DNA from: Oscillospiraceae bacterium
Lineage (GTDB): Bacteria; Bacillota; Clostridia; Oscillospirales; Oscillospiraceae
Direction of reading: 5' to 3'
Assembly (NCBI GenBank): GCA_015068125.1
Contig: SVLD01000003.1
Span: 1-64,000 of the forward strand
DNA length: 64,000 nucleotides
In this document: in pieces, positions 1-64,000 of the stretch
Position numbering within the stretch: position 1 is the first letter of the stretch
Layout: every line of letters starts with the position of its first letter
Position numbers and translations under genes: made by a program
The notes under the pieces: model-generated
What the model saw: the letters and a program-made list of their open reading frames with translations, nothing else
Told to the model about the DNA's origin: nothing
Databases searched by the model: none

Positions 1-17
1 ATTACACTAAAACGAAA

Positions 18-42
18 CCTGGCGTTGATCAACGCCAGGCCT
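18..42 (-). terminator. Inverted repeat downstream of pyrB, likely operon terminator
   Basis: CCTGGCGTTGATCAACGCCAGG palindrome; T-rich tract follows on the minus strand. Confidence 0.5.
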
Positions 43-129
43 CGCAAGGTTCTTAAATTTGTTTCAGCTCAATATCTTTGGGATCTTGAACTTCAAAAAG
101 TGTTGCACTTAGTTTGACAAATCACTGGG

Positions 130-1209
130 TTATACCTTCTGCTCGCAGTAGATGCAGCGCAGGATATTTTCCTTGGGGTCGGTAATCCGGGCTGCCTGGG
201 GCAGCTCCTGCTCCGTCTGGCAAATGCACTTGGGATTCCGGCACACCCGGTCATATACAAGACCTTCGGTGTCGATCTCCTCCCGGATGGGGTTTTTAGC
301 CTCCTCCAGCAGCTTCAGGATCAGCGCCATGCGCATATACTTGCCGTTCAGCGCCTGGCGGAAGTAGGCGGCTCTGGGATCGTCATCCACGGCAACGGAA
401 ATCTCATTGACCCGGGGCAGGGGATGCAGCACGCACATATCGGCCTTGCCCAGCTTCATTTTCTCGGTGTCCAGCACATAGCTGTCCTTCAGCCGGTTGT
501 ATTCGGCTGCGTCGTCAAAACGCTCCTGCTGGATCCGGGTCATGTACAGCACATCCAGCTCCGGCATGGCATCCTCCAGGGAGGTGACCTCTGTGTAGGG
601 AATGTGATGCTTTTCCAGCACATTGAAGCGAACATAACTGGGCAGCTTCAGCTCCTTCGGGGAGATCAGCACAAAGCGGATGCCCTCGTAGCGGCTCATG
701 GCCTCAATGAGGGAGTGGACAGTCCGGCCGTACTTCAGATCGCCGCAGAGGCCGATGGTCAAATTGCTGAGCCGACCCTTTTCCCGGGAAATGGTCAGCA
801 GGTCAGCCAGGGTCTGAGTGGGGTGCTGATGGCCGCCGTCACCGGCATTGATGACGGGGATGGTTGCGTTCCGGGATGCCACATAGGGCGCGCCTTCCTT
901 GGGATGGCGGATGGCCATAATGTCGGCATAGCAGGACAGGATCTTGGCAGTATCTGCCATACTCTCACCCTTGGAAGCCGACGACGAGCTGGCTTCGCTG
1001 AAGCCGATAACACTGCCGCCCAGCTCCAGCATAGCCGCCTCAAAGCTCAGACGGGTGCGGGTGGAGGGCTCGAAAAACAGGGTTGCCAGCTTCTTGTACC
1101 GGCATGTTTCCCGATAATTCTCGGGATGTGCGATGATGTCCTTCGCAGTGGCGATGAGAGCATCCAACTCTTCAACGGAAAAATCCAGAATACTGATCAG
1201 GCTTCTCAT
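130..1209 (-). CDS. pyrB: Aspartate carbamoyltransferase catalytic chain with C-terminal PyrI-type zinc-binding extension
   Basis: [16 protein letters not shown] and HPTQTLADL motifs; C-terminal C-x4-C-x23-C-x2-C. Confidence 0.95.
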
Positions 1210-1210
1210 C

Positions 1211-1864
1211 TTACTTCGCTCCGTTTACAGCCAGATAATTCTTGATCCGGGTGACGTTTTCCTCGTTGGCGGGGTCTTCTTCCAGGTACTCGATGATGTC
1301 GTACACATCCACAACGGAGTATACGGGGAAGCCGAACTGCTCCTCAATTTCCTGCATGGCGCCCTTCTCACCCTGACCCTTTTCCTTCCGGTCTACCATG
1401 ATGAAGGTAGCGATGACCTTGGTGTCGTTCAGGTGGCTCAGGATCTCCATGGACTCGCGGATAGCGGTGCCGGCGGTGATCACGTCTTCGATAATGACGA
1501 TTTCTTCACCGGCCTGGGGAATGTAACCAACAAAGGTGCCGCCTTCGCCGTGATCCTTCACTTCCTTGCGGTTGAAGAAGAAGGGAACATTCAGTCCGTT
1601 CTTGGACAGGGCGACGGCAGCGGAAATGGACAGAGAAATGCCCTTGTAGGCAGGGCCGTAGAGGACGGCTTCCTTCTTGCCCAGCTTGTCAAAATAAGCC
1701 TTGGCATAGAATTCGCCCATCTTGGTGATCTGGTCGCCGGTTTTGATCATACCGGCATTGATGAAATAGGGGATCTTCCGACCGGATTTTGCTGTGAAAT
1801 CACCGAATTTCAGAACGCCTGCGCTCTGCAGGAACTGAATAAATTCTCTCTTGTAGCTTTCCAT
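1211..1864 (-). CDS. pyrE: Orotate phosphoribosyltransferase
   Basis: [22 protein letters not shown]-binding motif; pyr operon context. Confidence 0.93.
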
Positions 1865-1876
1865 GATTTTCTCTCC

Positions 1877-2575
1877 TTAATCGCAGAATTCCGCAACGCA
1901 GCGCTCGTAAGCGGCCACAGGATCGGCAGCAGCGGTGATGGGACGGCCAACGACAATGTAATCAGAGCCGATTTCCTTGGCGGCTGCGGGGGTCATGACC
2001 CGCTTCTGGTCACCCACATCGCCATCAGCAAACCGGACACCGGGGGTGATGGTCAAAAAGCTGTCACCGCAGCGGCCGTGAACCTTGCCGGCCTCCAGGG
2101 GAGAGCAGACAATGCCGTCCAGACCTGCGTTCTTAGCGGTCTCCGCGTAGTGCATAACCACCTCGTCAATGGGATGCTTGATCAGCAGATCCTTCTCCAT
2201 AGCCTCCTGGTCGGTGGAGGTCAGCTGGGTAACAGCGATCAGCAGGGGACGTGTGCCGTCAGGACGGGTCAAACCCTCCAGAGCACCCTTCATCATAGCA
2301 GTGGTGCCGGCGGCATGGAGATTGGTAATATCCACATCCAGGTTAGACAGCACAGCCATAGCCTTCTTAACGGTGTTGGGAATGTCGTGAAGCTTCAGAT
2401 CCAGGAAAATCTTGTGTCCCCGGGCTTTAATCTCACGCACGATGCTGGGACCCTCGGCATAATACAGCTCCATGCCGATCTTCACAAAGGGCTTTTTGCC
2501 GGTGAATTTGTCCAAAAATGCGAAGGTTGCCTTAGCAGAGGAAAAATCGCAAGCTACAATTACGTCCTTACCCAT
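1877..2575 (-). CDS. pyrF: Orotidine 5'-phosphate decarboxylase
   Basis: FLDLKLHDIPNTV motif and VVGRPIT; operon context. Confidence 0.95.
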   Translation of the reverse strand: MGKDVIVACDFSSAKATFAFLDKFTGKKPFVKIGMELYYAEGPSIVREIKARGHKIFLDLKLHDIPNTVKKAMAVLSNLDVDITNLHAAGTTAMMKGALEGLTRPDGTRPLLIAVTQLTSTDQEAMEKDLLIKHPIDEVVMHYAETAKNAGLDGIVCSPLEAGKVHGRCGDSFLTITPGVRFADGDVGDQKRVMTPAAAKEIGSDYIVVGRPITAAADPVAAYERCVAEFCD

Positions 2576-3486
2576 TACTTTACGCCTCCTATAATCTCTT
2601 CTAAGCTGTTAATTCTATATTTTGCCATGACTTCCGGCAATGAGCGGATAATGTCCCGGCAGATATACGGATTTACAAGATTTGCTGCGCCGATTTCCAC
2701 AGCGGTGGCGCCGGCCAGCATCATTTCGATGACATCCTCTGCGCTGCTGACGCCGCCCATGCCCACAACGGGGATCTTCACCGCCTGGGCAACCTGGTAG
2801 ACCATTCGCACTGCCACCGGGAAGATGGCGCTGCCGGAAAAGCCGCCCATTTTGTTGGCTATGACGGGCTTGCGGCTACGCAAGTCAATGCGCATTCCAA
2901 GCAAGGTGTTAATCAGGCTGATGCCGTCAGCGCCGGCATCCTCGCAGGCCTTAGCGATGGAAACAATATCGGTGACATTGGGTGATAACTTGATAATTAC
3001 AGGCTTGGTGGTGACCGCTTTGACTGCCCGGGTGACCTCCGCTGCGGCTTCTGGCTGGGTGCCGAAGCTCATGCCGCCGCCGTGGACATTGGGGCAGCTG
3101 ATGTTGACTTCCAGCCAGCCTACTTGATCTTCTTTATCCAGTTTTTCGCAGGTGTAGGCATAATCCTCCACGGAGAAGCCGGAAACATTGGCCATCACCG
3201 GCTTGTGGAAGCACTTTGCCAGCTTCGGCAGCTCCTGGGAGATGACCTTATCCACACCGGGATTCTGCAGGCCGACGGCGTTGATCATACCGTTGGGACA
3301 TTCTGCGATTCGGGGAGTGGGGTTGCCAAACCGGGGATCTTTGGTGGTGCCCTTAAAGGAGAATGTGCCCAGTTCGTTGATATCGTACAGCTCTGCGAAT
3401 TCATAGCCAAAGCCGAAGGTGCCGGAGGCGGGGATCACAGGATTGTTCAGCTCAATGCCGCAGAGATTCACACTCAGTTTTCCCAT
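2575..3486 (-). CDS. pyrD: Dihydroorotate dehydrogenase (class 1B, NAD-linked type)
   Basis: NISCPNVHGGG motif; adjacent pyrK. Confidence 0.93.
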   Translation of the reverse strand: MGKLSVNLCGIELNNPVIPASGTFGFGYEFAELYDINELGTFSFKGTTKDPRFGNPTPRIAECPNGMINAVGLQNPGVDKVISQELPKLAKCFHKPVMANVSGFSVEDYAYTCEKLDKEDQVGWLEVNISCPNVHGGGMSFGTQPEAAAEVTRAVKAVTTKPVIIKLSPNVTDIVSIAKACEDAGADGISLINTLLGMRIDLRSRKPVIANKMGGFSGSAIFPVAVRMVYQVAQAVKIPVVGMGGVSSAEDVIEMMLAGATAVEIGAANLVNPYICRDIIRSLPEVMAKYRINSLEEIIGGVK

Positions 3487-4211
3487 GCGATTTCCTCCTT
3501 TTCCATCACGGGGCCTTCCTTGCAGATGCGCTTATAGCCGGTAAGGGTCTTGCAGGAGCAGCCCATGCAGGCGCCGAAGCCGCAGCCCATCCGCTCCTCA
3601 AAGCTCATCTGGCCGGAGGTTTTGGATGCTTTGTGAACAGCCTTCAGCATGGGCTCAGGACCGCAGGTGTAGAAATAGGTGTACTCCATATTCTCCAGCG
3701 CGGTAGTCACAAAGCCCTTGACGCCATAGCTGCCGTCCACAGTGGTGACGGTAACATCGCAGCCCAATTTCTTGAATTCTTCTTCGTAGAAAATCTCCGA
3801 TTTTGTATTAAAACCGAGAATAACGGAAACTTTTTTACCCTGTGCCAGGAGCTTCTTTGCCAGGTTGTACATAGGGGGGACCCCCACGCCGCCGCCGAGA
3901 AGCACAGGCTTTTCGCCGGCCTTGGTCAGATCGTAGCCGTTGCCCAGACCGGTGAGAATGTCCAGCTTTTCGCCGCCTGACATCCGGGAGAGAACCTCCG
4001 TACCCTTGCCCACCACCTTGTAGACGATGGTCAAGGTGGCTTCATCATAATCGCAGACGGAAATGGGTCGCCGCAGAAACAGTCCGTCCAGCTTGATGTT
4101 CACAAACTGACCGGGGGCGGTGATGGCAGAGGTATCGCCGGAGAGAACCATTTTGTAAACGCAGTCCGTCAGCGCGGTGTTGCTGCGAACCTCAAAAATG
4201 CTTTGCTTCAT
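3474..4211 (-). CDS. pyrK: Dihydroorotate dehydrogenase electron transfer subunit
   Basis: FAD/NAD domain and CGFGACMGCSC 2Fe-2S motif. Confidence 0.93.
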   Translation of the reverse strand: MKQSIFEVRSNTALTDCVYKMVLSGDTSAITAPGQFVNIKLDGLFLRRPISVCDYDEATLTIVYKVVGKGTEVLSRMSGGEKLDILTGLGNGYDLTKAGEKPVLLGGGVGVPPMYNLAKKLLAQGKKVSVILGFNTKSEIFYEEEFKKLGCDVTVTTVDGSYGVKGFVTTALENMEYTYFYTCGPEPMLKAVHKASKTSGQMSFEERMGCGFGACMGCSCKTLTGYKRICKEGPVMEKEEIAWEN

Positions 4212-4230
4212 ACTGCCTCCTTGGCGCGGC

Positions 4231-7200
4231 TCAGGCGTCGATGGTGGAAATGGTCAGTGTGGTTTCCTCCAGAACATCCAGCAGAACGGAAACGGTGTCC
4301 AGTGCGGTGAACATGGTCACATTGTACTCCGTGGCGATCTGACGGATCTGAATGCCATCGCTTTGGTTGGAGCCGGGATCCCGGGTGTTGATGACATAGG
4401 CGATGTGACCCTGCCGCAGTGCCACAGGAATTTCCTCGCTGCCTTCGCTGATCTTGCCCAGAGCATGGGTGCGGATGCCGTTGGCCTTCAGGAACTTGGC
4501 GGTGCCGGCGGTGGCTTCGATGTTGAAGCCCAGGTTGTAGAACCGGCGGATCAGAGGCAGAGCCTCCTCCTTGTCGCGATCGGCGATGGTGGCCAGAATC
4601 GTGCCGTAGTTCTGCAGCCGCATGCCGGAGGCCTGCAGTGCCTTATACAGGGCGCGGTTTAAGGTGCGGTCGTAGCCGATGGCTTCGCCGGTGGACTTCA
4701 TTTCCGGAGACAGGTAAGCGTCCAGACCACGAATCTTATTGAAGGAGAACACAGGGGCCTTGACATACCAGCGTTCTTTTTCCGCGGGGTAAATATCGAA
4801 GATGCCCAGCTCTTTCAGGCTCTTGCCCAGGATGACCTCGGTGGCGATATCCGCCAGAGAGTAGCCGGTGGCCTTGCTCAGGAAGGGGACAGTACGGGAG
4901 GAACGGGGGTTGACCTCGATGATAAACACATTGTCGTGCTCATCCACGATGAACTGAATGTTGTAAAGACCGATGATGCCGATGCCCAGACCCAGCTTCT
5001 TGGCATACTGCAGGATGATGCCCTTGACCTTGTTGGAAATGGAGAAAGAGGGGTAGACGGAAATGGAGTCGCCGGAGTGAACGCCGGTGCGCTCTACCAG
5101 CTCCATGATACCGGGAACGAACACATCCCGGCCATCGCAGATGGCGTCGATCTCCACCTCACGACCCTGGATATACTTATCAACCAGAACAGGCTTGTCC
5201 TCATCGATCTCAACAGCGGTCTTCAGATAGTTCCGCAGCTGATCTTCGTTGGCAACGATCTGCATAGCCCGGCCGCCCAGAACAAAGCTGGGACGCACCA
5301 GCACAGGATAGCCGATCTCCGCGGCAGCAGCAATGCCGTCCTCGATTTTGGTCACAGCCTGGCCCTTGGCGCGGGGGATGTTCAGCTCGTTGAGCAGCTG
5401 CTCGAAAGCGTTGCGGTCCTCGGCCTTGTCAATGGCGGCGCAGTCGGTGCCAATAATCTTTACACCCCGGTCCGTCAGCGGCTGCGCCAGATTGATGGCG
5501 GTCTGGCCGCCCAGGGAAGCAATGACGCCCTCAGGCTTTTCAAACTCGATGATGTTCATCACATCCTCCACCGTCAGGGGTTCGAAGTACAGCTTGTCGG
5601 CGGTGGTATAGTCGGTGGAAACGGTTTCGGGGTTGTTGTTGATGATGATGGCTTCGTAGCCGGCCTGCTTGATGGTCATCACGGCGTGGACAGTGGAGTA
5701 GTCAAATTCCACACCCTGACCGATACGGATGGGGCCGGCGCCCAGCACCACGATCTTCTTCTTGTTCGTCAGAACAGAGGCGTTTTCGCCGTGGTAAGAG
5801 GAGTAGAAGTAGGGGATATAAGCGCCGGTGTGGCAGGTGTCCACCATTTTGAATACCGGGAACAGATTTCTTTCCTTGCGGAGATTGTAAATGTCGATCT
5901 CCTTCTGCTTCCACAGCTTGGCGATGAACTTATCGCCGAAGCCCATCTTCTTCGCTTCTGCAAAGACATCCATGTTGCCAATGTTTTCCGAGAGCTTCCG
6001 CTCCATGTCCACGATCCGCTCCACAGCTTCCAGGAAGTAGGCGGTGATCTTGGTGATATCGTGGATCTCGGCAACGGTCACATTTCGACGCAGCAGCTCA
6101 GCAATGGCAAAAATGTTGTCATCCCGGAATTCTAGGATATAGTCTTTCAGCTCGCCGGTGGTCATATTGTCAAACTTGTGCAGGTGGAAATGGCAGGCGC
6201 CGATCTCCAGAGAACGTACGCCCTTCAGCAGGCATTCCTCCAGGGTAGAGCCGATGCCCATGACTTCGCCGGTAGCCTTCATCTGGGTACCCAGCTTGTT
6301 GGTGGCAGAGGCAAATTTGTCGAAGGGGAACCGGGGCAGCTTGGCGATCACATAGTCCAGCTTGGGCTCGAAAGCGGCAGTGGTGTTGGCGATCTTGATA
6401 TCCTCCAGAGCCATGCCTACGGCGATTTTTGCGGTTACCCGGGCGATGGGATAGCCGGAAGCCTTGGAGGCCAGAGCGGAGGAGCGGGAAACTCTGGGAT
6501 TGACCTCAATGAGGTAGTATTCAGAAGTGTTGGGGTTCAGCGCAAACTGCACATTGCAGCCGCCTTCGATCTTCAGTTCCTTGATGATCTTGATGGCGGA
6601 GTCGTTGAGCATTTTCTCGTCTTCTTTGCTCAAGGTCATGATGGGAGCAACCACCAGACTGTCGCCGGTGTGAACACCTACGGGATCGATGTTTTCCATA
6701 CCGCAGATGGTGATGGCGTGGTCGTTGCTGTCCCGCATGACCTCGAACTCAATCTCCTTGTAGCCCTTGACGCTCTTTTCAATCAGAACCTGGTGAACAG
6801 GGGAGAGCTTAAATGCGTTCAGGCCAATCTCCACCAGCTCCTGCTCATTGTAGGCAAAGCCACCGCCGGTGCCGCCCAGGGTAAAGGCCGGGCGCAGAAC
6901 AACGGGATAGCCGATCCGCAGAGCAGCTTCTTTGGCTTCCTCCAGGGAGTAGGTGATCTCGGAGGGGATAACAGGCTCACCGATGGATTGGCACAGCTCC
7001 TTAAACAGCTCCCGGTCCTCGGCTCGCTCAATGGACGCGCTGGAAGTACCCAGCAGCTCCACCCGACATTCCTTCAGAATGCCCTTCTTCTCCAGCTGCA
7101 TGACCAGGTTCAGGCCGGTCTGGCCGCCGATGCCGGGAACGATGGCGTCGGGGCGTTCGTAGCGGATGATCTTGGCTACATATTCCAGAGTCAGGGGCTC

Positions 7201-7398
7201 CATATAGACCTTGTCTGCGATGGTGGTGTCGGTCATGATGGTGGCAGGGTTGGAATTGACCAGAACCACCTCATAGCCCTCTTCCTTCAGCGCCAGGCAA
7301 GCCTGGGTGCCGGCATAGTCAAATTCGGCAGCCTGGCCGATGACGATGGGGCCGGAGCCGATAATCATAATTTTCTTCAAATCTGTACGCTTTGCCAT
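4231..7398 (-). CDS. carB: Carbamoyl-phosphate synthase large subunit
   Basis: Duplicated ATP-grasp halves (GSGPIVIGQAAEFDYAGTQA, GAGPIRIGQGVEFDYSTVHA); RBS TTGGAGGC before ATG at 7398. Confidence 0.96.
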   Translation of the reverse strand: MAKRTDLKKIMIIGSGPIVIGQAAEFDYAGTQACLALKEEGYEVVLVNSNPATIMTDTTIADKVYMEPLTLEYVAKIIRYERPDAIVPGIGGQTGLNLVMQLEKKGILKECRVELLGTSSASIERAEDRELFKELCQSIGEPVIPSEITYSLEEAKEAALRIGYPVVLRPAFTLGGTGGGFAYNEQELVEIGLNAFKLSPVHQVLIEKSVKGYKEIEFEVMRDSNDHAITICGMENIDPVGVHTGDSLVVAPIMTLSKEDEKMLNDSAIKIIKELKIEGGCNVQFALNPNTSEYYLIEVNPRVSRSSALASKASGYPIARVTAKIAVGMALEDIKIANTTAAFEPKLDYVIAKLPRFPFDKFASATNKLGTQMKATGEVMGIGSTLEECLLKGVRSLEIGACHFHLHKFDNMTTGELKDYILEFRDDNIFAIAELLRRNVTVAEIHDITKITAYFLEAVERIVDMERKLSENIGNMDVFAEAKKMGFGDKFIAKLWKQKEIDIYNLRKERNLFPVFKMVDTCHTGAYIPYFYSSYHGENASVLTNKKKIVVLGAGPIRIGQGVEFDYSTVHAVMTIKQAGYEAIIINNNPETVSTDYTTADKLYFEPLTVEDVMNIIEFEKPEGVIASLGGQTAINLAQPLTDRGVKIIGTDCAAIDKAEDRNAFEQLLNELNIPRAKGQAVTKIEDGIAAAAEIGYPVLVRPSFVLGGRAMQIVANEDQLRNYLKTAVEIDEDKPVLVDKYIQGREVEIDAICDGRDVFVPGIMELVERTGVHSGDSISVYPSFSISNKVKGIILQYAKKLGLGIGIIGLYNIQFIVDEHDNVFIIEVNPRSSRTVPFLSKATGYSLADIATEVILGKSLKELGIFDIYPAEKERWYVKAPVFSFNKIRGLDAYLSPEMKSTGEAIGYDRTLNRALYKALQASGMRLQNYGTILATIADRDKEEALPLIRRFYNLGFNIEATAGTAKFLKANGIRTHALGKISEGSEEIPVALRQGHIAYVINTRDPGSNQSDGIQIRQIATEYNVTMFTALDTVSVLLDVLEETTLTISTIDA

Positions 7399-7428
7399 AT
7401 TATTTGCCTCCAATTTACACGCGATGAA

Positions 7429-8652
7429 TTACTTTCTCACTTTTTCCAGCCATACCAGCTTGCCGCCGCAGACGGTGGCAAGGCATTTGCCGTTTACTTT
7501 CCAACCGGCAAAGGGGGTAGACTTGCCCATAGACTGGAATTCCTCCGGCTCGATATAGTAGCTCTGCCGCAGATCCCAGATGGAGAAATCACAGCCCATG
7601 GGAATGTGGAATCGCTTTCTGGGATTGGTGACCAGCAGCTCCAAAAGCCGGTCCATGGTTATCATGTCCGTTTTGACCAGGTAGGTATACAGCAGGGGGA
7701 ACGCTGTTTCGATTCCCACGATGCCGAAATTACTGCCGTCCAGTCCCTTGCTCTTTTCTTCGGCGGAGTGGGGGGCGTGGTCGGTGGCGATCATGTCGAT
7801 GGTGCCATCCTGAATACCGGCGATAAGGGCTTGCCGATCTTCTGCGCTCCGCAGGGGGGGATTCATCTTATATCGTCCGTCCTCCTGGAGATAGCTGTCA
7901 TCCATAATCAGATAGTGGGGGGCAGTCTCACAGGTGACATTCAGTCCATCCTTTTTGGCCTGACGGATCAGCTCCACACTCTCCTTGGTGGAGATGTGGC
8001 AGATGTGGTAAGCGCAGCCGGTTTCCTTTACCAGCTCCAGATCCCGCTTGATCTGACCCCATTCGCTTTCGGAGCAGACGCCCCGGTGGCTGTTCGCACT
8101 GGCGTAATCGCCGTCGTGGATATAGCCGCCGTTGAGCAGCGTTTCGTCCTCGCAGTGGGCAACGATGAGCTTCTTGAGCTGCTTGGCCTTGATCATGGCG
8201 GATTTCATCATTTCCCGGTTCTGGATGCCCTTGCCGTCGTCGCTGAAGGCGATAACATTGGGCGCCAGTCCCTTCATATCGGAAAGCTGCTGTCCTTTTT
8301 GACCTACGGTGATAGCGCCGTAGGGATAAATGTGGATCATGCCGTCCTGCCGGATGATATCGGTCTGCTGCTTCAGATTCGCCTTGCTGTCGGGCACCGG
8401 ATCCAGGTTGGGCATGGTGCATACGGCGGTGTAGCCGCCCCGTGCCGCTGCCAGAGAACCGGTGAGGATGGTCTCCTTATAAGAAAAACCCGGCTCACGA
8501 AAATGCACATGCACATCGCAAAAGCCGGGAATAACAGCGTATTCAGGAGAATTGAAAGCACACAGGTCAACGGAAGAAAGACGATCCATAATAGAAACAC
8601 GAACATTCGGTGCAGCGCCCAGAATATTGCCGTTTTCTTTCTGCATAGTCAT
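7429..8652 (-). CDS. pyrC: Dihydroorotase
   Basis: GFCDVHVHFREPGF and DMIATDHAPHS motifs; RBS AAAGGAG before ATG. Confidence 0.94.
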   Translation of the reverse strand: MTMQKENGNILGAAPNVRVSIMDRLSSVDLCAFNSPEYAVIPGFCDVHVHFREPGFSYKETILTGSLAAARGGYTAVCTMPNLDPVPDSKANLKQQTDIIRQDGMIHIYPYGAITVGQKGQQLSDMKGLAPNVIAFSDDGKGIQNREMMKSAMIKAKQLKKLIVAHCEDETLLNGGYIHDGDYASANSHRGVCSESEWGQIKRDLELVKETGCAYHICHISTKESVELIRQAKKDGLNVTCETAPHYLIMDDSYLQEDGRYKMNPPLRSAEDRQALIAGIQDGTIDMIATDHAPHSAEEKSKGLDGSNFGIVGIETAFPLLYTYLVKTDMITMDRLLELLVTNPRKRFHIPMGCDFSIWDLRQSYYIEPEEFQSMGKSTPFAGWKVNGKCLATVCGGKLVWLEKVRK

Positions 8653-8702
8653 GGTAAACTCCTTTCCTTTCGGAACACATATACTTCAATTTATCGCATG
8701 AT

Positions 8703-8731
8703 ATTTTAGCATAAGCTGCCTGCGTTGTCAA
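8703..8731 (-). promoter_or_regulatory. Sigma-A-like promoter for the pyr operon
   Basis: Minus strand TTGACA-17 bp-TAAAAT upstream of pyrC. Confidence 0.75.
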
Positions 8732-8778
8732 TGGAAATGATAGGAAAAAATCTTTAGAAAATCATAGGGAATTATGCG

Positions 8779-8807
8779 TTGACAACCAACTTACGGTGAT
8801 ATACAAT
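8779..8807 (+). promoter_or_regulatory. Sigma-A-like promoter for the lipoprotein gene
   Basis: TTGACA-17 bp-TACAAT. Confidence 0.75.
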
Positions 8808-8847
8808 GAAAGAGGCAACACTAAAAAACAATAAAGGAGAAATCTCT

Positions 8848-9507
8848 ATGAAAAAACTGGTTGCTTTATTGCTGGCGCTGGCCATGATCCTGTCCATGTC
8901 CCTGTTTCTGACTGCCTGTGACGACAGCAGTAAAAAGGACAAGGATGAAGAAATTTCCGAAGAAGATCTGGAAAAGGCCATTGTTGGCACTTGGAAGGGC
9001 ACGATGGATCTGACTGATTCCATGGAAGAAATGCTGGAAGGCGAAGGCTTGGGTGAATATGTTGAGCTCAGCAAATTCAAGGTCAAGTTCAGCATGGAAT
9101 TTAACGATGACGGTGAAGTAGAAATCGTTGCTGATGAAGATAGCCTGAACGATGCCTTTGAGACATTTATTGACGAAATGGCCGACGGCATGGAGGCCTA
9201 TCTGGCGGACGAACTTGAGAAGGCCGGCTCCGATATGACCCCCGATGAGGCCATGAAAGCCCAGTACGGCATGGGTTGTAAGGAATATTTGACTGAGGTT
9301 TATGAGTCTGTTGCCGATAGTATGGCCGATGAACTCTCTGAAACGGTTGATTATGAGCTGGACGGCAACAAACTGTACATGTTTGCAGACGAAGACACCT
9401 ATGTCAAGATCTCCATCACCAAGGGTGGCACCATGGAGTTTGGTAAGGTTTCCGGCGATGATGAGGAAGCAAAGTTCTACGAGAATATGACTCTGGAGCG
9501 CGACTGA
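8848..9507 (+). CDS. Secreted acidic lipoprotein, function unknown
   Basis: Signal peptide with lipobox (LFLTAC); RBS AAAGGAGA before ATG at 8848. Confidence 0.85.
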   Translation: MKKLVALLLALAMILSMSLFLTACDDSSKKDKDEEISEEDLEKAIVGTWKGTMDLTDSMEEMLEGEGLGEYVELSKFKVKFSMEFNDDGEVEIVADEDSLNDAFETFIDEMADGMEAYLADELEKAGSDMTPDEAMKAQYGMGCKEYLTEVYESVADSMADELSETVDYELDGNKLYMFADEDTYVKISITKGGTMEFGKVSGDDEEAKFYENMTLERD

Positions 9508-9520
9508 TACATACGAAACA

Positions 9521-9550
9521 AAAATCCCGGACATTTCGTCCGGGATTTTT
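9521..9550 (+). terminator. Rho-independent terminator (bidirectional)
   Basis: AAAATCCCGGAC-hairpin-GTCCGGGATTTTT. Confidence 0.85.
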
Positions 9551-9560
9551 ATGTATGGTT

Positions 9561-10487
9561 TTAGAGTTCCTCACTGACCGCCAGCAAGAGAATGCCTATA
9601 ATGACAACGGCAATAAAGACGTAGGTTTTCCAGGAAAGCTTTTCTTTCAGGAAAATACGGGACAGCAGCAGGGAAACCACGCAAACAGAGGAGAGAATAG
9701 GGGCGGCAATGGCATCCACTCCACCGAGAGCGTATACATAGGTGAACTGACCGGCGGTTTCAAATACAGCGGCAAGGATCTTGTCCTTATGCTGAGGAAC
9801 GGAGCCGAACTTGACCTTTTTGGTTTTCAAAAAGATGAAAACACCAAGTGCGAACAGGGCAAAGGTGAGTTCATAGCTGGTATTGGCTACGGCTTCAATG
9901 GTATCTTCGGTAACATCTACCAGGGGAGAGCTGGCAACATCCTCGATCAGGAAGAAAGCGTCATCCAGGAAAGTGCCGAAGGCATCCAGCAGGGCGTAAA
10001 CGAAGGGCATGCAGAAAGCAACCACAGCCAGGGTTTTACCAAGTTTCTTCTTTCTTGTGGTTTCACCGTGATTTTCCAGGAAGCTGACACCCAAAACACC
10101 AACGGTAATGATCGCAATGGCGACCCAGGTCAGCCAGGAAATCTCTTCCTGCATAAAAATCACAAACAGAAGGGTACAGATAACACCGGCCGTGTTCTCG
10201 ATGGGATCAGAAATAGATTCCTCCAAAAACCGCATTCCGAAATAGGAAAAGGCCATGGAAATGATATAAAACAGAGAAACGGGAAGATAACGGATGATGT
10301 TTATGGGATTGTAATTAATATCCTGGGTCAGTAAGGTAAAGATGGCGTGTGCGCCCATAACAACGCCAACCCAGACACATATCTTTAGGTGAGAATATTT
10401 TTCGTTAGGCAGAGCGCCCTTTTTATAAAACAGTTCTGCAGTGCCCCACAAAACCGCCGTTGCGATAGAAAAAAATAACCAATTCAT
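9561..10487 (-). CDS. EamA/DMT-family transporter
   Basis: About 10 hydrophobic helices in two repeats; RBS AGGAGG. Confidence 0.8.
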   Translation of the reverse strand: MNWLFFSIATAVLWGTAELFYKKGALPNEKYSHLKICVWVGVVMGAHAIFTLLTQDINYNPINIIRYLPVSLFYIISMAFSYFGMRFLEESISDPIENTAGVICTLLFVIFMQEEISWLTWVAIAIITVGVLGVSFLENHGETTRKKKLGKTLAVVAFCMPFVYALLDAFGTFLDDAFFLIEDVASSPLVDVTEDTIEAVANTSYELTFALFALGVFIFLKTKKVKFGSVPQHKDKILAAVFETAGQFTYVYALGGVDAIAAPILSSVCVVSLLLSRIFLKEKLSWKTYVFIAVVIIGILLLAVSEEL

Positions 10488-10500
10488 AATAGTTTCCTCC

Positions 10501-11784
10501 TTATAATTTTACAAGTCCTGCATCGACCATCTTCTGCAGGCTATTGAGGATGCCCAGCTTGGCGTGAAGCCAGGTCAGACCACCCTGGAAGTACACAGCG
10601 TAGGGGGGACGGATGGGGCCATCAGCAGAAAGCTCGATGGAACTGCCCTGGACGAATGCGCCGGCAGCCATAATGACCTTGTCCTTGTAGCCCGGCATTT
10701 CAGAGGGCCAGGGAGTAGCGAAGCTGTCCACCGGGGCGGCAGCCTGGATACCCTTGCAGAAAGCAATCATGCCTTCCTCACTGCCCAGTTCCACCGCCTG
10801 GATAATATCATGGCGGCTTTCGGTAGCATCCGGTACACATCGGAAGCCCAGGGGCTCATAGAGATTAGCGGCAAAGATCGCGCCCTTTTCCGCACCGGCG
10901 GTGACGGTGGGGGACAGGAAGAAACCCTGATACAGGGCGGTCATCAGTCCAAGATTCGCACCCACTTCCTTACCCAGCCCGGGGGCGCTGAGGCGGTAAG
11001 CGCAGCGCTCGATGCATTCCTGGGTGCCGGCAATATAGCCGCCGATGGGAGCCAGACCGCCGCCGGGATTTTTAATCAGACTGCCAACGGTCATATCCGC
11101 CCCTACATCCGAAGGCTCAATGGTTTCCACAAACTCACCGTAGCAGTTGTCTACCATCACAATCAGATCAGGTTTGATGTTCTTGCAGAAGTCGATCAGC
11201 TCACCAATCTGCTTAACAGAGAAGGTGGGGCGGGTGGCGTATCCCTTGGAACGCTGAATGGTGACCATCTTGGTCTTGGAGTTAATAGCCTTTGCGATAT
11301 TTTCGTAGTCGAAGGTGCCATCGGGAAGCAGGTCAACCTGCTTATAAGTCACGCCGTATTCTGCCAAAGAGCAGGGACTTTCACGAATACCGATGACCTC
11401 CTGCAGGGTATCATAAGGCAGCCCTACAGGGGACAGCAGTTCATCGCCGGGAAGCAGATTGGCGCTGAGGGCAATGGTCAGGGCGTGGGTGCCGCAGGTG
11501 ATCTGGGGACGCACCAGAGCGGATTCCGTGTGGAATACATCGGCATAGACCCGCTCCAAGTTGTCCCGACCGTAGTCATCATAGCCGTATCCCGTAGAGG
11601 GGGCAAAGCAGGCGACGCTGACGCGGTTTTTCTGCATAGCGGAAAGCACCTTGGCCTGGTTGTACTCTGCCACCTTGTCAATGGCAGCAAAGCGTTCCTC
11701 CAAATTTTTGATAGTCTTTTCGCCGTAGGCGTAAACAGCAGGGGAAATCCCCATAGTCTGATAAAGCTCCAGTAATTGTTCCAT
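10501..11784 (-). CDS. PLP-dependent methionine gamma-lyase family / aluminium-resistance-type protein (YnbB-like)
   Basis: RPQITCGTHALTIAL, VDNCYGEFVE, GSLIKNPGGGLAP; family-typical layout. Confidence 0.85.
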   Translation of the reverse strand: MEQLLELYQTMGISPAVYAYGEKTIKNLEERFAAIDKVAEYNQAKVLSAMQKNRVSVACFAPSTGYGYDDYGRDNLERVYADVFHTESALVRPQITCGTHALTIALSANLLPGDELLSPVGLPYDTLQEVIGIRESPCSLAEYGVTYKQVDLLPDGTFDYENIAKAINSKTKMVTIQRSKGYATRPTFSVKQIGELIDFCKNIKPDLIVMVDNCYGEFVETIEPSDVGADMTVGSLIKNPGGGLAPIGGYIAGTQECIERCAYRLSAPGLGKEVGANLGLMTALYQGFFLSPTVTAGAEKGAIFAANLYEPLGFRCVPDATESRHDIIQAVELGSEEGMIAFCKGIQAAAPVDSFATPWPSEMPGYKDKVIMAAGAFVQGSSIELSADGPIRPPYAVYFQGGLTWLHAKLGILNSLQKMVDAGLVKL

Positions 11785-11788
11785 AATG

Positions 11789-12028
11789 TCAGTCCTCGTT
11801 TTTCACAGTATTCAGAATTTGGTTGGCAAGGTTGTTCAGCACTTCCGGCCGGGAAACAATCAGGCCGGTCTCCGCTTCACCTAAGATCAGCAGAGTGTCG
11901 CCGGGCTGGATGCCAAATAACTCCCGGGCTTCCTTAGGGATCACAATCTGCCCCCGGTCGCCGACTTTGGCGGTGCCGAAAACCCGCTGGTTATTGCCCT
12001 TGCCGAGTATGTGTTTGCCTCCGGGCAT
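11789..12028 (-). CDS. AbrB/MazE/SpoVT-type DNA-binding protein
   Basis: VGDRGQIVIPKEARELFGIQPGDTLLILG motif; RBS AAAGGAG before ATG at 12028. Confidence 0.9.
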   Translation of the reverse strand: MPGGKHILGKGNNQRVFGTAKVGDRGQIVIPKEARELFGIQPGDTLLILGEAETGLIVSRPEVLNNLANQILNTVKNED

Positions 12029-12072
12029 AGAACCAACTCCTTTCACACTTTTCATACTTTTCACACCGACAA

Positions 12073-12101
12073 ATTATAATAAAATCCGCCCCGGATGTCA
12101 A
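12073..12101 (-). promoter_or_regulatory. Consensus sigma-A promoter of the abrB-like operon
   Basis: Minus strand TTGACA-17 bp-TATAAT; spacer contains ATCCG-ccc-CGGAT inverted repeat. Confidence 0.85.
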
Positions 12102-12121
12102 TACCGGGACGGATAATTTTG

Positions 12122-12637
12122 TTAAGGATTTATAGTAAAAGTCTGATTTACCAGATCTTCCTCCAGCCAGTCGTCGCTGTTGTAGATCCGCAGTGTAAAA
12201 GCGATTTCCTCCACTGTTTCGATGCCGTTCTTCTCGAAATCCCCTTCGCCAAAGGAAATCTCCTCGTTGGCCTTTTTGCCGCCGGCTACAGTCACCGCCC
12301 AGAAAGGATCGCACATAAAGCCGTTGACACTGACATTGTCAATGGTGTACATCAGCGACTTGTCGGTCTTGTTTTCCAGGAATACCTTCAGGGTGTAGCC
12401 CCAAAAGTTCTTCTCATCAACGCCGGTGAGCTTTACGGTCACAAGTTCGTTGTCCACCAACACCTGCTCTTCAAAGGGCTTTTTCCCTTCGGTGGCGGTG
12501 GTGGTAGAGGGCGCGGTCTGCCCGGTAGGTGCAGAGGGATCAGTGCCGGTTTCTTCGGTAGAGGATACCGGGCCGCAGGCTGCCAGAGAAGTCAGCAGCG
12601 CCAGAGCGGCAAATGCTGTCAATAATTTTTTAAACAT
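12122..12637 (-). CDS. Lipoprotein with C-terminal DUF4352-like Ig-type domain (tentative)
   Basis: Lipobox (LTSLAAC); beta-rich C-terminus. Confidence 0.7.
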   Translation of the reverse strand: MFKKLLTAFAALALLTSLAACGPVSSTEETGTDPSAPTGQTAPSTTTATEGKKPFEEQVLVDNELVTVKLTGVDEKNFWGYTLKVFLENKTDKSLMYTIDNVSVNGFMCDPFWAVTVAGGKKANEEISFGEGDFEKNGIETVEEIAFTLRIYNSDDWLEEDLVNQTFTINP

Positions 12638-12743
12638 AAAAAATACGCTCCATATAGATCTTTGCCCCGAGGGCTTTTACATGGTAGCGTATTTCTTATT
12701 TCGTTTCAATCGGAGGTTGCAGGAAATGAAACCAGCATTTTCC

Positions 12744-13460
12744 TCAGTCGTTTCTCCGTCTGCCGCCGAAGATCAGCAGCAGGCGCAGCAGCTGTGCAAG
12801 GGCTACCGCAGTGGCGGCCACATAGGTCAGCGCCGCGGCGGTAAGGGTTCTTCTTGCGCCACGCTGCTCCTCGGCAGTCAAAATACCTGCCGATCCAATG
12901 GCCTCCATGGCCCGGCGGCTGGCATTAAATTCCACCGGCAGCGTTACCAGCTGGAACACAACGGAAAGACCGAAGCAGGCAATGCCGGCATAGACGAAGC
13001 CAAAGGAAAGACTTTCACCGGCGGCAAACAGAATACCCAGCAAAATCAGGGGCATAGCCAGCTTGCTGCCGATATTGGTGATGGGGACGATGGCGGCCCG
13101 GAGTTTGATGGGGCTATAATTTTTGGCGTACTGCACCGCATGGCCGGCTTCGTGGCAGGCGACGCCGATGGCGGCGGTGGAGGTGGAATCATATACGCTG
13201 TCGGACAGGCGGATCACATTGGTTCTGGGATCAAAATGATCCGTCAGATTGCCATGGACACGCTCGATGCGAACGCCGGAAACGCCGTTGGCGGACAGTA
13301 CCCGCTGAGCCGCCTCTGCGCCGGTGATTCGGCGGGAGGACAGCTGCTTGGCGTACTTTTTAAAAGTGGAATTTACATTCGCACTGGCCCAGATGGAAAG
13401 AATCAGGCAGGGCAACACGAAAAGGATATAGGTATAATCAAAACCGTAGAAAAAAGGCAT
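12744..13460 (-). CDS. YugP-like neutral zinc metallopeptidase (membrane)
   Basis: ACHEAGHAVQYA zinc motif with flanking hydrophobic segments. Confidence 0.9.
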   Translation of the reverse strand: MPFFYGFDYTYILFVLPCLILSIWASANVNSTFKKYAKQLSSRRITGAEAAQRVLSANGVSGVRIERVHGNLTDHFDPRTNVIRLSDSVYDSTSTAAIGVACHEAGHAVQYAKNYSPIKLRAAIVPITNIGSKLAMPLILLGILFAAGESLSFGFVYAGIACFGLSVVFQLVTLPVEFNASRRAMEAIGSAGILTAEEQRGARRTLTAAALTYVAATAVALAQLLRLLLIFGGRRRND

Positions 13461-13471
13461 AATTGTTCTCC

Positions 13472-14263
13472 TTAGATAGTTTCCGGCTCCATGGCATCAT
13501 GGAGCAGGTCGGTAATAGCGCCCCGGAAAATGGCGTAGGCCTGGCTGTGGAGGGTACTTAAGGCGCCGGCAGAGAGATTTACCGCCACATTACCGGGCAT
13601 AAACAGATCCTGGTCGAAAATAAACTTAACCTCCGGATCTGGCTGGCCGTTTTTCTTTACCAGGCCGGGGCCGGCATGGAGCTTCAGCCGGCAACCGCCG
13701 CGGATGGCCATTTCCGCATCCACGCTGCTGCGGTTCACGGCAGTGTCCATCACATCCTCCTCGGCAAGCGGGCCTAAGTAGCAGCTTTGGATCAGTTCCC
13801 GGAAGGGGCTGCCCTCAAGGCCAAGATCCTTTCTGGAAATAAAATTCAGATACCGCAGACCCACCCGCTCAAAATAGGCGGGCTTGTATAATTTTATGAA
13901 GGCCGCCAAAGGTTTATCCAGCTTTTGCGCAAAATCCTCCCAGCAGGTGTACTTGGTGCAGGCCAGAGAGATGAAATTGCTGGTCAGATTTACCCGCCAA
14001 ATACCGTCAGCGGACATAAACTGATAGTTCATGGAGGCAGGCTGATTTTCCAGGGTCATGTTGCCCGGTGCGCCTACGATCTTGGGGGGCAGAGATTCTT
14101 TCCGGGAAGAATACCGGGGAAATTCGTCCCGGATGGCATCCTGAAATGCAGCCGGCACTGTGGTGCCGATGGACAGAATCTCCGGGAACCGGAGCTGGCA
14201 GATCACTTCGCCCAACTGATTCGCGCGGTAGATGCACCGCTGTTCTTGTGAAAACATGGTCAT
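13472..14263 (-). CDS. TIGR04255-like family protein
   Basis: LGEVICQLRFPEI N-terminus and overall pattern. Confidence 0.65.
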   Translation of the reverse strand: MTMFSQEQRCIYRANQLGEVICQLRFPEILSIGTTVPAAFQDAIRDEFPRYSSRKESLPPKIVGAPGNMTLENQPASMNYQFMSADGIWRVNLTSNFISLACTKYTCWEDFAQKLDKPLAAFIKLYKPAYFERVGLRYLNFISRKDLGLEGSPFRELIQSCYLGPLAEEDVMDTAVNRSSVDAEMAIRGGCRLKLHAGPGLVKKNGQPDPEVKFIFDQDLFMPGNVAVNLSAGALSTLHSQAYAIFRGAITDLLHDAMEPETI

Positions 14264-14376
14264 TCCTCATTTCTGGATACTTTTTCTTATTATAACCAAT
14301 GTGTTCCCAAAAGGCAAGTGTGTGGTCGCTTCATATTTTTTGAAAAACTGCGCAAACTTTCTCCGGAGGGATCAAT

Positions 14377-14814
14377 ATGACAGAACGGGAATACGGAAAA
14401 CTTGTTAGCCAGGCAGCGCCCAAATCACCGATCATTAAGGACTGCATCAACGCTTTTTGGATCGGCGGGCTGATCTGTGTACTGGGGCAGATCGCGGTGA
14501 ATGCCTATATGACTCTGGGCTTAGAAAAGCAGGACGCATCCACGGCATCATCCATGAGCCTGGTGGCCCTGTCTGCTCTGCTGACAGGTCTTAGCCTTTA
14601 CGATAACATCGCGAAATATGCCGGCGCCGGCACCCTGGTGCCCATTACCGGCTTTGCCAATTCCATCGCCGCCCCGGCCGTTGAGTTTAAAACCGAGGGC
14701 CTGATCCTTGGCCTGGGCGCGAAGATGTTCACCATCGCCGGGCCTGTGATTGTGTATGGTGTTTCAGCATCCGTAGTTTATGGCTTGATTCATTGGATTA
14801 CAACATTGTTTTAA
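14377..14814 (+). CDS. spoVAC: Stage V sporulation protein AC
   Basis: GAGTLVPITGFANSIAAPAVEFKTEGLILGLGAKMFTIAGPVIVYG signature. Confidence 0.92.
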   Translation: MTEREYGKLVSQAAPKSPIIKDCINAFWIGGLICVLGQIAVNAYMTLGLEKQDASTASSMSLVALSALLTGLSLYDNIAKYAGAGTLVPITGFANSIAAPAVEFKTEGLILGLGAKMFTIAGPVIVYGVSASVVYGLIHWITTLF

Positions 14815-14819
14815 TCGTA

Positions 14820-14871
14820 GGGCGGGGGCTTGCTCCCGCCGCAAAAAGGCTCGCCATCCGGCGAGCCTTTT
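14820..14871 (+). terminator. Two consecutive hairpins, the second a rho-independent terminator
   Basis: GGCGGG...CCCGCC, then AAAAAGGCTCGCC-ATCC-GGCGAGCCTTTTT. Confidence 0.85.
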
Positions 14872-14888
14872 TATGTACGCAAAGAATT

Positions 14889-15097
14889 CTACAGAACTTC
14901 CACGGTTACATCCCGCAATGCCTCATCCGGGGCGGGCTTTTCCGCAAAGACTTTGTTGGGATCCCGCAGAGTTTCAAAAACCTCAAAATAGCGAAGTCCA
15001 AATTCGTGGAGGGATCGGTGTTGATAGGCAGCGCTTCGTCAATGGCACCGCAGCCGGCCATATTGGACTGCCCGATCATCAAAAATGAGTGAATCAC
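14889..15097 (-). pseudogene. Internally deleted remnant of a sialate O-acetylesterase-like (SGNH) gene
   Basis: N-terminal VIHSFLMIGQSNMAG in one frame; C-terminal LHEFGLRYFEVFETLRDPNKVFAEKPAPDEALRDVTVEVL* in another; middle missing. Confidence 0.75.
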
Positions 15098-15272
15098 AGG
15101 AATACCCCCTTTTGTTTGCATTTTACTCCCAGAGGGAGGGAATGTCAATGAACCGGGGTGAAATGAGCAATGATCCGGAAAGAATTATCAGGATTGAGGT
15201 ATTTTTGGGTTTACAGAGTGGGGGCTTATGTGATATGATATCCGTTAGGAAAAAAGAAACCGAGGGTTCATT

Positions 15273-16268
15273 ATGGATTATATCGTTTTGGATATGGAAT
15301 GGAATCAGCCCTGGCCGGGTTCGCCGTCGTCGAAGAAGGTGCTGCCTGTGGCGATCCGGGGTGAGATCATCCAGATCGGCGCTGTCCGGGTCACCGAGAG
15401 CAGGGAAGTGGCGGATGAATTCCAGGTCATGGTCAAACCCAAATATTACCGGCATTTGAACCGCCGTGTCAGCAAGCTCACCGGCATTAAAGAATCCCGT
15501 CTGCGGGACGAGGGCGTACCCTTCCCGGAGGCTATGGAGCAGTTTCGGAAATGGTGCGGGGAGGATATCGTCTTCCTGACATGGGGCTTTGACGATATTA
15601 CCATTCTCCGGGAAAACCTGCGGCTGTTCAATTTGCCGGAGGACTGGACGGATCGGTGGTTCAACGCCCAGATGATCTTCAATGCCCAGACCGACGGCTC
15701 CACCGCTCAGAAGGCGCTGAAAACCGCCATGGAGATGTTCAATATCGAGGCCACCCGGCCTGCCCACGATGCGTTGGGCGATGCCTACCATACTGCTTTG
15801 ATCTGCGCCCGACTGGATCTTGCCAGGGGCACCCAGGAGTATGAACAGGCACTGAAAAGCCATGAAAACGGCTTCCACGGCGCCCAGCTTCCCGGCTGCC
15901 TGGCACGAAAGGTGTTCTATGATTTTGCGGACAAGCGGGCGGCGTTGAGCGCCATGGCAGGGGAGGAAAACGAATGCCCCGTCTGTGGCAAGCGAATGCT
16001 GGGTTCCCGGTGGTTTGCACAGCCTGGACATCGGTATATGGACCTGGCAACCTGCCCGGAGCACGGAAAGTTCCTGATCCGGGTGCGGCTGTCTGAGCAG
16101 CCCAATGGCTTGGTTCGGGTAAGCCGATTGACCTATGAAGCTACTTCCGAAGCGGCTCAGGCCTACGCTCACCGGGCGGAGAAGGCTGATCCCGAGGAGC
16201 AGACGGCATCCCGCCGTCGCCGCCGGAGAAGAAGCGCTGCCGGGGAGATTAAATCTGTAACAGAATAA
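15273..16268 (+). CDS. DEDDh-type 3'-5' exonuclease with C-terminal zinc-ribbon-like region
   Basis: VLDMEWNQ, ITVRPAHDALGDA-type motifs; CPVCGKRM...CPEHGK. Confidence 0.85.
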   Translation: MDYIVLDMEWNQPWPGSPSSKKVLPVAIRGEIIQIGAVRVTESREVADEFQVMVKPKYYRHLNRRVSKLTGIKESRLRDEGVPFPEAMEQFRKWCGEDIVFLTWGFDDITILRENLRLFNLPEDWTDRWFNAQMIFNAQTDGSTAQKALKTAMEMFNIEATRPAHDALGDAYHTALICARLDLARGTQEYEQALKSHENGFHGAQLPGCLARKVFYDFADKRAALSAMAGEENECPVCGKRMLGSRWFAQPGHRYMDLATCPEHGKFLIRVRLSEQPNGLVRVSRLTYEATSEAAQAYAHRAEKADPEEQTASRRRRRRRSAAGEIKSVTE

Positions 16269-16269
16269 G

Positions 16270-16298
16270 AAAAACGGACGGTTTGCCGTCCGTTTTTT
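16270..16298 (+). terminator. Rho-independent terminator
   Basis: AAAAACGGACGG-tttg-CCGTCCGTTTTT. Confidence 0.85.
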
Positions 16299-16312
16299 GT
16301 GCAGAAAAGTGC

Positions 16313-16341
16313 TTGACAGATTGGCTGTGAGGTGATACAAT
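16313..16341 (+). promoter_or_regulatory. Promoter of the tRNA cluster
   Basis: TTGACA-17 bp-TACAAT. Confidence 0.8.
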
Positions 16342-16377
16342 ACGCTTCGTGATGGTGCCGTGGCACCTGTGACTTAT

Positions 16378-16454
16378 GGGCCCTTAGCTCAGTTGGTTAG
16401 AGCCTCCGGCTCATAACCGGATAGTCCCGGGTTCGAATCCCTGAGGGCCCACCA
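16378..16454 (+). tRNA. tRNA with CAT anticodon (elongator Met; Ile2/lysidine type not excluded)
   Basis: GGGCCCT/AGGGCCC acceptor stem, GGCTCATAACC anticodon arm, GGTTCGAATCC T-arm, encoded CCA. Confidence 0.93.
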
Positions 16455-16487
16455 CAGCAAATAAAGGCTCCGGCCTTTTATATATAT

Positions 16488-16563
<76 letters not shown>

Positions 16564-16598
16564 AAAAACGCCAACAGCATTTGCTGTTGGCGTTTTTT
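16564..16598 (+). terminator. Rho-independent terminator after tRNA-Trp
   Basis: AAAAACGCCAACAGC-hairpin-GCTGTTGGCGTTTTTT. Confidence 0.88.
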
Positions 16599-16811
16599 GA
16601 CGAAAGCGAGGACTTGAATCATCTAAATGCAACAGTCCGGTGGACTGCAACTGCGGGCACTTGGTTAACCCGTGCAAAAGGCCATGGAGCACTGACGCTA
16701 AACTATCACAATATTGCTTTTTCTTCCGAAAATGGGGGAGAAACCTTGCGTTTTCGGTGGAGGATTGTTACAATAATGTCATCATTCAGAACCCGAAAGG
16801 AGAAATGCAAC

Positions 16812-17945
16812 ATGAAAAAGTGGTTCCTTTCTCTGCTTTCCTGCCTGCTGGTTTTGGCGTTGACTGCCTGCGCGGCACCCCAGGCGCCTGTGACAGAAAT
16901 CATCCCCTCCACTGAGGCCATCGTTTATGCCCAGCAGGACTATGACCTGCATAAGGTCAGCGACAAGCTCCTGCTCCTGGGCAGAGCCTCTAGCGCCAAT
17001 AATGGCATCGCCTGCGATTTTACTGCCGACGGTATCGCTTTTGAAGCTTACATCCAGGGCGAATTCAGCTTCACTGTGAATTGCAGCAAGGATGCCTATT
17101 TCACTGTCTATGTGGATGGTGTCCGGCTGGAACAGCGTTTCGAAGCCAAGGGCGAATTCAAAGACCGGAAGATCGTGGTTGGTGACCTGGGAGAAATGGC
17201 GCTGCACAGCATCCGCATTCTCAAGCAGACCGAGGCTAAAAATGCCATTGCTACGTTGAAAAGCATGCAATTTTATGGCTGCCTGTACGCTCCCGCTGCA
17301 CAGAAAAACCTGTATGTCGAGTTTATCGGCGACAGCATTTCCTGCGGCTATGGCAACCTGTGGACGACGGACTCTCCTGACCCCAGCAACAAATCCGGCA
17401 CCGCCCTTTATCAGGACGGCACCCAAGGCTACGCATTTCTGACAGCGGAGCTGTTGGATGCGGACTGCTCTGTGATCGGCTGCAGCGGTATTGGCATCGA
17501 CAGAAGTTATACGAACCAGAACGGAAGCGGCTACCGGATGATCGACTTCTATCCTGCCGCGTCCTACTGCCGTACTCCGTTGGAAAAATACGATTTCTCC
17601 AACTCCAGAGTACCGGATTTGGTGGTTATTAATCTTGGTACCAACGATCAGTCTGTGGGTTCCACTGAAGCTGCTTTTAAGACCGGCGTGAAGGAATTGA
17701 TCGAATATGTCCGCAGCGCATACAACACCGATGTGCCCATCGTCTGGGCCTATGGCATGATGTCAGAGGGCCGCAGTAACTGGACAAAGGCCGTCATTGA
17801 TGAGATGGGCGGCGAGAGCGCCGGGCTGTACATGGTGCAGCTTCCCCAAAACAAGCAGGGCGGCAACGGACATCCCTCTTTGAAAGCTCACATGGAAGCA
17901 GCCCAGCGGCTTTCCGCATTTATTGCAGATAAAGGTGTTATCTAA
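16812..17945 (+). CDS. Lipoprotein SGNH/GDSL esterase, CE2-like two-domain architecture
   Basis: Lipobox LTACAA; FIGDSISCGYGN, VINLGTNDQ and GHPSLKAH blocks; RBS AAAGGAG. Confidence 0.87.
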   Translation: MKKWFLSLLSCLLVLALTACAAPQAPVTEIIPSTEAIVYAQQDYDLHKVSDKLLLLGRASSANNGIACDFTADGIAFEAYIQGEFSFTVNCSKDAYFTVYVDGVRLEQRFEAKGEFKDRKIVVGDLGEMALHSIRILKQTEAKNAIATLKSMQFYGCLYAPAAQKNLYVEFIGDSISCGYGNLWTTDSPDPSNKSGTALYQDGTQGYAFLTAELLDADCSVIGCSGIGIDRSYTNQNGSGYRMIDFYPAASYCRTPLEKYDFSNSRVPDLVVINLGTNDQSVGSTEAAFKTGVKELIEYVRSAYNTDVPIVWAYGMMSEGRSNWTKAVIDEMGGESAGLYMVQLPQNKQGGNGHPSLKAHMEAAQRLSAFIADKGVI

Positions 17946-17950
17946 TATAA

Positions 17951-17986
17951 TCAAAGGGCGTACCCACAGGTATGCCCTTTGATTTT
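17951..17986 (+). terminator. Rho-independent terminator
   Basis: TCAAAGGGC...GCCCTTTGATTTT. Confidence 0.75.
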
Positions 17987-18058
17987 GCCGCTTGCTTATT
18001 TCGAAAAAAGGTTTATAATGATGCAAGGAAAAACAAAACAGAAAGAAGATATGCGGCT

Positions 18059-19207
18059 ATGCCCCACACCCATTCAAAATTCTTCTCCTTTCAGCCCATT
18101 GCGGCTGCGGTGAAAAATAACGCGGTTACCTTTATTGCCATGGCGGCGGCGCTGATTACCATGTTTTTTGTGCCGCCGGACAGGGAATACCTGGACTATT
18201 TTGACTTTAAAACCCTGACCTGCCTGTTTTGCGTGCTGGCGGTGGTCTGCGCCCTGAAAAACATTCAGTTTTTCTACATCCTGGCAAAGAAGATCGTCCA
18301 GCTCTTCAAAAACGCCCGGCTGGCGGTGCTGGCGCTGGTGTACATCACCTTTATCGGCTCTATGCTTATCGCCAACGACATGGCGCTGCTGACCTTCCTG
18401 CCTCTGGGCTTTTTCGTGCTGAATGCCACAGGCAAGCGGAAGTACATGGCCTTTACTTACATCATGCAGAATATTGCCGCCAACCTGGGCGGTATGCTCA
18501 CGCCTTTTGGCAATCCCCAGAATCTGTACCTGTATTCCTACTTCAACATTCCAACACTGGAATTCATGCAGATCATGGCGCCGCCCTTTGTGGTTGCGGT
18601 GGTGCTGATTACGGCCTGCTGCCTGATTTTTGTGAAGCCCGAGCCCCTGGCGGTGGCTGACGAACCTATCAACCTGCCGGCTTGGCGGGCAGTGGTGTAC
18701 CTGCTGCTGTTTGCCCTGTCTATCGTTATCGTGTTCCGTGGTATCCCGTATTGGATCGGACTGATTATCATCCTGGCGGCACTGCTGTTTTTGGATCGCA
18801 AGGCGCTGAAAATGGTGGACTACGGCCTGCTGCTGACCTTTGTGTTTTTCTTTGTGTTCGCAGGGAATATGGCCCGGATCCAGCCTGTGCGGCAGGTATT
18901 TTCCTGGCTGCTGGAGAAAAGCACCCTGATTTTCAGCGTGGCGTCCTGCCAGGTTATCAGCAATGTGCCCTCGGCGATTTTGCTGTCCCAGTTTACGGGC
19001 AACTACCGGGAGCTTCTGCTGGGCGTGAACATCGGCGGCGTGGGCACGCTGATCTCGTCTTTGGCCAGTCTGATCACATTCCGGGAGTATACCAAGCGCA
19101 ACCCCAACAAAACAGGCTATTATGTTTTGTTGTTCTCTGCGTTTAACTTCGCGTTTTTGATCCTGCTCACAGGCTTTGTCCTGCTGGGCGGATGGTTAAT
19201 GGGATAA
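18059..19207 (+). CDS. SLC13/ArsB-like anion permease
   Basis: Multi-helix protein; NIAANLGGMLTPFGNPQNLYLYS and NVPSAILLSQFT motifs. Confidence 0.82.
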   Translation: MPHTHSKFFSFQPIAAAVKNNAVTFIAMAAALITMFFVPPDREYLDYFDFKTLTCLFCVLAVVCALKNIQFFYILAKKIVQLFKNARLAVLALVYITFIGSMLIANDMALLTFLPLGFFVLNATGKRKYMAFTYIMQNIAANLGGMLTPFGNPQNLYLYSYFNIPTLEFMQIMAPPFVVAVVLITACCLIFVKPEPLAVADEPINLPAWRAVVYLLLFALSIVIVFRGIPYWIGLIIILAALLFLDRKALKMVDYGLLLTFVFFFVFAGNMARIQPVRQVFSWLLEKSTLIFSVASCQVISNVPSAILLSQFTGNYRELLLGVNIGGVGTLISSLASLITFREYTKRNPNKTGYYVLLFSAFNFAFLILLTGFVLLGGWLMG

Positions 19208-19208
19208 G

Positions 19209-19240
19209 AAAAAGCAACCGCGTTACTCGGTTGCTTTTTT
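19209..19240 (+). terminator. Rho-independent terminator (bidirectional)
   Basis: AAAAAGCAACCG...CGGTTGCTTTTTT. Confidence 0.85.
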
Positions 19241-20374
19241 AATAAATACACGTAATTTCTCGTTAGGAGGAGCAGGGGAGTCCACCCGGAACAGACCGTA
19301 AAGATCGTCGACCCGCTGTTCGAATGCCTCGTATTCGGAGCCTGTCCTTTCGCCAATGTGGGGGAAATCCCCGGTCAGCCGCGCCGTTTTCAGCACAGCG
19401 CGACCGGTTTCGCTGAAACCCAACACCCGGACATAAGGAGGTGTGGTCTGCATATCCTTCGCGGTCAGCCCCAGAAAGGCGCACATGACCATCCGATCCA
19501 GCCGGCTGCGGGCGTACCGCTTGGACTTGGTTTCGGTGAGGATTTCTTCCAGGGTAGCACAGCTTCTGCTGCTTCGCATCAGCTTCCGCCACAGTCCCTC
19601 AGAGCCATAGGGAATAGCCTCAAAATCCTGATCGGACATCGTCCGCAGCCGGGCCAGAACACTGCGTTCACCGGCGGCAAGGGTGTAGATGGGAGCGTTT
19701 TCAAAGACCGATGCGGCTTCGGTGGGCACATAACTCTGCCAATTCTGGTTTTTGACCAGCTGCAGCCGCAGGGAAGTGGCCGAGGGGTTGTACGCATCCG
19801 GGGTACCTGCATGATAATTTCCCTGCCGGGGGATCACAAAGGGCTTCATATTGCTTTTTTGAGCGATGATGGCCTTGCAGTATTCCAGTCCGAGGATATC
19901 ATTGGGACTTTCCAGGAGCGATGCGTCCTGACCGATCGCAGACAAGGCCGCCTGCCGGGCGGCAGCAAAACTGACGCCTTTTTCCAACGCACACTGCAGT
20001 GCGGTAGAAAATTCTTCACTAAGCAAAACCTCGGCGGAATTCATCAGGGACTCCGCTGTGCCGGATTCAGCGCCGAAGCACAGGTGGTCGCAGAATTTTG
20101 ACAGAATCCTTACGCCTCCTGCGGCAAAGCCTTCTGCCGACCAAAGGGCATAGATCGTGGGCAGTTCCAGCACCAGATCCGCGCCGCAGTGAACGGCGGC
20201 TTCTGCCCGGACTTGTTTTGGGAAAATTGCCGGGTGACCCCGCTGCACAAAATTGCCGCTCATGAGACAAACAATGGCGCAATCCTCACCAAAAGCGGAG
20301 CGAATGGCGTCAAATTGCTTCTTGTGCCCCAGGTGGAAGGGGTTATATTCGCAAATAATGCCTATTATTTTCAA
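19223..20374 (-). CDS. tmcAL: tRNA(Met) cytidine acetate ligase (YlbM/TmcAL)
   Basis: GIICEYNPFHLGHKKQ nucleotidyltransferase motif and MSGNFVQRGHPAIFPK. Confidence 0.93.
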   Translation of the reverse strand: MKIIGIICEYNPFHLGHKKQFDAIRSAFGEDCAIVCLMSGNFVQRGHPAIFPKQVRAEAAVHCGADLVLELPTIYALWSAEGFAAGGVRILSKFCDHLCFGAESGTAESLMNSAEVLLSEEFSTALQCALEKGVSFAAARQAALSAIGQDASLLESPNDILGLEYCKAIIAQKSNMKPFVIPRQGNYHAGTPDAYNPSATSLRLQLVKNQNWQSYVPTEAASVFENAPIYTLAAGERSVLARLRTMSDQDFEAIPYGSEGLWRKLMRSSRSCATLEEILTETKSKRYARSRLDRMVMCAFLGLTAKDMQTTPPYVRVLGFSETGRAVLKTARLTGDFPHIGERTGSEYEAFEQRVDDLYGLFRVDSPAPPNEKLRVFIKKATE

Positions 20375-20412
20375 AAAATATCCCTCCTTTGGAAAAAAGT
20401 GCGATTCAGGGC

Positions 20413-20441
20413 TTGAGAAATTTGTTATAATAATATATAAT
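20413..20441 (+). promoter_or_regulatory. Promoter of ackA
   Basis: TTGAGA-17 bp-TATAAT. Confidence 0.7.
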
Positions 20442-20516
20442 GATTCCAGCTATGGCTATCATAACACAAAGTCAGAAAAAAGAAAATCATTTTTATTTTA
20501 CAGGAGGCAATTTTTC

Positions 20517-21707
20517 ATGAATGTTCTGGTTATCAACGCAGGCAGCTCCAGCCTGAAGTATCAGCTGATGAACCCCGAGACCGGCGATGTGTCCGCAAAG
20601 GGTCTTTGCGAGCGTATCTATATCGACGGCCGTCTGACCCACAAGGTCGGTGACAATAAGGTGGTTAAGGACATCCCCATGCCCAGCCACTCCGAGGCTA
20701 TCGCTGCCGTTCTGGATATCCTGGTTGACCCCGTTGAGGGCGTCATCAAGTCTGTTGACGAGATCGATGCTGTTGGCCACCGCGTGCTGCACGGCGGCAT
20801 GGAGTTCTCCGATTCCTGCATCGTCGACGATGATGTGATCGCTGCCATCAAGAAGTGCATCCCCCTGGGACCTCTCCACAACCCCGCTAACCTGATGGGT
20901 ATCGAGGCTTGCCAGGCTGTTATGCCCAAGACTCCCCAGGTCGCTGTGTTCGACACCGCTTTCCACATGACCATGCCTCCCAAGGCTTACCGCTACGCCA
21001 TTCCCACCGAGTACTATGAGAATGACGATATCCGCCGCTACGGCTTCCACGGCACTTCCCACAAGTATGTTGCCAAGCGTACCGCCGAGCTGGTTGGCAA
21101 GAAGGAATTCAAGATGATCAACTGCCACCTGGGCAACGGTTCTTCTCTGTGCGCCATCAAGGACGGCAAGTGCCAGGATACCTCCATGGGTCTGTCTCCT
21201 CTGGCCGGCGTGCCCATGGGTACCCGCTCCGGTGACATCGATGCCTGCGTGGTGCAGTTCATCTGCAACAAGTACGGCATGAGTGTTGACGAGTGCCTGA
21301 ATATGCTGAACAAGAAGTCCGGCATGCTGGCTCTGTCCGGCGTTTCCTCCGACTTCCGCGACCTGGAAGCTGGCGAGGCCAACGGTGACGAGAACTGCAT
21401 CCTGGCTCTGAACAAGTTCTTCTACGAGGTTGCCAAGTATATCGGTGCCTACGCTGCCGCATTGAACGGCGTGGATGTCATCACCTTCACCGCCGGTGTG
21501 GGCGAGAACGGTCCCGACACCCGTGCTGCCATCTGCTCCTACCTGGAGTTCATGGGCGTCAAGCTGGATCCCGAGGCAAACAACTGCCGCGGCAAGGAGC
21601 GTCTGATCTCCGCCCCTGATTCCAAGGTCCAGGTTTGGGTGGTTCCCACCAACGAAGAGCTGATGATCGCTCAGGATACCGCTGAGCTGGTCAATGCTGC
21701 CAAGTAA
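20517..21707 (+). CDS. ackA: Acetate kinase
   Basis: VLVINAGSSSLKYQL, NCHLGNGSSLCAI; RBS AGGAGG before ATG at 20517; 396 aa. Confidence 0.97.
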   Translation: MNVLVINAGSSSLKYQLMNPETGDVSAKGLCERIYIDGRLTHKVGDNKVVKDIPMPSHSEAIAAVLDILVDPVEGVIKSVDEIDAVGHRVLHGGMEFSDSCIVDDDVIAAIKKCIPLGPLHNPANLMGIEACQAVMPKTPQVAVFDTAFHMTMPPKAYRYAIPTEYYENDDIRRYGFHGTSHKYVAKRTAELVGKKEFKMINCHLGNGSSLCAIKDGKCQDTSMGLSPLAGVPMGTRSGDIDACVVQFICNKYGMSVDECLNMLNKKSGMLALSGVSSDFRDLEAGEANGDENCILALNKFFYEVAKYIGAYAAALNGVDVITFTAGVGENGPDTRAAICSYLEFMGVKLDPEANNCRGKERLISAPDSKVQVWVVPTNEELMIAQDTAELVNAAK

Positions 21708-21724
21708 TCAGCGAAAATAATCAG

Positions 21725-21756
21725 CAGGGTGCGTGAAAACGCACCCTGTAATTTTT
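21725..21756 (+). terminator. Rho-independent terminator of ackA
   Basis: CAGGGTGCGT-gaaa-ACGCACCCTG then T-rich. Confidence 0.8.
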
Positions 21757-21935
21757 CGCGCTGACTCCTGTGCGGCAATCCTGCGGGCGGCGGGGGTCGT
21801 CGCCTTGGACCCCGCGCTGAGGGGGCTGGATTTTTGCAAAGCAAAAAGACTGGGGGAGTTTCCTTTCTTTTGTAAAAACCCCTCCGTCTTTGCCTGTCGG
21901 CGTGCCACCTTCCTCAAAGGGGAAGGCATAAAAAG
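21755..21935. repeat. Probable degenerate intergenic repeat element
   Basis: Non-coding block with AACCCCTCCGTCTTTGCCTGTCGGCGTGCCACCTTCCTCAAAGGGGAAGGC, resembling intergenic repeats seen in Clostridia. Confidence 0.45.
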
Positions 21936-21961
21936 CCGGGTGCGTTTTGCAACGCACCCGG
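21936..21961 (-). terminator. Terminator-like hairpin for the minus-strand small gene
   Basis: CCGGGTGCGTT...AACGCACCCGG; T-rich on the minus strand. Confidence 0.7.
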
Positions 21962-21974
21962 TTATCTGTTGTGC

Positions 21975-22241
21975 TTAACCTTCGAAGTCAGCCTCAGCAG
22001 CGACAACTTCGCCCTCTTCGGCAGGAACTTCTTCAGCGGCTTCCTCAACGGGAGCCTCTTCGCAGCAGTCGCACTCGCCGTCGCAATCGCATTCACACTC
22101 GCACTCGCAGTAGAACAGATCGCCAAAGGTCTTCTTGAACCAGGCAACGATCTGATCACCGTACTTCACTACGACAAAGGCGATGCCGGCGATGGCAGCC
22201 AGAGCTGCAACGATCTTCATAACAATACCAAAAATCTTCAT
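21975..22241 (-). CDS. Small single-TM protein with Cys/acidic-rich cluster and acidic tail
   Basis: RBS AGGAGG before MKIFGIVMKIVAALAAIAG; YCECECECDCDGECDCCEE; flanked by a terminator. Confidence 0.8.
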   Translation of the reverse strand: MKIFGIVMKIVAALAAIAGIAFVVVKYGDQIVAWFKKTFGDLFYCECECECDCDGECDCCEEAPVEEAAEEVPAEEGEVVAAEADFEG

Positions 22242-22331
22242 ATCAATAGCCTCCTGTTTTTTATTTCTTACCAATTACAGTATAACCAATGTGTTCCAAA
22301 ATTGCAACTGGTAAAATAAAATTTTTACAAT

Positions 22332-23114
22332 TCAGACATATCCGTACATTCCCCGGACGCTGACTTCTCCGGAATTGACCGCCCGTTGTGTTCCGTCAGT
22401 AAACGCAACCAGCAGTGTGCCATCCTCCAGAATGTCAATGGCGTGGCCGTAGGCGGAGTTTTCGCCCTGAACCACCCGGATCTCATTATCCAGGGTAATA
22501 CAGTCGGCGCGGTATTGGGACAGAAGTTCCTTTTTCTTAGAAAAAAGCTGGCCATCCATTTGATAAAGCGCCTGCAATACTGCCGCAGCCATGACTTCCG
22601 TGGAAACGTCTTCGCCGGTGACCGTGGCCAAAGAAGTGGCCATGTCCCGGATGGCGGGATCGAAATCCTCCAATCTTTGACGGCAGTTTATGCCAATGCC
22701 AACAATGGCGCAAACCTGATTTCCGGTGAATACCAGCTCAGTCAGAATACCGGCCAGCTTTTTGGTGCCAACCACCAGGTCATTGATCCACTTGATGCCA
22801 GGGCGGATACCGGTAACCGCTTCCACGGCGTTACACGCACCGACACCGCAGGCGCAGGTCAGATGCATCAGCTCTGTTGCCGCACAGTCGTAGCGCAGGA
22901 TCACGCTCATGTAAAGTCCCATACCCCCGGGGGAGAGAAAGCTCCGGCCCAGCCGCCCCCGGCCGGCAGTTTGCCGGTCGGCAATCAGGACAGTGCCGTG
23001 AGGCGCGCCCTGAAGCGCCATTTGCTTTGCCAGAGTGTTGGTGGAGTCCACACAGTCAAAACAATGAATTTTGTCAGCCCAGGGATGGCAGTGGGGCAAT
23101 TCGAAAGAAACCAT
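22332..23114 (-). CDS. birA: Biotin-[acetyl-CoA-carboxylase] ligase, without N-terminal HTH
   Basis: DRQTAGRGRLGRSFLSP and KWINDLVVGTKKLAGIL motifs. Confidence 0.93.
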   Translation of the reverse strand: MVSFELPHCHPWADKIHCFDCVDSTNTLAKQMALQGAPHGTVLIADRQTAGRGRLGRSFLSPGGMGLYMSVILRYDCAATELMHLTCACGVGACNAVEAVTGIRPGIKWINDLVVGTKKLAGILTELVFTGNQVCAIVGIGINCRQRLEDFDPAIRDMATSLATVTGEDVSTEVMAAAVLQALYQMDGQLFSKKKELLSQYRADCITLDNEIRVVQGENSAYGHAIDILEDGTLLVAFTDGTQRAVNSGEVSVRGMYGYV

Positions 23115-23117
23115 AAC

Positions 23118-24539
23118 TCAGTCGATATCCCGGACGACTTCCTCCGGAGGATTGTCCAGCACTTCCGGATGAGCCAGCAGCCGGCGGTAATACTTGAAGA
23201 AGGTGGCGTAGTAGTAACCGTCGCAGATACGCTCGTCCAGAGAGAACTTTACATCGATGTACTTTCTCTGCACCACGCTGCCGTCCTCCTGCACCTCCAA
23301 CGCTCTGCGCTTGCAGCCAAAGGCACCGAAAACGGGCAGGTTGCCGAAGTCATACAGGTGATGGTAGATAGGAGGAATACCCAGGGAACCCATGCTGGTG
23401 AAGAACAGACTGCCGTGGAAGGGGCTCAGCTCCAGCAGGAACTTGGGCAGCCAGCCGAAATAGTCCAGCAGCTTCAGCAGCCATACCACGAATTTCAGCA
23501 CCACGCTGGGGATCAGGTTCAGGGACATGATCAGACTATCCAGATTGGAGTCCAGCTCTTGGGTGGCCTTGACCGAGGCCACAGCAGCGTTGAGCTTGCG
23601 GTAGACATCCTCGGCGGTGTCCCGGGGGGTCAGATGCACTTTGATGGAGGTGTCGGGAGAATCCACAGACATCTCTTTCTTGATGACCATGCAGTACTGG
23701 ATATCCTCATCACGGGAATAGACCTTCTGGCCGTTGATAAAGCGGTTCAGCTGCGGATACTTGGCAACGCCCCGGACATAGGCCGCCAGCAGAACATGGG
23801 TGATGCCGAAATCGGTCAGACCCTCTCTGCGCTTCTGGCGAATGTATCGGTCAATGTGGGTGATCTCAAAGGATTCCTCAAAGAGGTTGGAGCAGGTATT
23901 GCGCTCCACCTGGAAATAGGCGGTGATCTGAGCCATAGGCGCCAGGGTGCGCACCTTCCGACCGTCGTTGCGGTCGCCCCAGGTGGGATGATACTTTCCG
24001 TCTGCGTGAACCCGGATGGCAAATACCAGCAGGCAACCGCCAAACAGCATCAAAAGATCCGGCATCAGCGGCATCAGCACGCTCCAATTGCGTTGCAGTA
24101 CAGCTTCTTTGTGGTAATACAGGATGGCGACCATGGGCGCCAGCATGATGGGCAGCAGAAGCCACACCACACCGCCCCAGCGTCCGCAGGTGATTTCCAT
24201 GTAGATCACACCGAAGAAAATCAGTGCGATCCAGAACAGCCAGGAAACCATCAGGCTGCTGACATTGGCAGAAATCCAGATACCCGAATAAATGACGATC
24301 ATCCAGACGGGAATGGCGGTCTTATAAAGCATTTCTTTGCCGTTGATAAGTACGATGAGCACAAACAGCAGGGTGGCTGCTACTGGCAGAACGATTTGGC
24401 TCCACACTTCCTGTGAGCCGCCTGTTCCTTTCATACAGGCGATCACAATGCGGGCCACTGCCGAGCCGACCAGGCACAGTGCCATCAGCCATGTCAGCGC
24501 GTTTTTACGGCTGACATAAAAAGTTTTCTTTCTTTCCAT
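23118..24539 (-). CDS. Membrane protein with C-terminal 2-oxoacid dehydrogenase E2/CAT-like acyltransferase domain
   Basis: N-terminal hydrophobic helices; C-terminal TSMGSLGIPPIYHHLYDFGNLPVFGAFG and FSLDERICDGYYYATFFKYYRRLLAHPE. Confidence 0.75.
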   Translation of the reverse strand: MERKKTFYVSRKNALTWLMALCLVGSAVARIVIACMKGTGGSQEVWSQIVLPVAATLLFVLIVLINGKEMLYKTAIPVWMIVIYSGIWISANVSSLMVSWLFWIALIFFGVIYMEITCGRWGGVVWLLLPIMLAPMVAILYYHKEAVLQRNWSVLMPLMPDLLMLFGGCLLVFAIRVHADGKYHPTWGDRNDGRKVRTLAPMAQITAYFQVERNTCSNLFEESFEITHIDRYIRQKRREGLTDFGITHVLLAAYVRGVAKYPQLNRFINGQKVYSRDEDIQYCMVIKKEMSVDSPDTSIKVHLTPRDTAEDVYRKLNAAVASVKATQELDSNLDSLIMSLNLIPSVVLKFVVWLLKLLDYFGWLPKFLLELSPFHGSLFFTSMGSLGIPPIYHHLYDFGNLPVFGAFGCKRRALEVQEDGSVVQRKYIDVKFSLDERICDGYYYATFFKYYRRLLAHPEVLDNPPEEVVRDID

Positions 24540-24586
24540 AGCTGTATAATCATAACATAATCTTAAGGTTTTGGCAAGAAAAAAGT

Positions 24587-24613
24587 AAAAGCGGCTCAGT
24601 CAGAGCCGCTTTT
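24587..24613 (-). terminator. Rho-independent terminator after proC
   Basis: AAAAGCGGCTC-agtca-GAGCCGCTTTT. Confidence 0.8.
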
Positions 24614-24619
24614 GCTGAC

Positions 24620-25426
24620 TTATTTTCCCAGTTCTTGGTTTCTCTTCCAAGCGTTCTTTACAGCGTTCATCACCGCACTGCGGAATGCGCCATCCTCCAG
24701 AGCCTTCACACCGGCGATGGTGGAGCCACCGGGGGAGCATACCGCATCCTTCAGCTGGCCGGGATGCTTGCCGGTCTCCAGGGCAAGCTTGGCAGTGCCA
24801 AGAAGCATCTGACTGGCGTACAGCAGAGCTTTCTGCCGGGGAAGACCGCAGGCTACGCCGCCGTCGGCCAAGGCCTCCAGGAACATGGCAGCATAAGCCG
24901 GTCCGCAGCCGGCCACCGCGCTGGCTGCGTCGATAAGATTTTCCGGCAGACGGTCAAAGATGCCGGCAAAGCGCATACCGTCCAAAAACAGCGTCAGAGT
25001 CTCCTGCGTGACATTGTCCGTGCAGTCAAACGGAATCATGCCTGCGCCCACAGCGCAGGGCGTATTGGGCATGATGCGGATCACCGGGTAATTGCCGCCG
25101 GCCATGGCCTGAATACGTTCCATGGTCAGTCCCGCCGCCATGCTCACCAATACAAATTCGTCCTTGCGTTCAGCCAGAGCAGGGGAGAGATCAGCCAGCA
25201 GCGCACCCATCTGTTGGGGCTTTACACCCAGAAACAGAAAACTGCAGGAAGCGGCAGTATCTTCCACAGACGCTGTCCGGCAGCCCAGACGGTTTGCCAA
25301 TGCTTCGGCTTTGGCGGCGGTGCGGTTGGAAAGGCAGATGTTTTCCGAAGGCATGGCCTTGGCAGCGGCTTCCGCCAGTGCGCCGCCCATATTTCCGGTG
25401 CCGATAAAACCAAATGTATTTTTCAT
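24620..25426 (-). CDS. proC: Pyrroline-5-carboxylate reductase
   Basis: GFIGTGNMGGALAEA, SPGGSTIAGVKALE. Confidence 0.95.
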   Translation of the reverse strand: MKNTFGFIGTGNMGGALAEAAAKAMPSENICLSNRTAAKAEALANRLGCRTASVEDTAASCSFLFLGVKPQQMGALLADLSPALAERKDEFVLVSMAAGLTMERIQAMAGGNYPVIRIMPNTPCAVGAGMIPFDCTDNVTQETLTLFLDGMRFAGIFDRLPENLIDAASAVAGCGPAYAAMFLEALADGGVACGLPRQKALLYASQMLLGTAKLALETGKHPGQLKDAVCSPGGSTIAGVKALEDGAFRSAVMNAVKNAWKRNQELGK

Positions 25427-25439
25427 GGTGAAACTCCTG

Positions 25440-26687
25440 TTATCGAATCTGTCCGGTTCCCCGGATCACATATTTGTAGCTGCAAAGCTCCTCTAAGCCC
25501 ATGGGACCCCGGGCGTGGAGCTTCTGGGTGGAAATGCCCATTTCACAGCCCAGACCGAACTCGCCGCCATCGGTAAATCGGGTGGAGCAGTTGACGTATA
25601 CTGCCGCACTGTCGATCTGTCGGGTGAAGGCCCCGGCGTTCTTTTCGTCCTGGGTAAGGATTGCCTCGCTGTGGCCGGTGGAGTGTCGGGAGATGTGTTC
25701 CATGGCTTGCTGGATATCTTCCACAACGCCCACAGCCAGGATGTAATCCAAAAATTCCGTATCGAAATCCTGGGGCTCAGCGGTTTTTCCGGGGATAATG
25801 TCAGCAGCGGCACTGTCCAACCGAAGTTCTACAGGCTGGTTTTCCCGGTCTGTTACCAACCGTTTGTGGAGCTTGGGCAGAAATTCTTTCGCGATATCCT
25901 GATGCACCAGGCAGACCTCCATAGCGTTGCACACGGAGGGTCGGCTGGTTTTGGCGTTCTCAAGGATATCCAGAGCCATAGCCTGGTCGGCGGTTTTATC
26001 CACAAAAATATGGCAGATGCCGGTGCCGGTCTGGATGCAGGGCACCCGGGCGTTTTCGATGCAGTTGCGGATCAGTCCCGCACCGCCCCGGGGGATCAGC
26101 AGATCCACATAGCCCACAGCGGTCATCAGCTCCCGAGCGCTTTCCCGGGAAGTGTCCTGCACAAGCTGTACCAGTTCAGCAGGAAGCCCAATCTGGGAAA
26201 GTCCCAGCTGCAGGGCGTTTACGATGGCGTTTGCGGAGCGGAAAGCGTCCTTACCGCTGCGAAGCACGCAGGCATTGCCGGATTTTACCGCCAACGCTGC
26301 AGCATCGGAGGTTACATTGGGGCGGCTTTCATAGATGATGGCCACAACGCCCATGGGGACGCTTCTGCGTTCAATGACCATGCCGTTGGGCCGCTGGATT
26401 TGGCTGAGAATCCGTCCCACAGGGTCTGGCAGCGCCGCCACCTGGCGAATGCCCTCGGCCATAGCTTCGATCCGCTGCGCAGTCAAGGCCAGCCGATCCA
26501 GCATGGAGGGGCTTAAGGTATCCTTAGCGGCATCCATGTCAGCAGAGTTTGCCTGCAAAATGGCGTCGGTGTTATCGATCAGCGCATCCGCCATGGCAAG
26601 CAGCGCCCGGTTTTTCTGATCCGTGTCAGCCACTGCCAGAGCGCCGCAGCATCCTTTGGCCTTGTGAAGAATTTCCTGGGTGGTCAT
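25440..26687 (-). CDS. proA: Glutamate-5-semialdehyde dehydrogenase
   Basis: [31 protein letters not shown]. Confidence 0.96.
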
Positions 26688-27472
26688 ACGTGCGCCTTCT
26701 TTCCAATAAAACGGGTGCCCACGGCCTTTTGTTCAAAAAGATCATAGAGGGCTTCGGGATTCTCACCGTTCATAATGATCATGTCGAGCCCTGCGTCCAT
26801 AACGATCTTCGCCGCCCGGAGCTTGGTTGCCATACCGCCGGAGCCCAGGGCAGAGCCTGCGCCGCCGGCCAGAGACAGGATATCCTCCGTCAGTTCTTCC
26901 ACAACGGGAATCAAAGTGGCATTGGGATCTTTGTGAGGATCGGCAGTGTACAGACCCTGAATGTCCGACAGCAGAACCAGCAGGTCTGCCTTCAGCAGCC
27001 GGGCAACAATGGCAGACAAAGTGTCATTTTCGCCGATGGTGGTATGGATGCCGATTTCGTCAGTGGAAACGGCATCGTTTTCGTTGATGACGGGAATGAC
27101 CTTCCATGTAATAAGCTGCTCCAGCGTATCATGAACCTTCCCACTGCGCCGGGGATCCTGAATGTCCTCAGCGGTAAGAAGAAGCTGTGCCACAGTGTGA
27201 CCGTGCTCCGTAAACAGCTTGTCGTATGTATACATCAGGGCGCACTGTCCCACAGCGGCAGCAGCCTGCTTGCCGCTCATATTTTGAGGACGACCGGGCA
27301 GACCCAGCTTGCCTACGCCCATGCCAATGGCACCGGAGGATACCAGCACGATCTCGTGACCGGCGTTCTGCAGATCGCTGAGGACCTTGCACAATAGCTC
27401 CACCCGGCGGATATTCAGCCGCCCACCGGCGTGGGCCAGGGTAGAGGTACCAACTTTTATTACAATTCTCAT
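26684..27472 (-). CDS. proB: Glutamate 5-kinase, short form without PUA domain
   Basis: [35 protein letters not shown]; ends at 262 aa. Confidence 0.95.
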
Positions 27473-27489
27473 CTATATTACCTCCTTGC

Positions 27490-28182
27490 TTAGGGAGAAA
27501 GGGGCGTTACTTCCTGCACCAGCAGGGTCTGCGCCTTTACGGTAAAACGAATATTGAAGCCCGCAAAGCTCAGGCCGTAGATCCGCTCCGGATCCCGCTG
27601 ATAGGATGGCCGGGGATCATGGGACAGCACGCCGATGGCAGCATCCCGTTTATCCCTGGGCAAAATACTCAGCAATTCCTCCGGAAAATCCACTTCCAGC
27701 AAATATTCCCCGGCGGTATCGGTAAAGCCGCCGGTGGCTTCGGGATGGCAATCGCCGTAGGGGATGTAGGGTTTAATGTCGAAAATCGGCGTCCCGTCCA
27801 TCAAATCGGCGCCGCCCACATGAAGCACCGTTCCGAATTCCTCGGTATGCTCCACCCCCAGCAGTTTGACGCTGGACAGTCCCAGAGAATTGGGACGGAA
27901 AGGGGAACGGGTGGCAAACACCCCCAGCCGGGTATTGCCTCCAAGCCGGGGCGGACGGACAGTGGGAGACCAGTCGCTGCGGACAGACTCGGAAAATTGC
28001 CAGATCAGCCAGAGATGGGAATATCCCTCAATGCCTCGCAGGGTATCGGGATTTCGAAATTCCGGCTCAAAAATAATGGTGGAGCGCAGTTCATCTACCA
28101 GGCCGCTTTGTCTGGGAATACCGAACTTGGTAGGGAAGTCACTCTTCATCCGGGCAATCACGGAAATCGTCACATCCTGCAT
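27490..28182 (-). CDS. trmO: tRNA (N6-threonylcarbamoyladenosine(37)-N6)-methyltransferase TrmO-like
   Basis: SHLWLIWQF, TRSPFRPNSLGLSSVKLL, GTPIFDIKPYIPYGD; start at MQDVTIS. Confidence 0.9.
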   Translation of the reverse strand: MQDVTISVIARMKSDFPTKFGIPRQSGLVDELRSTIIFEPEFRNPDTLRGIEGYSHLWLIWQFSESVRSDWSPTVRPPRLGGNTRLGVFATRSPFRPNSLGLSSVKLLGVEHTEEFGTVLHVGGADLMDGTPIFDIKPYIPYGDCHPEATGGFTDTAGEYLLEVDFPEELLSILPRDKRDAAIGVLSHDPRPSYQRDPERIYGLSFAGFNIRFTVKAQTLLVQEVTPLSP

Positions 28183-28183
28183 A

Positions 28184-29023
28184 TCAAGTCCTCCCTTTGC
28201 GCAGACAGAAGCTGACTGCGAAAATGACTGCCAATACCAGGGAGATGGCCGCGCCGGCACTGCTGCCCAGATAGTAAGACAGGCACAGTCCGATAATACC
28301 TGCCACCAGGGCAAACAGAACGGAGATCACATGATACTGCCGCAGATTTTTGGCCACATTCCGGGCAGACGCGCCGGGCAGTACCAGCAGAGAATTGAGG
28401 ATCAAAAGGCCCACACTGGGAATGGTCAGGGTAACCACCACGGCGATGGCGGTGGTAAAGATGCTCTGGCTCAGTCCCACGGGAATACCCCGTGAGGAAG
28501 CAAGCTGGGGATGTACCGCCGTCAGGGTTAGCCGATTGCCGGCCAAGATCCAAAAGATTACAACACCCACCAGCACCAGCGCCAGAATACCGATTTCTCC
28601 GGCGGTAACGGAGAGAATATCGCCAATGAGGTACTTGTTGTACTTCGTGAAGCTGTCGCCGCCCAAAGTGGCGATGAAGATACCCAGAGCCACCGCAGCG
28701 CTGGAGAAAACGCCGATCAGCGTATCGGCGGCTTGATTGCTTCGGCTGCGGACATAGGAGAACAGCAACGCAAATACCACGCTGAACAGCACTGCCGCCC
28801 AGGTGGGGGCAGTCAGTCCGCAGATGCAGCCGATGGCAATGCCGGTAAAGGCGGAATGCCCCAGGGCGTCGGAGAAAAAGCTCATTTTTCCCGTAACGAT
28901 CATGGTGGACATCAGACCAAACAGCGGCGCCATGATTAAAATCGCCAGCACGGCGTTTTGCATAAACCGCCAGTGGAGCATCTCGATGGGAAGCAGCTCG
29001 CAAAAAGCATACCAAAGGCTCAT
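28184..29023 (-). CDS. znuB: Zinc/metal ABC transporter permease
   Basis: ABC-3 family membrane protein; operon with ATPase and binding protein. Confidence 0.9.
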   Translation of the reverse strand: MSLWYAFCELLPIEMLHWRFMQNAVLAILIMAPLFGLMSTMIVTGKMSFFSDALGHSAFTGIAIGCICGLTAPTWAAVLFSVVFALLFSYVRSRSNQAADTLIGVFSSAAVALGIFIATLGGDSFTKYNKYLIGDILSVTAGEIGILALVLVGVVIFWILAGNRLTLTAVHPQLASSRGIPVGLSQSIFTTAIAVVVTLTIPSVGLLILNSLLVLPGASARNVAKNLRQYHVISVLFALVAGIIGLCLSYYLGSSAGAAISLVLAVIFAVSFCLRKGRT

Positions 29024-29775
29024 TTGCCGTCGCCTCCTCTCATGCGGAATACCCGACGGAAATCTTCGCTGCCCAGCACATCTTCCGGCGTGCCCTTGCA
29101 GATCAGCTTATGATCGATGAGGGCGACCTTGTCAGCGTAACGGTGCAGCATGGTAAAATCGTGGGTGGTCATTAAAATGGAAAGATCATAGGTCTGGCGA
29201 ATTTCGTCCAGCATATCCATTAGCCCGGACTGACCCTCCACATCCACGCCGGACAGAGGCTCGTCCAGGATCAGAATATTGGGCAGGGGCTCCAGAGCCA
29301 AAGCCAGCAGCACACGCTGCAGCTCACCGCCGGAAAGTGTGCCCACCCGCTTGTCGATCAGATCGGTGGCGTGCACCCGGTCCAGACATTCCAGAATATT
29401 TTGCCGCATGGCCTTGGATACGCCAAAAAATGCAGGGCGTTTGCTCTGACAGCAGACGAACAGATCCGCCACGCTGATGGGGTCACTGGGATCAAAGGCA
29501 GGGCTCTGGGGCACATAGCCGATCCGGGGCTTGCGGCTGCGCTCGCCGGGAACGGAGAAAGCGATGACACCGTTATACTCCAACTGACCCAAAACGGCTT
29601 TCAAAAAGGTACTCTTGCCGGCACCGTTGGGGCCGATCAGCGCCATGAGCTGACCGCAGTGCACATGAAGATTCAGATCCTCCAGAATCTGCTGGCTGCC
29701 GATCTTCACAGATAGATTCTGCACCCGGAGGCAGCAGGAATCGCCGCAGCCATTTCCATGGATCAACGCTTTCAT
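29020..29775 (-). CDS. znuC: Zinc/metal ABC transporter ATP-binding protein
   Basis: GPNGAGKSTFLKAVLG, LSGGELQRVLLALAL, ILDEPLSGVD. Confidence 0.93.
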   Translation of the reverse strand: MKALIHGNGCGDSCCLRVQNLSVKIGSQQILEDLNLHVHCGQLMALIGPNGAGKSTFLKAVLGQLEYNGVIAFSVPGERSRKPRIGYVPQSPAFDPSDPISVADLFVCCQSKRPAFFGVSKAMRQNILECLDRVHATDLIDKRVGTLSGGELQRVLLALALEPLPNILILDEPLSGVDVEGQSGLMDMLDEIRQTYDLSILMTTHDFTMLHRYADKVALIDHKLICKGTPEDVLGSEDFRRVFRMRGGDGK

Positions 29776-30647
29776 TGCAGTGCCTCCTTCAAAGTGTCGA
29801 TGTTGTGGTACATACTGTCAAAATAGCTTTCGCCGGACATGGCCATGCGGAGGGTGTAAACGGCCGCCCCGGTGGCATCGGCGATGACCGATGCGGAACG
29901 GCTGCTGCCGTTTTCTTCTACAAAGATGGCCGGCAGACCGTGCTGACGGGTCAGGGTAATCAGCTCCTTCAGCTCCGCGGCGGAAGCCTCGCTGCCGGAT
30001 TCCTCTTCCACTGCCGCCAGGATCTCTAGATCAAAGCTGTGGGCGAAATAGGTAAAGCCATCATGGAAAGTCAGCATTTCCCGGCAGGAAAGGCCGGTAA
30101 GTTGCTGCTGACCGTAGGCTTGCAGAGCATCCAGCCGGGCAAGCAGCTTGCTTAAGTTTTCACGCAGCAGCTTTTCGTGCTGGGGGTAACGCTCCGTCAG
30201 CCCTTTGCAAATATTCTCCGCCATGATCTTGGCGCAGGCAGGGGAGAGCCAAAAGTGTGGGTCGTGATCGTGAGAATGTCCTTCATGCCCGCCTTCGTGA
30301 TTATGGCAGCTTTCTAAAAGCGCCATGCCGCTGCTGCAGTCGATCACGGGCTTGCCTGCTGGCAGTTCTGTGAGAAAATCCTCCAGACCGCCGCCGGAAA
30401 GGATCACCACCTGGGCGGCTTCTATGGCCTTTACCTGGCCGACGGACAGGGAATAATCGTGCAGGCAGGAAACATTCTCCGTCACCACTTGGGTGACTGT
30501 CAGGCCGGTTCCCTGGCATAAAAACGCAGTAAATTCATACACAGGCAGGGTGGTGGCGGCGATATCCGCACTCGGAGCCTGCGCACCGCAGCCGGACAGA
30601 ATCCCCAACACCAAGGCCAGTGTTAAAAGCAGTGTGGTAAATTTCAT
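29772..30647 (-). CDS. znuA: Zinc ABC transporter substrate-binding lipoprotein
   Basis: Lipobox LSGC; His-rich loop NHEGGHEGHSHDHDPHFWLSP. Confidence 0.92.
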   Translation of the reverse strand: MKFTTLLLTLALVLGILSGCGAQAPSADIAATTLPVYEFTAFLCQGTGLTVTQVVTENVSCLHDYSLSVGQVKAIEAAQVVILSGGGLEDFLTELPAGKPVIDCSSGMALLESCHNHEGGHEGHSHDHDPHFWLSPACAKIMAENICKGLTERYPQHEKLLRENLSKLLARLDALQAYGQQQLTGLSCREMLTFHDGFTYFAHSFDLEILAAVEEESGSEASAAELKELITLTRQHGLPAIFVEENGSSRSASVIADATGAAVYTLRMAMSGESYFDSMYHNIDTLKEALQ

Positions 30648-30694
30648 GTTTCTTCACCTTGGGTGTATACTTTCTTACTTAAATCATAGCACGC

Positions 30695-30715
30695 CTGTCA
30701 AGAAACCGTTGACAG
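30695..30715. promoter_or_regulatory. Perfect inverted repeat in divergent intergenic region (candidate operator)
   Basis: CTGTCAA-gaaaccg-TTGACAG between znuA and the divergent gene. Confidence 0.45.
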
Positions 30716-30745
30716 ATATTGTATAATAAATACGAGGTGAGTAAA

Positions 30746-31243
30746 ATGCTGACAACAGAACGAATTCAAAACTCTATGGAATGCCAGTGGCGGGTGCAGA
30801 GAGCCAAAGCCTGCGGTATTTTCGGCATCCTGACTACGGTGGTTATTCTAATTTTTATGCTGTCCAGAGGCTTTGGCGGCTCAATGGGGGCAGCACTGCT
30901 GGCCGGTGGTATTTTTGCCGGTGCTTATCTTTTGGTCATTGGCACCATCGCCGGCTATAATCTGCTGCAAAACAGAAAGCTGGTAAAGAATTTTGCCCGG
31001 TATGAGCATCATACTGTCCTGCTGGAGACCCCAATCGCCGCCCGGGGCAATCGGAGATTTTCCTACTACATCACCCAGTTTTCCTCCAACCGGGGTAACG
31101 AGATCGTCCTTCGCACCCATCCTCTGTTCATCAATGCCTCCGAAGGTTTGTTCCCGACTCGGGATTATACCGGTAAAAAGGCAGATGTGCTCTACGATCC
31201 GAAGCGCAGAAAGATCTATGTCATCGGTCTGAAAGAAAAGTAA
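30746..31243 (+). CDS. Membrane protein of unknown function
   Basis: RBS GAGGTGA before ATG at 30746; two hydrophobic segments. Confidence 0.75.
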   Translation: MLTTERIQNSMECQWRVQRAKACGIFGILTTVVILIFMLSRGFGGSMGAALLAGGIFAGAYLLVIGTIAGYNLLQNRKLVKNFARYEHHTVLLETPIAARGNRRFSYYITQFSSNRGNEIVLRTHPLFINASEGLFPTRDYTGKKADVLYDPKRRKIYVIGLKEK

Positions 31244-31247
31244 AAAC

Positions 31248-31277
31248 AAAAAACGGCTGCCATTGGCAGCCGTTTTT
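31248..31277 (+). terminator. Rho-independent terminator (bidirectional)
   Basis: AAAAACGGCTGCC-att-GGCAGCCGTTTTT. Confidence 0.88.
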
Positions 31278-31287
31278 CATGTACATA

Positions 31288-31518
31288 TTAGTGGGTATCC
31301 AGCCACTCGTTGACCTTGGTCTTAGCCAGACGCAGGATGTCCTCGGTGGGGTAGGGAGAAGCCTCGCCGCCGCCAACATGCAGGAAATACAGACCGCTGG
31401 GAGTCTGGTACAGATCCTCCTCATAGCCTGCAGGATCGCCGTAGGTGCCGAAGCTGTAAGCCTTGATCAGGGTAGCGGTTTCGGTATCATATTCCTTCTT
31501 GCAAATGATCTTCTTCAT
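31288..31518 (-). CDS. Conserved-looking small protein, 76 aa, unknown function
   Basis: Good RBS (GGAGG), convergent terminator, coherent composition. Confidence 0.75.
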   Translation of the reverse strand: MKKIICKKEYDTETATLIKAYSFGTYGDPAGYEEDLYQTPSGLYFLHVGGGEASPYPTEDILRLAKTKVNEWLDTH

Positions 31519-31759
31519 GGGACAAACCTCCTTTCATTTGTAAGCAACGGATTTATTATATTGGTTTTTTTCGAGAAATCAAGCATTTTTGGGAAAAGTG
31601 CGAAATTTTCGGTGCATTTACTTAAAAAATCACCCCACAGGACGGACTCCATTGGTACAGTATACATACATATTCCGTTTTGCCTCACGGCAGCGGAGGA
31701 ATGTTTGGACTTGTCTGCGGCCAAAAGACATGATATGATAAGCCTGGAGTTGATAAATT

Positions 31760-32398
31760 ATGAACGACATTCCTGTATTCACCTCGGAATTTGGGGCAGC
31801 CAGCCTTTTTCTGCGGGAGATCCCTTACAGACAGCGGGCGCACATCAAGATACAGTCCTCTTTGGAGCCGGAAAAGCTACTGGAAGAATGTGTGGCCTTT
31901 TGCCGAGCCTGCGGCGCGGAGTGGATCGATGCCGCCGGACACGAATATCTGGCCAAATACCCCCTGATTACCGCTCTTATCGCCATGCAGTGCGACAAAT
32001 CTGCTCTGGGCGAAACCGATGCCTGCCTTTTTCCTGTGACGGAAGACACGGTGCAGCAGTGGCTGGACATCTACAATCAGCGGATGGCGGATGTGCCCAA
32101 TTCTGCCTATATGGACAGCCGGGACGGCAAAGAACTGCTGAAAAACGGTGACGGCTATTTCATCCATAAAGACGGAGAGCTTCTGGGCATCGGCCAGGCC
32201 GCCGGGGAAGTGATCGACACGGTCATCGCTGTCAAGCCCGGCATGGGGGAAACGGTTGTTCGCACGCTTGCGAGCCTGATCACCGGGGATACGGTGAAGC
32301 TGAAAGTGGCGGAGGCCAATGAGCGGGCAGTAAGGCTTTACGAACGCATGGGCTTCGTGAAAATCAAGGAACTTTCCCAATGGTACCGGGTGCTGTAA
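31760..32398 (+). CDS. GNAT-family N-acetyltransferase
   Basis: C-terminal VKPGMGETVVRTL...EANERAVRLYERMGF. Confidence 0.78.
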   Translation: MNDIPVFTSEFGAASLFLREIPYRQRAHIKIQSSLEPEKLLEECVAFCRACGAEWIDAAGHEYLAKYPLITALIAMQCDKSALGETDACLFPVTEDTVQQWLDIYNQRMADVPNSAYMDSRDGKELLKNGDGYFIHKDGELLGIGQAAGEVIDTVIAVKPGMGETVVRTLASLITGDTVKLKVAEANERAVRLYERMGFVKIKELSQWYRVL

Positions 32399-32425
32399 AA
32401 CGTTTCTGCTGTAAAGAAAAAATAC

Positions 32426-32454
32426 TTGACAAGCCCAACGGGACATGATATAAT
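32426..32454 (+). promoter_or_regulatory. Promoter of the ylxM-ffh operon
   Basis: TTGACA-17 bp-TATAAT. Confidence 0.85.
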
Positions 32455-32494
32455 GCCCCAGGTATCAAGCGAAAGTGCTTGACAGGAGGCTTAC

Positions 32495-32839
32495 ATGGAC
32501 ACTTTGGAAATGGTTCTGCTGTACGATTACTACGGTGATCTGCTCACCGATCGGCAGAAAGAGTGCTTTGAAATGCGCTACTATCAGGATCTTTCCCTGG
32601 GCGAGATCGCCGCGGAGCTGGGGATCAGCCGCCAGGGCGTTCATGACAATCTCAGCCGCACCGAGGCGCTGCTGCGGAATATGGAAGCCAAGACCGGCTG
32701 CGCCGGTCGGGATCAGGCTTGCCGCAAAGCGGCGAAAGCTATTCTGGGTGCTGCCCGTCAGCTTGCGGTTAGTGCGGATATATCTGTTTCCAACCTGGCG
32801 CAGCAGATCATCGACGCTGCCCGGGATCTTGAGGAGTAA
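32495..32839 (+). CDS. ylxM: YlxM-family putative DNA-binding protein
   Basis: LLYDYYGDLLTDRQKECFEMRYYQDLSLGEIAAELGISRQGV; upstream of ffh. Confidence 0.92.
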   Translation: MDTLEMVLLYDYYGDLLTDRQKECFEMRYYQDLSLGEIAAELGISRQGVHDNLSRTEALLRNMEAKTGCAGRDQACRKAAKAILGAARQLAVSADISVSNLAQQIIDAARDLEE

Positions 32840-32842
32840 ACT

Positions 32843-34192
32843 ATGGCGTTTGAAGGCTTAACCGAAAAAATCGCCGCCACCTTCCGAAAACTCCGTGGCA
32901 AAGGCCGTTTGAAAGAGGCCGATGTCAAGGAGGCTATGCGTGAGATCCGCATGGCACTGCTGGAGGCGGACGTTAGTTATAAGGTCTGTAAGGATTTCAC
33001 CAAGGCCGTCACCGATCGCTGCATCGGTGTGGATGTGCTGGAGTCTCTGACCCCTGCCCAGATGATCGTAAAGATCGTCAACGAGGAGCTTACCGCGCTC
33101 ATGGGCAGCGATATAAAGCATATTACCATCAATCCCAAGGGCCCTACCGTTGTTATGCTGGTAGGTCTTCAGGGCGCAGGTAAGACCACCAACGGCTCCA
33201 AGCTGGCGGGCCTTATGAAGCGGCAGGGCAAAAACCCGCTACTGGTTGCCTGCGATATCTACCGTCCCGCGGCGATCACCCAGTTGAAAGTTTGCGGCGA
33301 AAAGCTGGGCATACCTGTGTTCGACCGTGGCACCCAGAACCCCGTGAATACCGCCAAGGAAGCGGTGCTCTACGCGCGTCAGCACGGCCACGACATGGTA
33401 TTTCTGGATACCGCCGGCCGGCTCCATGTGGACGAGCAGCTCATGGAAGAACTGAAAAACATCAAAGCCACTGTCCAGCCCGATGAGATCATGCTGGTGG
33501 TGGATGCCATGACCGGCCAGGACGCGGTGAATGCCGCCCAGAGCTTCAACGAATGGCTGGATATTGATTCTGTGATGCTCAGTAAGCTCGATGGCGATGC
33601 CAGAGGCGGCGCGGCGCTGTCCGTCCGCGCCATTACCGGCAAGCCCATCAAGTTCGCCGGTATGGGCGAAAAGCTGGAGGATATCGAACCTTTCCACCCC
33701 GACCGCATGGCTTCCCGGATTTTGGGTATGGGCGATGTGCTGAGCCTGATCGAAAAGGCGGAGAAGGCATACGATGCCAAGCAGGCCGCCGCGATGGAGG
33801 AGAAGCTCAAGTCCAACCGCTTCACCCTGCAGGATTTCTACGACCAGATGGTGCAGATGAAGTCCATGGGCTCCATGCAGGAGATCCTGGCTCAGCTGCC
33901 CGGCGGCGCAGGCCTCAAAAATATCAATGTGGATGAAAAAGCCATGGCAAGAACCGAGGCCATCATCCTTTCCATGACCCCCAAGGAGCGGGAAAATCCC
34001 AACATTATCGCTGCCTCCCGTAAGAAGCGCATCGCTGCCGGCGCCGGTGTAAAGGTGGAGGATGTCAACAAACTGCTCAAATCCTTTGAGCAGATGCGCG
34101 CCATGATCAAGCAGTTCTCCGGCCCCGGAGCAGGCAAGAAAATGAAGCGCATGAGAGGTTTGGGCGGCTTCGGCGGCTTCCCGGGCTTCTGA
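32843..34192 (+). CDS. ffh: Signal recognition particle protein
   Basis: [24 protein letters not shown]; Met-rich C-terminal M domain. Confidence 0.97.
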
Positions 34193-34260
34193 CACAGTTC
34201 GCTGAAAGCAAATTGCTTTGCGATATAGATTACGAAAGAAAATTTTTGGAGGTGAAACCC

Positions 34261-34500
34261 ATGGTTAAAATCAGACTGAGAAGAATGGGCGCTAAGAAGG
34301 CTCCTTTCTACCGCATCGTTGTTGCTGATGCTCGTTCCCCCCGTGACGGCCGCTGCATCGAAGAGATCGGCACCTACAACCCCCTGCTGGAGTCCGGCAA
34401 CATCACTGTCGACGCTGAGAAGGCTCAGAACTGGATCAAGAACGGCGCTCAGCCCACTGATACCGTTCGTGGCCTGCTGAAGAAGGCTGGCGTGCTGTAA
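34261..34500 (+). CDS. rpsP: 30S ribosomal protein S16
   Basis: [41 protein letters not shown]. Confidence 0.97.
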
Positions 34501-34522
34501 GAACCCCTAAGGAGTTTGTGTA

Positions 34523-34753
34523 ATGAAGGAACTTTTGCTGTATATGGCAAAGAATCTGGTGGACAATCCTGATTCCGTCAGCGTTACCGAAATCGACTCC
34601 GAGGATGGTAAGGTGCTGGAGCTTCGTGTCGCTGAGGGCGACATGGGCAAGGTCATTGGCCGCCAGGGACGGATCGCCAAAGAGATCCGTACCATCGTAA
34701 AGACAGTTGCCCAGCGCACTGGCGAAAAGGTCACTGTCGATATTGTGGATTAA
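34523..34753 (+). CDS. khpA: KH-domain RNA-binding protein
   Basis: GKVIGRQGRIAKEIRTIVK KH motif; rpsP-khpA-rimM-trmD context. Confidence 0.94.
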   Translation: MKELLLYMAKNLVDNPDSVSVTEIDSEDGKVLELRVAEGDMGKVIGRQGRIAKEIRTIVKTVAQRTGEKVTVDIVD

Positions 34754-34760
34754 TGGATGG

Positions 34761-34785
34761 TGCGTGGCATTTGCCACGCATTTTC
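34761..34785 (+). terminator. Hairpin between khpA and rimM, terminator/attenuator-like
   Basis: TGCGTGGCA-TT-TGCCACGCA followed by TTTT. Confidence 0.65.
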
Positions 34786-34815
34786 CGTATTATTTCTTAA
34801 GTGAGGAGCAAGCTT

Positions 34816-35307
34816 ATGAAACTCCAATTTGTTGAAGCCGGTGAGATCGTTACCACCCATGGCGTCAAGGGCGAAGTGAAAGTTCTGCCCTGGCTGGACG
34901 GTCCTGAGGATTTGTGTGAATTTGATCGCTGCAGAATTGACGGCGCGGAATATAAGATCCTGTCCTGCCGGGTGCAGAAGACCTGCAATCTGGTGGTGCT
35001 GTCCGGGATCGATACCATGGAAAAGGCCCAGGCCATGCGGGGCAAGACCATCGAACTGTACCGGGAGGATATCGACGACGAAGTGATTTTCGCTGCGGAG
35101 CTTCTGGGTGTGGAGGTCTATTGCGAGGAAAACTGCATCGGCAAGATCGCCGATGTGCTGGACTATCCCGGCAATATGGTCTATGTGGTCAAGGGTGAGC
35201 ATGAATATATGATCCCTGCGGTAAAGCAGTTCGTTCTGAACACCGATCTGGAAAATAACCGCATGGATGTTGCCATTATCGAGGGAATGCGTAACGATGA
35301 GAATTGA
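34816..35307 (+). CDS. rimM: Ribosome maturation factor RimM
   Basis: AGEIVTTHGVKGEVKVLP; context. Confidence 0.94.
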   Translation: MKLQFVEAGEIVTTHGVKGEVKVLPWLDGPEDLCEFDRCRIDGAEYKILSCRVQKTCNLVVLSGIDTMEKAQAMRGKTIELYREDIDDEVIFAAELLGVEVYCEENCIGKIADVLDYPGNMVYVVKGEHEYMIPAVKQFVLNTDLENNRMDVAIIEGMRNDEN

Positions 35308-36031
35308 TATCATGACCCTGTTTCCCGAAACATTGGGGGATGTGCTGTCGGAAAGCATCCTGGGCCGGGCCCAGGAACGGGGCTTTATCCGTATCGAAAC
35401 CCACCAGATCCGGGATTATACCACCAATAAACAGAACCAGGTAGATGACTATCCCTACGGCGGTGGCCGGGGCGCGGTGATGACTGCGGACCCTTTGTAC
35501 CGCTGCTGGGAGGCCATCTGCGAGGAAGCCGCCGGGCCGGTGCATACCATATACCTGTCCCCCTGCGGTAAAACCTTTACCCAGGCAGATGCTATCCGCT
35601 TAAGCAAGCTGGAGAATATCGTCTTGGTCTGCGGCCATTACGAGGGCATCGACCAGCGGTTTATAGACGAATGTGTGGATGAGGAGATCAGCCTGGGTGA
35701 CTTCGTCCTTACCGGCGGTGAGATCGCCGCCATGGCGGTGACGGACGCGGTGTGCCGTATGGTGCCCGGCGTCCTGGCAGATCCGGAGTGCTTTGAGGAT
35801 GAAAGTCATTTTAATGGCCTCCTGGAGTACCCCCAGTATACCCGCCCCGCAGTGTGGCATGACCGGGCAATTCCGGAGATTTTGACTTCGGGCAACCATG
35901 AAAAGGTTCGCCTGTGGCGGCGAAAGCAGTCGCTGCTTCGCACCCGGGAAAGGCGGCCGGATATGTACGAGAAGCTGGATCTGTCCTCCAAGCAGGATAA
36001 AAAGCTGCTGCTGGAAATGGAGCAGGAATAA
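35297..36031 (+). CDS. trmD: tRNA (guanine(37)-N1)-methyltransferase
   Basis: MRIDIMTLFPE, DDYPYGGGRGAVM, ISLGDFVLTGGE. Confidence 0.97.
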   Translation: MRIDIMTLFPETLGDVLSESILGRAQERGFIRIETHQIRDYTTNKQNQVDDYPYGGGRGAVMTADPLYRCWEAICEEAAGPVHTIYLSPCGKTFTQADAIRLSKLENIVLVCGHYEGIDQRFIDECVDEEISLGDFVLTGGEIAAMAVTDAVCRMVPGVLADPECFEDESHFNGLLEYPQYTRPAVWHDRAIPEILTSGNHEKVRLWRRKQSLLRTRERRPDMYEKLDLSSKQDKKLLLEMEQE

Positions 36032-36036
36032 CATAA

Positions 36037-36066
36037 GGGCATCTGCCGTGGCAGATGCCCAATTTT
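36037..36066 (+). terminator. Rho-independent terminator (bidirectional)
   Basis: GGGCATCTGCC-gt-GGCAGATGCCC. Confidence 0.75.
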
Positions 36067-37298
36067 CATACTTTTTTTGTTTTCCTTCGCAGGGTTGTAA
36101 TAATGCGGACGGTGGTGGATGCCAACAGAATGGCCACCGCCATAACGCCGGCGATAGCCGCCGTGTGAATACCCTGGCTGGCGAAGGCGTCCATTTGACC
36201 TTTGACGGCGTAATTCATGGTGAAATACGCGCCGGCGCCGGGGATGAGGGGGAATATGGATACAACGAGGTAAGAAATTGCCGGATATTTCCGGATTCGC
36301 GCCATCGTTTCCGCATAAAATGCGGAGAAAAGGGTGGCGCAGAAATAGGCAATCAGGTCGTGTCCGGTCCACTGCTTGACCAGTAAGTAAACGATCCAGG
36401 TCAGCGTACCACCCAGGGCGCATAGCAGACCGCCGGGGCCGTGAATGTTAAACAGGATGAAAAAACCCACGCAGCCGACAAAGCTGACGATGGCGTGGAA
36501 CCACAGGGGCATAGAGATAGCCGGGGCAGCGGTGTAGGACCCGAAGAGGTGGAAAGATACATTCCAAGCCGCCGCAGTACCCAATGCGATTGCCATAGCA
36601 ACCAGAAGCACCTGCACCACCCGGTTGATACCGGAGTTGGTATCGCCGTAGATAATATCCCGCATGGCGTTGGTAAACAGCAGACCCGGCACAAGGATCA
36701 TCAGCGCGCCGATGACTGCGGCATCCGGGTTGTAGATAATTCCGGCGCTGCCCAGGGCGTAAGCCGGCAGTGCCATGATAAACGCTGCGGCGATAATACG
36801 GAAAAACTGGTTCGCCCCAACCCGATCCATAAATTTGTTGATAAGGCCGATGAGAATGCCGCACACACCGGCACACAAGGCGTCCCGCAGTCCGCCGCCA
36901 AAGAGGAAAGCGAAACCGAAGCCACCCAGGAAATTACCAGCCAGATAACCGGCTATGGAATAATAACGCCGGCTTTCTCTCGATTCCTTCAGCCAGGCGG
37001 CGGCGATCTCCGGGGCGGGGCACTCCGCGCAGATCCTGCGGCTTAAGCCGGAAAAACGCTCCACGGCATCCAAATCGTTGCCATGTTGGCCGATGCGGCG
37101 CATCCGGGTGAGGGGACGGCCGGGAACAGGCTCGATGCTGATGTGCATGCAGTTGGGGATGACAAAAACCTCGGCATCGATGTCATAGGCCTTTAGCACC
37201 CGGGAGATGCTCTCCTCCACACGGAAGGTTTCCGCACCGCTCATGGCAAGCTCGTAGCCCAGATCGGAAGCCAGGTCAAGCAGCTTTGAATACTCCAT
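36066..37298 (-). CDS. ThrE-like threonine/serine exporter family protein (ThrE and ThrE_2 regions fused)
   Basis: 410-aa multi-helix protein with soluble N-terminal GAETFRVEESI region. Confidence 0.85.
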   Translation of the reverse strand: MEYSKLLDLASDLGYELAMSGAETFRVEESISRVLKAYDIDAEVFVIPNCMHISIEPVPGRPLTRMRRIGQHGNDLDAVERFSGLSRRICAECPAPEIAAAWLKESRESRRYYSIAGYLAGNFLGGFGFAFLFGGGLRDALCAGVCGILIGLINKFMDRVGANQFFRIIAAAFIMALPAYALGSAGIIYNPDAAVIGALMILVPGLLFTNAMRDIIYGDTNSGINRVVQVLLVAMAIALGTAAAWNVSFHLFGSYTAAPAISMPLWFHAIVSFVGCVGFFILFNIHGPGGLLCALGGTLTWIVYLLVKQWTGHDLIAYFCATLFSAFYAETMARIRKYPAISYLVVSIFPLIPGAGAYFTMNYAVKGQMDAFASQGIHTAAIAGVMAVAILLASTTVRIITTLRRKTKKV

Positions 37299-37458
37299 TC
37301 TCTATCCTCCAAAGGATATCTTTCGCCATAAGTATAGCACACCGCCGCAGAAATACAAGATGCAAATTGCCGCAAAAATCCCGGGTGCGCCGCAGCCCAC
37401 CCGGGTACAATAAGATGTTTAATGTCATACACAGAATATGTCCAGAACAGGGTGACTG

Positions 37459-38223
37459 TCAGAGCAAGTCCTTGATGGGGATCGGTTGATAGGAGGATGC
37501 AGCTGCAGTAAGAAGCGTTGGCAGGAAAATAACCATGCAGTCATTACCAATTTCGTAGTAGGAACACAGATACCATTTTGAATCAATTTGAATGGCGGTC
37601 ACAGTACTGCCATAGATGCTGGTCCGCTTGGAGCCTTCAATGGTAGATTGGAGAATCAGAGTATAGACATTATCCACACTGTCTTCATCGATGCCATAAT
37701 TTTCGTCTAAATATTCCTTCATTTTGTCCGCAATACTTTCGCTTATTTTCTCCTTGGCCAGAATTTCCAATTTCAGCTTTGGGTTTCTGCCGTATTTATT
37801 TTCCATTTTCTCCAAGACTTCGTCGTAACGATCTTCAAAGGTTTTTTGGTATCTTGACAAATATGTGCTTGTTTTGGAGTTGGAACGCTCGGCCATATAA
37901 TCCCAGTATTCCGGCGGCACCATGTCTTCCAAATTATCAAAATCACCGTTCAGAATGTCTTCCGCAGTGCGCACAGCTGCCTTGCCGGGGGTGGGCCAGA
38001 GGAAAACCAAAGTAATGGCAGCCACGATAATTCCGCCAAGAATACCGCCGCAAATAGTCAGCCACTTTTTGGAGAACTTCTTTTTGGGCGCTGGGAGAGC
38101 GGATTCCTCCTGCACAATCGGCGCAGGAGCAGGCGCAGGTACTGCCTGACGCATACCACAGGAGGGACAAAACAGAATTTCATCGCCGAGAACCGCACCG
38201 CAGTGATTACAGTATTTGCTCAT
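37459..38223 (-). CDS. Zinc-ribbon membrane-anchored protein of unknown function
   Basis: CNHCGAVLGDEILFCPSCG zinc ribbon, Pro/Ala linker, one TM helix, extracellular domain. Confidence 0.85.
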   Translation of the reverse strand: MSKYCNHCGAVLGDEILFCPSCGMRQAVPAPAPAPIVQEESALPAPKKKFSKKWLTICGGILGGIIVAAITLVFLWPTPGKAAVRTAEDILNGDFDNLEDMVPPEYWDYMAERSNSKTSTYLSRYQKTFEDRYDEVLEKMENKYGRNPKLKLEILAKEKISESIADKMKEYLDENYGIDEDSVDNVYTLILQSTIEGSKRTSIYGSTVTAIQIDSKWYLCSYYEIGNDCMVIFLPTLLTAAASSYQPIPIKDLL

Positions 38224-38359
38224 AACAATTACCTCGCTTTCTGAATCTGCCTGCTATCAGGGTAATTTTATTATAACCTTTCAGAAAAATGCTGTCAATA
38301 TTGCCGTTTATTATTCCGGAGAAAGGAAATGGGCGCGTTTCGCAACGCGCCCATGCGAT

Positions 38360-39202
38360 TTACTTTCTGACGAACAGCACGCCCAGTGTGCCGGGGCCGC
38401 AGTGGCAGGATACGGTGCAGCCTGCGGTGGTTTCGTAGACGGTTTCAAAGTGACCGTGTTCGGCAATGGCGGCCTTGACAGCAGCCAGACAATCTTCGTC
38501 CACAGGGGTGTAGGTCAAAAACAGCTCATTGCGGATGATATCATCCCGGTCGGCCAGACGATCCTTGACATAGTTAGCCAGGCACTTGGCATAGCTGCCG
38601 CGGTACTTCTTCACAACGCCCATCTTGCCGTTCTTGACTTCGATACAGGGCTTCAGACCCAGTAGGTTGGCACCCAGCGCAGCCACGCTGGAGCAGCGGC
38701 CGCCCTTGGCCATATACTTCAGCTGATCCAGCACAAAGCTGGCTTCCACCCGGGAAGCGTAATCCCGTAGCTGCTCCGCGATCTGATCCAGATCCTCCAG
38801 CTGCTTTGCCAGACGGCAAGCCTCCAGAACCACATGGCCCTGACCGGTGGAAAGGTTCATGGAATCGATGACACGGACGTTGGGATAATCCTCGGCAGCC
38901 AGGCAGGCGTTCTGATAAGAGGAGGAGAAGCCGGAACCCAGGCTGATGTGGATGATGCCGTCGTATTCCTTGGAAAGCTTGCCAAACAGCTCGTCATACT
39001 CGCCCACATTAAAAGCGGTAGTAGAGCAAAGATTGCCGCCGGCGGCTACATGGGCAAAAATGTCGGCAGGGAAGATGGTCTCGCCATCCAGGAAGGACTC
39101 GTCGTTTTTGACGATGGTCAGCCGTGCCAAGGTAATATTCAGCTCGGCAATCTGGGCAGGGGAGAGGTCACAGGTGCTGTCAGAGGTAATTTTGATATTC
39201 AT
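38360..39202 (-). CDS. DegV family protein (fatty-acid binding)
   Basis: KITSDSTCDLSPAQIAELNI, HISLGSGFSSSYQNA, RVIDSMNLSTGQG; RBS AAGGAG. Confidence 0.93.
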   Translation of the reverse strand: MNIKITSDSTCDLSPAQIAELNITLARLTIVKNDESFLDGETIFPADIFAHVAAGGNLCSTTAFNVGEYDELFGKLSKEYDGIIHISLGSGFSSSYQNACLAAEDYPNVRVIDSMNLSTGQGHVVLEACRLAKQLEDLDQIAEQLRDYASRVEASFVLDQLKYMAKGGRCSSVAALGANLLGLKPCIEVKNGKMGVVKKYRGSYAKCLANYVKDRLADRDDIIRNELFLTYTPVDEDCLAAVKAAIAEHGHFETVYETTAGCTVSCHCGPGTLGVLFVRK

Positions 39203-39343
39203 AAAGGTACTCCTTATATGCAAAATACAAATTTTTACGCATAGATGATATCATAAAATAGGGGAACTGTCAAGAATGTCGGTTTTTCCTGTTGCATTTT
39301 TGGGTATAATCGGAGATAATGTCAGCAGAAAGGATGATGCCTT

Positions 39344-41785
39344 TTGAAATTGAAATTTACGGTTACCGGCATGACCTGCGCCGCCTGCTCCGCCCGGGTG
39401 GAAAAGGTGACCCGGGGGGTTTCCGGTGTAGAAAATGTGGAAGTTAATCTGCTCTCCGGCAAGATGCAGGTAGAAGCTGAGGAAGCAGCGGCGGAGAAAA
39501 TCATCCAGGCTGTTGCGGATGCCGGTTACGGCGCATCTCTGGAGGGCGAAAAGAAGCCCAAGGAAATCCGGCAGGACAAAACGGAAAAAGAAATGAAGAT
39601 CCGGATCATCGGTTCTGCGGTATTTCTGGTGATCCTCATGTATTTTACCATGGGGCACATGGTAGGATTGCCGGTGCCTGGCTGGTATCACGGACGGGAA
39701 AACGCGGTCACTGCCGCCCTGTTGCAGTTTTTGCTGACACTGCCGGCAGTATACCTGAATCGGACATATTTCGCCAAAGGTCTGAAAGCTTTGTACCACC
39801 GCAGTCCCAATATGGACTCTCTCATCGCGGTAGGCTCCGGCGCATCTCTTATTTATGGTGTGACAGCTCTGTTTGTTATGGCCAATGCCATGGGCAGAGG
39901 CGATTGGGAAACCGTCAGCCGCTACCGGGAAAACCTTTACTTTGAATCTGCCGCCATGATCCTTACGCTGATTACGCTGGGAAAATTCCTGGAAACCAGA
40001 GCGAAGGGAAAAACCGGTGATGCTATTCGGGCGCTGATGGATCTGCGCCCGGAAACCGCCACCGTCTTGCGGGATGGCAAGGAGGAAGTGATCCCTGCCG
40101 AAGAAGTCCGGGTGGGGGACCTGGTGGTTGTTCGCTCCGGCGGACGGATCCCGGTGGATGGCACCGTGGTGGAGGGTCGTGGCGCTGTGGATCAAAGCGC
40201 CCTTACCGGCGAAAGCGTCCCGGTGGAAAAGCTCCCCGGCGACTCGGTGGCGGCGGCTACTATCAATACCGAGGGCTACCTCTGCTTCCGGGCGGAAAAG
40301 GTGGGTGAGGATACAACCTTACAGCAGGTGATCCGTATGGTGGAGGAGGCCGGTGGCTCCAAAGCCCCCATCGCTCGGATGGCGGATAAAATCGCCGGTA
40401 TCTTCGTACCGGTGGTCATGGGAATTGCGGCGCTGACCTTTGCCGGCTGGCTGATTGCCGCCAAACCTTTGGAATATGCTCTGACTGCGGCGATTTCCGT
40501 GCTGGTGATCTCTTGCCCCTGCGCATTGGGACTGGCCACGCCCGTGGCCATCATGGTGGGAACCGGTCGTGGCGCCGGTCTGGGCGTACTGTTTAAAAAC
40601 GGCGCGGCCCTGGAAAATCTCCATAATGTGGATACTGTGGTGCTGGATAAGACCGGCACGCTGACCACCGGAAAGCCTGCTGTAACGGACATCCTGCCCG
40701 GCAGCCTGAAAGAAACGGAATTGCTTTTCTTGGCAGCGGCTCTGGAAAAACCCTCGGAGCATCCCTTCGCCAAAGCAATTTTGGAGAAAGCGCAGCAGGA
40801 GGATTTACCTGCTGTATCGGAATTTGAAACCCTGCCGGGCCGGGGTGTTACCGGTATTTTGCATGGTGTGCGGTATTACGGCGGCAACCGCCGACTCATG
40901 GAGGCGCAGGGGATCGCCGTCCCCGACTATGATTATCTTGCCCAGGAGGGAAAAACACCCCTGTACTTTGGCACACAATCCGGTGAATTCCTGGGCACTA
41001 TCGCCGCGGCGGATGTACTGAAAAGCGATTCTGTGGAAGCCGTGGCAGCTATGCAGAAGCGAAAGCTGAAAGTGGTCATGCTCACCGGTGATAATGAAAA
41101 AACCGCGCGCTCCATCGCCAAATCCGCCGGCATCCCCGAGGTCATTGCCGATGTCCTCCCCGCCGATAAGGCCAATGCCGTAAAAAATCTGCAGGCCCAG
41201 GGCAGAAAGGTGGTCATGGTAGGCGATGGCATCAACGACGCCCCGGCTTTGGTCACCGCTGATGTGGGTATCGCCATCGGTGCCGGTACGGATATCGCCA
41301 TGGAATCTGCGGACGTGGTGCTGATGTCCGGGTCGCTGATTGGCGTCAGCAACGCGGTGGGACTTAGCAAAGCCACCATCCGCAATATTCGACAGAATCT
41401 TTTCTGGGCATTTTTCTATAATTGTCTGGGAATCCCCGTGGCGGCCTTGGGCATGCTCAGCCCTATGATCGGCGCGGCGGCTATGAGCGTAAGCTCTGTG
41501 TTTGTGGTCACCAATGCCCTGCGGCTGCGGCGATACCGGACGGAGCAGAAAAAGACAGACCCCAAACCGAAAATCAAGGAGGAAATCAAAATGGAAACGA
41601 TCATTCAGGTAAACGGCATGATGTGCCCCCACTGCAAGGCTATGGTAGAGAAAGTCTGCAAGGCCGTCCCCGGCACTGTGGATGCCGTGGTGGATCTGCA
41701 GGCGAAAAATGTCACCGTCACCGGCGATACATCCCTGGAGGCCCTGAAAAAAGCCATCATCGATGCTGGCTACGAAGTGGTATAA
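39344..41785 (+). CDS. copA: Copper-translocating P-type ATPase with N- and C-terminal HMA domains (TTG start)
   Basis: GMTCAACSARV, SCPCALGLATPVAI, DKTGTLTTGKP; C-terminal GMMCPHCKAMV. Confidence 0.94.
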   Translation: MKLKFTVTGMTCAACSARVEKVTRGVSGVENVEVNLLSGKMQVEAEEAAAEKIIQAVADAGYGASLEGEKKPKEIRQDKTEKEMKIRIIGSAVFLVILMYFTMGHMVGLPVPGWYHGRENAVTAALLQFLLTLPAVYLNRTYFAKGLKALYHRSPNMDSLIAVGSGASLIYGVTALFVMANAMGRGDWETVSRYRENLYFESAAMILTLITLGKFLETRAKGKTGDAIRALMDLRPETATVLRDGKEEVIPAEEVRVGDLVVVRSGGRIPVDGTVVEGRGAVDQSALTGESVPVEKLPGDSVAAATINTEGYLCFRAEKVGEDTTLQQVIRMVEEAGGSKAPIARMADKIAGIFVPVVMGIAALTFAGWLIAAKPLEYALTAAISVLVISCPCALGLATPVAIMVGTGRGAGLGVLFKNGAALENLHNVDTVVLDKTGTLTTGKPAVTDILPGSLKETELLFLAAALEKPSEHPFAKAILEKAQQEDLPAVSEFETLPGRGVTGILHGVRYYGGNRRLMEAQGIAVPDYDYLAQEGKTPLYFGTQSGEFLGTIAAADVLKSDSVEAVAAMQKRKLKVVMLTGDNEKTARSIAKSAGIPEVIADVLPADKANAVKNLQAQGRKVVMVGDGINDAPALVTADVGIAIGAGTDIAMESADVVLMSGSLIGVSNAVGLSKATIRNIRQNLFWAFFYNCLGIPVAALGMLSPMIGAAAMSVSSVFVVTNALRLRRYRTEQKKTDPKPKIKEEIKMETIIQVNGMMCPHCKAMVEKVCKAVPGTVDAVVDLQAKNVTVTGDTSLEALKKAIIDAGYEVV
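41591..41785 (+). CDS. Possible separately initiated CopZ-like copper chaperone nested in copA (same frame)
   Basis: AAGGAGG at 41576-41582, 8 nt before ATG at 41591; 64-aa HMA domain METIIQVNGMMCPHCK. Confidence 0.55.
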   Translation: METIIQVNGMMCPHCKAMVEKVCKAVPGTVDAVVDLQAKNVTVTGDTSLEALKKAIIDAGYEVV

Positions 41786-41851
41786 TTAGTCCGGTTTATT
41801 GGACTTGAATGGCGGTAGAATACAGACAGAAACACAAAAGGAGTGACTGTT

Positions 41852-41980
41852 ATGTATTCTATTCGCTATATTCAAGGTCATGTCCAGGTATATGACAACA
41901 GAGGAAACTTCCTGTTCTCGGCAGACAGCGAGAGGGAAGCACGAGAGGAATTGAGAGATTATGCGGAATCTGCGGCTTGA
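41852..41980 (+). CDS. 42-aa small protein MYSIRYIQGHVQVYDNRGNFLFSADSEREAREELRDYAESAA
   Basis: RBS AAAGGAG 9-10 nt upstream of ATG; overlaps truA start by 20 nt; absent from supplied ORF track. Confidence 0.7.
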   Translation: MYSIRYIQGHVQVYDNRGNFLFSADSEREAREELRDYAESAA

Positions 41981-42695
41981 TATCTGCTACGACGGTACCC
42001 GGTATCGGGGCTGGCAGCGTTTGCCCGGGGTAGAGAATACCATCCAGGGCAAGCTGGAGCAGACCCTTTCCCGGATATTGGGAGAGGATATCGAGATTTC
42101 CGGCAGCGGCCGGACGGATGCCGGGGCCCACGCCCTTTGCCAGGTTGCAAATTTCCACTGCGAAAGCACCATGCCTTGCCCGGAGCTACTTGCCCAGCTT
42201 CGCCGGTATTTGCCGGAAGACATCGGCATATACTCCTGCAAAGAGGTGTCCGAGCGTTTCCATGCCCGGCTGAACAGCAAAACCAAAACCTACCGCTACC
42301 GGGTGTGGAATTCAGAAACACCCTGCGTATTTGACCGCCGCTTCGTCTATCCTATGCCGGAGAAACTGGACTTGGAGCAGATGCGCCTTGCTGCGGCAAA
42401 TTTCCTTGGGGAACATGATTTCTCCGCCTTTTGCGCCAATAAGAAAATGAAAAAATCCACCATCCGCCGCATTGATTCTCTGGAGATCGCCCGGGTAAGG
42501 GAGGAAGTGGTCTTTACCGTTACCGGCAACGGCTTCCTTTACAACATGGTGCGAATCCTGGTAGGCACGCTGCTGGAAGTGGGTATGGGACAAAGATCCC
42601 CGGAAAGCATCCCGGCGCTCTTTGGCGCAAAGCGGGAAGAAGCAGGCCATCTTGTGCCTGCCCAGGGCTTGTGCCTGATGGAGGTGACATATTGA
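41961..42695 (+). CDS. truA: tRNA pseudouridine(38-40) synthase
   Basis: YDGTRYRGWQRLPG, GSGRTDAGAHALCQVANF. Confidence 0.95.
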   Translation: MRNLRLDICYDGTRYRGWQRLPGVENTIQGKLEQTLSRILGEDIEISGSGRTDAGAHALCQVANFHCESTMPCPELLAQLRRYLPEDIGIYSCKEVSERFHARLNSKTKTYRYRVWNSETPCVFDRRFVYPMPEKLDLEQMRLAAANFLGEHDFSAFCANKKMKKSTIRRIDSLEIARVREEVVFTVTGNGFLYNMVRILVGTLLEVGMGQRSPESIPALFGAKREEAGHLVPAQGLCLMEVTY

Positions 42696-43032
42696 ATATT
42701 CAAGTTTTCGGAAAATCCAAATGCTTCGATACAAAAAAGCGGAGCGTTGGTTTAAAGAACGCAGAGTAAAATTCCAATCCGTTGACCTCATCCGATTCGG
42801 TCTTTCCGGCAAAGAATTTGACAGTGTCCTCCGGGCTGTCGGCGGTATCGATAATCTCATCGACTGGGATAATAAGTCGGAGATCGTCACCCAGCTGAAG
42901 TACACCGAGGATAAAATTGCCAAAGAGGATAAGGTCTTCGACCACCCGGAAATCATGAAAACCCCCATCGTCCGCAACGGCAAAACCGCCACCGTGGGCT
43001 TCTGCCCCGAGGTTTGGAGCAAATGGGAATAA
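42692..43032 (+). pseudogene. ArsC/Spx-like thioredoxin-fold protein, split by a -1 frame change at A_AAA_AAG
   Basis: TTG start overlapping truA stop; NIQVFGKSKCFDTKK in one frame, AERWFKERRVKFQ...WSKWE in the -1 frame. Confidence 0.8.
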
Positions 43033-43035
43033 CAC

Positions 43036-43072
43036 AAAAGCAGTTTCTCCCAAGGAAGAAGCTGCTTTTTTG
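43036..43072 (+). terminator. Rho-independent terminator
   Basis: AAAAGCAG...CTGCTTTTTT. Confidence 0.75.
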
Positions 43073-43133
43073 CGGAATTTATCATAATTTATCTTGCAAA
43101 GTTACTAAAAAAGTGATATCCTAGGAGGGCATT

Positions 43134-44657
43134 ATGACCAAAATTCTGGAATATGTCAACGCCTTCGTCTGGGGCATCCCGGCGTTGGTGCTGATTTTGG
43201 GCGTAGGACTGTATATAACGCTGCGAACCGGCTTTGTCCAGTTTCGTCTTTTTCCAAGGGCAGTGCGAATGTTTTTCTCCCGGCTAAGCGGAAAAAACCA
43301 ACAGCAGGGGACGGTGTCCTCCTTCCAGGCGCTTTGCACAGCCCTTGCGGCCACAGTGGGCACAGGCAACCTGGCCGGTGTGGCTGGGGCCATCGCCATC
43401 GGCGGTCCGGGAGCTATTTTCTGGATGTGGGTCTGCGGCTTTATCGGCATGGCCACCAAGTATGCCGAGGCCACCCTGGCAGTCCATTGTCGGGTGCGGG
43501 ATCAGCGGGGCGAGCTGGTAGGCGGCCCCATGTACATGATCCGCCACGGAATGGGAGAGCGCTGGCATTGGCTGGCGGCCTGTTACAGCTTTTTTGGCGT
43601 CGTGGCGGCCTTTGGCGTGGGAAACGCCACCCAGATCAATGCGGTGGTGGGCGGTATCAATCAGGCGGTTATGAGCTTTGGCGGTCGGGAAACCACCTTC
43701 GGCAACCTGCTGATGGGTGCAATCCTGGCTGTTTTGATCGCTTCCATGCTGCTGGGCGGCATGCGCCGTATCGGCCTCATCGCGGAGCGGCTTGTGCCCT
43801 TTGCTTCGGCCGCCTATCTGCTTTTGGGCATTTTGGTTTTAGTGGCACGGGCGGATGCCCTTGGCGATGCCTTTTCTGCCATTTTCCATGGCGCGTTTAC
43901 GCCCCAAGCCGTCACCGGCGGCGCGGTGGGATCCCTCTTTTCGGTGCTGCGCATCGGTGTATCGAGAGGTGTATTCACCAACGAAGCCGGTATGGGTACT
44001 GCATCGATTGCCCATGCATCTGCCCAGGTCGACCACCCTGCGGAGCAGGGGCTTATGGGGATCATGGAGGTGTTTCTGGATACCGTCGTGATCTGCACCA
44101 TGACAGCTTTGGTGATCCTGGTCAGCGGCATTCCCATCCCCTATGGAGAGGATGTGGGGGTAATTCTAACCACCCAGGCATTTTCCAGCGTCTGCGGCAA
44201 TTGGGTAAGCGTGGTAATCGCCCTGGCACTTTGCTGCTTTGCCATCGCTACGGTGCTGGGCTGGGGACTCTATGGCGCCCGATGCGCCCAGTATCTCTTC
44301 GGCGACCATGTGTGGAAGCGGTTTGTGATCCTGCAATCCGTCACTGTGGTTCTGGGAGCGGTGCTGAAAACCGGCACTGTGTGGCTTCTTTCCGAAACTG
44401 TCAACGGCCTGATGGCCATTCCAAATTTGATCGTACTGGCGGCGCTGAGCCCGGAGCTTGCCCGCCTTACCAAACAATACAAACATAACCTGGCGAAGAA
44501 AAGCGCCAAGGGAGGTACTTATGAAGATTTCCATCAATGCCAACCGCTGCGAACCGTCGCCCATGCGAAAGTTCCACCCCATGGCGGTGCAGGCGCAAAA
44601 AGCGGGCAAGACCATCTATCACCTGAATATCGGCCAGCCGGATCTGCCCACACCTGA
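43134..44657 (+). CDS. Sodium:alanine symporter family (AGCS) protein
   Basis: TVGTGNLAGVAGAIAIGGPGAIFWMWVCGFIGMATKYAE; RBS TAGGAGGG. Confidence 0.93.
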   Translation: MTKILEYVNAFVWGIPALVLILGVGLYITLRTGFVQFRLFPRAVRMFFSRLSGKNQQQGTVSSFQALCTALAATVGTGNLAGVAGAIAIGGPGAIFWMWVCGFIGMATKYAEATLAVHCRVRDQRGELVGGPMYMIRHGMGERWHWLAACYSFFGVVAAFGVGNATQINAVVGGINQAVMSFGGRETTFGNLLMGAILAVLIASMLLGGMRRIGLIAERLVPFASAAYLLLGILVLVARADALGDAFSAIFHGAFTPQAVTGGAVGSLFSVLRIGVSRGVFTNEAGMGTASIAHASAQVDHPAEQGLMGIMEVFLDTVVICTMTALVILVSGIPIPYGEDVGVILTTQAFSSVCGNWVSVVIALALCCFAIATVLGWGLYGARCAQYLFGDHVWKRFVILQSVTVVLGAVLKTGTVWLLSETVNGLMAIPNLIVLAALSPELARLTKQYKHNLAKKSAKGGTYEDFHQCQPLRTVAHAKVPPHGGAGAKSGQDHLSPEYRPAGSAHT

Positions 44658-45726
44658 GGCTTATTTTGAGGCTGTCCGGAGCTTTGACCGCACCACTTTG
44701 GCCTACGAAGCATCCCCCGGCGCACCGGAGCTCATCGATGCCATCCGCAATTATTATGCCGGTTTGGGCGTAGAGCTGGAAAACAACGATGTTCTGGTCA
44801 CTACCGGCGGCAGTGAAGCGCTGCTGCTGACCTGCCTGAGCATCCTGGATCCCTATACCGAGGTCATCATCCCCGAGCCTTACTACCCCAACTATACCAC
44901 CTTCGTCCACGCTGCCGGCGGCCGGATCCGTGCCCTGCATACCTGCCCCGAGGAGGGCTACCGCTATGCTGACCGCAAGCGCATCGAAAGCCTGATCACC
45001 AGCAATACCAGGGCGATCCTCATCACCAATCCCGGTAACCCCACCGGCGTTGTGCTGGAGGAGCAGGAGATGCGGATGATCGCCGATATCGCCAAGAAGC
45101 ACGATCTGTTCCTGATCTGCGATGAAGTCTACCGGGAATTCTGCTACGACGATAAGTTCGGCGTGCCCACCATGGCTCGCTACGACGACCTGGATGATAA
45201 CCTGGTCATCATCGACTCCGTTTCCAAGCGTTTCTCCGCCTGCGGTGCCCGTGTTGGCTGCGTGGTGACCAAGAATAAGGAACTGCAGCAGGCGCTGCTG
45301 AAGTTCTGCCAGTCCCGTCTGTCCGTGGCTACCATCGACCAGATCGGCGCTTCCGCCCTGTACAGCGTGGGGCAGGAGTTCTTCCAAACTTGCAAGGAGG
45401 AGTACCGCCAGCGCAGAGATCTGGTGGTTTCCAAGCTACGGCAGATCCCCGGCGTGCTGGTGGAGGAGCCCATGGGCGCCTTTTATGTCATGGCAAGTCT
45501 GCCGGTGGACGATGCGGATAAATTCCAGCGCTGGCTGCTGGAGAGCTTCGATGACAACGGCGATACTGTCATGTTCGCCCCCGGCGCGCCTTTCTATGAA
45601 ACCCCCGGCAAGGGTATCAATGAAGTCCGCATCGCCTATGTCCGCAGCCAGGAGGAACTGAGCCGCGCTATGGATCTGCTGGCCCTTGGCATCCGCCGGT
45701 ATCAGGTGGAGGTCATGGGGGTATAA
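44521..45726 (+). CDS. Class I/II pyridoxal-phosphate aminotransferase (aspartate aminotransferase-like)
   Basis: NIGQPDLPTPE, NPGNPTGVVL, SVSKRFSACGARVG; RBS GGAGGT before ATG at 44521. Confidence 0.93.
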   Translation: MKISINANRCEPSPMRKFHPMAVQAQKAGKTIYHLNIGQPDLPTPEAYFEAVRSFDRTTLAYEASPGAPELIDAIRNYYAGLGVELENNDVLVTTGGSEALLLTCLSILDPYTEVIIPEPYYPNYTTFVHAAGGRIRALHTCPEEGYRYADRKRIESLITSNTRAILITNPGNPTGVVLEEQEMRMIADIAKKHDLFLICDEVYREFCYDDKFGVPTMARYDDLDDNLVIIDSVSKRFSACGARVGCVVTKNKELQQALLKFCQSRLSVATIDQIGASALYSVGQEFFQTCKEEYRQRRDLVVSKLRQIPGVLVEEPMGAFYVMASLPVDDADKFQRWLLESFDDNGDTVMFAPGAPFYETPGKGINEVRIAYVRSQEELSRAMDLLALGIRRYQVEVMGV

Positions 45727-45732
45727 TACCCG

Positions 45733-45762
45733 TTGACAATCGGGGTGTCCCGGTGTTAAAAT
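45733..45762 (+). promoter_or_regulatory. Promoter of the T-box/cysS transcript
   Basis: TTGACA-18 bp-TAAAAT. Confidence 0.7.
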
Positions 45763-45769
45763 AATGATA

Positions 45770-45957
45770 GTCGTGTTGATCGGAAAGAGTAGCGGTAACG
45801 CAACCTTCAGAGAGCTTGGGCGTATGGTGGGAGTCCGGGCAGGGGAGTGCCGTGAAAGTGCGTCCGGGAGCGAAAACTGCATATCAAGTAATAAATGAGA
45901 GTGGAACCGCGAGTAAGTATTACCCGCCTCTTGTACCGTTGGTCAAGAGGCGGGATT
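45770..45957 (+). promoter_or_regulatory. T-box riboswitch, Cys specifier (UGC)
   Basis: CAGAGAG and GGTGGGAG Stem I elements; TGC specifier candidate at 45878-45880; T-box AATGAGAGTGGAACCGCG; terminator CCCGCCTCTTG...CAAGAGGCGGG; upstream of cysS. Confidence 0.93.
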
Positions 45958-45979
45958 CTGTTTTTTGGAGGTTTTTTCT

Positions 45980-47395
45980 ATGTATCTTTATAATTCCCTT
46001 TCCCATAAGAAGGAGCTGTTTGTTCCCAATCATCCCGATGTGGTGAAGATGTACACCTGCGGCCCCACGGTGTACCACTATGCCCACATCGGCAACCTGC
46101 GTACCTACATCATGGAGGATGTGCTGGAAAAGGCTCTGCGCTACCAGGGCTACAATGTCAAGCGCGTCATGAATATCACTGATGTTGGACACCTGGCTTC
46201 CGATGCCGATACCGGCGAAGATAAGATGCTCAAGGGCGCCAAGCGGGAGAATAAATCCGTCATGGACATTGCCCGGTTCTATACCGACGCCTTCTTTGCC
46301 GACTGTGACAAGCTGAACATCAAGCGGCCTGATGTGGTGGAGCCTGCCACCAACTGTATCGATGCCTATATCGAAATGGTTCAGAAGCTCCTGGATACCG
46401 GCAAGGCCTACTTCGTGGGCGGAAATGTCTATTTCGATACTTCCACTTTGGAAAAATACTATGTCTTCAACGACCACGACGAAGAAGATCTGGCCACCGG
46501 CGTCCGTGAGGGCGTGGAGGAGGACACCAACAAGCGCAATAAGAACGACTTCGTCCTGTGGTTTACCAAGAGTAAGTTTGAGGATCAGGCGCTGAAGTGG
46601 GATTCTCCCTGGGGCGTTGGCTATCCCGGCTGGCATATCGAGTGCTCCTGCATTTCTATGAAGCACCTGGGCGAGGATCTGGATATCCACGCCGGCGGTA
46701 TCGACAATGCCTTCCCCCACCACACCAACGAGATCGCTCAGAGTGAGAGCTACCTGGGTCACAAGTGGTGCAACTATTGGTTCCATGTCCATCACCTGAA
46801 TACCGATACCGGAAAAATGTCCAAGTCCAAGGGCGAATTTTTGACGGTCTCCCTGCTGGAAAGCAAGGGCTATGACCCCATGGCTTACCGGCTGTTCTGC
46901 CTCCAGAGCCACTACCGCCGAAACCTGGTATTCAGCTGGGAAAACCTGGACAATGCGGTAATCGCTTACAATAAGCTGATTGCCAAGATTGCCACCTTTC
47001 AAAATGACGGCGCGGTGGAAGAAGCCGAATTGGCCGCACTAAAAGAGAAGTTCTCCAATGCCCTCAATGGCGACCTGAATACCTCTCTGGCCGTCACCGC
47101 GGTCTACGATGTACTGAAAGCCAAGTGCAATGACGCCACCAAGCTGGCGGCTTTGGCTGATTTCGATACCGTTCTGTCCCTGAATCTGCTGTCCGCTGCG
47201 GAGTCTCTGCGGAAAAAGCAGGCTGAGGAAGAGGCCGCCAACGCCGATCCCGAGATCGATGCTCTGGTGGCTGCCCGTACCGAGGCCAAGAAGGCCAAGA
47301 ACTGGGCGGAAGCAGACCGTATCCGTGACGAACTGAAGGCCCGTGGCATCGAGATCATCGATACGCCCCAGGGCGCCAAGTGGAGAAAAGTATGA
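45980..47395 (+). CDS. cysS: Cysteinyl-tRNA synthetase
   Basis: YTCGPTVYHYAHIGNLRTY, KMSKSKGEFLTV; RBS GGAGG. Confidence 0.97.
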   Translation: MYLYNSLSHKKELFVPNHPDVVKMYTCGPTVYHYAHIGNLRTYIMEDVLEKALRYQGYNVKRVMNITDVGHLASDADTGEDKMLKGAKRENKSVMDIARFYTDAFFADCDKLNIKRPDVVEPATNCIDAYIEMVQKLLDTGKAYFVGGNVYFDTSTLEKYYVFNDHDEEDLATGVREGVEEDTNKRNKNDFVLWFTKSKFEDQALKWDSPWGVGYPGWHIECSCISMKHLGEDLDIHAGGIDNAFPHHTNEIAQSESYLGHKWCNYWFHVHHLNTDTGKMSKSKGEFLTVSLLESKGYDPMAYRLFCLQSHYRRNLVFSWENLDNAVIAYNKLIAKIATFQNDGAVEEAELAALKEKFSNALNGDLNTSLAVTAVYDVLKAKCNDATKLAALADFDTVLSLNLLSAAESLRKKQAEEEAANADPEIDALVAARTEAKKAKNWAEADRIRDELKARGIEIIDTPQGAKWRKV

Positions 47396-49926
47396 AGCTG
47401 ATGATCCTTGACGGTAACTCCGTCATCAATCGGGCATTTTACGGGATTAAGCCCCTTACCAACCGGGAGGGGCTTTATACCAATGCCATTTTTGGCTTCC
47501 TGAATATCCTGGATCGCATGGAAAAAGAGGAGCAGCCCGAGGCGGTCTGCGTGGCCTTTGACCTCCATGGACCTACCTTCCGTCATTTGCAGTACGATGG
47601 CTATAAGGCCACCCGTCACGGCATGCCGGAAGAGCTTGCAATGCAGATGCCGGTAATGAAGGATGTCCTGCGAGCTATGAACATTCCCATTTACGAATGT
47701 CAGGGCTGGGAGGCCGACGATGTCATCGGCACAGTTGGCCGCATTTGCTCAAATAATCAATGGGAGTGCGTGGTGGTCACCGGTGATCGGGACAGCCTGC
47801 AGCTCATCGACGAAAATGTCCATGTCAAGCTGGTCATTTCCCGTCCGGGACAGACCACTGCTACCTTGTATACCGAGGAGGTTTTCCGTCAGGAGTACGG
47901 TTTTGAGCCGAAGAAAATGGTGGATTTGAAAGCCCTTATGGGCGATTCCTCGGACAATATTCCCGGCGTTGCCGGCGTCGGCCCCAAAACCGCCACGGAG
48001 CTGCTGTTGAAATTCGGCTCCCTGGACGGCGTTTATGAAAAATTGGCGGACGATTCCATCCGCCCCAAGCTCCGTGAAAAGCTGGAGGCTGGCCGGGAAA
48101 GTGCCTATATGTCCTACGACCTTGCCACCATCCGCTGCGAAGCCCCTATCGATTTTGAGCCCCGGGATGCCCTGGTGCGGCCCTATAACCGGCCGGAACT
48201 GTACGCCCTGTTCCAGAAACTGGAGTTTGTAAAGCTGATCGATAAGTACGGCCTTCGGGGTGCGGAATTGGAAACGGTCAGCGCCGCCCCTGTAAAGAAA
48301 GCGGAAGCTTTGCCCCGGGTGGATGCTGTGCCCGAAGATGTATCTTTCTGCGCCTTGTACCTGGCGGAGGACGGCAGCCTGGGCTTAGCTTGGGAGAAAG
48401 GCGTATGCGTGCTGACTCCCATGGAAGCCCAGATGGGTGGCATTTCCCTGGAAAACAAGAACCTTATTTTCCACGACAGTAAAACCACCATGCACGCCCT
48501 GGATGAAATGGGCATCGCCTATGGCAACTGTGAATTTGACACTGCCCTGGCGGCCTACGACCTGAATCCCTCCCAGTCGGACTACGCTGTGTCCAAGCTG
48601 GCCACCAATTACCTGGGTGTGTCTGTGGAGGATGGGGACGCAGCTGCCGGTGCGGAGGCTGTCTGGAATCTGCAGAGCGTCCTGGAAGAGGAACTGGAGA
48701 AAGACGGCATGACCGCCCTGTACCGGGATATCGAACTGCCTCTTTGCGATGTGCTCTACCGCATGGAAAAGGCCGGCGTATCCATTGACCGTCAGCAGCT
48801 TGCCCAGTTCGGCGATATGCTGACTGTGCGTATCGACGAATGCGAGAAGCTGATCTACGGTTACTCCGAAGAACCGTTCAATATCAATTCCACCAAGCAG
48901 CTTGGAGAATTGCTCTTTGTAAAACTGGGCCTGCCCCCGGTGAAGAAAACCAAAACCGGCTATTCCACCAATGCCGATGTGCTGGAAAAACTGAAGGACA
49001 AGCACCCCGTTATTCCGGCCATCATGGATTACCGGATGCTGACTAAGCTAAAATCCACCTATGCCGAGGGGTTGATGAAGGTCATCTGCGACGATGGCCG
49101 TATCCGCACCACCTTCCAAAACCTGGTCACCGCCACAGGCCGCCTTTCCTCTACGGAGCCGAACCTGCAGAATATCCCCGTCCGTACAGACCTGGGCGCA
49201 GAGATCCGCAAAATGTTCGTACCCAAGCCCGGTTGTGTGCTTGTGGATGCGGATTACAGCCAGATCGAGCTGCGGGTCCTGGCCCATATCGCCCAGGATG
49301 CGGTGATGCAGGAGGCTTTCAAAAGCGGTATGGATATCCACACCGTTACTGCCTCCCAGGTATTCGGTGTTGCTCCGGAGGATGTCACACCCCTCCAGCG
49401 ACGCCACGCAAAGGCCGTCAATTTCGGTATCGTCTACGGCATTTCGGAGTTCTCCCTATCGGAGGATATCGGTGTCAGCCGGTACGAAGCCAAAAACTAT
49501 ATCGACAGCTACCTGGAAAACTACCGGGGCGTCCGGGATTATATGAAGCGCGTGGTAGCGGATGCCAGAGAATGTGGCTTTACAACGACACTCTATGGCC
49601 GCAAGCGCTATATCCCGGAACTGAAAGCTGCCAATTTCAATATCCGCCAGGGTGCGGAGCGCATCGCCCTGAATACCCCCATCCAGGGTACCGCCGCCGA
49701 CCTCATCAAGCTGGCCATGCTTCGGGTGGACAAGGCTCTGGCAGAGCATTACCCGGAAGCGAAGCTCCTGCTGCAGGTTCACGACGAACTCATCGTGGAA
49801 TGTCCCGAGTCTATTGCCACCGAGGTGGCGGCACTGGTAAGCCGGGAAATGGAGCAGGTGGCAGCCTTGGCAGTGCCCCTGACCGCGGAAGCAAAAATCG
49901 GAAAGAGCTGGTTTGAAGCAAAATGA
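47392..49926 (+). CDS. polA: DNA polymerase I
   Basis: DADYSQIELRVLAHI, RRHAKAVNFGIVYGIS, LLQVHDELIVE; N-terminal 5'-3' exonuclease. Confidence 0.96.
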   Translation: MKLMILDGNSVINRAFYGIKPLTNREGLYTNAIFGFLNILDRMEKEEQPEAVCVAFDLHGPTFRHLQYDGYKATRHGMPEELAMQMPVMKDVLRAMNIPIYECQGWEADDVIGTVGRICSNNQWECVVVTGDRDSLQLIDENVHVKLVISRPGQTTATLYTEEVFRQEYGFEPKKMVDLKALMGDSSDNIPGVAGVGPKTATELLLKFGSLDGVYEKLADDSIRPKLREKLEAGRESAYMSYDLATIRCEAPIDFEPRDALVRPYNRPELYALFQKLEFVKLIDKYGLRGAELETVSAAPVKKAEALPRVDAVPEDVSFCALYLAEDGSLGLAWEKGVCVLTPMEAQMGGISLENKNLIFHDSKTTMHALDEMGIAYGNCEFDTALAAYDLNPSQSDYAVSKLATNYLGVSVEDGDAAAGAEAVWNLQSVLEEELEKDGMTALYRDIELPLCDVLYRMEKAGVSIDRQQLAQFGDMLTVRIDECEKLIYGYSEEPFNINSTKQLGELLFVKLGLPPVKKTKTGYSTNADVLEKLKDKHPVIPAIMDYRMLTKLKSTYAEGLMKVICDDGRIRTTFQNLVTATGRLSSTEPNLQNIPVRTDLGAEIRKMFVPKPGCVLVDADYSQIELRVLAHIAQDAVMQEAFKSGMDIHTVTASQVFGVAPEDVTPLQRRHAKAVNFGIVYGISEFSLSEDIGVSRYEAKNYIDSYLENYRGVRDYMKRVVADARECGFTTTLYGRKRYIPELKAANFNIRQGAERIALNTPIQGTAADLIKLAMLRVDKALAEHYPEAKLLLQVHDELIVECPESIATEVAALVSREMEQVAALAVPLTAEAKIGKSWFEAK

Positions 49927-50363
49927 GAATCGTAATCATGGATGAAAGCCATGTTTCCCAAATCGCCCAGTTGGAAAAACTGTGCTTCTCCGACCCCTGG
50001 AGCGAAAGGAGCATCGCTACCGAACTGACCAGCGACCTGTCCTGCTGGCTTGTGGCTATGGATGGGGAATGTGTCGTGGGCTATGTAGGCTCTCAGAGCG
50101 TGCTGGGAGAGTCGGATATGATGAACATCGCCGTCCACCCGGATCACCGCCGACAGGGCATTGCTGAGGCTCTGGTGACAGCGCTGATCGAAGAACTCTC
50201 CCGCCGGGGCAACCACAGCCTCATGTTGGAGGTTCGTCCCTCCAACACCCCTGCGACTACCCTGTATGAAAAACTGGGATTCCACCAGGTGGGATGCCGT
50301 CCCAATTACTACCGCAATCCCAAAGAGGATGCGCTGATCCTGCGAAAGGAGTGGCAGATTTGA
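49923..50363 (+). CDS. rimI: Ribosomal protein S18-alanine N-acetyltransferase-like GNAT
   Basis: CFSDPWSERSI, MMNIAVHPDHRRQGIAEAL; upstream of tsaD. Confidence 0.9.
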   Translation: MRIVIMDESHVSQIAQLEKLCFSDPWSERSIATELTSDLSCWLVAMDGECVVGYVGSQSVLGESDMMNIAVHPDHRRQGIAEALVTALIEELSRRGNHSLMLEVRPSNTPATTLYEKLGFHQVGCRPNYYRNPKEDALILRKEWQI

Positions 50364-51376
50364 ATATTCTCGCAATTGAATCCTCCTGCGATGAAACTGC
50401 CGTTGCCATTGTTCGGGACGGTAGGGAAGTGCTGACGGATTGCATCGCCTCCCAGGTAGAGCTGCATCGGATCTACGGCGGTGTTGTGCCGGAAATTGCC
50501 TCCCGGATGCATATTGAGGCCATCTACGGCCTGGCCGACCAGGCTCTGGCTACTGCCAATCTTACCCGGCAGGATATCGATGCCGTGGCCGTGACCTATG
50601 CTCCGGGCCTCATCGGCGCGGTGCTGGTGGGTGTGAATTTCGCCAAGGCGGCAGCTCTGGCTATGGATAAGCCCCTGATCCCGGTGCACCACATCCGGGG
50701 ACATATCGCCGCCAATTACATCGCCTATCCCGATTTGAAGCCGCCCTTTTTGTGTCTGGTGGTTTCCGGCGGCCATACCATGATCGTCCATGTGAAGGAC
50801 TATACGGATATGGAGATTTTGGGCGGCACATTGGACGACGCCGCCGGCGAATCTTTTGACAAGGTTGCCCGGGTGCTGGGAATGCCCTATCCCGGCGGTG
50901 CTGCCTTGGATAAAGCCGCCGCGTCCGGCGACGAAAGCAAGTACGATCTGCCCCGGAGCAAGCCCGGCGAAAATCCCTATAATATGAGCTTCTCCGGCCT
51001 TAAGACAGCTGCCCTGAATCTGATCCACCATGCCGAGCAGGTGGGCGAGGAGCTGGATATCCCCAGCCTCTGTGCCTCTTTTTCCGCCGCGGTGTCTGAT
51101 ACTCTGGTTCCCCGGGTGGTTCGCGCCCTGGAGGAAACCGGTCTGCGGAAGATAGCGGTAGCCGGCGGCGTAGCGGCCAATTTCCGGATCCGTCGGGATA
51201 TCCTTGCAGCTGCGGAGAAGCTGAACGCTGAAGTTTTTATGCCGCCGCTGTCTCTTTGCGGCGACAATGCTGCCATGATCGGCGCCCAGGCGTACTACGA
51301 ATACTTGGCCGGAAATCTGGGGGATATGGGGCTGAACGCCTATGCAACAAAATCCATTTTGGGAGAAACCCTGTGA
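50360..51376 (+). CDS. tsaD: tRNA N6-adenosine threonylcarbamoyltransferase (TTG start)
   Basis: LAIESSCDETAVAIV, VPVHHIRGHIAANYI, VVSGGHTMIV. Confidence 0.96.
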   Translation: MNILAIESSCDETAVAIVRDGREVLTDCIASQVELHRIYGGVVPEIASRMHIEAIYGLADQALATANLTRQDIDAVAVTYAPGLIGAVLVGVNFAKAAALAMDKPLIPVHHIRGHIAANYIAYPDLKPPFLCLVVSGGHTMIVHVKDYTDMEILGGTLDDAAGESFDKVARVLGMPYPGGAALDKAAASGDESKYDLPRSKPGENPYNMSFSGLKTAALNLIHHAEQVGEELDIPSLCASFSAAVSDTLVPRVVRALEETGLRKIAVAGGVAANFRIRRDILAAAEKLNAEVFMPPLSLCGDNAAMIGAQAYYEYLAGNLGDMGLNAYATKSILGETL

Positions 51377-51377
51377 T

Positions 51378-51411
51378 AAAAATACGGAGGCGAAAATGCC
51401 TCCGTATTTTT
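51378..51411 (+). terminator. Rho-independent terminator
   Basis: AAAAATACGGAGGC-gaaaat-GCCTCCGTATTTTT. Confidence 0.88.
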
Positions 51412-51558
51412 GCGCTCAAAACGGCTGTTACATACTGCTTATGCATAATCACCGAGTAAATATCAGTTAAAAACAAAATTGCCTGGATAAATAGTTTGGA
51501 ATACCTCACAAAATACGAGATTTGACCAATTTCGACAATAAAAATGCAAGCGCCCGCC

Positions 51559-51649
51559 TGTTGATAAACCTGTGGAAACTGTGAATAACTTTCCATTAAA
51601 AGGAATTATTTTGTGTTTATGTAAACCAAATGCATAACATTTATTCACA
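51559..51649. promoter_or_regulatory. DnaA-box cluster in AT-rich intergenic DNA
   Basis: TGTTGATAA (51559-51567), TGTGAATAA (51580-51588), TTATTCACA (51641-51649). Confidence 0.5.
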
Positions 51650-51712
51650 GAAAAGCAAATTTTTTGACGAAATATGGAAAAAGGAGGCGTATGAAAACGC
51701 CTCCTAAAATGC

Positions 51713-52696
51713 TTATTCCACAGTCAGAACGACCTTGCCAACATTCTGTCCTTTGTACAGGATATCGTGGGCGGCCTCTGCCTCCTGGATGGGCAGAACC
51801 TTGTAAATGGTGGGCTTGACCTCTCCGGTTGCCACCTTGGGCCATACATCCCGAACAAGACTTGCCAGGATCTGTGCCTTCGTTTCCGGGGTGCGGGAAC
51901 GAAGGGTGCTGCCGATGATGCGAACATTGCGAACATAAATGTTCTTCAGATCAATCTGGGTGAACTGACCGGCCAGAGCGGCGATCATGATCCAACGGGC
52001 GCCGTGGGTGAGGTAATGGATGCACTTGCCCATGATCTCACCACCCAGGCAGTCAATGGCAACATCCACGCTGTGACCGGCGGCCAGCTCTTCCTTCAGA
52101 ACCTCGGCGATGTCTTCTTTGGTGGTGACTACCACTCGGTCAGCCTTCAGGTGGGTAATGGATGCGGCGATCTCGTCGGTCAGAACAGTGGTGATGACCC
52201 GGACGCCAAAGGCCTTGGCCATAGGGATGATGACACTGGCAAGACCCGAAGCACCAGCATTCATCAGCAGGGTGTTGCCGGGCTTGATATTGCCCTCAAT
52301 AAACAGGTTCAGATAGGCGGTGGCGAAGGCCTCGGGGATGGCGGCAGCCTCTACCATGGAGCAGTTTTCGGGGACAGGCATCAGCATGTCATACTTGACA
52401 TTGGCGTACTGCGCGTAACCGCCGCCGCCCAGCAGGGCGCAGACCTTGTCGCCAACTTTCCAGTTGGACTTTTCTGCGGCAACCTTGCCAACTTCCACGA
52501 TGGTGCCGGCAATTTCCAGGCCCATCCAGTCGGGGCAGCCGGGAGGGGGCGGATAATCGCCTTCACGCTGCATCAGGTCAGCCCGGTTCAGGGCTGCGGC
52601 TTCAATCTTGACCAGGCAATCTTCATCGCCAACAATGGGGTTGGGAACCTCATCCCAACGCAGAGAACGGTCGTCGTTTACGAGAATAGCTTTCAT
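51713..52696 (-). CDS. Zinc-type/quinone oxidoreductase (MDR superfamily)
   Basis: MKAILVNDDRSLRWDEVPNP; NAGASGLASVIIPMAKAFG nucleotide-binding region. Confidence 0.88.
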   Translation of the reverse strand: MKAILVNDDRSLRWDEVPNPIVGDEDCLVKIEAAALNRADLMQREGDYPPPPGCPDWMGLEIAGTIVEVGKVAAEKSNWKVGDKVCALLGGGGYAQYANVKYDMLMPVPENCSMVEAAAIPEAFATAYLNLFIEGNIKPGNTLLMNAGASGLASVIIPMAKAFGVRVITTVLTDEIAASITHLKADRVVVTTKEDIAEVLKEELAAGHSVDVAIDCLGGEIMGKCIHYLTHGARWIMIAALAGQFTQIDLKNIYVRNVRIIGSTLRSRTPETKAQILASLVRDVWPKVATGEVKPTIYKVLPIQEAEAAHDILYKGQNVGKVVLTVE

Positions 52697-52701
52697 TATT
52701 T

Positions 52702-53361
52702 TCATATCCTTTCTGAGATGATAATACCAGTTTGAATTTGTGAGTCATGGGAGAGCAGTATCCGATAACCCGGTCTGCAAAAGCGGTCAATAAATCCGCG
52801 GCTGGCTTTCGGATTGTGAGAAGCGCCGGTGAGAATGTTTTGTTCCAGACATATTGGCAGGTAACATTCGTCACCACCGAAGATATACTGTATATCTCCA
52901 ATCTGTACTTTTGCTATGCTGGAGCCGATGGTATGTCCACCGATGCGCTCTACCAGAATCCGCTCAGCTACCACAGCCTCATTCTCAAAGATATTGCGGT
53001 TTGCGTTTTCGGGGATATATGCCAAACCTTTCCGATATTCGTCGGCTTGTATGTGAATTTGCGCGTGAGGGAAATGCCGTAACCCCTCAATGTGATCATG
53101 GTGGGCATGGGTAATGATCACATCGGTAATTTCCGCAGGATCAATTCCGTAAGCCGTCAGCGCCACTGCCGGAGAAACAAAGTCTTTCATTTCAAAGCCA
53201 GGTAAGCTGTCGCAGCCGGCGTCGATCAGGATTCGCCGCTGCTGCGTTTCGATTACATACAGCAGAAATGAGATTGGCAGGTGCTTGTCTGCATTTCCGC
53301 CGAACAGCACCATGCTTTCCGGCAGGGCAGACCGGGCGTATTGAATGGCATGTATTCTCAT
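52702..53361 (-). CDS. MBL-fold metallohydrolase (lactonase-like)
   Basis: DVIITHAHHDHIEGL, GHTIGS, LSHDSQ. Confidence 0.88.
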   Translation of the reverse strand: MRIHAIQYARSALPESMVLFGGNADKHLPISFLLYVIETQQRRILIDAGCDSLPGFEMKDFVSPAVALTAYGIDPAEITDVIITHAHHDHIEGLRHFPHAQIHIQADEYRKGLAYIPENANRNIFENEAVVAERILVERIGGHTIGSSIAKVQIGDIQYIFGGDECYLPICLEQNILTGASHNPKASRGFIDRFCRPGYRILLSHDSQIQTGIIISERI

Positions 53362-54374
53362 GCCGTGACACCACAGCACCGAAGCAAGGTTTTATAAACT
53401 GCCAGTTCGTAATCGTATGTATAGGGGTTCTCGATTTCGCCACATGCCATTTTTGCAAAAGCGGTCATCATGGCGTTGTAGCGATCGTAAGCTTCGCTGC
53501 GCTGCGTTTCACCCTTGCTGAACCAGCCGGTGTCCTTATAATCGGTCACATCGGTGTAAAGATTCAGCCGGTCTTCTTCGCTCCAAACCATTTCCAAAGG
53601 CATCAGCCGGACACTGCCCGTGCTGCCGTTGACTACCAACTGCCGCCGGGAGAAGCCACCCATTTCGGCGGCACTGGACTTGACGAAGGATACGCCGTTT
53701 TTATATTCCAGGACAGCAAAACCGCAGTCTTCGGAAGTGGTGCCGTCGTTGCCGGTGGACTTGTTGAACGCGGTGACCTTCTCCGGGATGCCCTGAATTT
53801 GCAGAATCAGATCCACCAGGTGACTGCCCAGGAAAAACATCATGCCGCCGGGAAATCGATCCAGCCACTGCCGCTTGGCAGTGCCGTGGCAGCAGCTCAT
53901 ATGTGCTTCCACACTATTGATCTCACCCAGTTCACCCGTTTTGATCTGCTCCAGCAACCGTCTGATGCAAGGGTTGTAGCGGTACATATATCCCAGATGC
54001 AGGGTCACTCGATTTTCCTTTGCGGTGCGGATCAGTTCTTCAAATTCGGAAAGCACCAGCCCACCGGGCTTGTCCATGTGGATGTGCTTGCCATGCCGGG
54101 CGGCCATGAGGGCGTATTTGCTCAAATTCACTTCTTCGGTCTCTATGGCCACGGCGGAGATGGTGGGATCTTCCATGATCTCCTCCACTGTCATCTCCCG
54201 GTGACCAGCAAAGGCCTTTTGGATGTACTTTTCAAAAGCGGGATTTTCTTTTTCACAGTCCGGCAGAGCGTAGCCGACGACTTCAAAATAATCGGTCAGT
54301 CCGCACAGGGCAGGGAAGATCTCCTTGCCGTGATCGTGGCCAATGCCGATTTGGGCAATTCTGATTTTTTGCAT
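53358..54374 (-). CDS. Gfo/Idh/MocA family oxidoreductase
   Basis: N-terminal Rossmann QIGIGHDHGKEI; HIHMDKPGG motif; RBS GGGGGG. Confidence 0.88.
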   Translation of the reverse strand: MQKIRIAQIGIGHDHGKEIFPALCGLTDYFEVVGYALPDCEKENPAFEKYIQKAFAGHREMTVEEIMEDPTISAVAIETEEVNLSKYALMAARHGKHIHMDKPGGLVLSEFEELIRTAKENRVTLHLGYMYRYNPCIRRLLEQIKTGELGEINSVEAHMSCCHGTAKRQWLDRFPGGMMFFLGSHLVDLILQIQGIPEKVTAFNKSTGNDGTTSEDCGFAVLEYKNGVSFVKSSAAEMGGFSRRQLVVNGSTGSVRLMPLEMVWSEEDRLNLYTDVTDYKDTGWFSKGETQRSEAYDRYNAMMTAFAKMACGEIENPYTYDYELAVYKTLLRCCGVTA

Positions 54375-54375
54375 G

Positions 54376-55392
54376 TTATTCCCCCCAGTGATGCTGCACA
54401 ACGGGGAAGAATCGTTCCGCACCCAATCGCCGATAGGTCTCTGGCGCTTCCTCAGCCGGATGGATTTCCGCTACCATGGAGGCAAATTCCACTCTGCCTG
54501 TGGCACAAAGCTGCCGCAGTGCCTTGGTGTCATCCTGCCGTGTCCACATACCGGGATAGCTCTCGATTTTGGGTCGGGCATTGGTGTGGGCGCCTACCAG
54601 GGTGATGCCGGGGCCGTGGACCTTACGGTAGTAGTCGATGGTAAAATCGGAGTTCCGGGTACAGCCCAGCAGAGCCACTCTACCGAACTTCGCCATGCAG
54701 TCGAGAATCCCGTCCAGGCCCTTGCCGATGCCGGTGACTTCGATGCCCACCGCTGCGCCACCGCCGGTGAGAGCCTTGGCAGTTTCCGCAAAACTCGGAT
54801 CAAAGGGATCCAGTGCATAGTCTGCGCCGTTTTCCAGCGCCCACTGCCGTTTGTCTGCCACAGGGTCCACCGCAATAATGGGGGTAGCACCTGCGGCCCG
54901 GAGAAGCTTGACGGCCATCATGCCCAGAACGCCCAGTCCCATGACGATGGCAGACTCACCAATCTCCAGCTTGCACTTACGGATGGCCGCCAGCGGGAAG
55001 GTGGCGATATGCCACAGAGCGGCTTCGCTGAAGCTGATATGCTCGGGGAGCTTAAAAACATTCTTTTCCGGAGGGCATACATAGTGCTGATGCCGCTGAT
55101 CGATGACCGCAACACGGTCACCGGGAACGACAGAGGTAACACCCTCACCGACTTCAACCACTACGCCCGCGCTGCTGTAACCCGGCCACCGGGGGAATTC
55201 CGCAGCCGCACCGACGGAGTCCCGGCTGGGGCTGATGTTAGCATCGCCGGTGAGCAGAGCCCGTTCTGTGCCGCTGCTGATACTGGAGATCACTGTCCGC
55301 ACCAGTACACGACCTGGCTGCAGACGGGGCATTTCGCAGCTTGCCAACTCCGCTGTGTTGGGCGCGGTGAATACGATCACTTTGTTGTCCAT
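54376..55392 (-). CDS. Zinc-binding dehydrogenase-like MDR oxidoreductase
   Basis: GYSSAGVVVEVGEGV, AIVMGLGVLGMMAVKLLRAAGA. Confidence 0.88.
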   Translation of the reverse strand: MDNKVIVFTAPNTAELASCEMPRLQPGRVLVRTVISSISSGTERALLTGDANISPSRDSVGAAAEFPRWPGYSSAGVVVEVGEGVTSVVPGDRVAVIDQRHQHYVCPPEKNVFKLPEHISFSEAALWHIATFPLAAIRKCKLEIGESAIVMGLGVLGMMAVKLLRAAGATPIIAVDPVADKRQWALENGADYALDPFDPSFAETAKALTGGGAAVGIEVTGIGKGLDGILDCMAKFGRVALLGCTRNSDFTIDYYRKVHGPGITLVGAHTNARPKIESYPGMWTRQDDTKALRQLCATGRVEFASMVAEIHPAEEAPETYRRLGAERFFPVVQHHWGE

Positions 55393-55501
55393 GTTACATA
55401 CCTCCTTTTTATTGTTATTATAAAGTCTTGTAAAATGGAATGAAATATGCTATTCTACAAGCGACAAGGTAAAATACTCCATAAATATAAGGAGTTGCGC
55501 T

Positions 55502-56251
55502 ATGAAACAGCCAAAATCCTCGAACTACTTTTGGTTTCGCCAGATCAGCAGTCACCGCTACCGCTATACCGATGTCCGCCATGGTGCGGCCATGCACTTT
55601 CTTGTGTACCTGCGAAAGGGCCGCGCCCGGTTTGTTGGACGGGACAGGACGGTGACCATTGAGCAGGGACAGTTTATGTACATCCCTGAGGGCGAAGCCT
55701 ACCAGTCCTATTGGCAGGCAGAGGAGGAGATCCTCTTTGATTCCCTGGGCTTTCATTGGTTCCCGGAGGGAGACTCCGCTGAATATACCATGCAGATTAT
55801 CCCGGCTGACGATTCCATGATCGCCCTGGCGGATGCCATTTCCCAAAACCGTCAGGTCTGCAGTGAAAACTTGGGATACTTTTTCGCACTGCTGAGTGCA
55901 GTCGTTCCGAAAATGGCCACCAGCGGCGCTGAGGGGGATGTGCTCCAAAAAGCCCAGCTTTATCTCTATCTGCACCCGGAAGCCTCTATAGCGGAAGTGG
56001 CGGCAAATTGCGCCATCAGTCAGTCCGGGCTGTATAATGCTTTTGCCCGGAGTGGCTGGGGAACGCCCAATGACCTGCGTCAGCGAATCCGGGCGGAAAT
56101 GGCGGTGGAGCTCCTGCAAACCACGGACCTGAGTGTGGAGGAGATCAGCACCCGGCTGAGCTTCAGCTCCGCATCTTACTTTCGCAAAATTCTGAAGAAA
56201 CACACGGGGAAAACCCCCAGTCAGCTTCGCAAAGAAGCGGCTTTGGTGTAA
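55502..56251 (+). CDS. AraC family transcriptional regulator
   Basis: C-terminal HTH: AVELLQTTDLSVEEISTRLSFSSASYFRKILKKHTGKTPSQLRK. Confidence 0.92.
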   Translation: MKQPKSSNYFWFRQISSHRYRYTDVRHGAAMHFLVYLRKGRARFVGRDRTVTIEQGQFMYIPEGEAYQSYWQAEEEILFDSLGFHWFPEGDSAEYTMQIIPADDSMIALADAISQNRQVCSENLGYFFALLSAVVPKMATSGAEGDVLQKAQLYLYLHPEASIAEVAANCAISQSGLYNAFARSGWGTPNDLRQRIRAEMAVELLQTTDLSVEEISTRLSFSSASYFRKILKKHTGKTPSQLRKEAALV

Positions 56252-56272
56252 TATCTAGGGAAGATAAAGATT

Positions 56273-56767
56273 ATGCTGTATATCGCAAACAACCTCCGGG
56301 AGCTTAGCTTTCGTCAGCTCATGGAGGTTTACGCCGAAGGCAATATGGAAAACGCAAAAGAGTTGTGGCCGGAGCTGCCCTTAGGACAGGGAATCATCCG
56401 TGCGGAGCAGGACTTCTACCAGTATCTGAAGGAATGCTTCTTTCCAACCCAGGGTGCTTTTTATGCCTTGTGGGTGGAAAATGGGAAATATGTCAGCGCT
56501 TTGCGGCTGGAGCCCTACCGGGATGGGCTGCTTCTGGCAGCCTTGGAAACCGCCCCGGAGCATCGCCGTCAGGGTTATGCCAAAGAATTGATCCAAACTG
56601 TCCTTACAGAACTGCCCAGGAATAAAATTTACTCCCATGTATCCAAAAAGAATATCGCCTCCCTGAAAACCCATGGGGCTTGCGGCTTCCAAAGGATCCT
56701 GGAACACGCGGTCTATGCTGACGGTTCAGTGTTGACAACATCTTGCACCCTCTGCCGGGAAACATAA
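56273..56767 (+). CDS. GNAT family N-acetyltransferase
   Basis: ALETAPEHRRQGYAKELIQTVL. Confidence 0.85.
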   Translation: MLYIANNLRELSFRQLMEVYAEGNMENAKELWPELPLGQGIIRAEQDFYQYLKECFFPTQGAFYALWVENGKYVSALRLEPYRDGLLLAALETAPEHRRQGYAKELIQTVLTELPRNKIYSHVSKKNIASLKTHGACGFQRILEHAVYADGSVLTTSCTLCRET

Positions 56768-56796
56768 AAATGGCGTGCTGAAGCACGCCATTTTTT
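56766..56796 (+). terminator. Rho-independent terminator (bidirectional)
   Basis: AAAAATGGCGTGCT-ga-AGCACGCCATTTTTT. Confidence 0.88.
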
Positions 56797-57085
56797 AAGC
56801 AGGACCGGGGAAATTGCAGATCAGCGAAACAATGGTGCAAACCATGATCGCGGCGAAACCGGTGGTGAGCCACAGGCTCCGCTCCCGGAGCCATTCCCTG
56901 GACAAAACCAACCGAATCAGGCATAAAACCGGCACGCCGATGGCTACAATAGCGGTAATGACCTTCAGCCAGAGGATACCGATACCGGCGAATATCAAAA
57001 ACAGGATAAAATCTACCGTGGTGGCGATGATGATCGCTGACATCAACCGGTCAAAATCCTTGTAATTTCCAAATCTGTCTGACAT
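56795..57085 (-). CDS. Small membrane protein, three predicted helices, unknown function
   Basis: Hydrophobic segments; RBS GAGGTGG upstream. Confidence 0.75.
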   Translation of the reverse strand: MSDRFGNYKDFDRLMSAIIIATTVDFILFLIFAGIGILWLKVITAIVAIGVPVLCLIRLVLSREWLRERSLWLTTGFAAIMVCTIVSLICNFPGPA

Positions 57086-57179
57086 AATTCCACCTCTTTC
57101 GCATTGTTTCTTCCTTTATAGCACAACTTGCCAAAGAAAGCAACCGTTTCCGAAAAAATGTCAATTTTGCGGGAAAGAC

Positions 57180-57208
57180 TTGCGCATGACAGAAAATGAT
57201 GCTATAAT
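57180..57208 (+). promoter_or_regulatory. Promoter of the scpA operon
   Basis: TTGCGC-17 bp-TATAAT. Confidence 0.65.
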
Positions 57209-57249
57209 ATTACCAATTATCATGGGTAAGTACTGTGCAAGGAGCCGTT

Positions 57250-58047
57250 ATGGGAGAACCGCAATATCGCCTGGAGGGTGTTGTCCGCACCCGGTCAGAG
57301 CAGATGGAGGACTTTGAAGGCCCTCTGGATGTTATCTTTCTGCTGCTGAGTAAAAATAAAATAGAGATCCAGGATGTGTCTATCACCGCGATTTTGGAGC
57401 AGTATTTGGCCTACCTGGAGGAAATGAAACGCCTGGATATGGAGATCGCCAGTGAGTTTATCACCATGGCCTCCCACCTGATGCTTATCAAGACCAAGAT
57501 GCTTCTCTCTGCTGCCGAAGCGGCGGAGGCGCAGAGCGAATTGGATCTGCTGCGACAGTCCCTTATTGAGCGCCAGCGCAAGGAAGCCATCGAGCAGATC
57601 CGTATCGCCGTTTCCTGGCTGGAGCCCCGAAACGAGATCGGCCGGTGCCTGTTTACCAAGGAGCCGGAGCCACTGCGCCGGGATCAAACCTACCGCTATC
57701 AGCATGAAACTACCGACCTTCTCCGGGCGCTGGATGAAATCTCTGAGCGCAATCAGCGGCGTCTGCCGCCGCCTACGGTGAATTTCAAGGGCATCGTGGG
57801 CAAAGAGCCCTATCCCGTTACCCGGAAGACAGGCGAATTGTTGCGGCGGCTGATTCTTCGGGGTGTGGAAAAGCTGAAAAGCCTGTTCAAAGGCAATAAG
57901 AGCCGTTCGGAGATCGTAGCCACATTCATTTCCGTGCTGGAAATGTGCAAGACCGGCACCGTTACTCTGGAGGGCGATGTCAACGGCGAGAATCCTGATG
58001 TCCGCCTGCTTGATAAAACCAAGATCGAAACGGAGGAATTGACCTAA
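57250..58047 (+). CDS. scpA: Segregation and condensation protein A
   Basis: EDFEGPLDVIFLLLSKNKIEIQDVSI; RBS AAGGAG. Confidence 0.95.
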   Translation: MGEPQYRLEGVVRTRSEQMEDFEGPLDVIFLLLSKNKIEIQDVSITAILEQYLAYLEEMKRLDMEIASEFITMASHLMLIKTKMLLSAAEAAEAQSELDLLRQSLIERQRKEAIEQIRIAVSWLEPRNEIGRCLFTKEPEPLRRDQTYRYQHETTDLLRALDEISERNQRRLPPPTVNFKGIVGKEPYPVTRKTGELLRRLILRGVEKLKSLFKGNKSRSEIVATFISVLEMCKTGTVTLEGDVNGENPDVRLLDKTKIETEELT

Positions 58048-58610
58048 TGGAACAAACGGAATTGCAAAGAGCCATCGAGGCCATCCTGTTTGCCGCCGGT
58101 GAACGGATCGAAGCATCCCGCCTGGCCGCCGTTTTGGAAATCGATGAAGATGAAATTGTTGCCGCCGTGGATGCCATGGCAGACGAGTGGGCCTTCCAGC
58201 GCCGGGGCATCCGGATCCTGAAACTGGAAAAGGGCTACCAGATGGTATCCTCCGGTGAAATGGCTGAGTATGTCACTAAGGCTCTGGAAACCAGAAAGCC
58301 TCCGAAGCTGTCTGCTTCCCAGTTGGAAACCCTGACCATCATTGCCTACTACCAGCCGGCCACCAAGGCCATGGTAGAGCAGATCCGCGGGGTGGACAGT
58401 TCTTACTCCGTAGGCGCGCTGCTGAATAAGAAGCTCATCGAGGAAGCCGGTCGGCTGAATGTCCCCGGCAGACCCATTCAGTACCGCACTACCCCGGATT
58501 TCCTCCGTACCTTCGGCATCTCCTCTCTGGAAGATCTGCCGGAAATTGAAAAGGTCAGCTTTGGCGAACCCATCCCGGAAGAAGAGCCGGCTCCGGCGGA
58601 GGAAGCTTAA
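58047..58610 (+). CDS. scpB: Segregation and condensation protein B
   Basis: AIEAILFAAGERIE; LSASQLETLTIIAYYQPATKAMVEQIRG. Confidence 0.95.
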   Translation: MEQTELQRAIEAILFAAGERIEASRLAAVLEIDEDEIVAAVDAMADEWAFQRRGIRILKLEKGYQMVSSGEMAEYVTKALETRKPPKLSASQLETLTIIAYYQPATKAMVEQIRGVDSSYSVGALLNKKLIEEAGRLNVPGRPIQYRTTPDFLRTFGISSLEDLPEIEKVSFGEPIPEEEPAPAEEA

Positions 58611-59230
58611 TGGGCTGGCTGATCGCCCTGGCGGTCATCGTTCTGCTTGCGGTACTGCCTTTGGGCGTCCTTGTCCGGTATGACGAGGCAGGCACGCTGG
58701 TAAGCATCATAGGTGGCCCGGTGCGAATCCAACTGCTGCCCTCAACCAAGAAAGCAAAAAAAGAGAAAAAAGAGAAGAAACCGAAGGCCGCAAAGCAGCC
58801 GCAACCGGCAGCTGCGCCTAAGCCTGCAGCCGAGCAAAAGAAAAGCGGCGGCAATCTGGCGGATTTTCTTCCCTTTGTCTACCTGGTTTTCGATTTGCTC
58901 AGCGATTTCCGCAGAAAACTCCGGGTAAACCGGCTGGAAGTCAAACTGACCCTGGCAGGGGATGACCCCTGCGACCTGGCAGTTAATTACGGTCGGGCCT
59001 GGGCGGCGTTGGGAAATCTGGAACCCCATTTGGACAGAATATTTGTAATCAAAAAGAAAGATTTGCAGGTACAGTGCGATTTTGAGGCAGATGCCACCAA
59101 GGTGTATGCCCGGCTGGAGCTGACCATCACTCTGGGAAGACTCCTGCGTATTTTGACCTGCTATGGAATCCGGGGACTCCGGGAATATCTGAAATTTAGA
59201 AATCTAAGAAAAGGCGGTGCCATGAAATGA
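58610..59230 (+). CDS. DUF2953-like membrane-anchored protein
   Basis: N-terminal TM, Lys/Ala-rich linker, C-terminal domain; precedes gerW-like gene. Confidence 0.78.
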   Translation: MGWLIALAVIVLLAVLPLGVLVRYDEAGTLVSIIGGPVRIQLLPSTKKAKKEKKEKKPKAAKQPQPAAAPKPAAEQKKSGGNLADFLPFVYLVFDLLSDFRRKLRVNRLEVKLTLAGDDPCDLAVNYGRAWAALGNLEPHLDRIFVIKKKDLQVQCDFEADATKVYARLELTITLGRLLRILTCYGIRGLREYLKFRNLRKGGAMK

Positions 59231-59616
59231 GTAAGAATCTTCCCAATATGCTGGAAAGTACCATTGCTAAAATCCGTGAGATGGTGGATGTCAATTCCGT
59301 CATCGGTGAGCCCATCACAGCCGACGGTGTTACCATCATCCCTATTTCCAAAGTCAGTGTAGGCTTTGGCGGCGGCGGTTCTGATTTTGTTTCCAGAAAT
59401 GTAAACAAGCAGGAAAATCCCTTTGGCGGCGGCGTTGGCGGCGGCGTCAAGGTCACACCTGTGGCATTTCTGATTGTTAAGGACGGCTCTGTGCGGATGC
59501 TGCCTGTGGCAGCCCCTGCCAATACCACAGCAGATCGTATTGTAGAGCAGGTGCCGGATCTTTTGGATAAAGTTACCGCTTTTATCGATTCCAGATCCAA
59601 GAAAGACGGAGAATAA
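59227..59616 (+). CDS. GerW/YtfJ-like spore protein
   Basis: GEPITADGVTIIPISKVSVGFGGGGSDF and VTPVAFLIVKDG. Confidence 0.93.
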   Translation: MSKNLPNMLESTIAKIREMVDVNSVIGEPITADGVTIIPISKVSVGFGGGGSDFVSRNVNKQENPFGGGVGGGVKVTPVAFLIVKDGSVRMLPVAAPANTTADRIVEQVPDLLDKVTAFIDSRSKKDGE

Positions 59617-59646
59617 TATCCTCTCCCCGGGAAAAGCTATTGCCGG

Positions 59647-60747
59647 GTGAAGAATGTGAAAAGAATGATTTTGCGGACGGCGGCAGCATTCCTGGTCGCC
59701 GTCCTGCTTTTACCGTGCCATGCCAGGGGCGTTTCCGCACAGAAAGCCATTGTTACAGATGCTCAAACCGGCAGAGTCTATTTTGAAAAGGATGCCGACA
59801 GCCGCAGTTTGATTGCCAGTACCACCAAAATTATGACGGCGCTGGTAGTTTGCCAGCAGTGTAATGTGCTGGACAGGGTCAAGATCCCCAAGGAAGCGGT
59901 GGGCATCGAGGGCTCGTCGATCTACCTTCGGGAGGGGGAGATCCTGACGGTGCAGGAGCTTCTCTATGGCCTGATGCTCCACAGCGGTAACGACGCGGCG
60001 GTGGCTCTGGCCATCTACTGTGGCGGCACAGTGGAGGGCTTTGTGGAATTGATGAACGATAAAGCCCGTCAGCTTGGTCTTACCGGGACGCATTTTGATA
60101 ATCCCCACGGCCTGGACAGCCCGGAGCATTATTCCACAGCCCGGGATCTGGCGGTTTTGGCGGCCCACGCCATGCAAAATCCGATTTTTGCCCAGACGGT
60201 GGCTACCAAAAATATCCGCATCGGTCAGCGCAGTCTGCAGAATCACAATAAGCTGCTGTGGCGGCTGGAGGGGGCAGACGGCGTAAAAACCGGCTTCACC
60301 AAAGCCGCCGGCCGGATTTTGGTGTCCAGCGCGGCCAGAAATGGCCGCCGGGTGATCTGCGTGACTATCAACGACGGCAACGACTGGGTGGATCACGCAA
60401 CCCTGCTGGAAAATGCCCTTTCCCGCTATACTTTGCAAGAAATCGTGTTTGAGGGTAGCTGCCTGGGAACGGCGGAAATCATCGGCGGCCAGGCGGAGCG
60501 CGTCCAGCTTTTGGCGGCAGAGGATTTTTCCTATCCCCTGGCGCAGGATGAAGATCCCTATATTTTGCTGGGCGCTCCGGGCTTTTGCTATGCGCCGGTG
60601 GCTCAGGGACAAAGCGCCGGCTATGCCTATGTTTATATCGGCGACGCATGTATCGGCAAAGTGGCCATGATCTACGGCCAGACCGTGGAGCAGGAAAAGA
60701 CAGAAAAGAAGCATTTTTGGGAAAAATGGTTTGGAGGCGGAACATGA
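59647..60747 (+). CDS. D-alanyl-D-alanine carboxypeptidase (GTG start)
   Basis: SLIASTTKIMTALVV (SxxK), HSGNDAA (SxN), DGVKTGFTKAAG (KTG). Confidence 0.94.
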   Translation: MKNVKRMILRTAAAFLVAVLLLPCHARGVSAQKAIVTDAQTGRVYFEKDADSRSLIASTTKIMTALVVCQQCNVLDRVKIPKEAVGIEGSSIYLREGEILTVQELLYGLMLHSGNDAAVALAIYCGGTVEGFVELMNDKARQLGLTGTHFDNPHGLDSPEHYSTARDLAVLAAHAMQNPIFAQTVATKNIRIGQRSLQNHNKLLWRLEGADGVKTGFTKAAGRILVSSAARNGRRVICVTINDGNDWVDHATLLENALSRYTLQEIVFEGSCLGTAEIIGGQAERVQLLAAEDFSYPLAQDEDPYILLGAPGFCYAPVAQGQSAGYAYVYIGDACIGKVAMIYGQTVEQEKTEKKHFWEKWFGGGT

Positions 60748-61442
60748 CAGAACGCATACAGAAAATTATATCCGCCCGGGGCGTCGCCTCCCGCCGCAAG
60801 GCAGAAGAGATGCTCACCGCAGGCCGGATCACCCTAAACGGCCGTATTGCCCAGCTTGGCGAAAGCGCCGATCCCGATATTGACGAAATTCTCGTGGATG
60901 GGAAACCCCTCCCATCCACTCAGGAATCTGTGTACATCATGCTCAATAAACCCCGTGGCTATGTCACAACCTTGTCCGATGAAAAGGGAAGAAAGACTGT
61001 GGCGCAGCTGGTTGCCGACTGTGGCTGCCGGGTCTATCCGGTGGGACGGCTGGATTACGATTCCGAGGGTTTGCTGATTTTGACCAATGACGGCGAATTT
61101 GCCAACGCCATGATGCACCCCAAGCACGAGGTGGAGAAAACCTATGCGGTTTGGGTCCGTGGCTATCACTCCGACGCCACGGAAAATTTGAAACAGCCCA
61201 TCGTGCTGGATGGCTATAAAATCAAACCGCCCCGGGTAACGCTTGTGCGTTCCGGGGAAGATCAGGCGCTGTACCATATTACCATCCACGAGGGAAGAAA
61301 CCGCCAGGTGCGCAGAATGTGCGCCCATGCTGGCATGGAAGTTCGGCGGCTGCAGCGTATCCGGGAAGGCAAACTGGAGCTTGGCGACCTGCCCCTTGGA
61401 AAATGGAGATATCTTACCAAAGAAGAAATAGCGAAGCTGTAA
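60744..61442 (+). CDS. RluB/RsuA-type pseudouridine synthase
   Basis: S4 domain; VGRLDYDSEGLLILTNDG; EGRNRQVRRM. Confidence 0.95.
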   Translation: MTERIQKIISARGVASRRKAEEMLTAGRITLNGRIAQLGESADPDIDEILVDGKPLPSTQESVYIMLNKPRGYVTTLSDEKGRKTVAQLVADCGCRVYPVGRLDYDSEGLLILTNDGEFANAMMHPKHEVEKTYAVWVRGYHSDATENLKQPIVLDGYKIKPPRVTLVRSGEDQALYHITIHEGRNRQVRRMCAHAGMEVRRLQRIREGKLELGDLPLGKWRYLTKEEIAKL

Positions 61443-61458
61443 CAGCTCCGCTATTTTT
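61427..61458 (+). terminator. Rho-independent terminator overlapping the gene end
   Basis: AAATAGCGAAGCTGT-aa-CAGCTCCGCTATTTTT. Confidence 0.7.
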
Positions 61459-61549
61459 GCAATTTTTCTTTCATCGTCTTGCAAAAACAAGGAAAAACTG
61501 TTATAATAAACCCACTTTAATGAAAGAAAACGATCATGAGGTGAGCAAA

Positions 61550-62419
61550 ATGAAGCAGGATGTTCTCGCCCTGGTGGAATCCAAAGCTCAGGGCTTCTCC
61601 AAGGGACAGAAGCTGATCGCCCAATATCTGACGGAATCCTATGATAAAGCCGCCTTTATGACGGCCAATCGCCTGGCGAAAACCGTGGGCGTTTCCGAAT
61701 CCACGGTGGTTCGTTTTGCCATGGAGCTGGGCTATGATGGCTACCCCAGTATGCAAAAGGCCATGCAGGAGATGGTTGTCAACCGCCTGACCTCTGTCCA
61801 GCGCATGGAGGTGGCCACCGACCGCATCGGCAACCAGGATATCCTTTCCATGGTGCTCCAGTCGGATATGGATAAGCTTCGGAAAACCGGCGAAACTGTG
61901 GATAGGGGAGAGTTCCAGGCCGCGGTGGATGCCATTTTGGGCGCCCGGCGGATCTATATCATTGGTGTGCGCTCCGTGGCGCCTTTGGCCAATTTCCTGG
62001 GCTATTACCTGAACTATATGTTTGACAATGTGCAGATCGTCACCGATGGCGGTACCAGCGCTATGTTTGAAAAGATCGTCGGTGCGCAGGATGGCGACGC
62101 GGTGGTGGCCTTCAGCTTCCCCCGGTATTCCACATCCACCGCCAAGGGCGCCCAATACTGCCGCAGCACCGGCGCTACCGTTATCGGCATTACTGACAGC
62201 CGCTTGTCCCCATTGGGGCAGAATTGCGACCATGTGCTGCTGGCTAAGAGCGATATGGTCTCCCTGGTTGACTCCCTGGTAGCGCCTTTGAGCGTCATCA
62301 ATGCGCTGATCGTTGCCTTGTCCACCAAGCGCCAGCAGGAATTGTCCCAAACCTTTAACCAGCTGGAACGGCTGTGGGAGGAATATAATGTCTATGAAAA
62401 GCGGGGTGACGGCCAATGA
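61550..62419 (+). CDS. MurR/RpiR family transcriptional regulator
   Basis: N-terminal HTH (RLAKTVGVSESTVVRFAMELGYDGYPSMQKAM) and SIS domain. Confidence 0.94.
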   Translation: MKQDVLALVESKAQGFSKGQKLIAQYLTESYDKAAFMTANRLAKTVGVSESTVVRFAMELGYDGYPSMQKAMQEMVVNRLTSVQRMEVATDRIGNQDILSMVLQSDMDKLRKTGETVDRGEFQAAVDAILGARRIYIIGVRSVAPLANFLGYYLNYMFDNVQIVTDGGTSAMFEKIVGAQDGDAVVAFSFPRYSTSTAKGAQYCRSTGATVIGITDSRLSPLGQNCDHVLLAKSDMVSLVDSLVAPLSVINALIVALSTKRQQELSQTFNQLERLWEEYNVYEKRGDGQ

Positions 62420-63642
62420 GCTATGATGGCATCGTCATCGGCGGCGGCCCTGCGGGAATGTTTGCCGCCATCACCGCAGCCCAAAACGGCAGCAAGGTTT
62501 TGCTGCTGGAGCGCAATGACCGGTTGGGCAAAAAGCTGCTGATCACCGGCAAAGGCCGCTGCAATGTGACCAACGACTGCACCGAGCAGGAGGTGCTGCA
62601 GAATGTGCCCCGAAACGGCCGCTTTCTGTTCAGTGCCCTGGATGCCTGCCCACCCAAAATGGTCATGGATTTCTTTGAAAGACGGGGCTGCCCCCTAAAA
62701 ACCGAGCGAGGCAACCGGGTATTTCCTGTGTCTGATAAGGCATCTTCCATCCTGGAATGTCTGCAAAAGGAAATGCGCCGCCTGGGCGTCACGGTACAGA
62801 CCGGTCGCGTCCGTCAGATTCTGACAGATAACGGCATCGTCACCGGCGTGCAGACGGACAAAGAGAAATTTTTAGCCCAGTGGGTGATTCTGACCACCGG
62901 GGGCCTGAGCTACCCCACCACCGGCTCCACCGGTGACGGCTATTCCATGGCTCAGGCTGTGGGACATACTGTTACCGCCACGGAAGGCAGTCTGGTGCCC
63001 TTGGAAACAGCAGGGGAGGACTGCCCGGCTATGCAGGGCCTGAGCCTGCGGAATGTAGGTGTCAAGCTCCTGAACGAAAAAGGGAAGCTGCTGTATAAGG
63101 ACTTCGGCGAACTGCTTTTTACCCACTTCGGTGTATCCGGCCCCACGGTCTTAAGTGCCAGCGCCCACCTGAAAGGGGAGAATTGCCGCCTGGTCATCGA
63201 CCTGAAGCCTGCCCTGGAGGATGAAAAGCTGGACAGCCGTATTCTGCGGGATCTTTCCATGTACCAAAACCGAAGCATGGAAAACGCTCTGACGGATCTT
63301 CTGCCCCGGAGTATGATCCCGGTGGTTCTGCGGCGGCTGGAAATTGATCCAACCATGCAGGCCAATGCCCTGACCAAGCAAAAACGCCGGGAGTTGGTAA
63401 CACTGCTGAAGAACTTTTCTCTGGACATCACCGGCAAACGGCCGGTGGCGGAGGCCATCATCACCTCCGGCGGCATCAAAATTTCGGAGATCAACCCCAA
63501 AACCATGGAATCCAGGCTGATCCCGGGACTTTTCTTCGCCGGTGAGATCATCGACTGCGATGCTTATACCGGTGGCTTCAACCTCCAGATCGCCTGGTCC
63601 ACCGCCTACGCCGCCGGCTGCGCGGTAAAAAACACCCATTGA
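62416..63642 (+). CDS. HI0933-like NAD(P)/FAD-dependent oxidoreductase
   Basis: VIGGGPAGMFAAITAA, KLLITGKGRCNVTN, GEIIDCDAYTGGFNLQIAW. Confidence 0.94.
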   Translation: MSYDGIVIGGGPAGMFAAITAAQNGSKVLLLERNDRLGKKLLITGKGRCNVTNDCTEQEVLQNVPRNGRFLFSALDACPPKMVMDFFERRGCPLKTERGNRVFPVSDKASSILECLQKEMRRLGVTVQTGRVRQILTDNGIVTGVQTDKEKFLAQWVILTTGGLSYPTTGSTGDGYSMAQAVGHTVTATEGSLVPLETAGEDCPAMQGLSLRNVGVKLLNEKGKLLYKDFGELLFTHFGVSGPTVLSASAHLKGENCRLVIDLKPALEDEKLDSRILRDLSMYQNRSMENALTDLLPRSMIPVVLRRLEIDPTMQANALTKQKRRELVTLLKNFSLDITGKRPVAEAIITSGGIKISEINPKTMESRLIPGLFFAGEIIDCDAYTGGFNLQIAWSTAYAAGCAVKNTH

Positions 63643-63667
63643 CAAACCGCGTACGCTGTACTAAAAT
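63639..63667 (+). promoter_or_regulatory. Promoter of acpP
   Basis: TTGACA-17 bp-TAAAAT. Confidence 0.75.
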
Positions 63668-63713
63668 AAACAAACAGTAGTGCCTTTTAAGACATATATT
63701 GGAGGAATACATT

Positions 63714-63935
63714 ATGTACGAAAAACTCGTTTCTTATGCATCCAAGCAGCTGGAGCTGGATCCCTCTGAGATCACTCCCGACAGCACCTTTGAAAGCCTG
63801 GGCATCGATTCCCTGGACATCGTGGAGATGATCATGGATCTGGAGTCCGAGCTGGGCATCGAGCTGGATATGGAGAATCAGTCCATCGCCACCTTCCGTG
63901 AGCTGGCTGACTTCATCGACTCCAAGATCAACTGA
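63714..63935 (+). CDS. acpP: Acyl carrier protein
   Basis: FESLGIDSLDIVEMIMDLE phosphopantetheine site; RBS GGAGG. Confidence 0.95.
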   Translation: MYEKLVSYASKQLELDPSEITPDSTFESLGIDSLDIVEMIMDLESELGIELDMENQSIATFRELADFIDSKIN

Positions 63936-63977
63936 TTCAATCAAATAGCCTTGTTGGCCAGACCGGCTTATAACAAG

Positions 63978-64000
63978 GTCGCACTAGTCGGGGAGATAGC
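63978..64000 (+). ncRNA. ffs: Probable 5' end of SRP RNA, cut by window edge
   Basis: GTCGCACTAGTCGGGGAGATAGC resembles the SRP RNA segment preceding GGTGCCCTGTA. Confidence 0.5.

Follow-up and report, generated by a model that had tools for sequence, protein, structure and literature searches.

We consider it very probable that copA (39344–41785, + strand) of the window, by which we mean the whole 64,000-nucleotide stretch of the contig of an Oscillospiraceae gut bacterium that was analysed, houses at its 3' end an in-frame copZ-like gene (41591–41785, +) that is translated by internal initiation, so that one gene, here and in many related Clostridia, would supply both a copper pump and a free copper chaperone. 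Ribosomes starting at 39344 would produce full-length CopA with its C-terminal HMA domain, and an AAGGAGG within the coding sequence would recruit other ribosomes on the same mRNA to the ATG at 41591, giving a free CopZ-like Cu(I) chaperone of 64 residues. Sequence and conservation lead us to infer that ribosomes do begin at this ATG and that the resulting protein binds Cu(I) and delivers copper to CopA.

Anatomy of copA and its nested open reading frame

The copA open reading frame (813 aa) runs uninterrupted from a TTG start at 39344 to the TAA at 41783–41785, with no stop codon ahead of the C-terminal HMA domain. Its product is predicted to be a copper P1B-type ATPase by both Pfam and NCBIfam: the Pfam domains are an N-terminal HMA, E1-E2_ATPase and Hydrolase, followed by another, complete HMA at the C-terminal end, and the protein passes the curated cut-offs of TIGR01511 (copper-translocating P-type ATPase; 582.6 bits vs 397) and TIGR01525 (633.7 vs 346.25). 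The N-terminal HMA (39356–39529, +; 55.7 bits) carries the motif GMTCAAC, and CAAC is found at this site in 30/30 of the genus. The motif of the C-terminal HMA is GMMCPHC, and CxHC recurs in 234 of 245 fused and 24 of 26 split relatives; such a copper site is typical of chaperones like B. subtilis CopZ rather than of ATPase N-terminal domains.

The nested open reading frame comprises 64 codons and the stop and encodes a complete HMA domain with an MxCxHC motif. As the first-pass annotation had claimed, copA ends in a complete 64-residue HMA: positions 41591–41782 cover residues 2–62 of the 62-residue Pfam profile (55.7 bits, cut-off 24.8). The best NCBIfam matches of this domain alone are CopZ families, all of them under their cut-offs (best NF047957 with 67.9 bits vs 85, the others further below), which is why it is called CopZ-like here and not CopZ. 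Among solved structures, the nearest in sequence are HMA domains of bacterial CopA, and CopZ proteins were matched too. No separate copZ was seen in the organism's own 1.58 Mb genome (87% complete), in which the two HMA domains of copA are the only ones found. The genome's only CsoR-family (PF02583) gene (G000:C10:70376-70612, L341) lies on another contig and not beside copA.

A linker (about 41540–41590, +) joins the ATPase part to the C-terminal HMA, and its last codons, ATC AAG GAG GAA ATC AAA, directly precede the in-frame ATG (41591–41593, +), the candidate start of the nested gene. These codons create AAGGAGG at 41576–41582 (+), 8 nt before the ATG, and the earlier description of this site proved exact to the base. 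By itself AAGGAGG is unremarkable in the window, where it occurs 16 times on both strands together, a second copy within copA lying at 40079; the copy at 41576 is the only one on the + strand that is followed by an ATG after 4–11 nt, and it is comparative data that raise this putative Shine-Dalgarno (SD) sequence above chance. Downstream, between copA and truA and overlapping the truA start, a 42-residue open reading frame (MYSIRYIQGHVQVYDNRGNFLFSADSEREAREELRDYAESAA; 41852–41980, +) preceded by AAAGGAG encodes an unnamed small protein, a close relative of which is found near the same place in three loci (L085, L086, L088).

Conservation of the internal Shine-Dalgarno sequence and start codon

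Relatives were drawn from 61 genomes of the same genus (own genome included), 295 genomes across the order and 293 across the class, many of which are incomplete metagenome bins. A start codon at the first residue of the HMA is retained in 230 of 245 distinct fused loci. AGGAG or GGAGG stands at the right distance before 84% of these nested starts (n = 230), as it does before 81% of separate downstream copZ genes (n = 26), compared with 1.1% of the other in-frame ATGs of copA bodies (n = 2,044) and 0% of the fused loci without a start (n = 15), the last value being partly definitional since three GTG/TTG codons were accepted as starts solely on account of an SD ahead of them. When only ATG was counted, in an earlier set, an SD was found in 1 of 15 start-less loci (L185, a GTG). 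The energy of pairing with the anti-SD is −8.66 kcal/mol for nested starts and −9.10 kcal/mol for separate copZ genes, against −2.40 kcal/mol for other internal ATGs.

Linkers were also recoded synonymously with pooled codon usage in the 122 fused loci with an ATG that came from whole-genome searches; the set of named records was left out because one of its search peptides was the linker KIKEEIKM. AGGAG or GGAGG at −16 to −4 was observed 98 times, whereas 100 recoding runs gave a mean of 36.1 and a maximum of 46, and the mean anti-SD energy was −8.48 kcal/mol observed vs −5.70 kcal/mol recoded. This null is conservative, since it retains Lys and Glu residues that may owe their presence to the SD. 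Moreover, the motif is read in two codon frames that specify different peptides (KEE-type in 76 loci, KGE-type in 18), which indicates that the bases are conserved and not the amino acids. Together, the synonymous null and the switching of codon frames rule out chance KEE codons as the source of the motif. Information in the linker peaks at −15 to −9 and shows no codon periodicity, the protein sequence of the linker not being conserved, and the modal spacing from AGGAG to ATG is 9 nt. SD and ATG are lost jointly (Fisher p about 1e-5, whole-genome loci, the p-values being descriptive as the loci are phylogenetically related). The proposal that one open reading frame could yield an ATPase plus a free chaperone draws support from an SD and ATG conserved across the class despite an unconserved linker protein.

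Loci that lost the start and loci that lost the ATPase

Fifteen fused loci have no start codon, and about 16% of the kept starts lack AGGAG/GGAGG, some of these having a weaker SD. On a tree of 198 rows, start and no-start states change at least 6 times among the fused rows. For several of the start-less loci no strong separate copZ was found, which suggests that some lineages can do without the free product. Complementarity, that is, loss of the start where a separate copZ exists, was considered and dropped, as the counts gave no clear difference and the genomes are incomplete. One genome (G029) holds a separate copZ with TAAGGAGG adjoining degV (L085), and its copA lies elsewhere and has a C-terminal HMA without an internal start (L064). 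In another (G018:C13, L015), the C-terminus of CopA bears two tandem HMA domains with no internal start.

The converse situation is found in five genomes of the same genus (G003, G037, G005, G032 and G042; loci L083, L084, L086, L087 and L088), in which the body of copA is missing or decayed, a recurrent loss of the ATPase at this locus within one genus. These loci adjoin degV (L083, L084, L088) or, in the window's terms, an exporter-like gene beyond degV (L086, L087). By tblastn, short copA fragments are present in L084, L086 and L087, two of these fragments lying in another reading frame than the HMA, and no convincing copA fragment was found in L083 and L088. In all five, an HMA open reading frame of 65–66 aa is still open with an ATG, preceded by AAGGAGG, GAGGAGG, CAGGAGG, CAGGAGG and a weaker AGGGGGA. 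The pN/pS of the remnant, calculated against the nearest fused copy in an alignment anchored on the motif, is 0.21–0.28, indicating that the HMA stays constrained though the ATPase is gone there. Another copA type is present elsewhere in G005, G032 and G042; in G003 and G037, both incomplete genomes, no other copA of either type was found.

These loci bear on the possibility that the C-terminal HMA acts only as a fused metal-binding domain, in the manner of Archaeoglobus fulgidus CopA, with the SD and ATG as leftovers of an old copZ or as a by-product of a linker rich in Lys and Glu. Complete translation of copA always yields the fused domain, and some relatives hold a fused HMA with neither start nor SD, behind linkers rich in Ala and Pro (L015, L026–L028, L064–L066). 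However, leftovers should have decayed across the depth of a class, and the synonymous null and the switching of codon frames also speak against this reading. The start-less relatives themselves show that a fused function has no need of the SD, whose retention elsewhere must have another reason, and the HMA open reading frame persists after copA has decayed. We therefore regard a purely fused role as unlikely.

Less likely still is that the internal SD makes the ribosome pause to aid folding or membrane insertion of CopA and does not mark a start. The position of the SD, immediately behind the final membrane and ATPase segments, would be a plausible pause site. For a pause, an ATG at the proper distance from the SD would be superfluous, yet the two are retained, and lost, together, and separate copZ genes have an SD of equal spacing and strength.

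Fused and split forms among relatives

Of the 61 same-genus genomes, 60 gave a match, and the C-terminal HMA is present in almost every copA copy that is near full-length. Although the linkers of the genus vary in length and sequence, they repeatedly contain an SD (AAG GAG GAA, CAG GAG GAA, GAG GAG GAA, AAG GAG ACA and others) and, about 8 codons ahead of GMMC, an ATG in frame. The same fusion of copA with an HMA extends beyond the genus to the family, the order and the class, and it occurs in many families of the order- and class-wide samples and in many independent assemblies. Named records include the near relative Candidatus Faecousia faecipullorum as well as Fournierella massiliensis, Gemmiger, Agathobaculum and Acetobacterium tundrae (L260); a few unexpected taxon names (Oxalobacter, Sphaerochaetaceae, Atopobium) may stem from errors in binning. 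A second copA type in the genus (L069–L080, L091, L092), 52–55% identical to that of the window, also has a C-terminal HMA, mostly with SD and ATG, and the nested start accordingly either had two origins or existed before the two types diverged.

Separate copA and copZ genes with a stop between them, which the first-pass annotation had proposed to look for, do exist: pairs in the order copA, stop, SD, copZ occur elsewhere in the order and class. The proportions of fused and split loci are not prevalences, as a fused query ranks fused loci higher. On the 198-row tree, calculated with the linker left out, the state changes between fused and split at least 5 times, vs 23–26 times with shuffled labels. 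The same annotation had named a stop before the ribosome-binding site in relatives as a sign of recent read-through, and the close relatives turned out to be fused too. Although split pairs with stops are known elsewhere in the order and class, the idea that this strain recently lost the stop codon, or that a sequencing error did away with it, so that two normal genes became joined, is so improbable that we regard it as ruled out, given that nearly all sampled copA of the genus are fused, that the fusion pervades the order and class samples across many independent assemblies, and that the tree shows few state changes.

Since split pairs exist, the nested gene probably descends from an old copA–copZ pair. 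An adjacent pair would have lost the copA stop codon and retained the second start, and the ribosome-binding site of copZ, by then part of the copA reading frame, would since have been maintained by selection.

Relation to known systems and significance

In E. coli, one copA gene gives rise to a copper ATPase and a free HMA chaperone, CopA(Z), the latter by programmed frameshifting and from the N-terminal HMA, according to the passages of PMC10187127 and PMC7558416 that cite Meydan 2017 and Drees 2017. The likeness to the present gene would be that pump and chaperone come from one gene. The first-pass annotation was correct in contrasting the two: here a C-terminal HMA, an internal SD and an in-frame ATG are involved, as opposed to an N-terminal HMA and a frameshift in E. 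coli. The heptamer CCCAAAG, which we take to be the slippery site of E. coli copA and which alone was searched for, is absent from the copA of the window.

Unlike in the E. coli frameshift, the metallochaperone is typically encoded by a separate gene (PMC10187127). Separate copA–copZ pairs of Clostridia and other Bacillota share with the present locus the gene order, the SD strength and spacing before copZ and the CxHC site, whereas here no stop lies between the two, and the copZ codons are read as the end of copA as well. A C-terminal domain that is also made from an internal in-frame start has been reported for rpnL/rpnS (PMC10327210) and for cas8b/cas11b (PMC11899642), in both of which the small product was shown experimentally. 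Those proteins and their functions are unrelated, and the small product of copA is here predicted from sequence. The CopA of Archaeoglobus fulgidus also has a C-terminal metal-binding domain, as mentioned in PMC7558416 with reference to Agarwal 2010. Both proteins are copper ATPases with a C-terminal HMA, and it is the clostridial gene that has a conserved internal start. To our knowledge, no internal start has been reported for A. fulgidus CopA. A search of the open literature, with subscription journals largely outside its reach, returned no description of a copper chaperone made from an internal start.

Since annotation calls a single protein, Clostridia with a fused copA appear to lack CopZ. 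On balance, we lean towards the broader view that much of the class Clostridia obtains its cytosolic copper chaperone from a nested in-frame gene, the outcome of an ancient fusion with a selected start, convergent with the frameshifting copA of E. coli and setting the ratio of pump to chaperone by translation alone. The locus also offers a large natural data set on a conserved internal start, in which split, start-lost and copA-lost versions serve as natural controls. If true, internal initiation in copA would be a second independent route to a copper pump and a chaperone from one gene, which would suggest that linked production of the two is itself selected.
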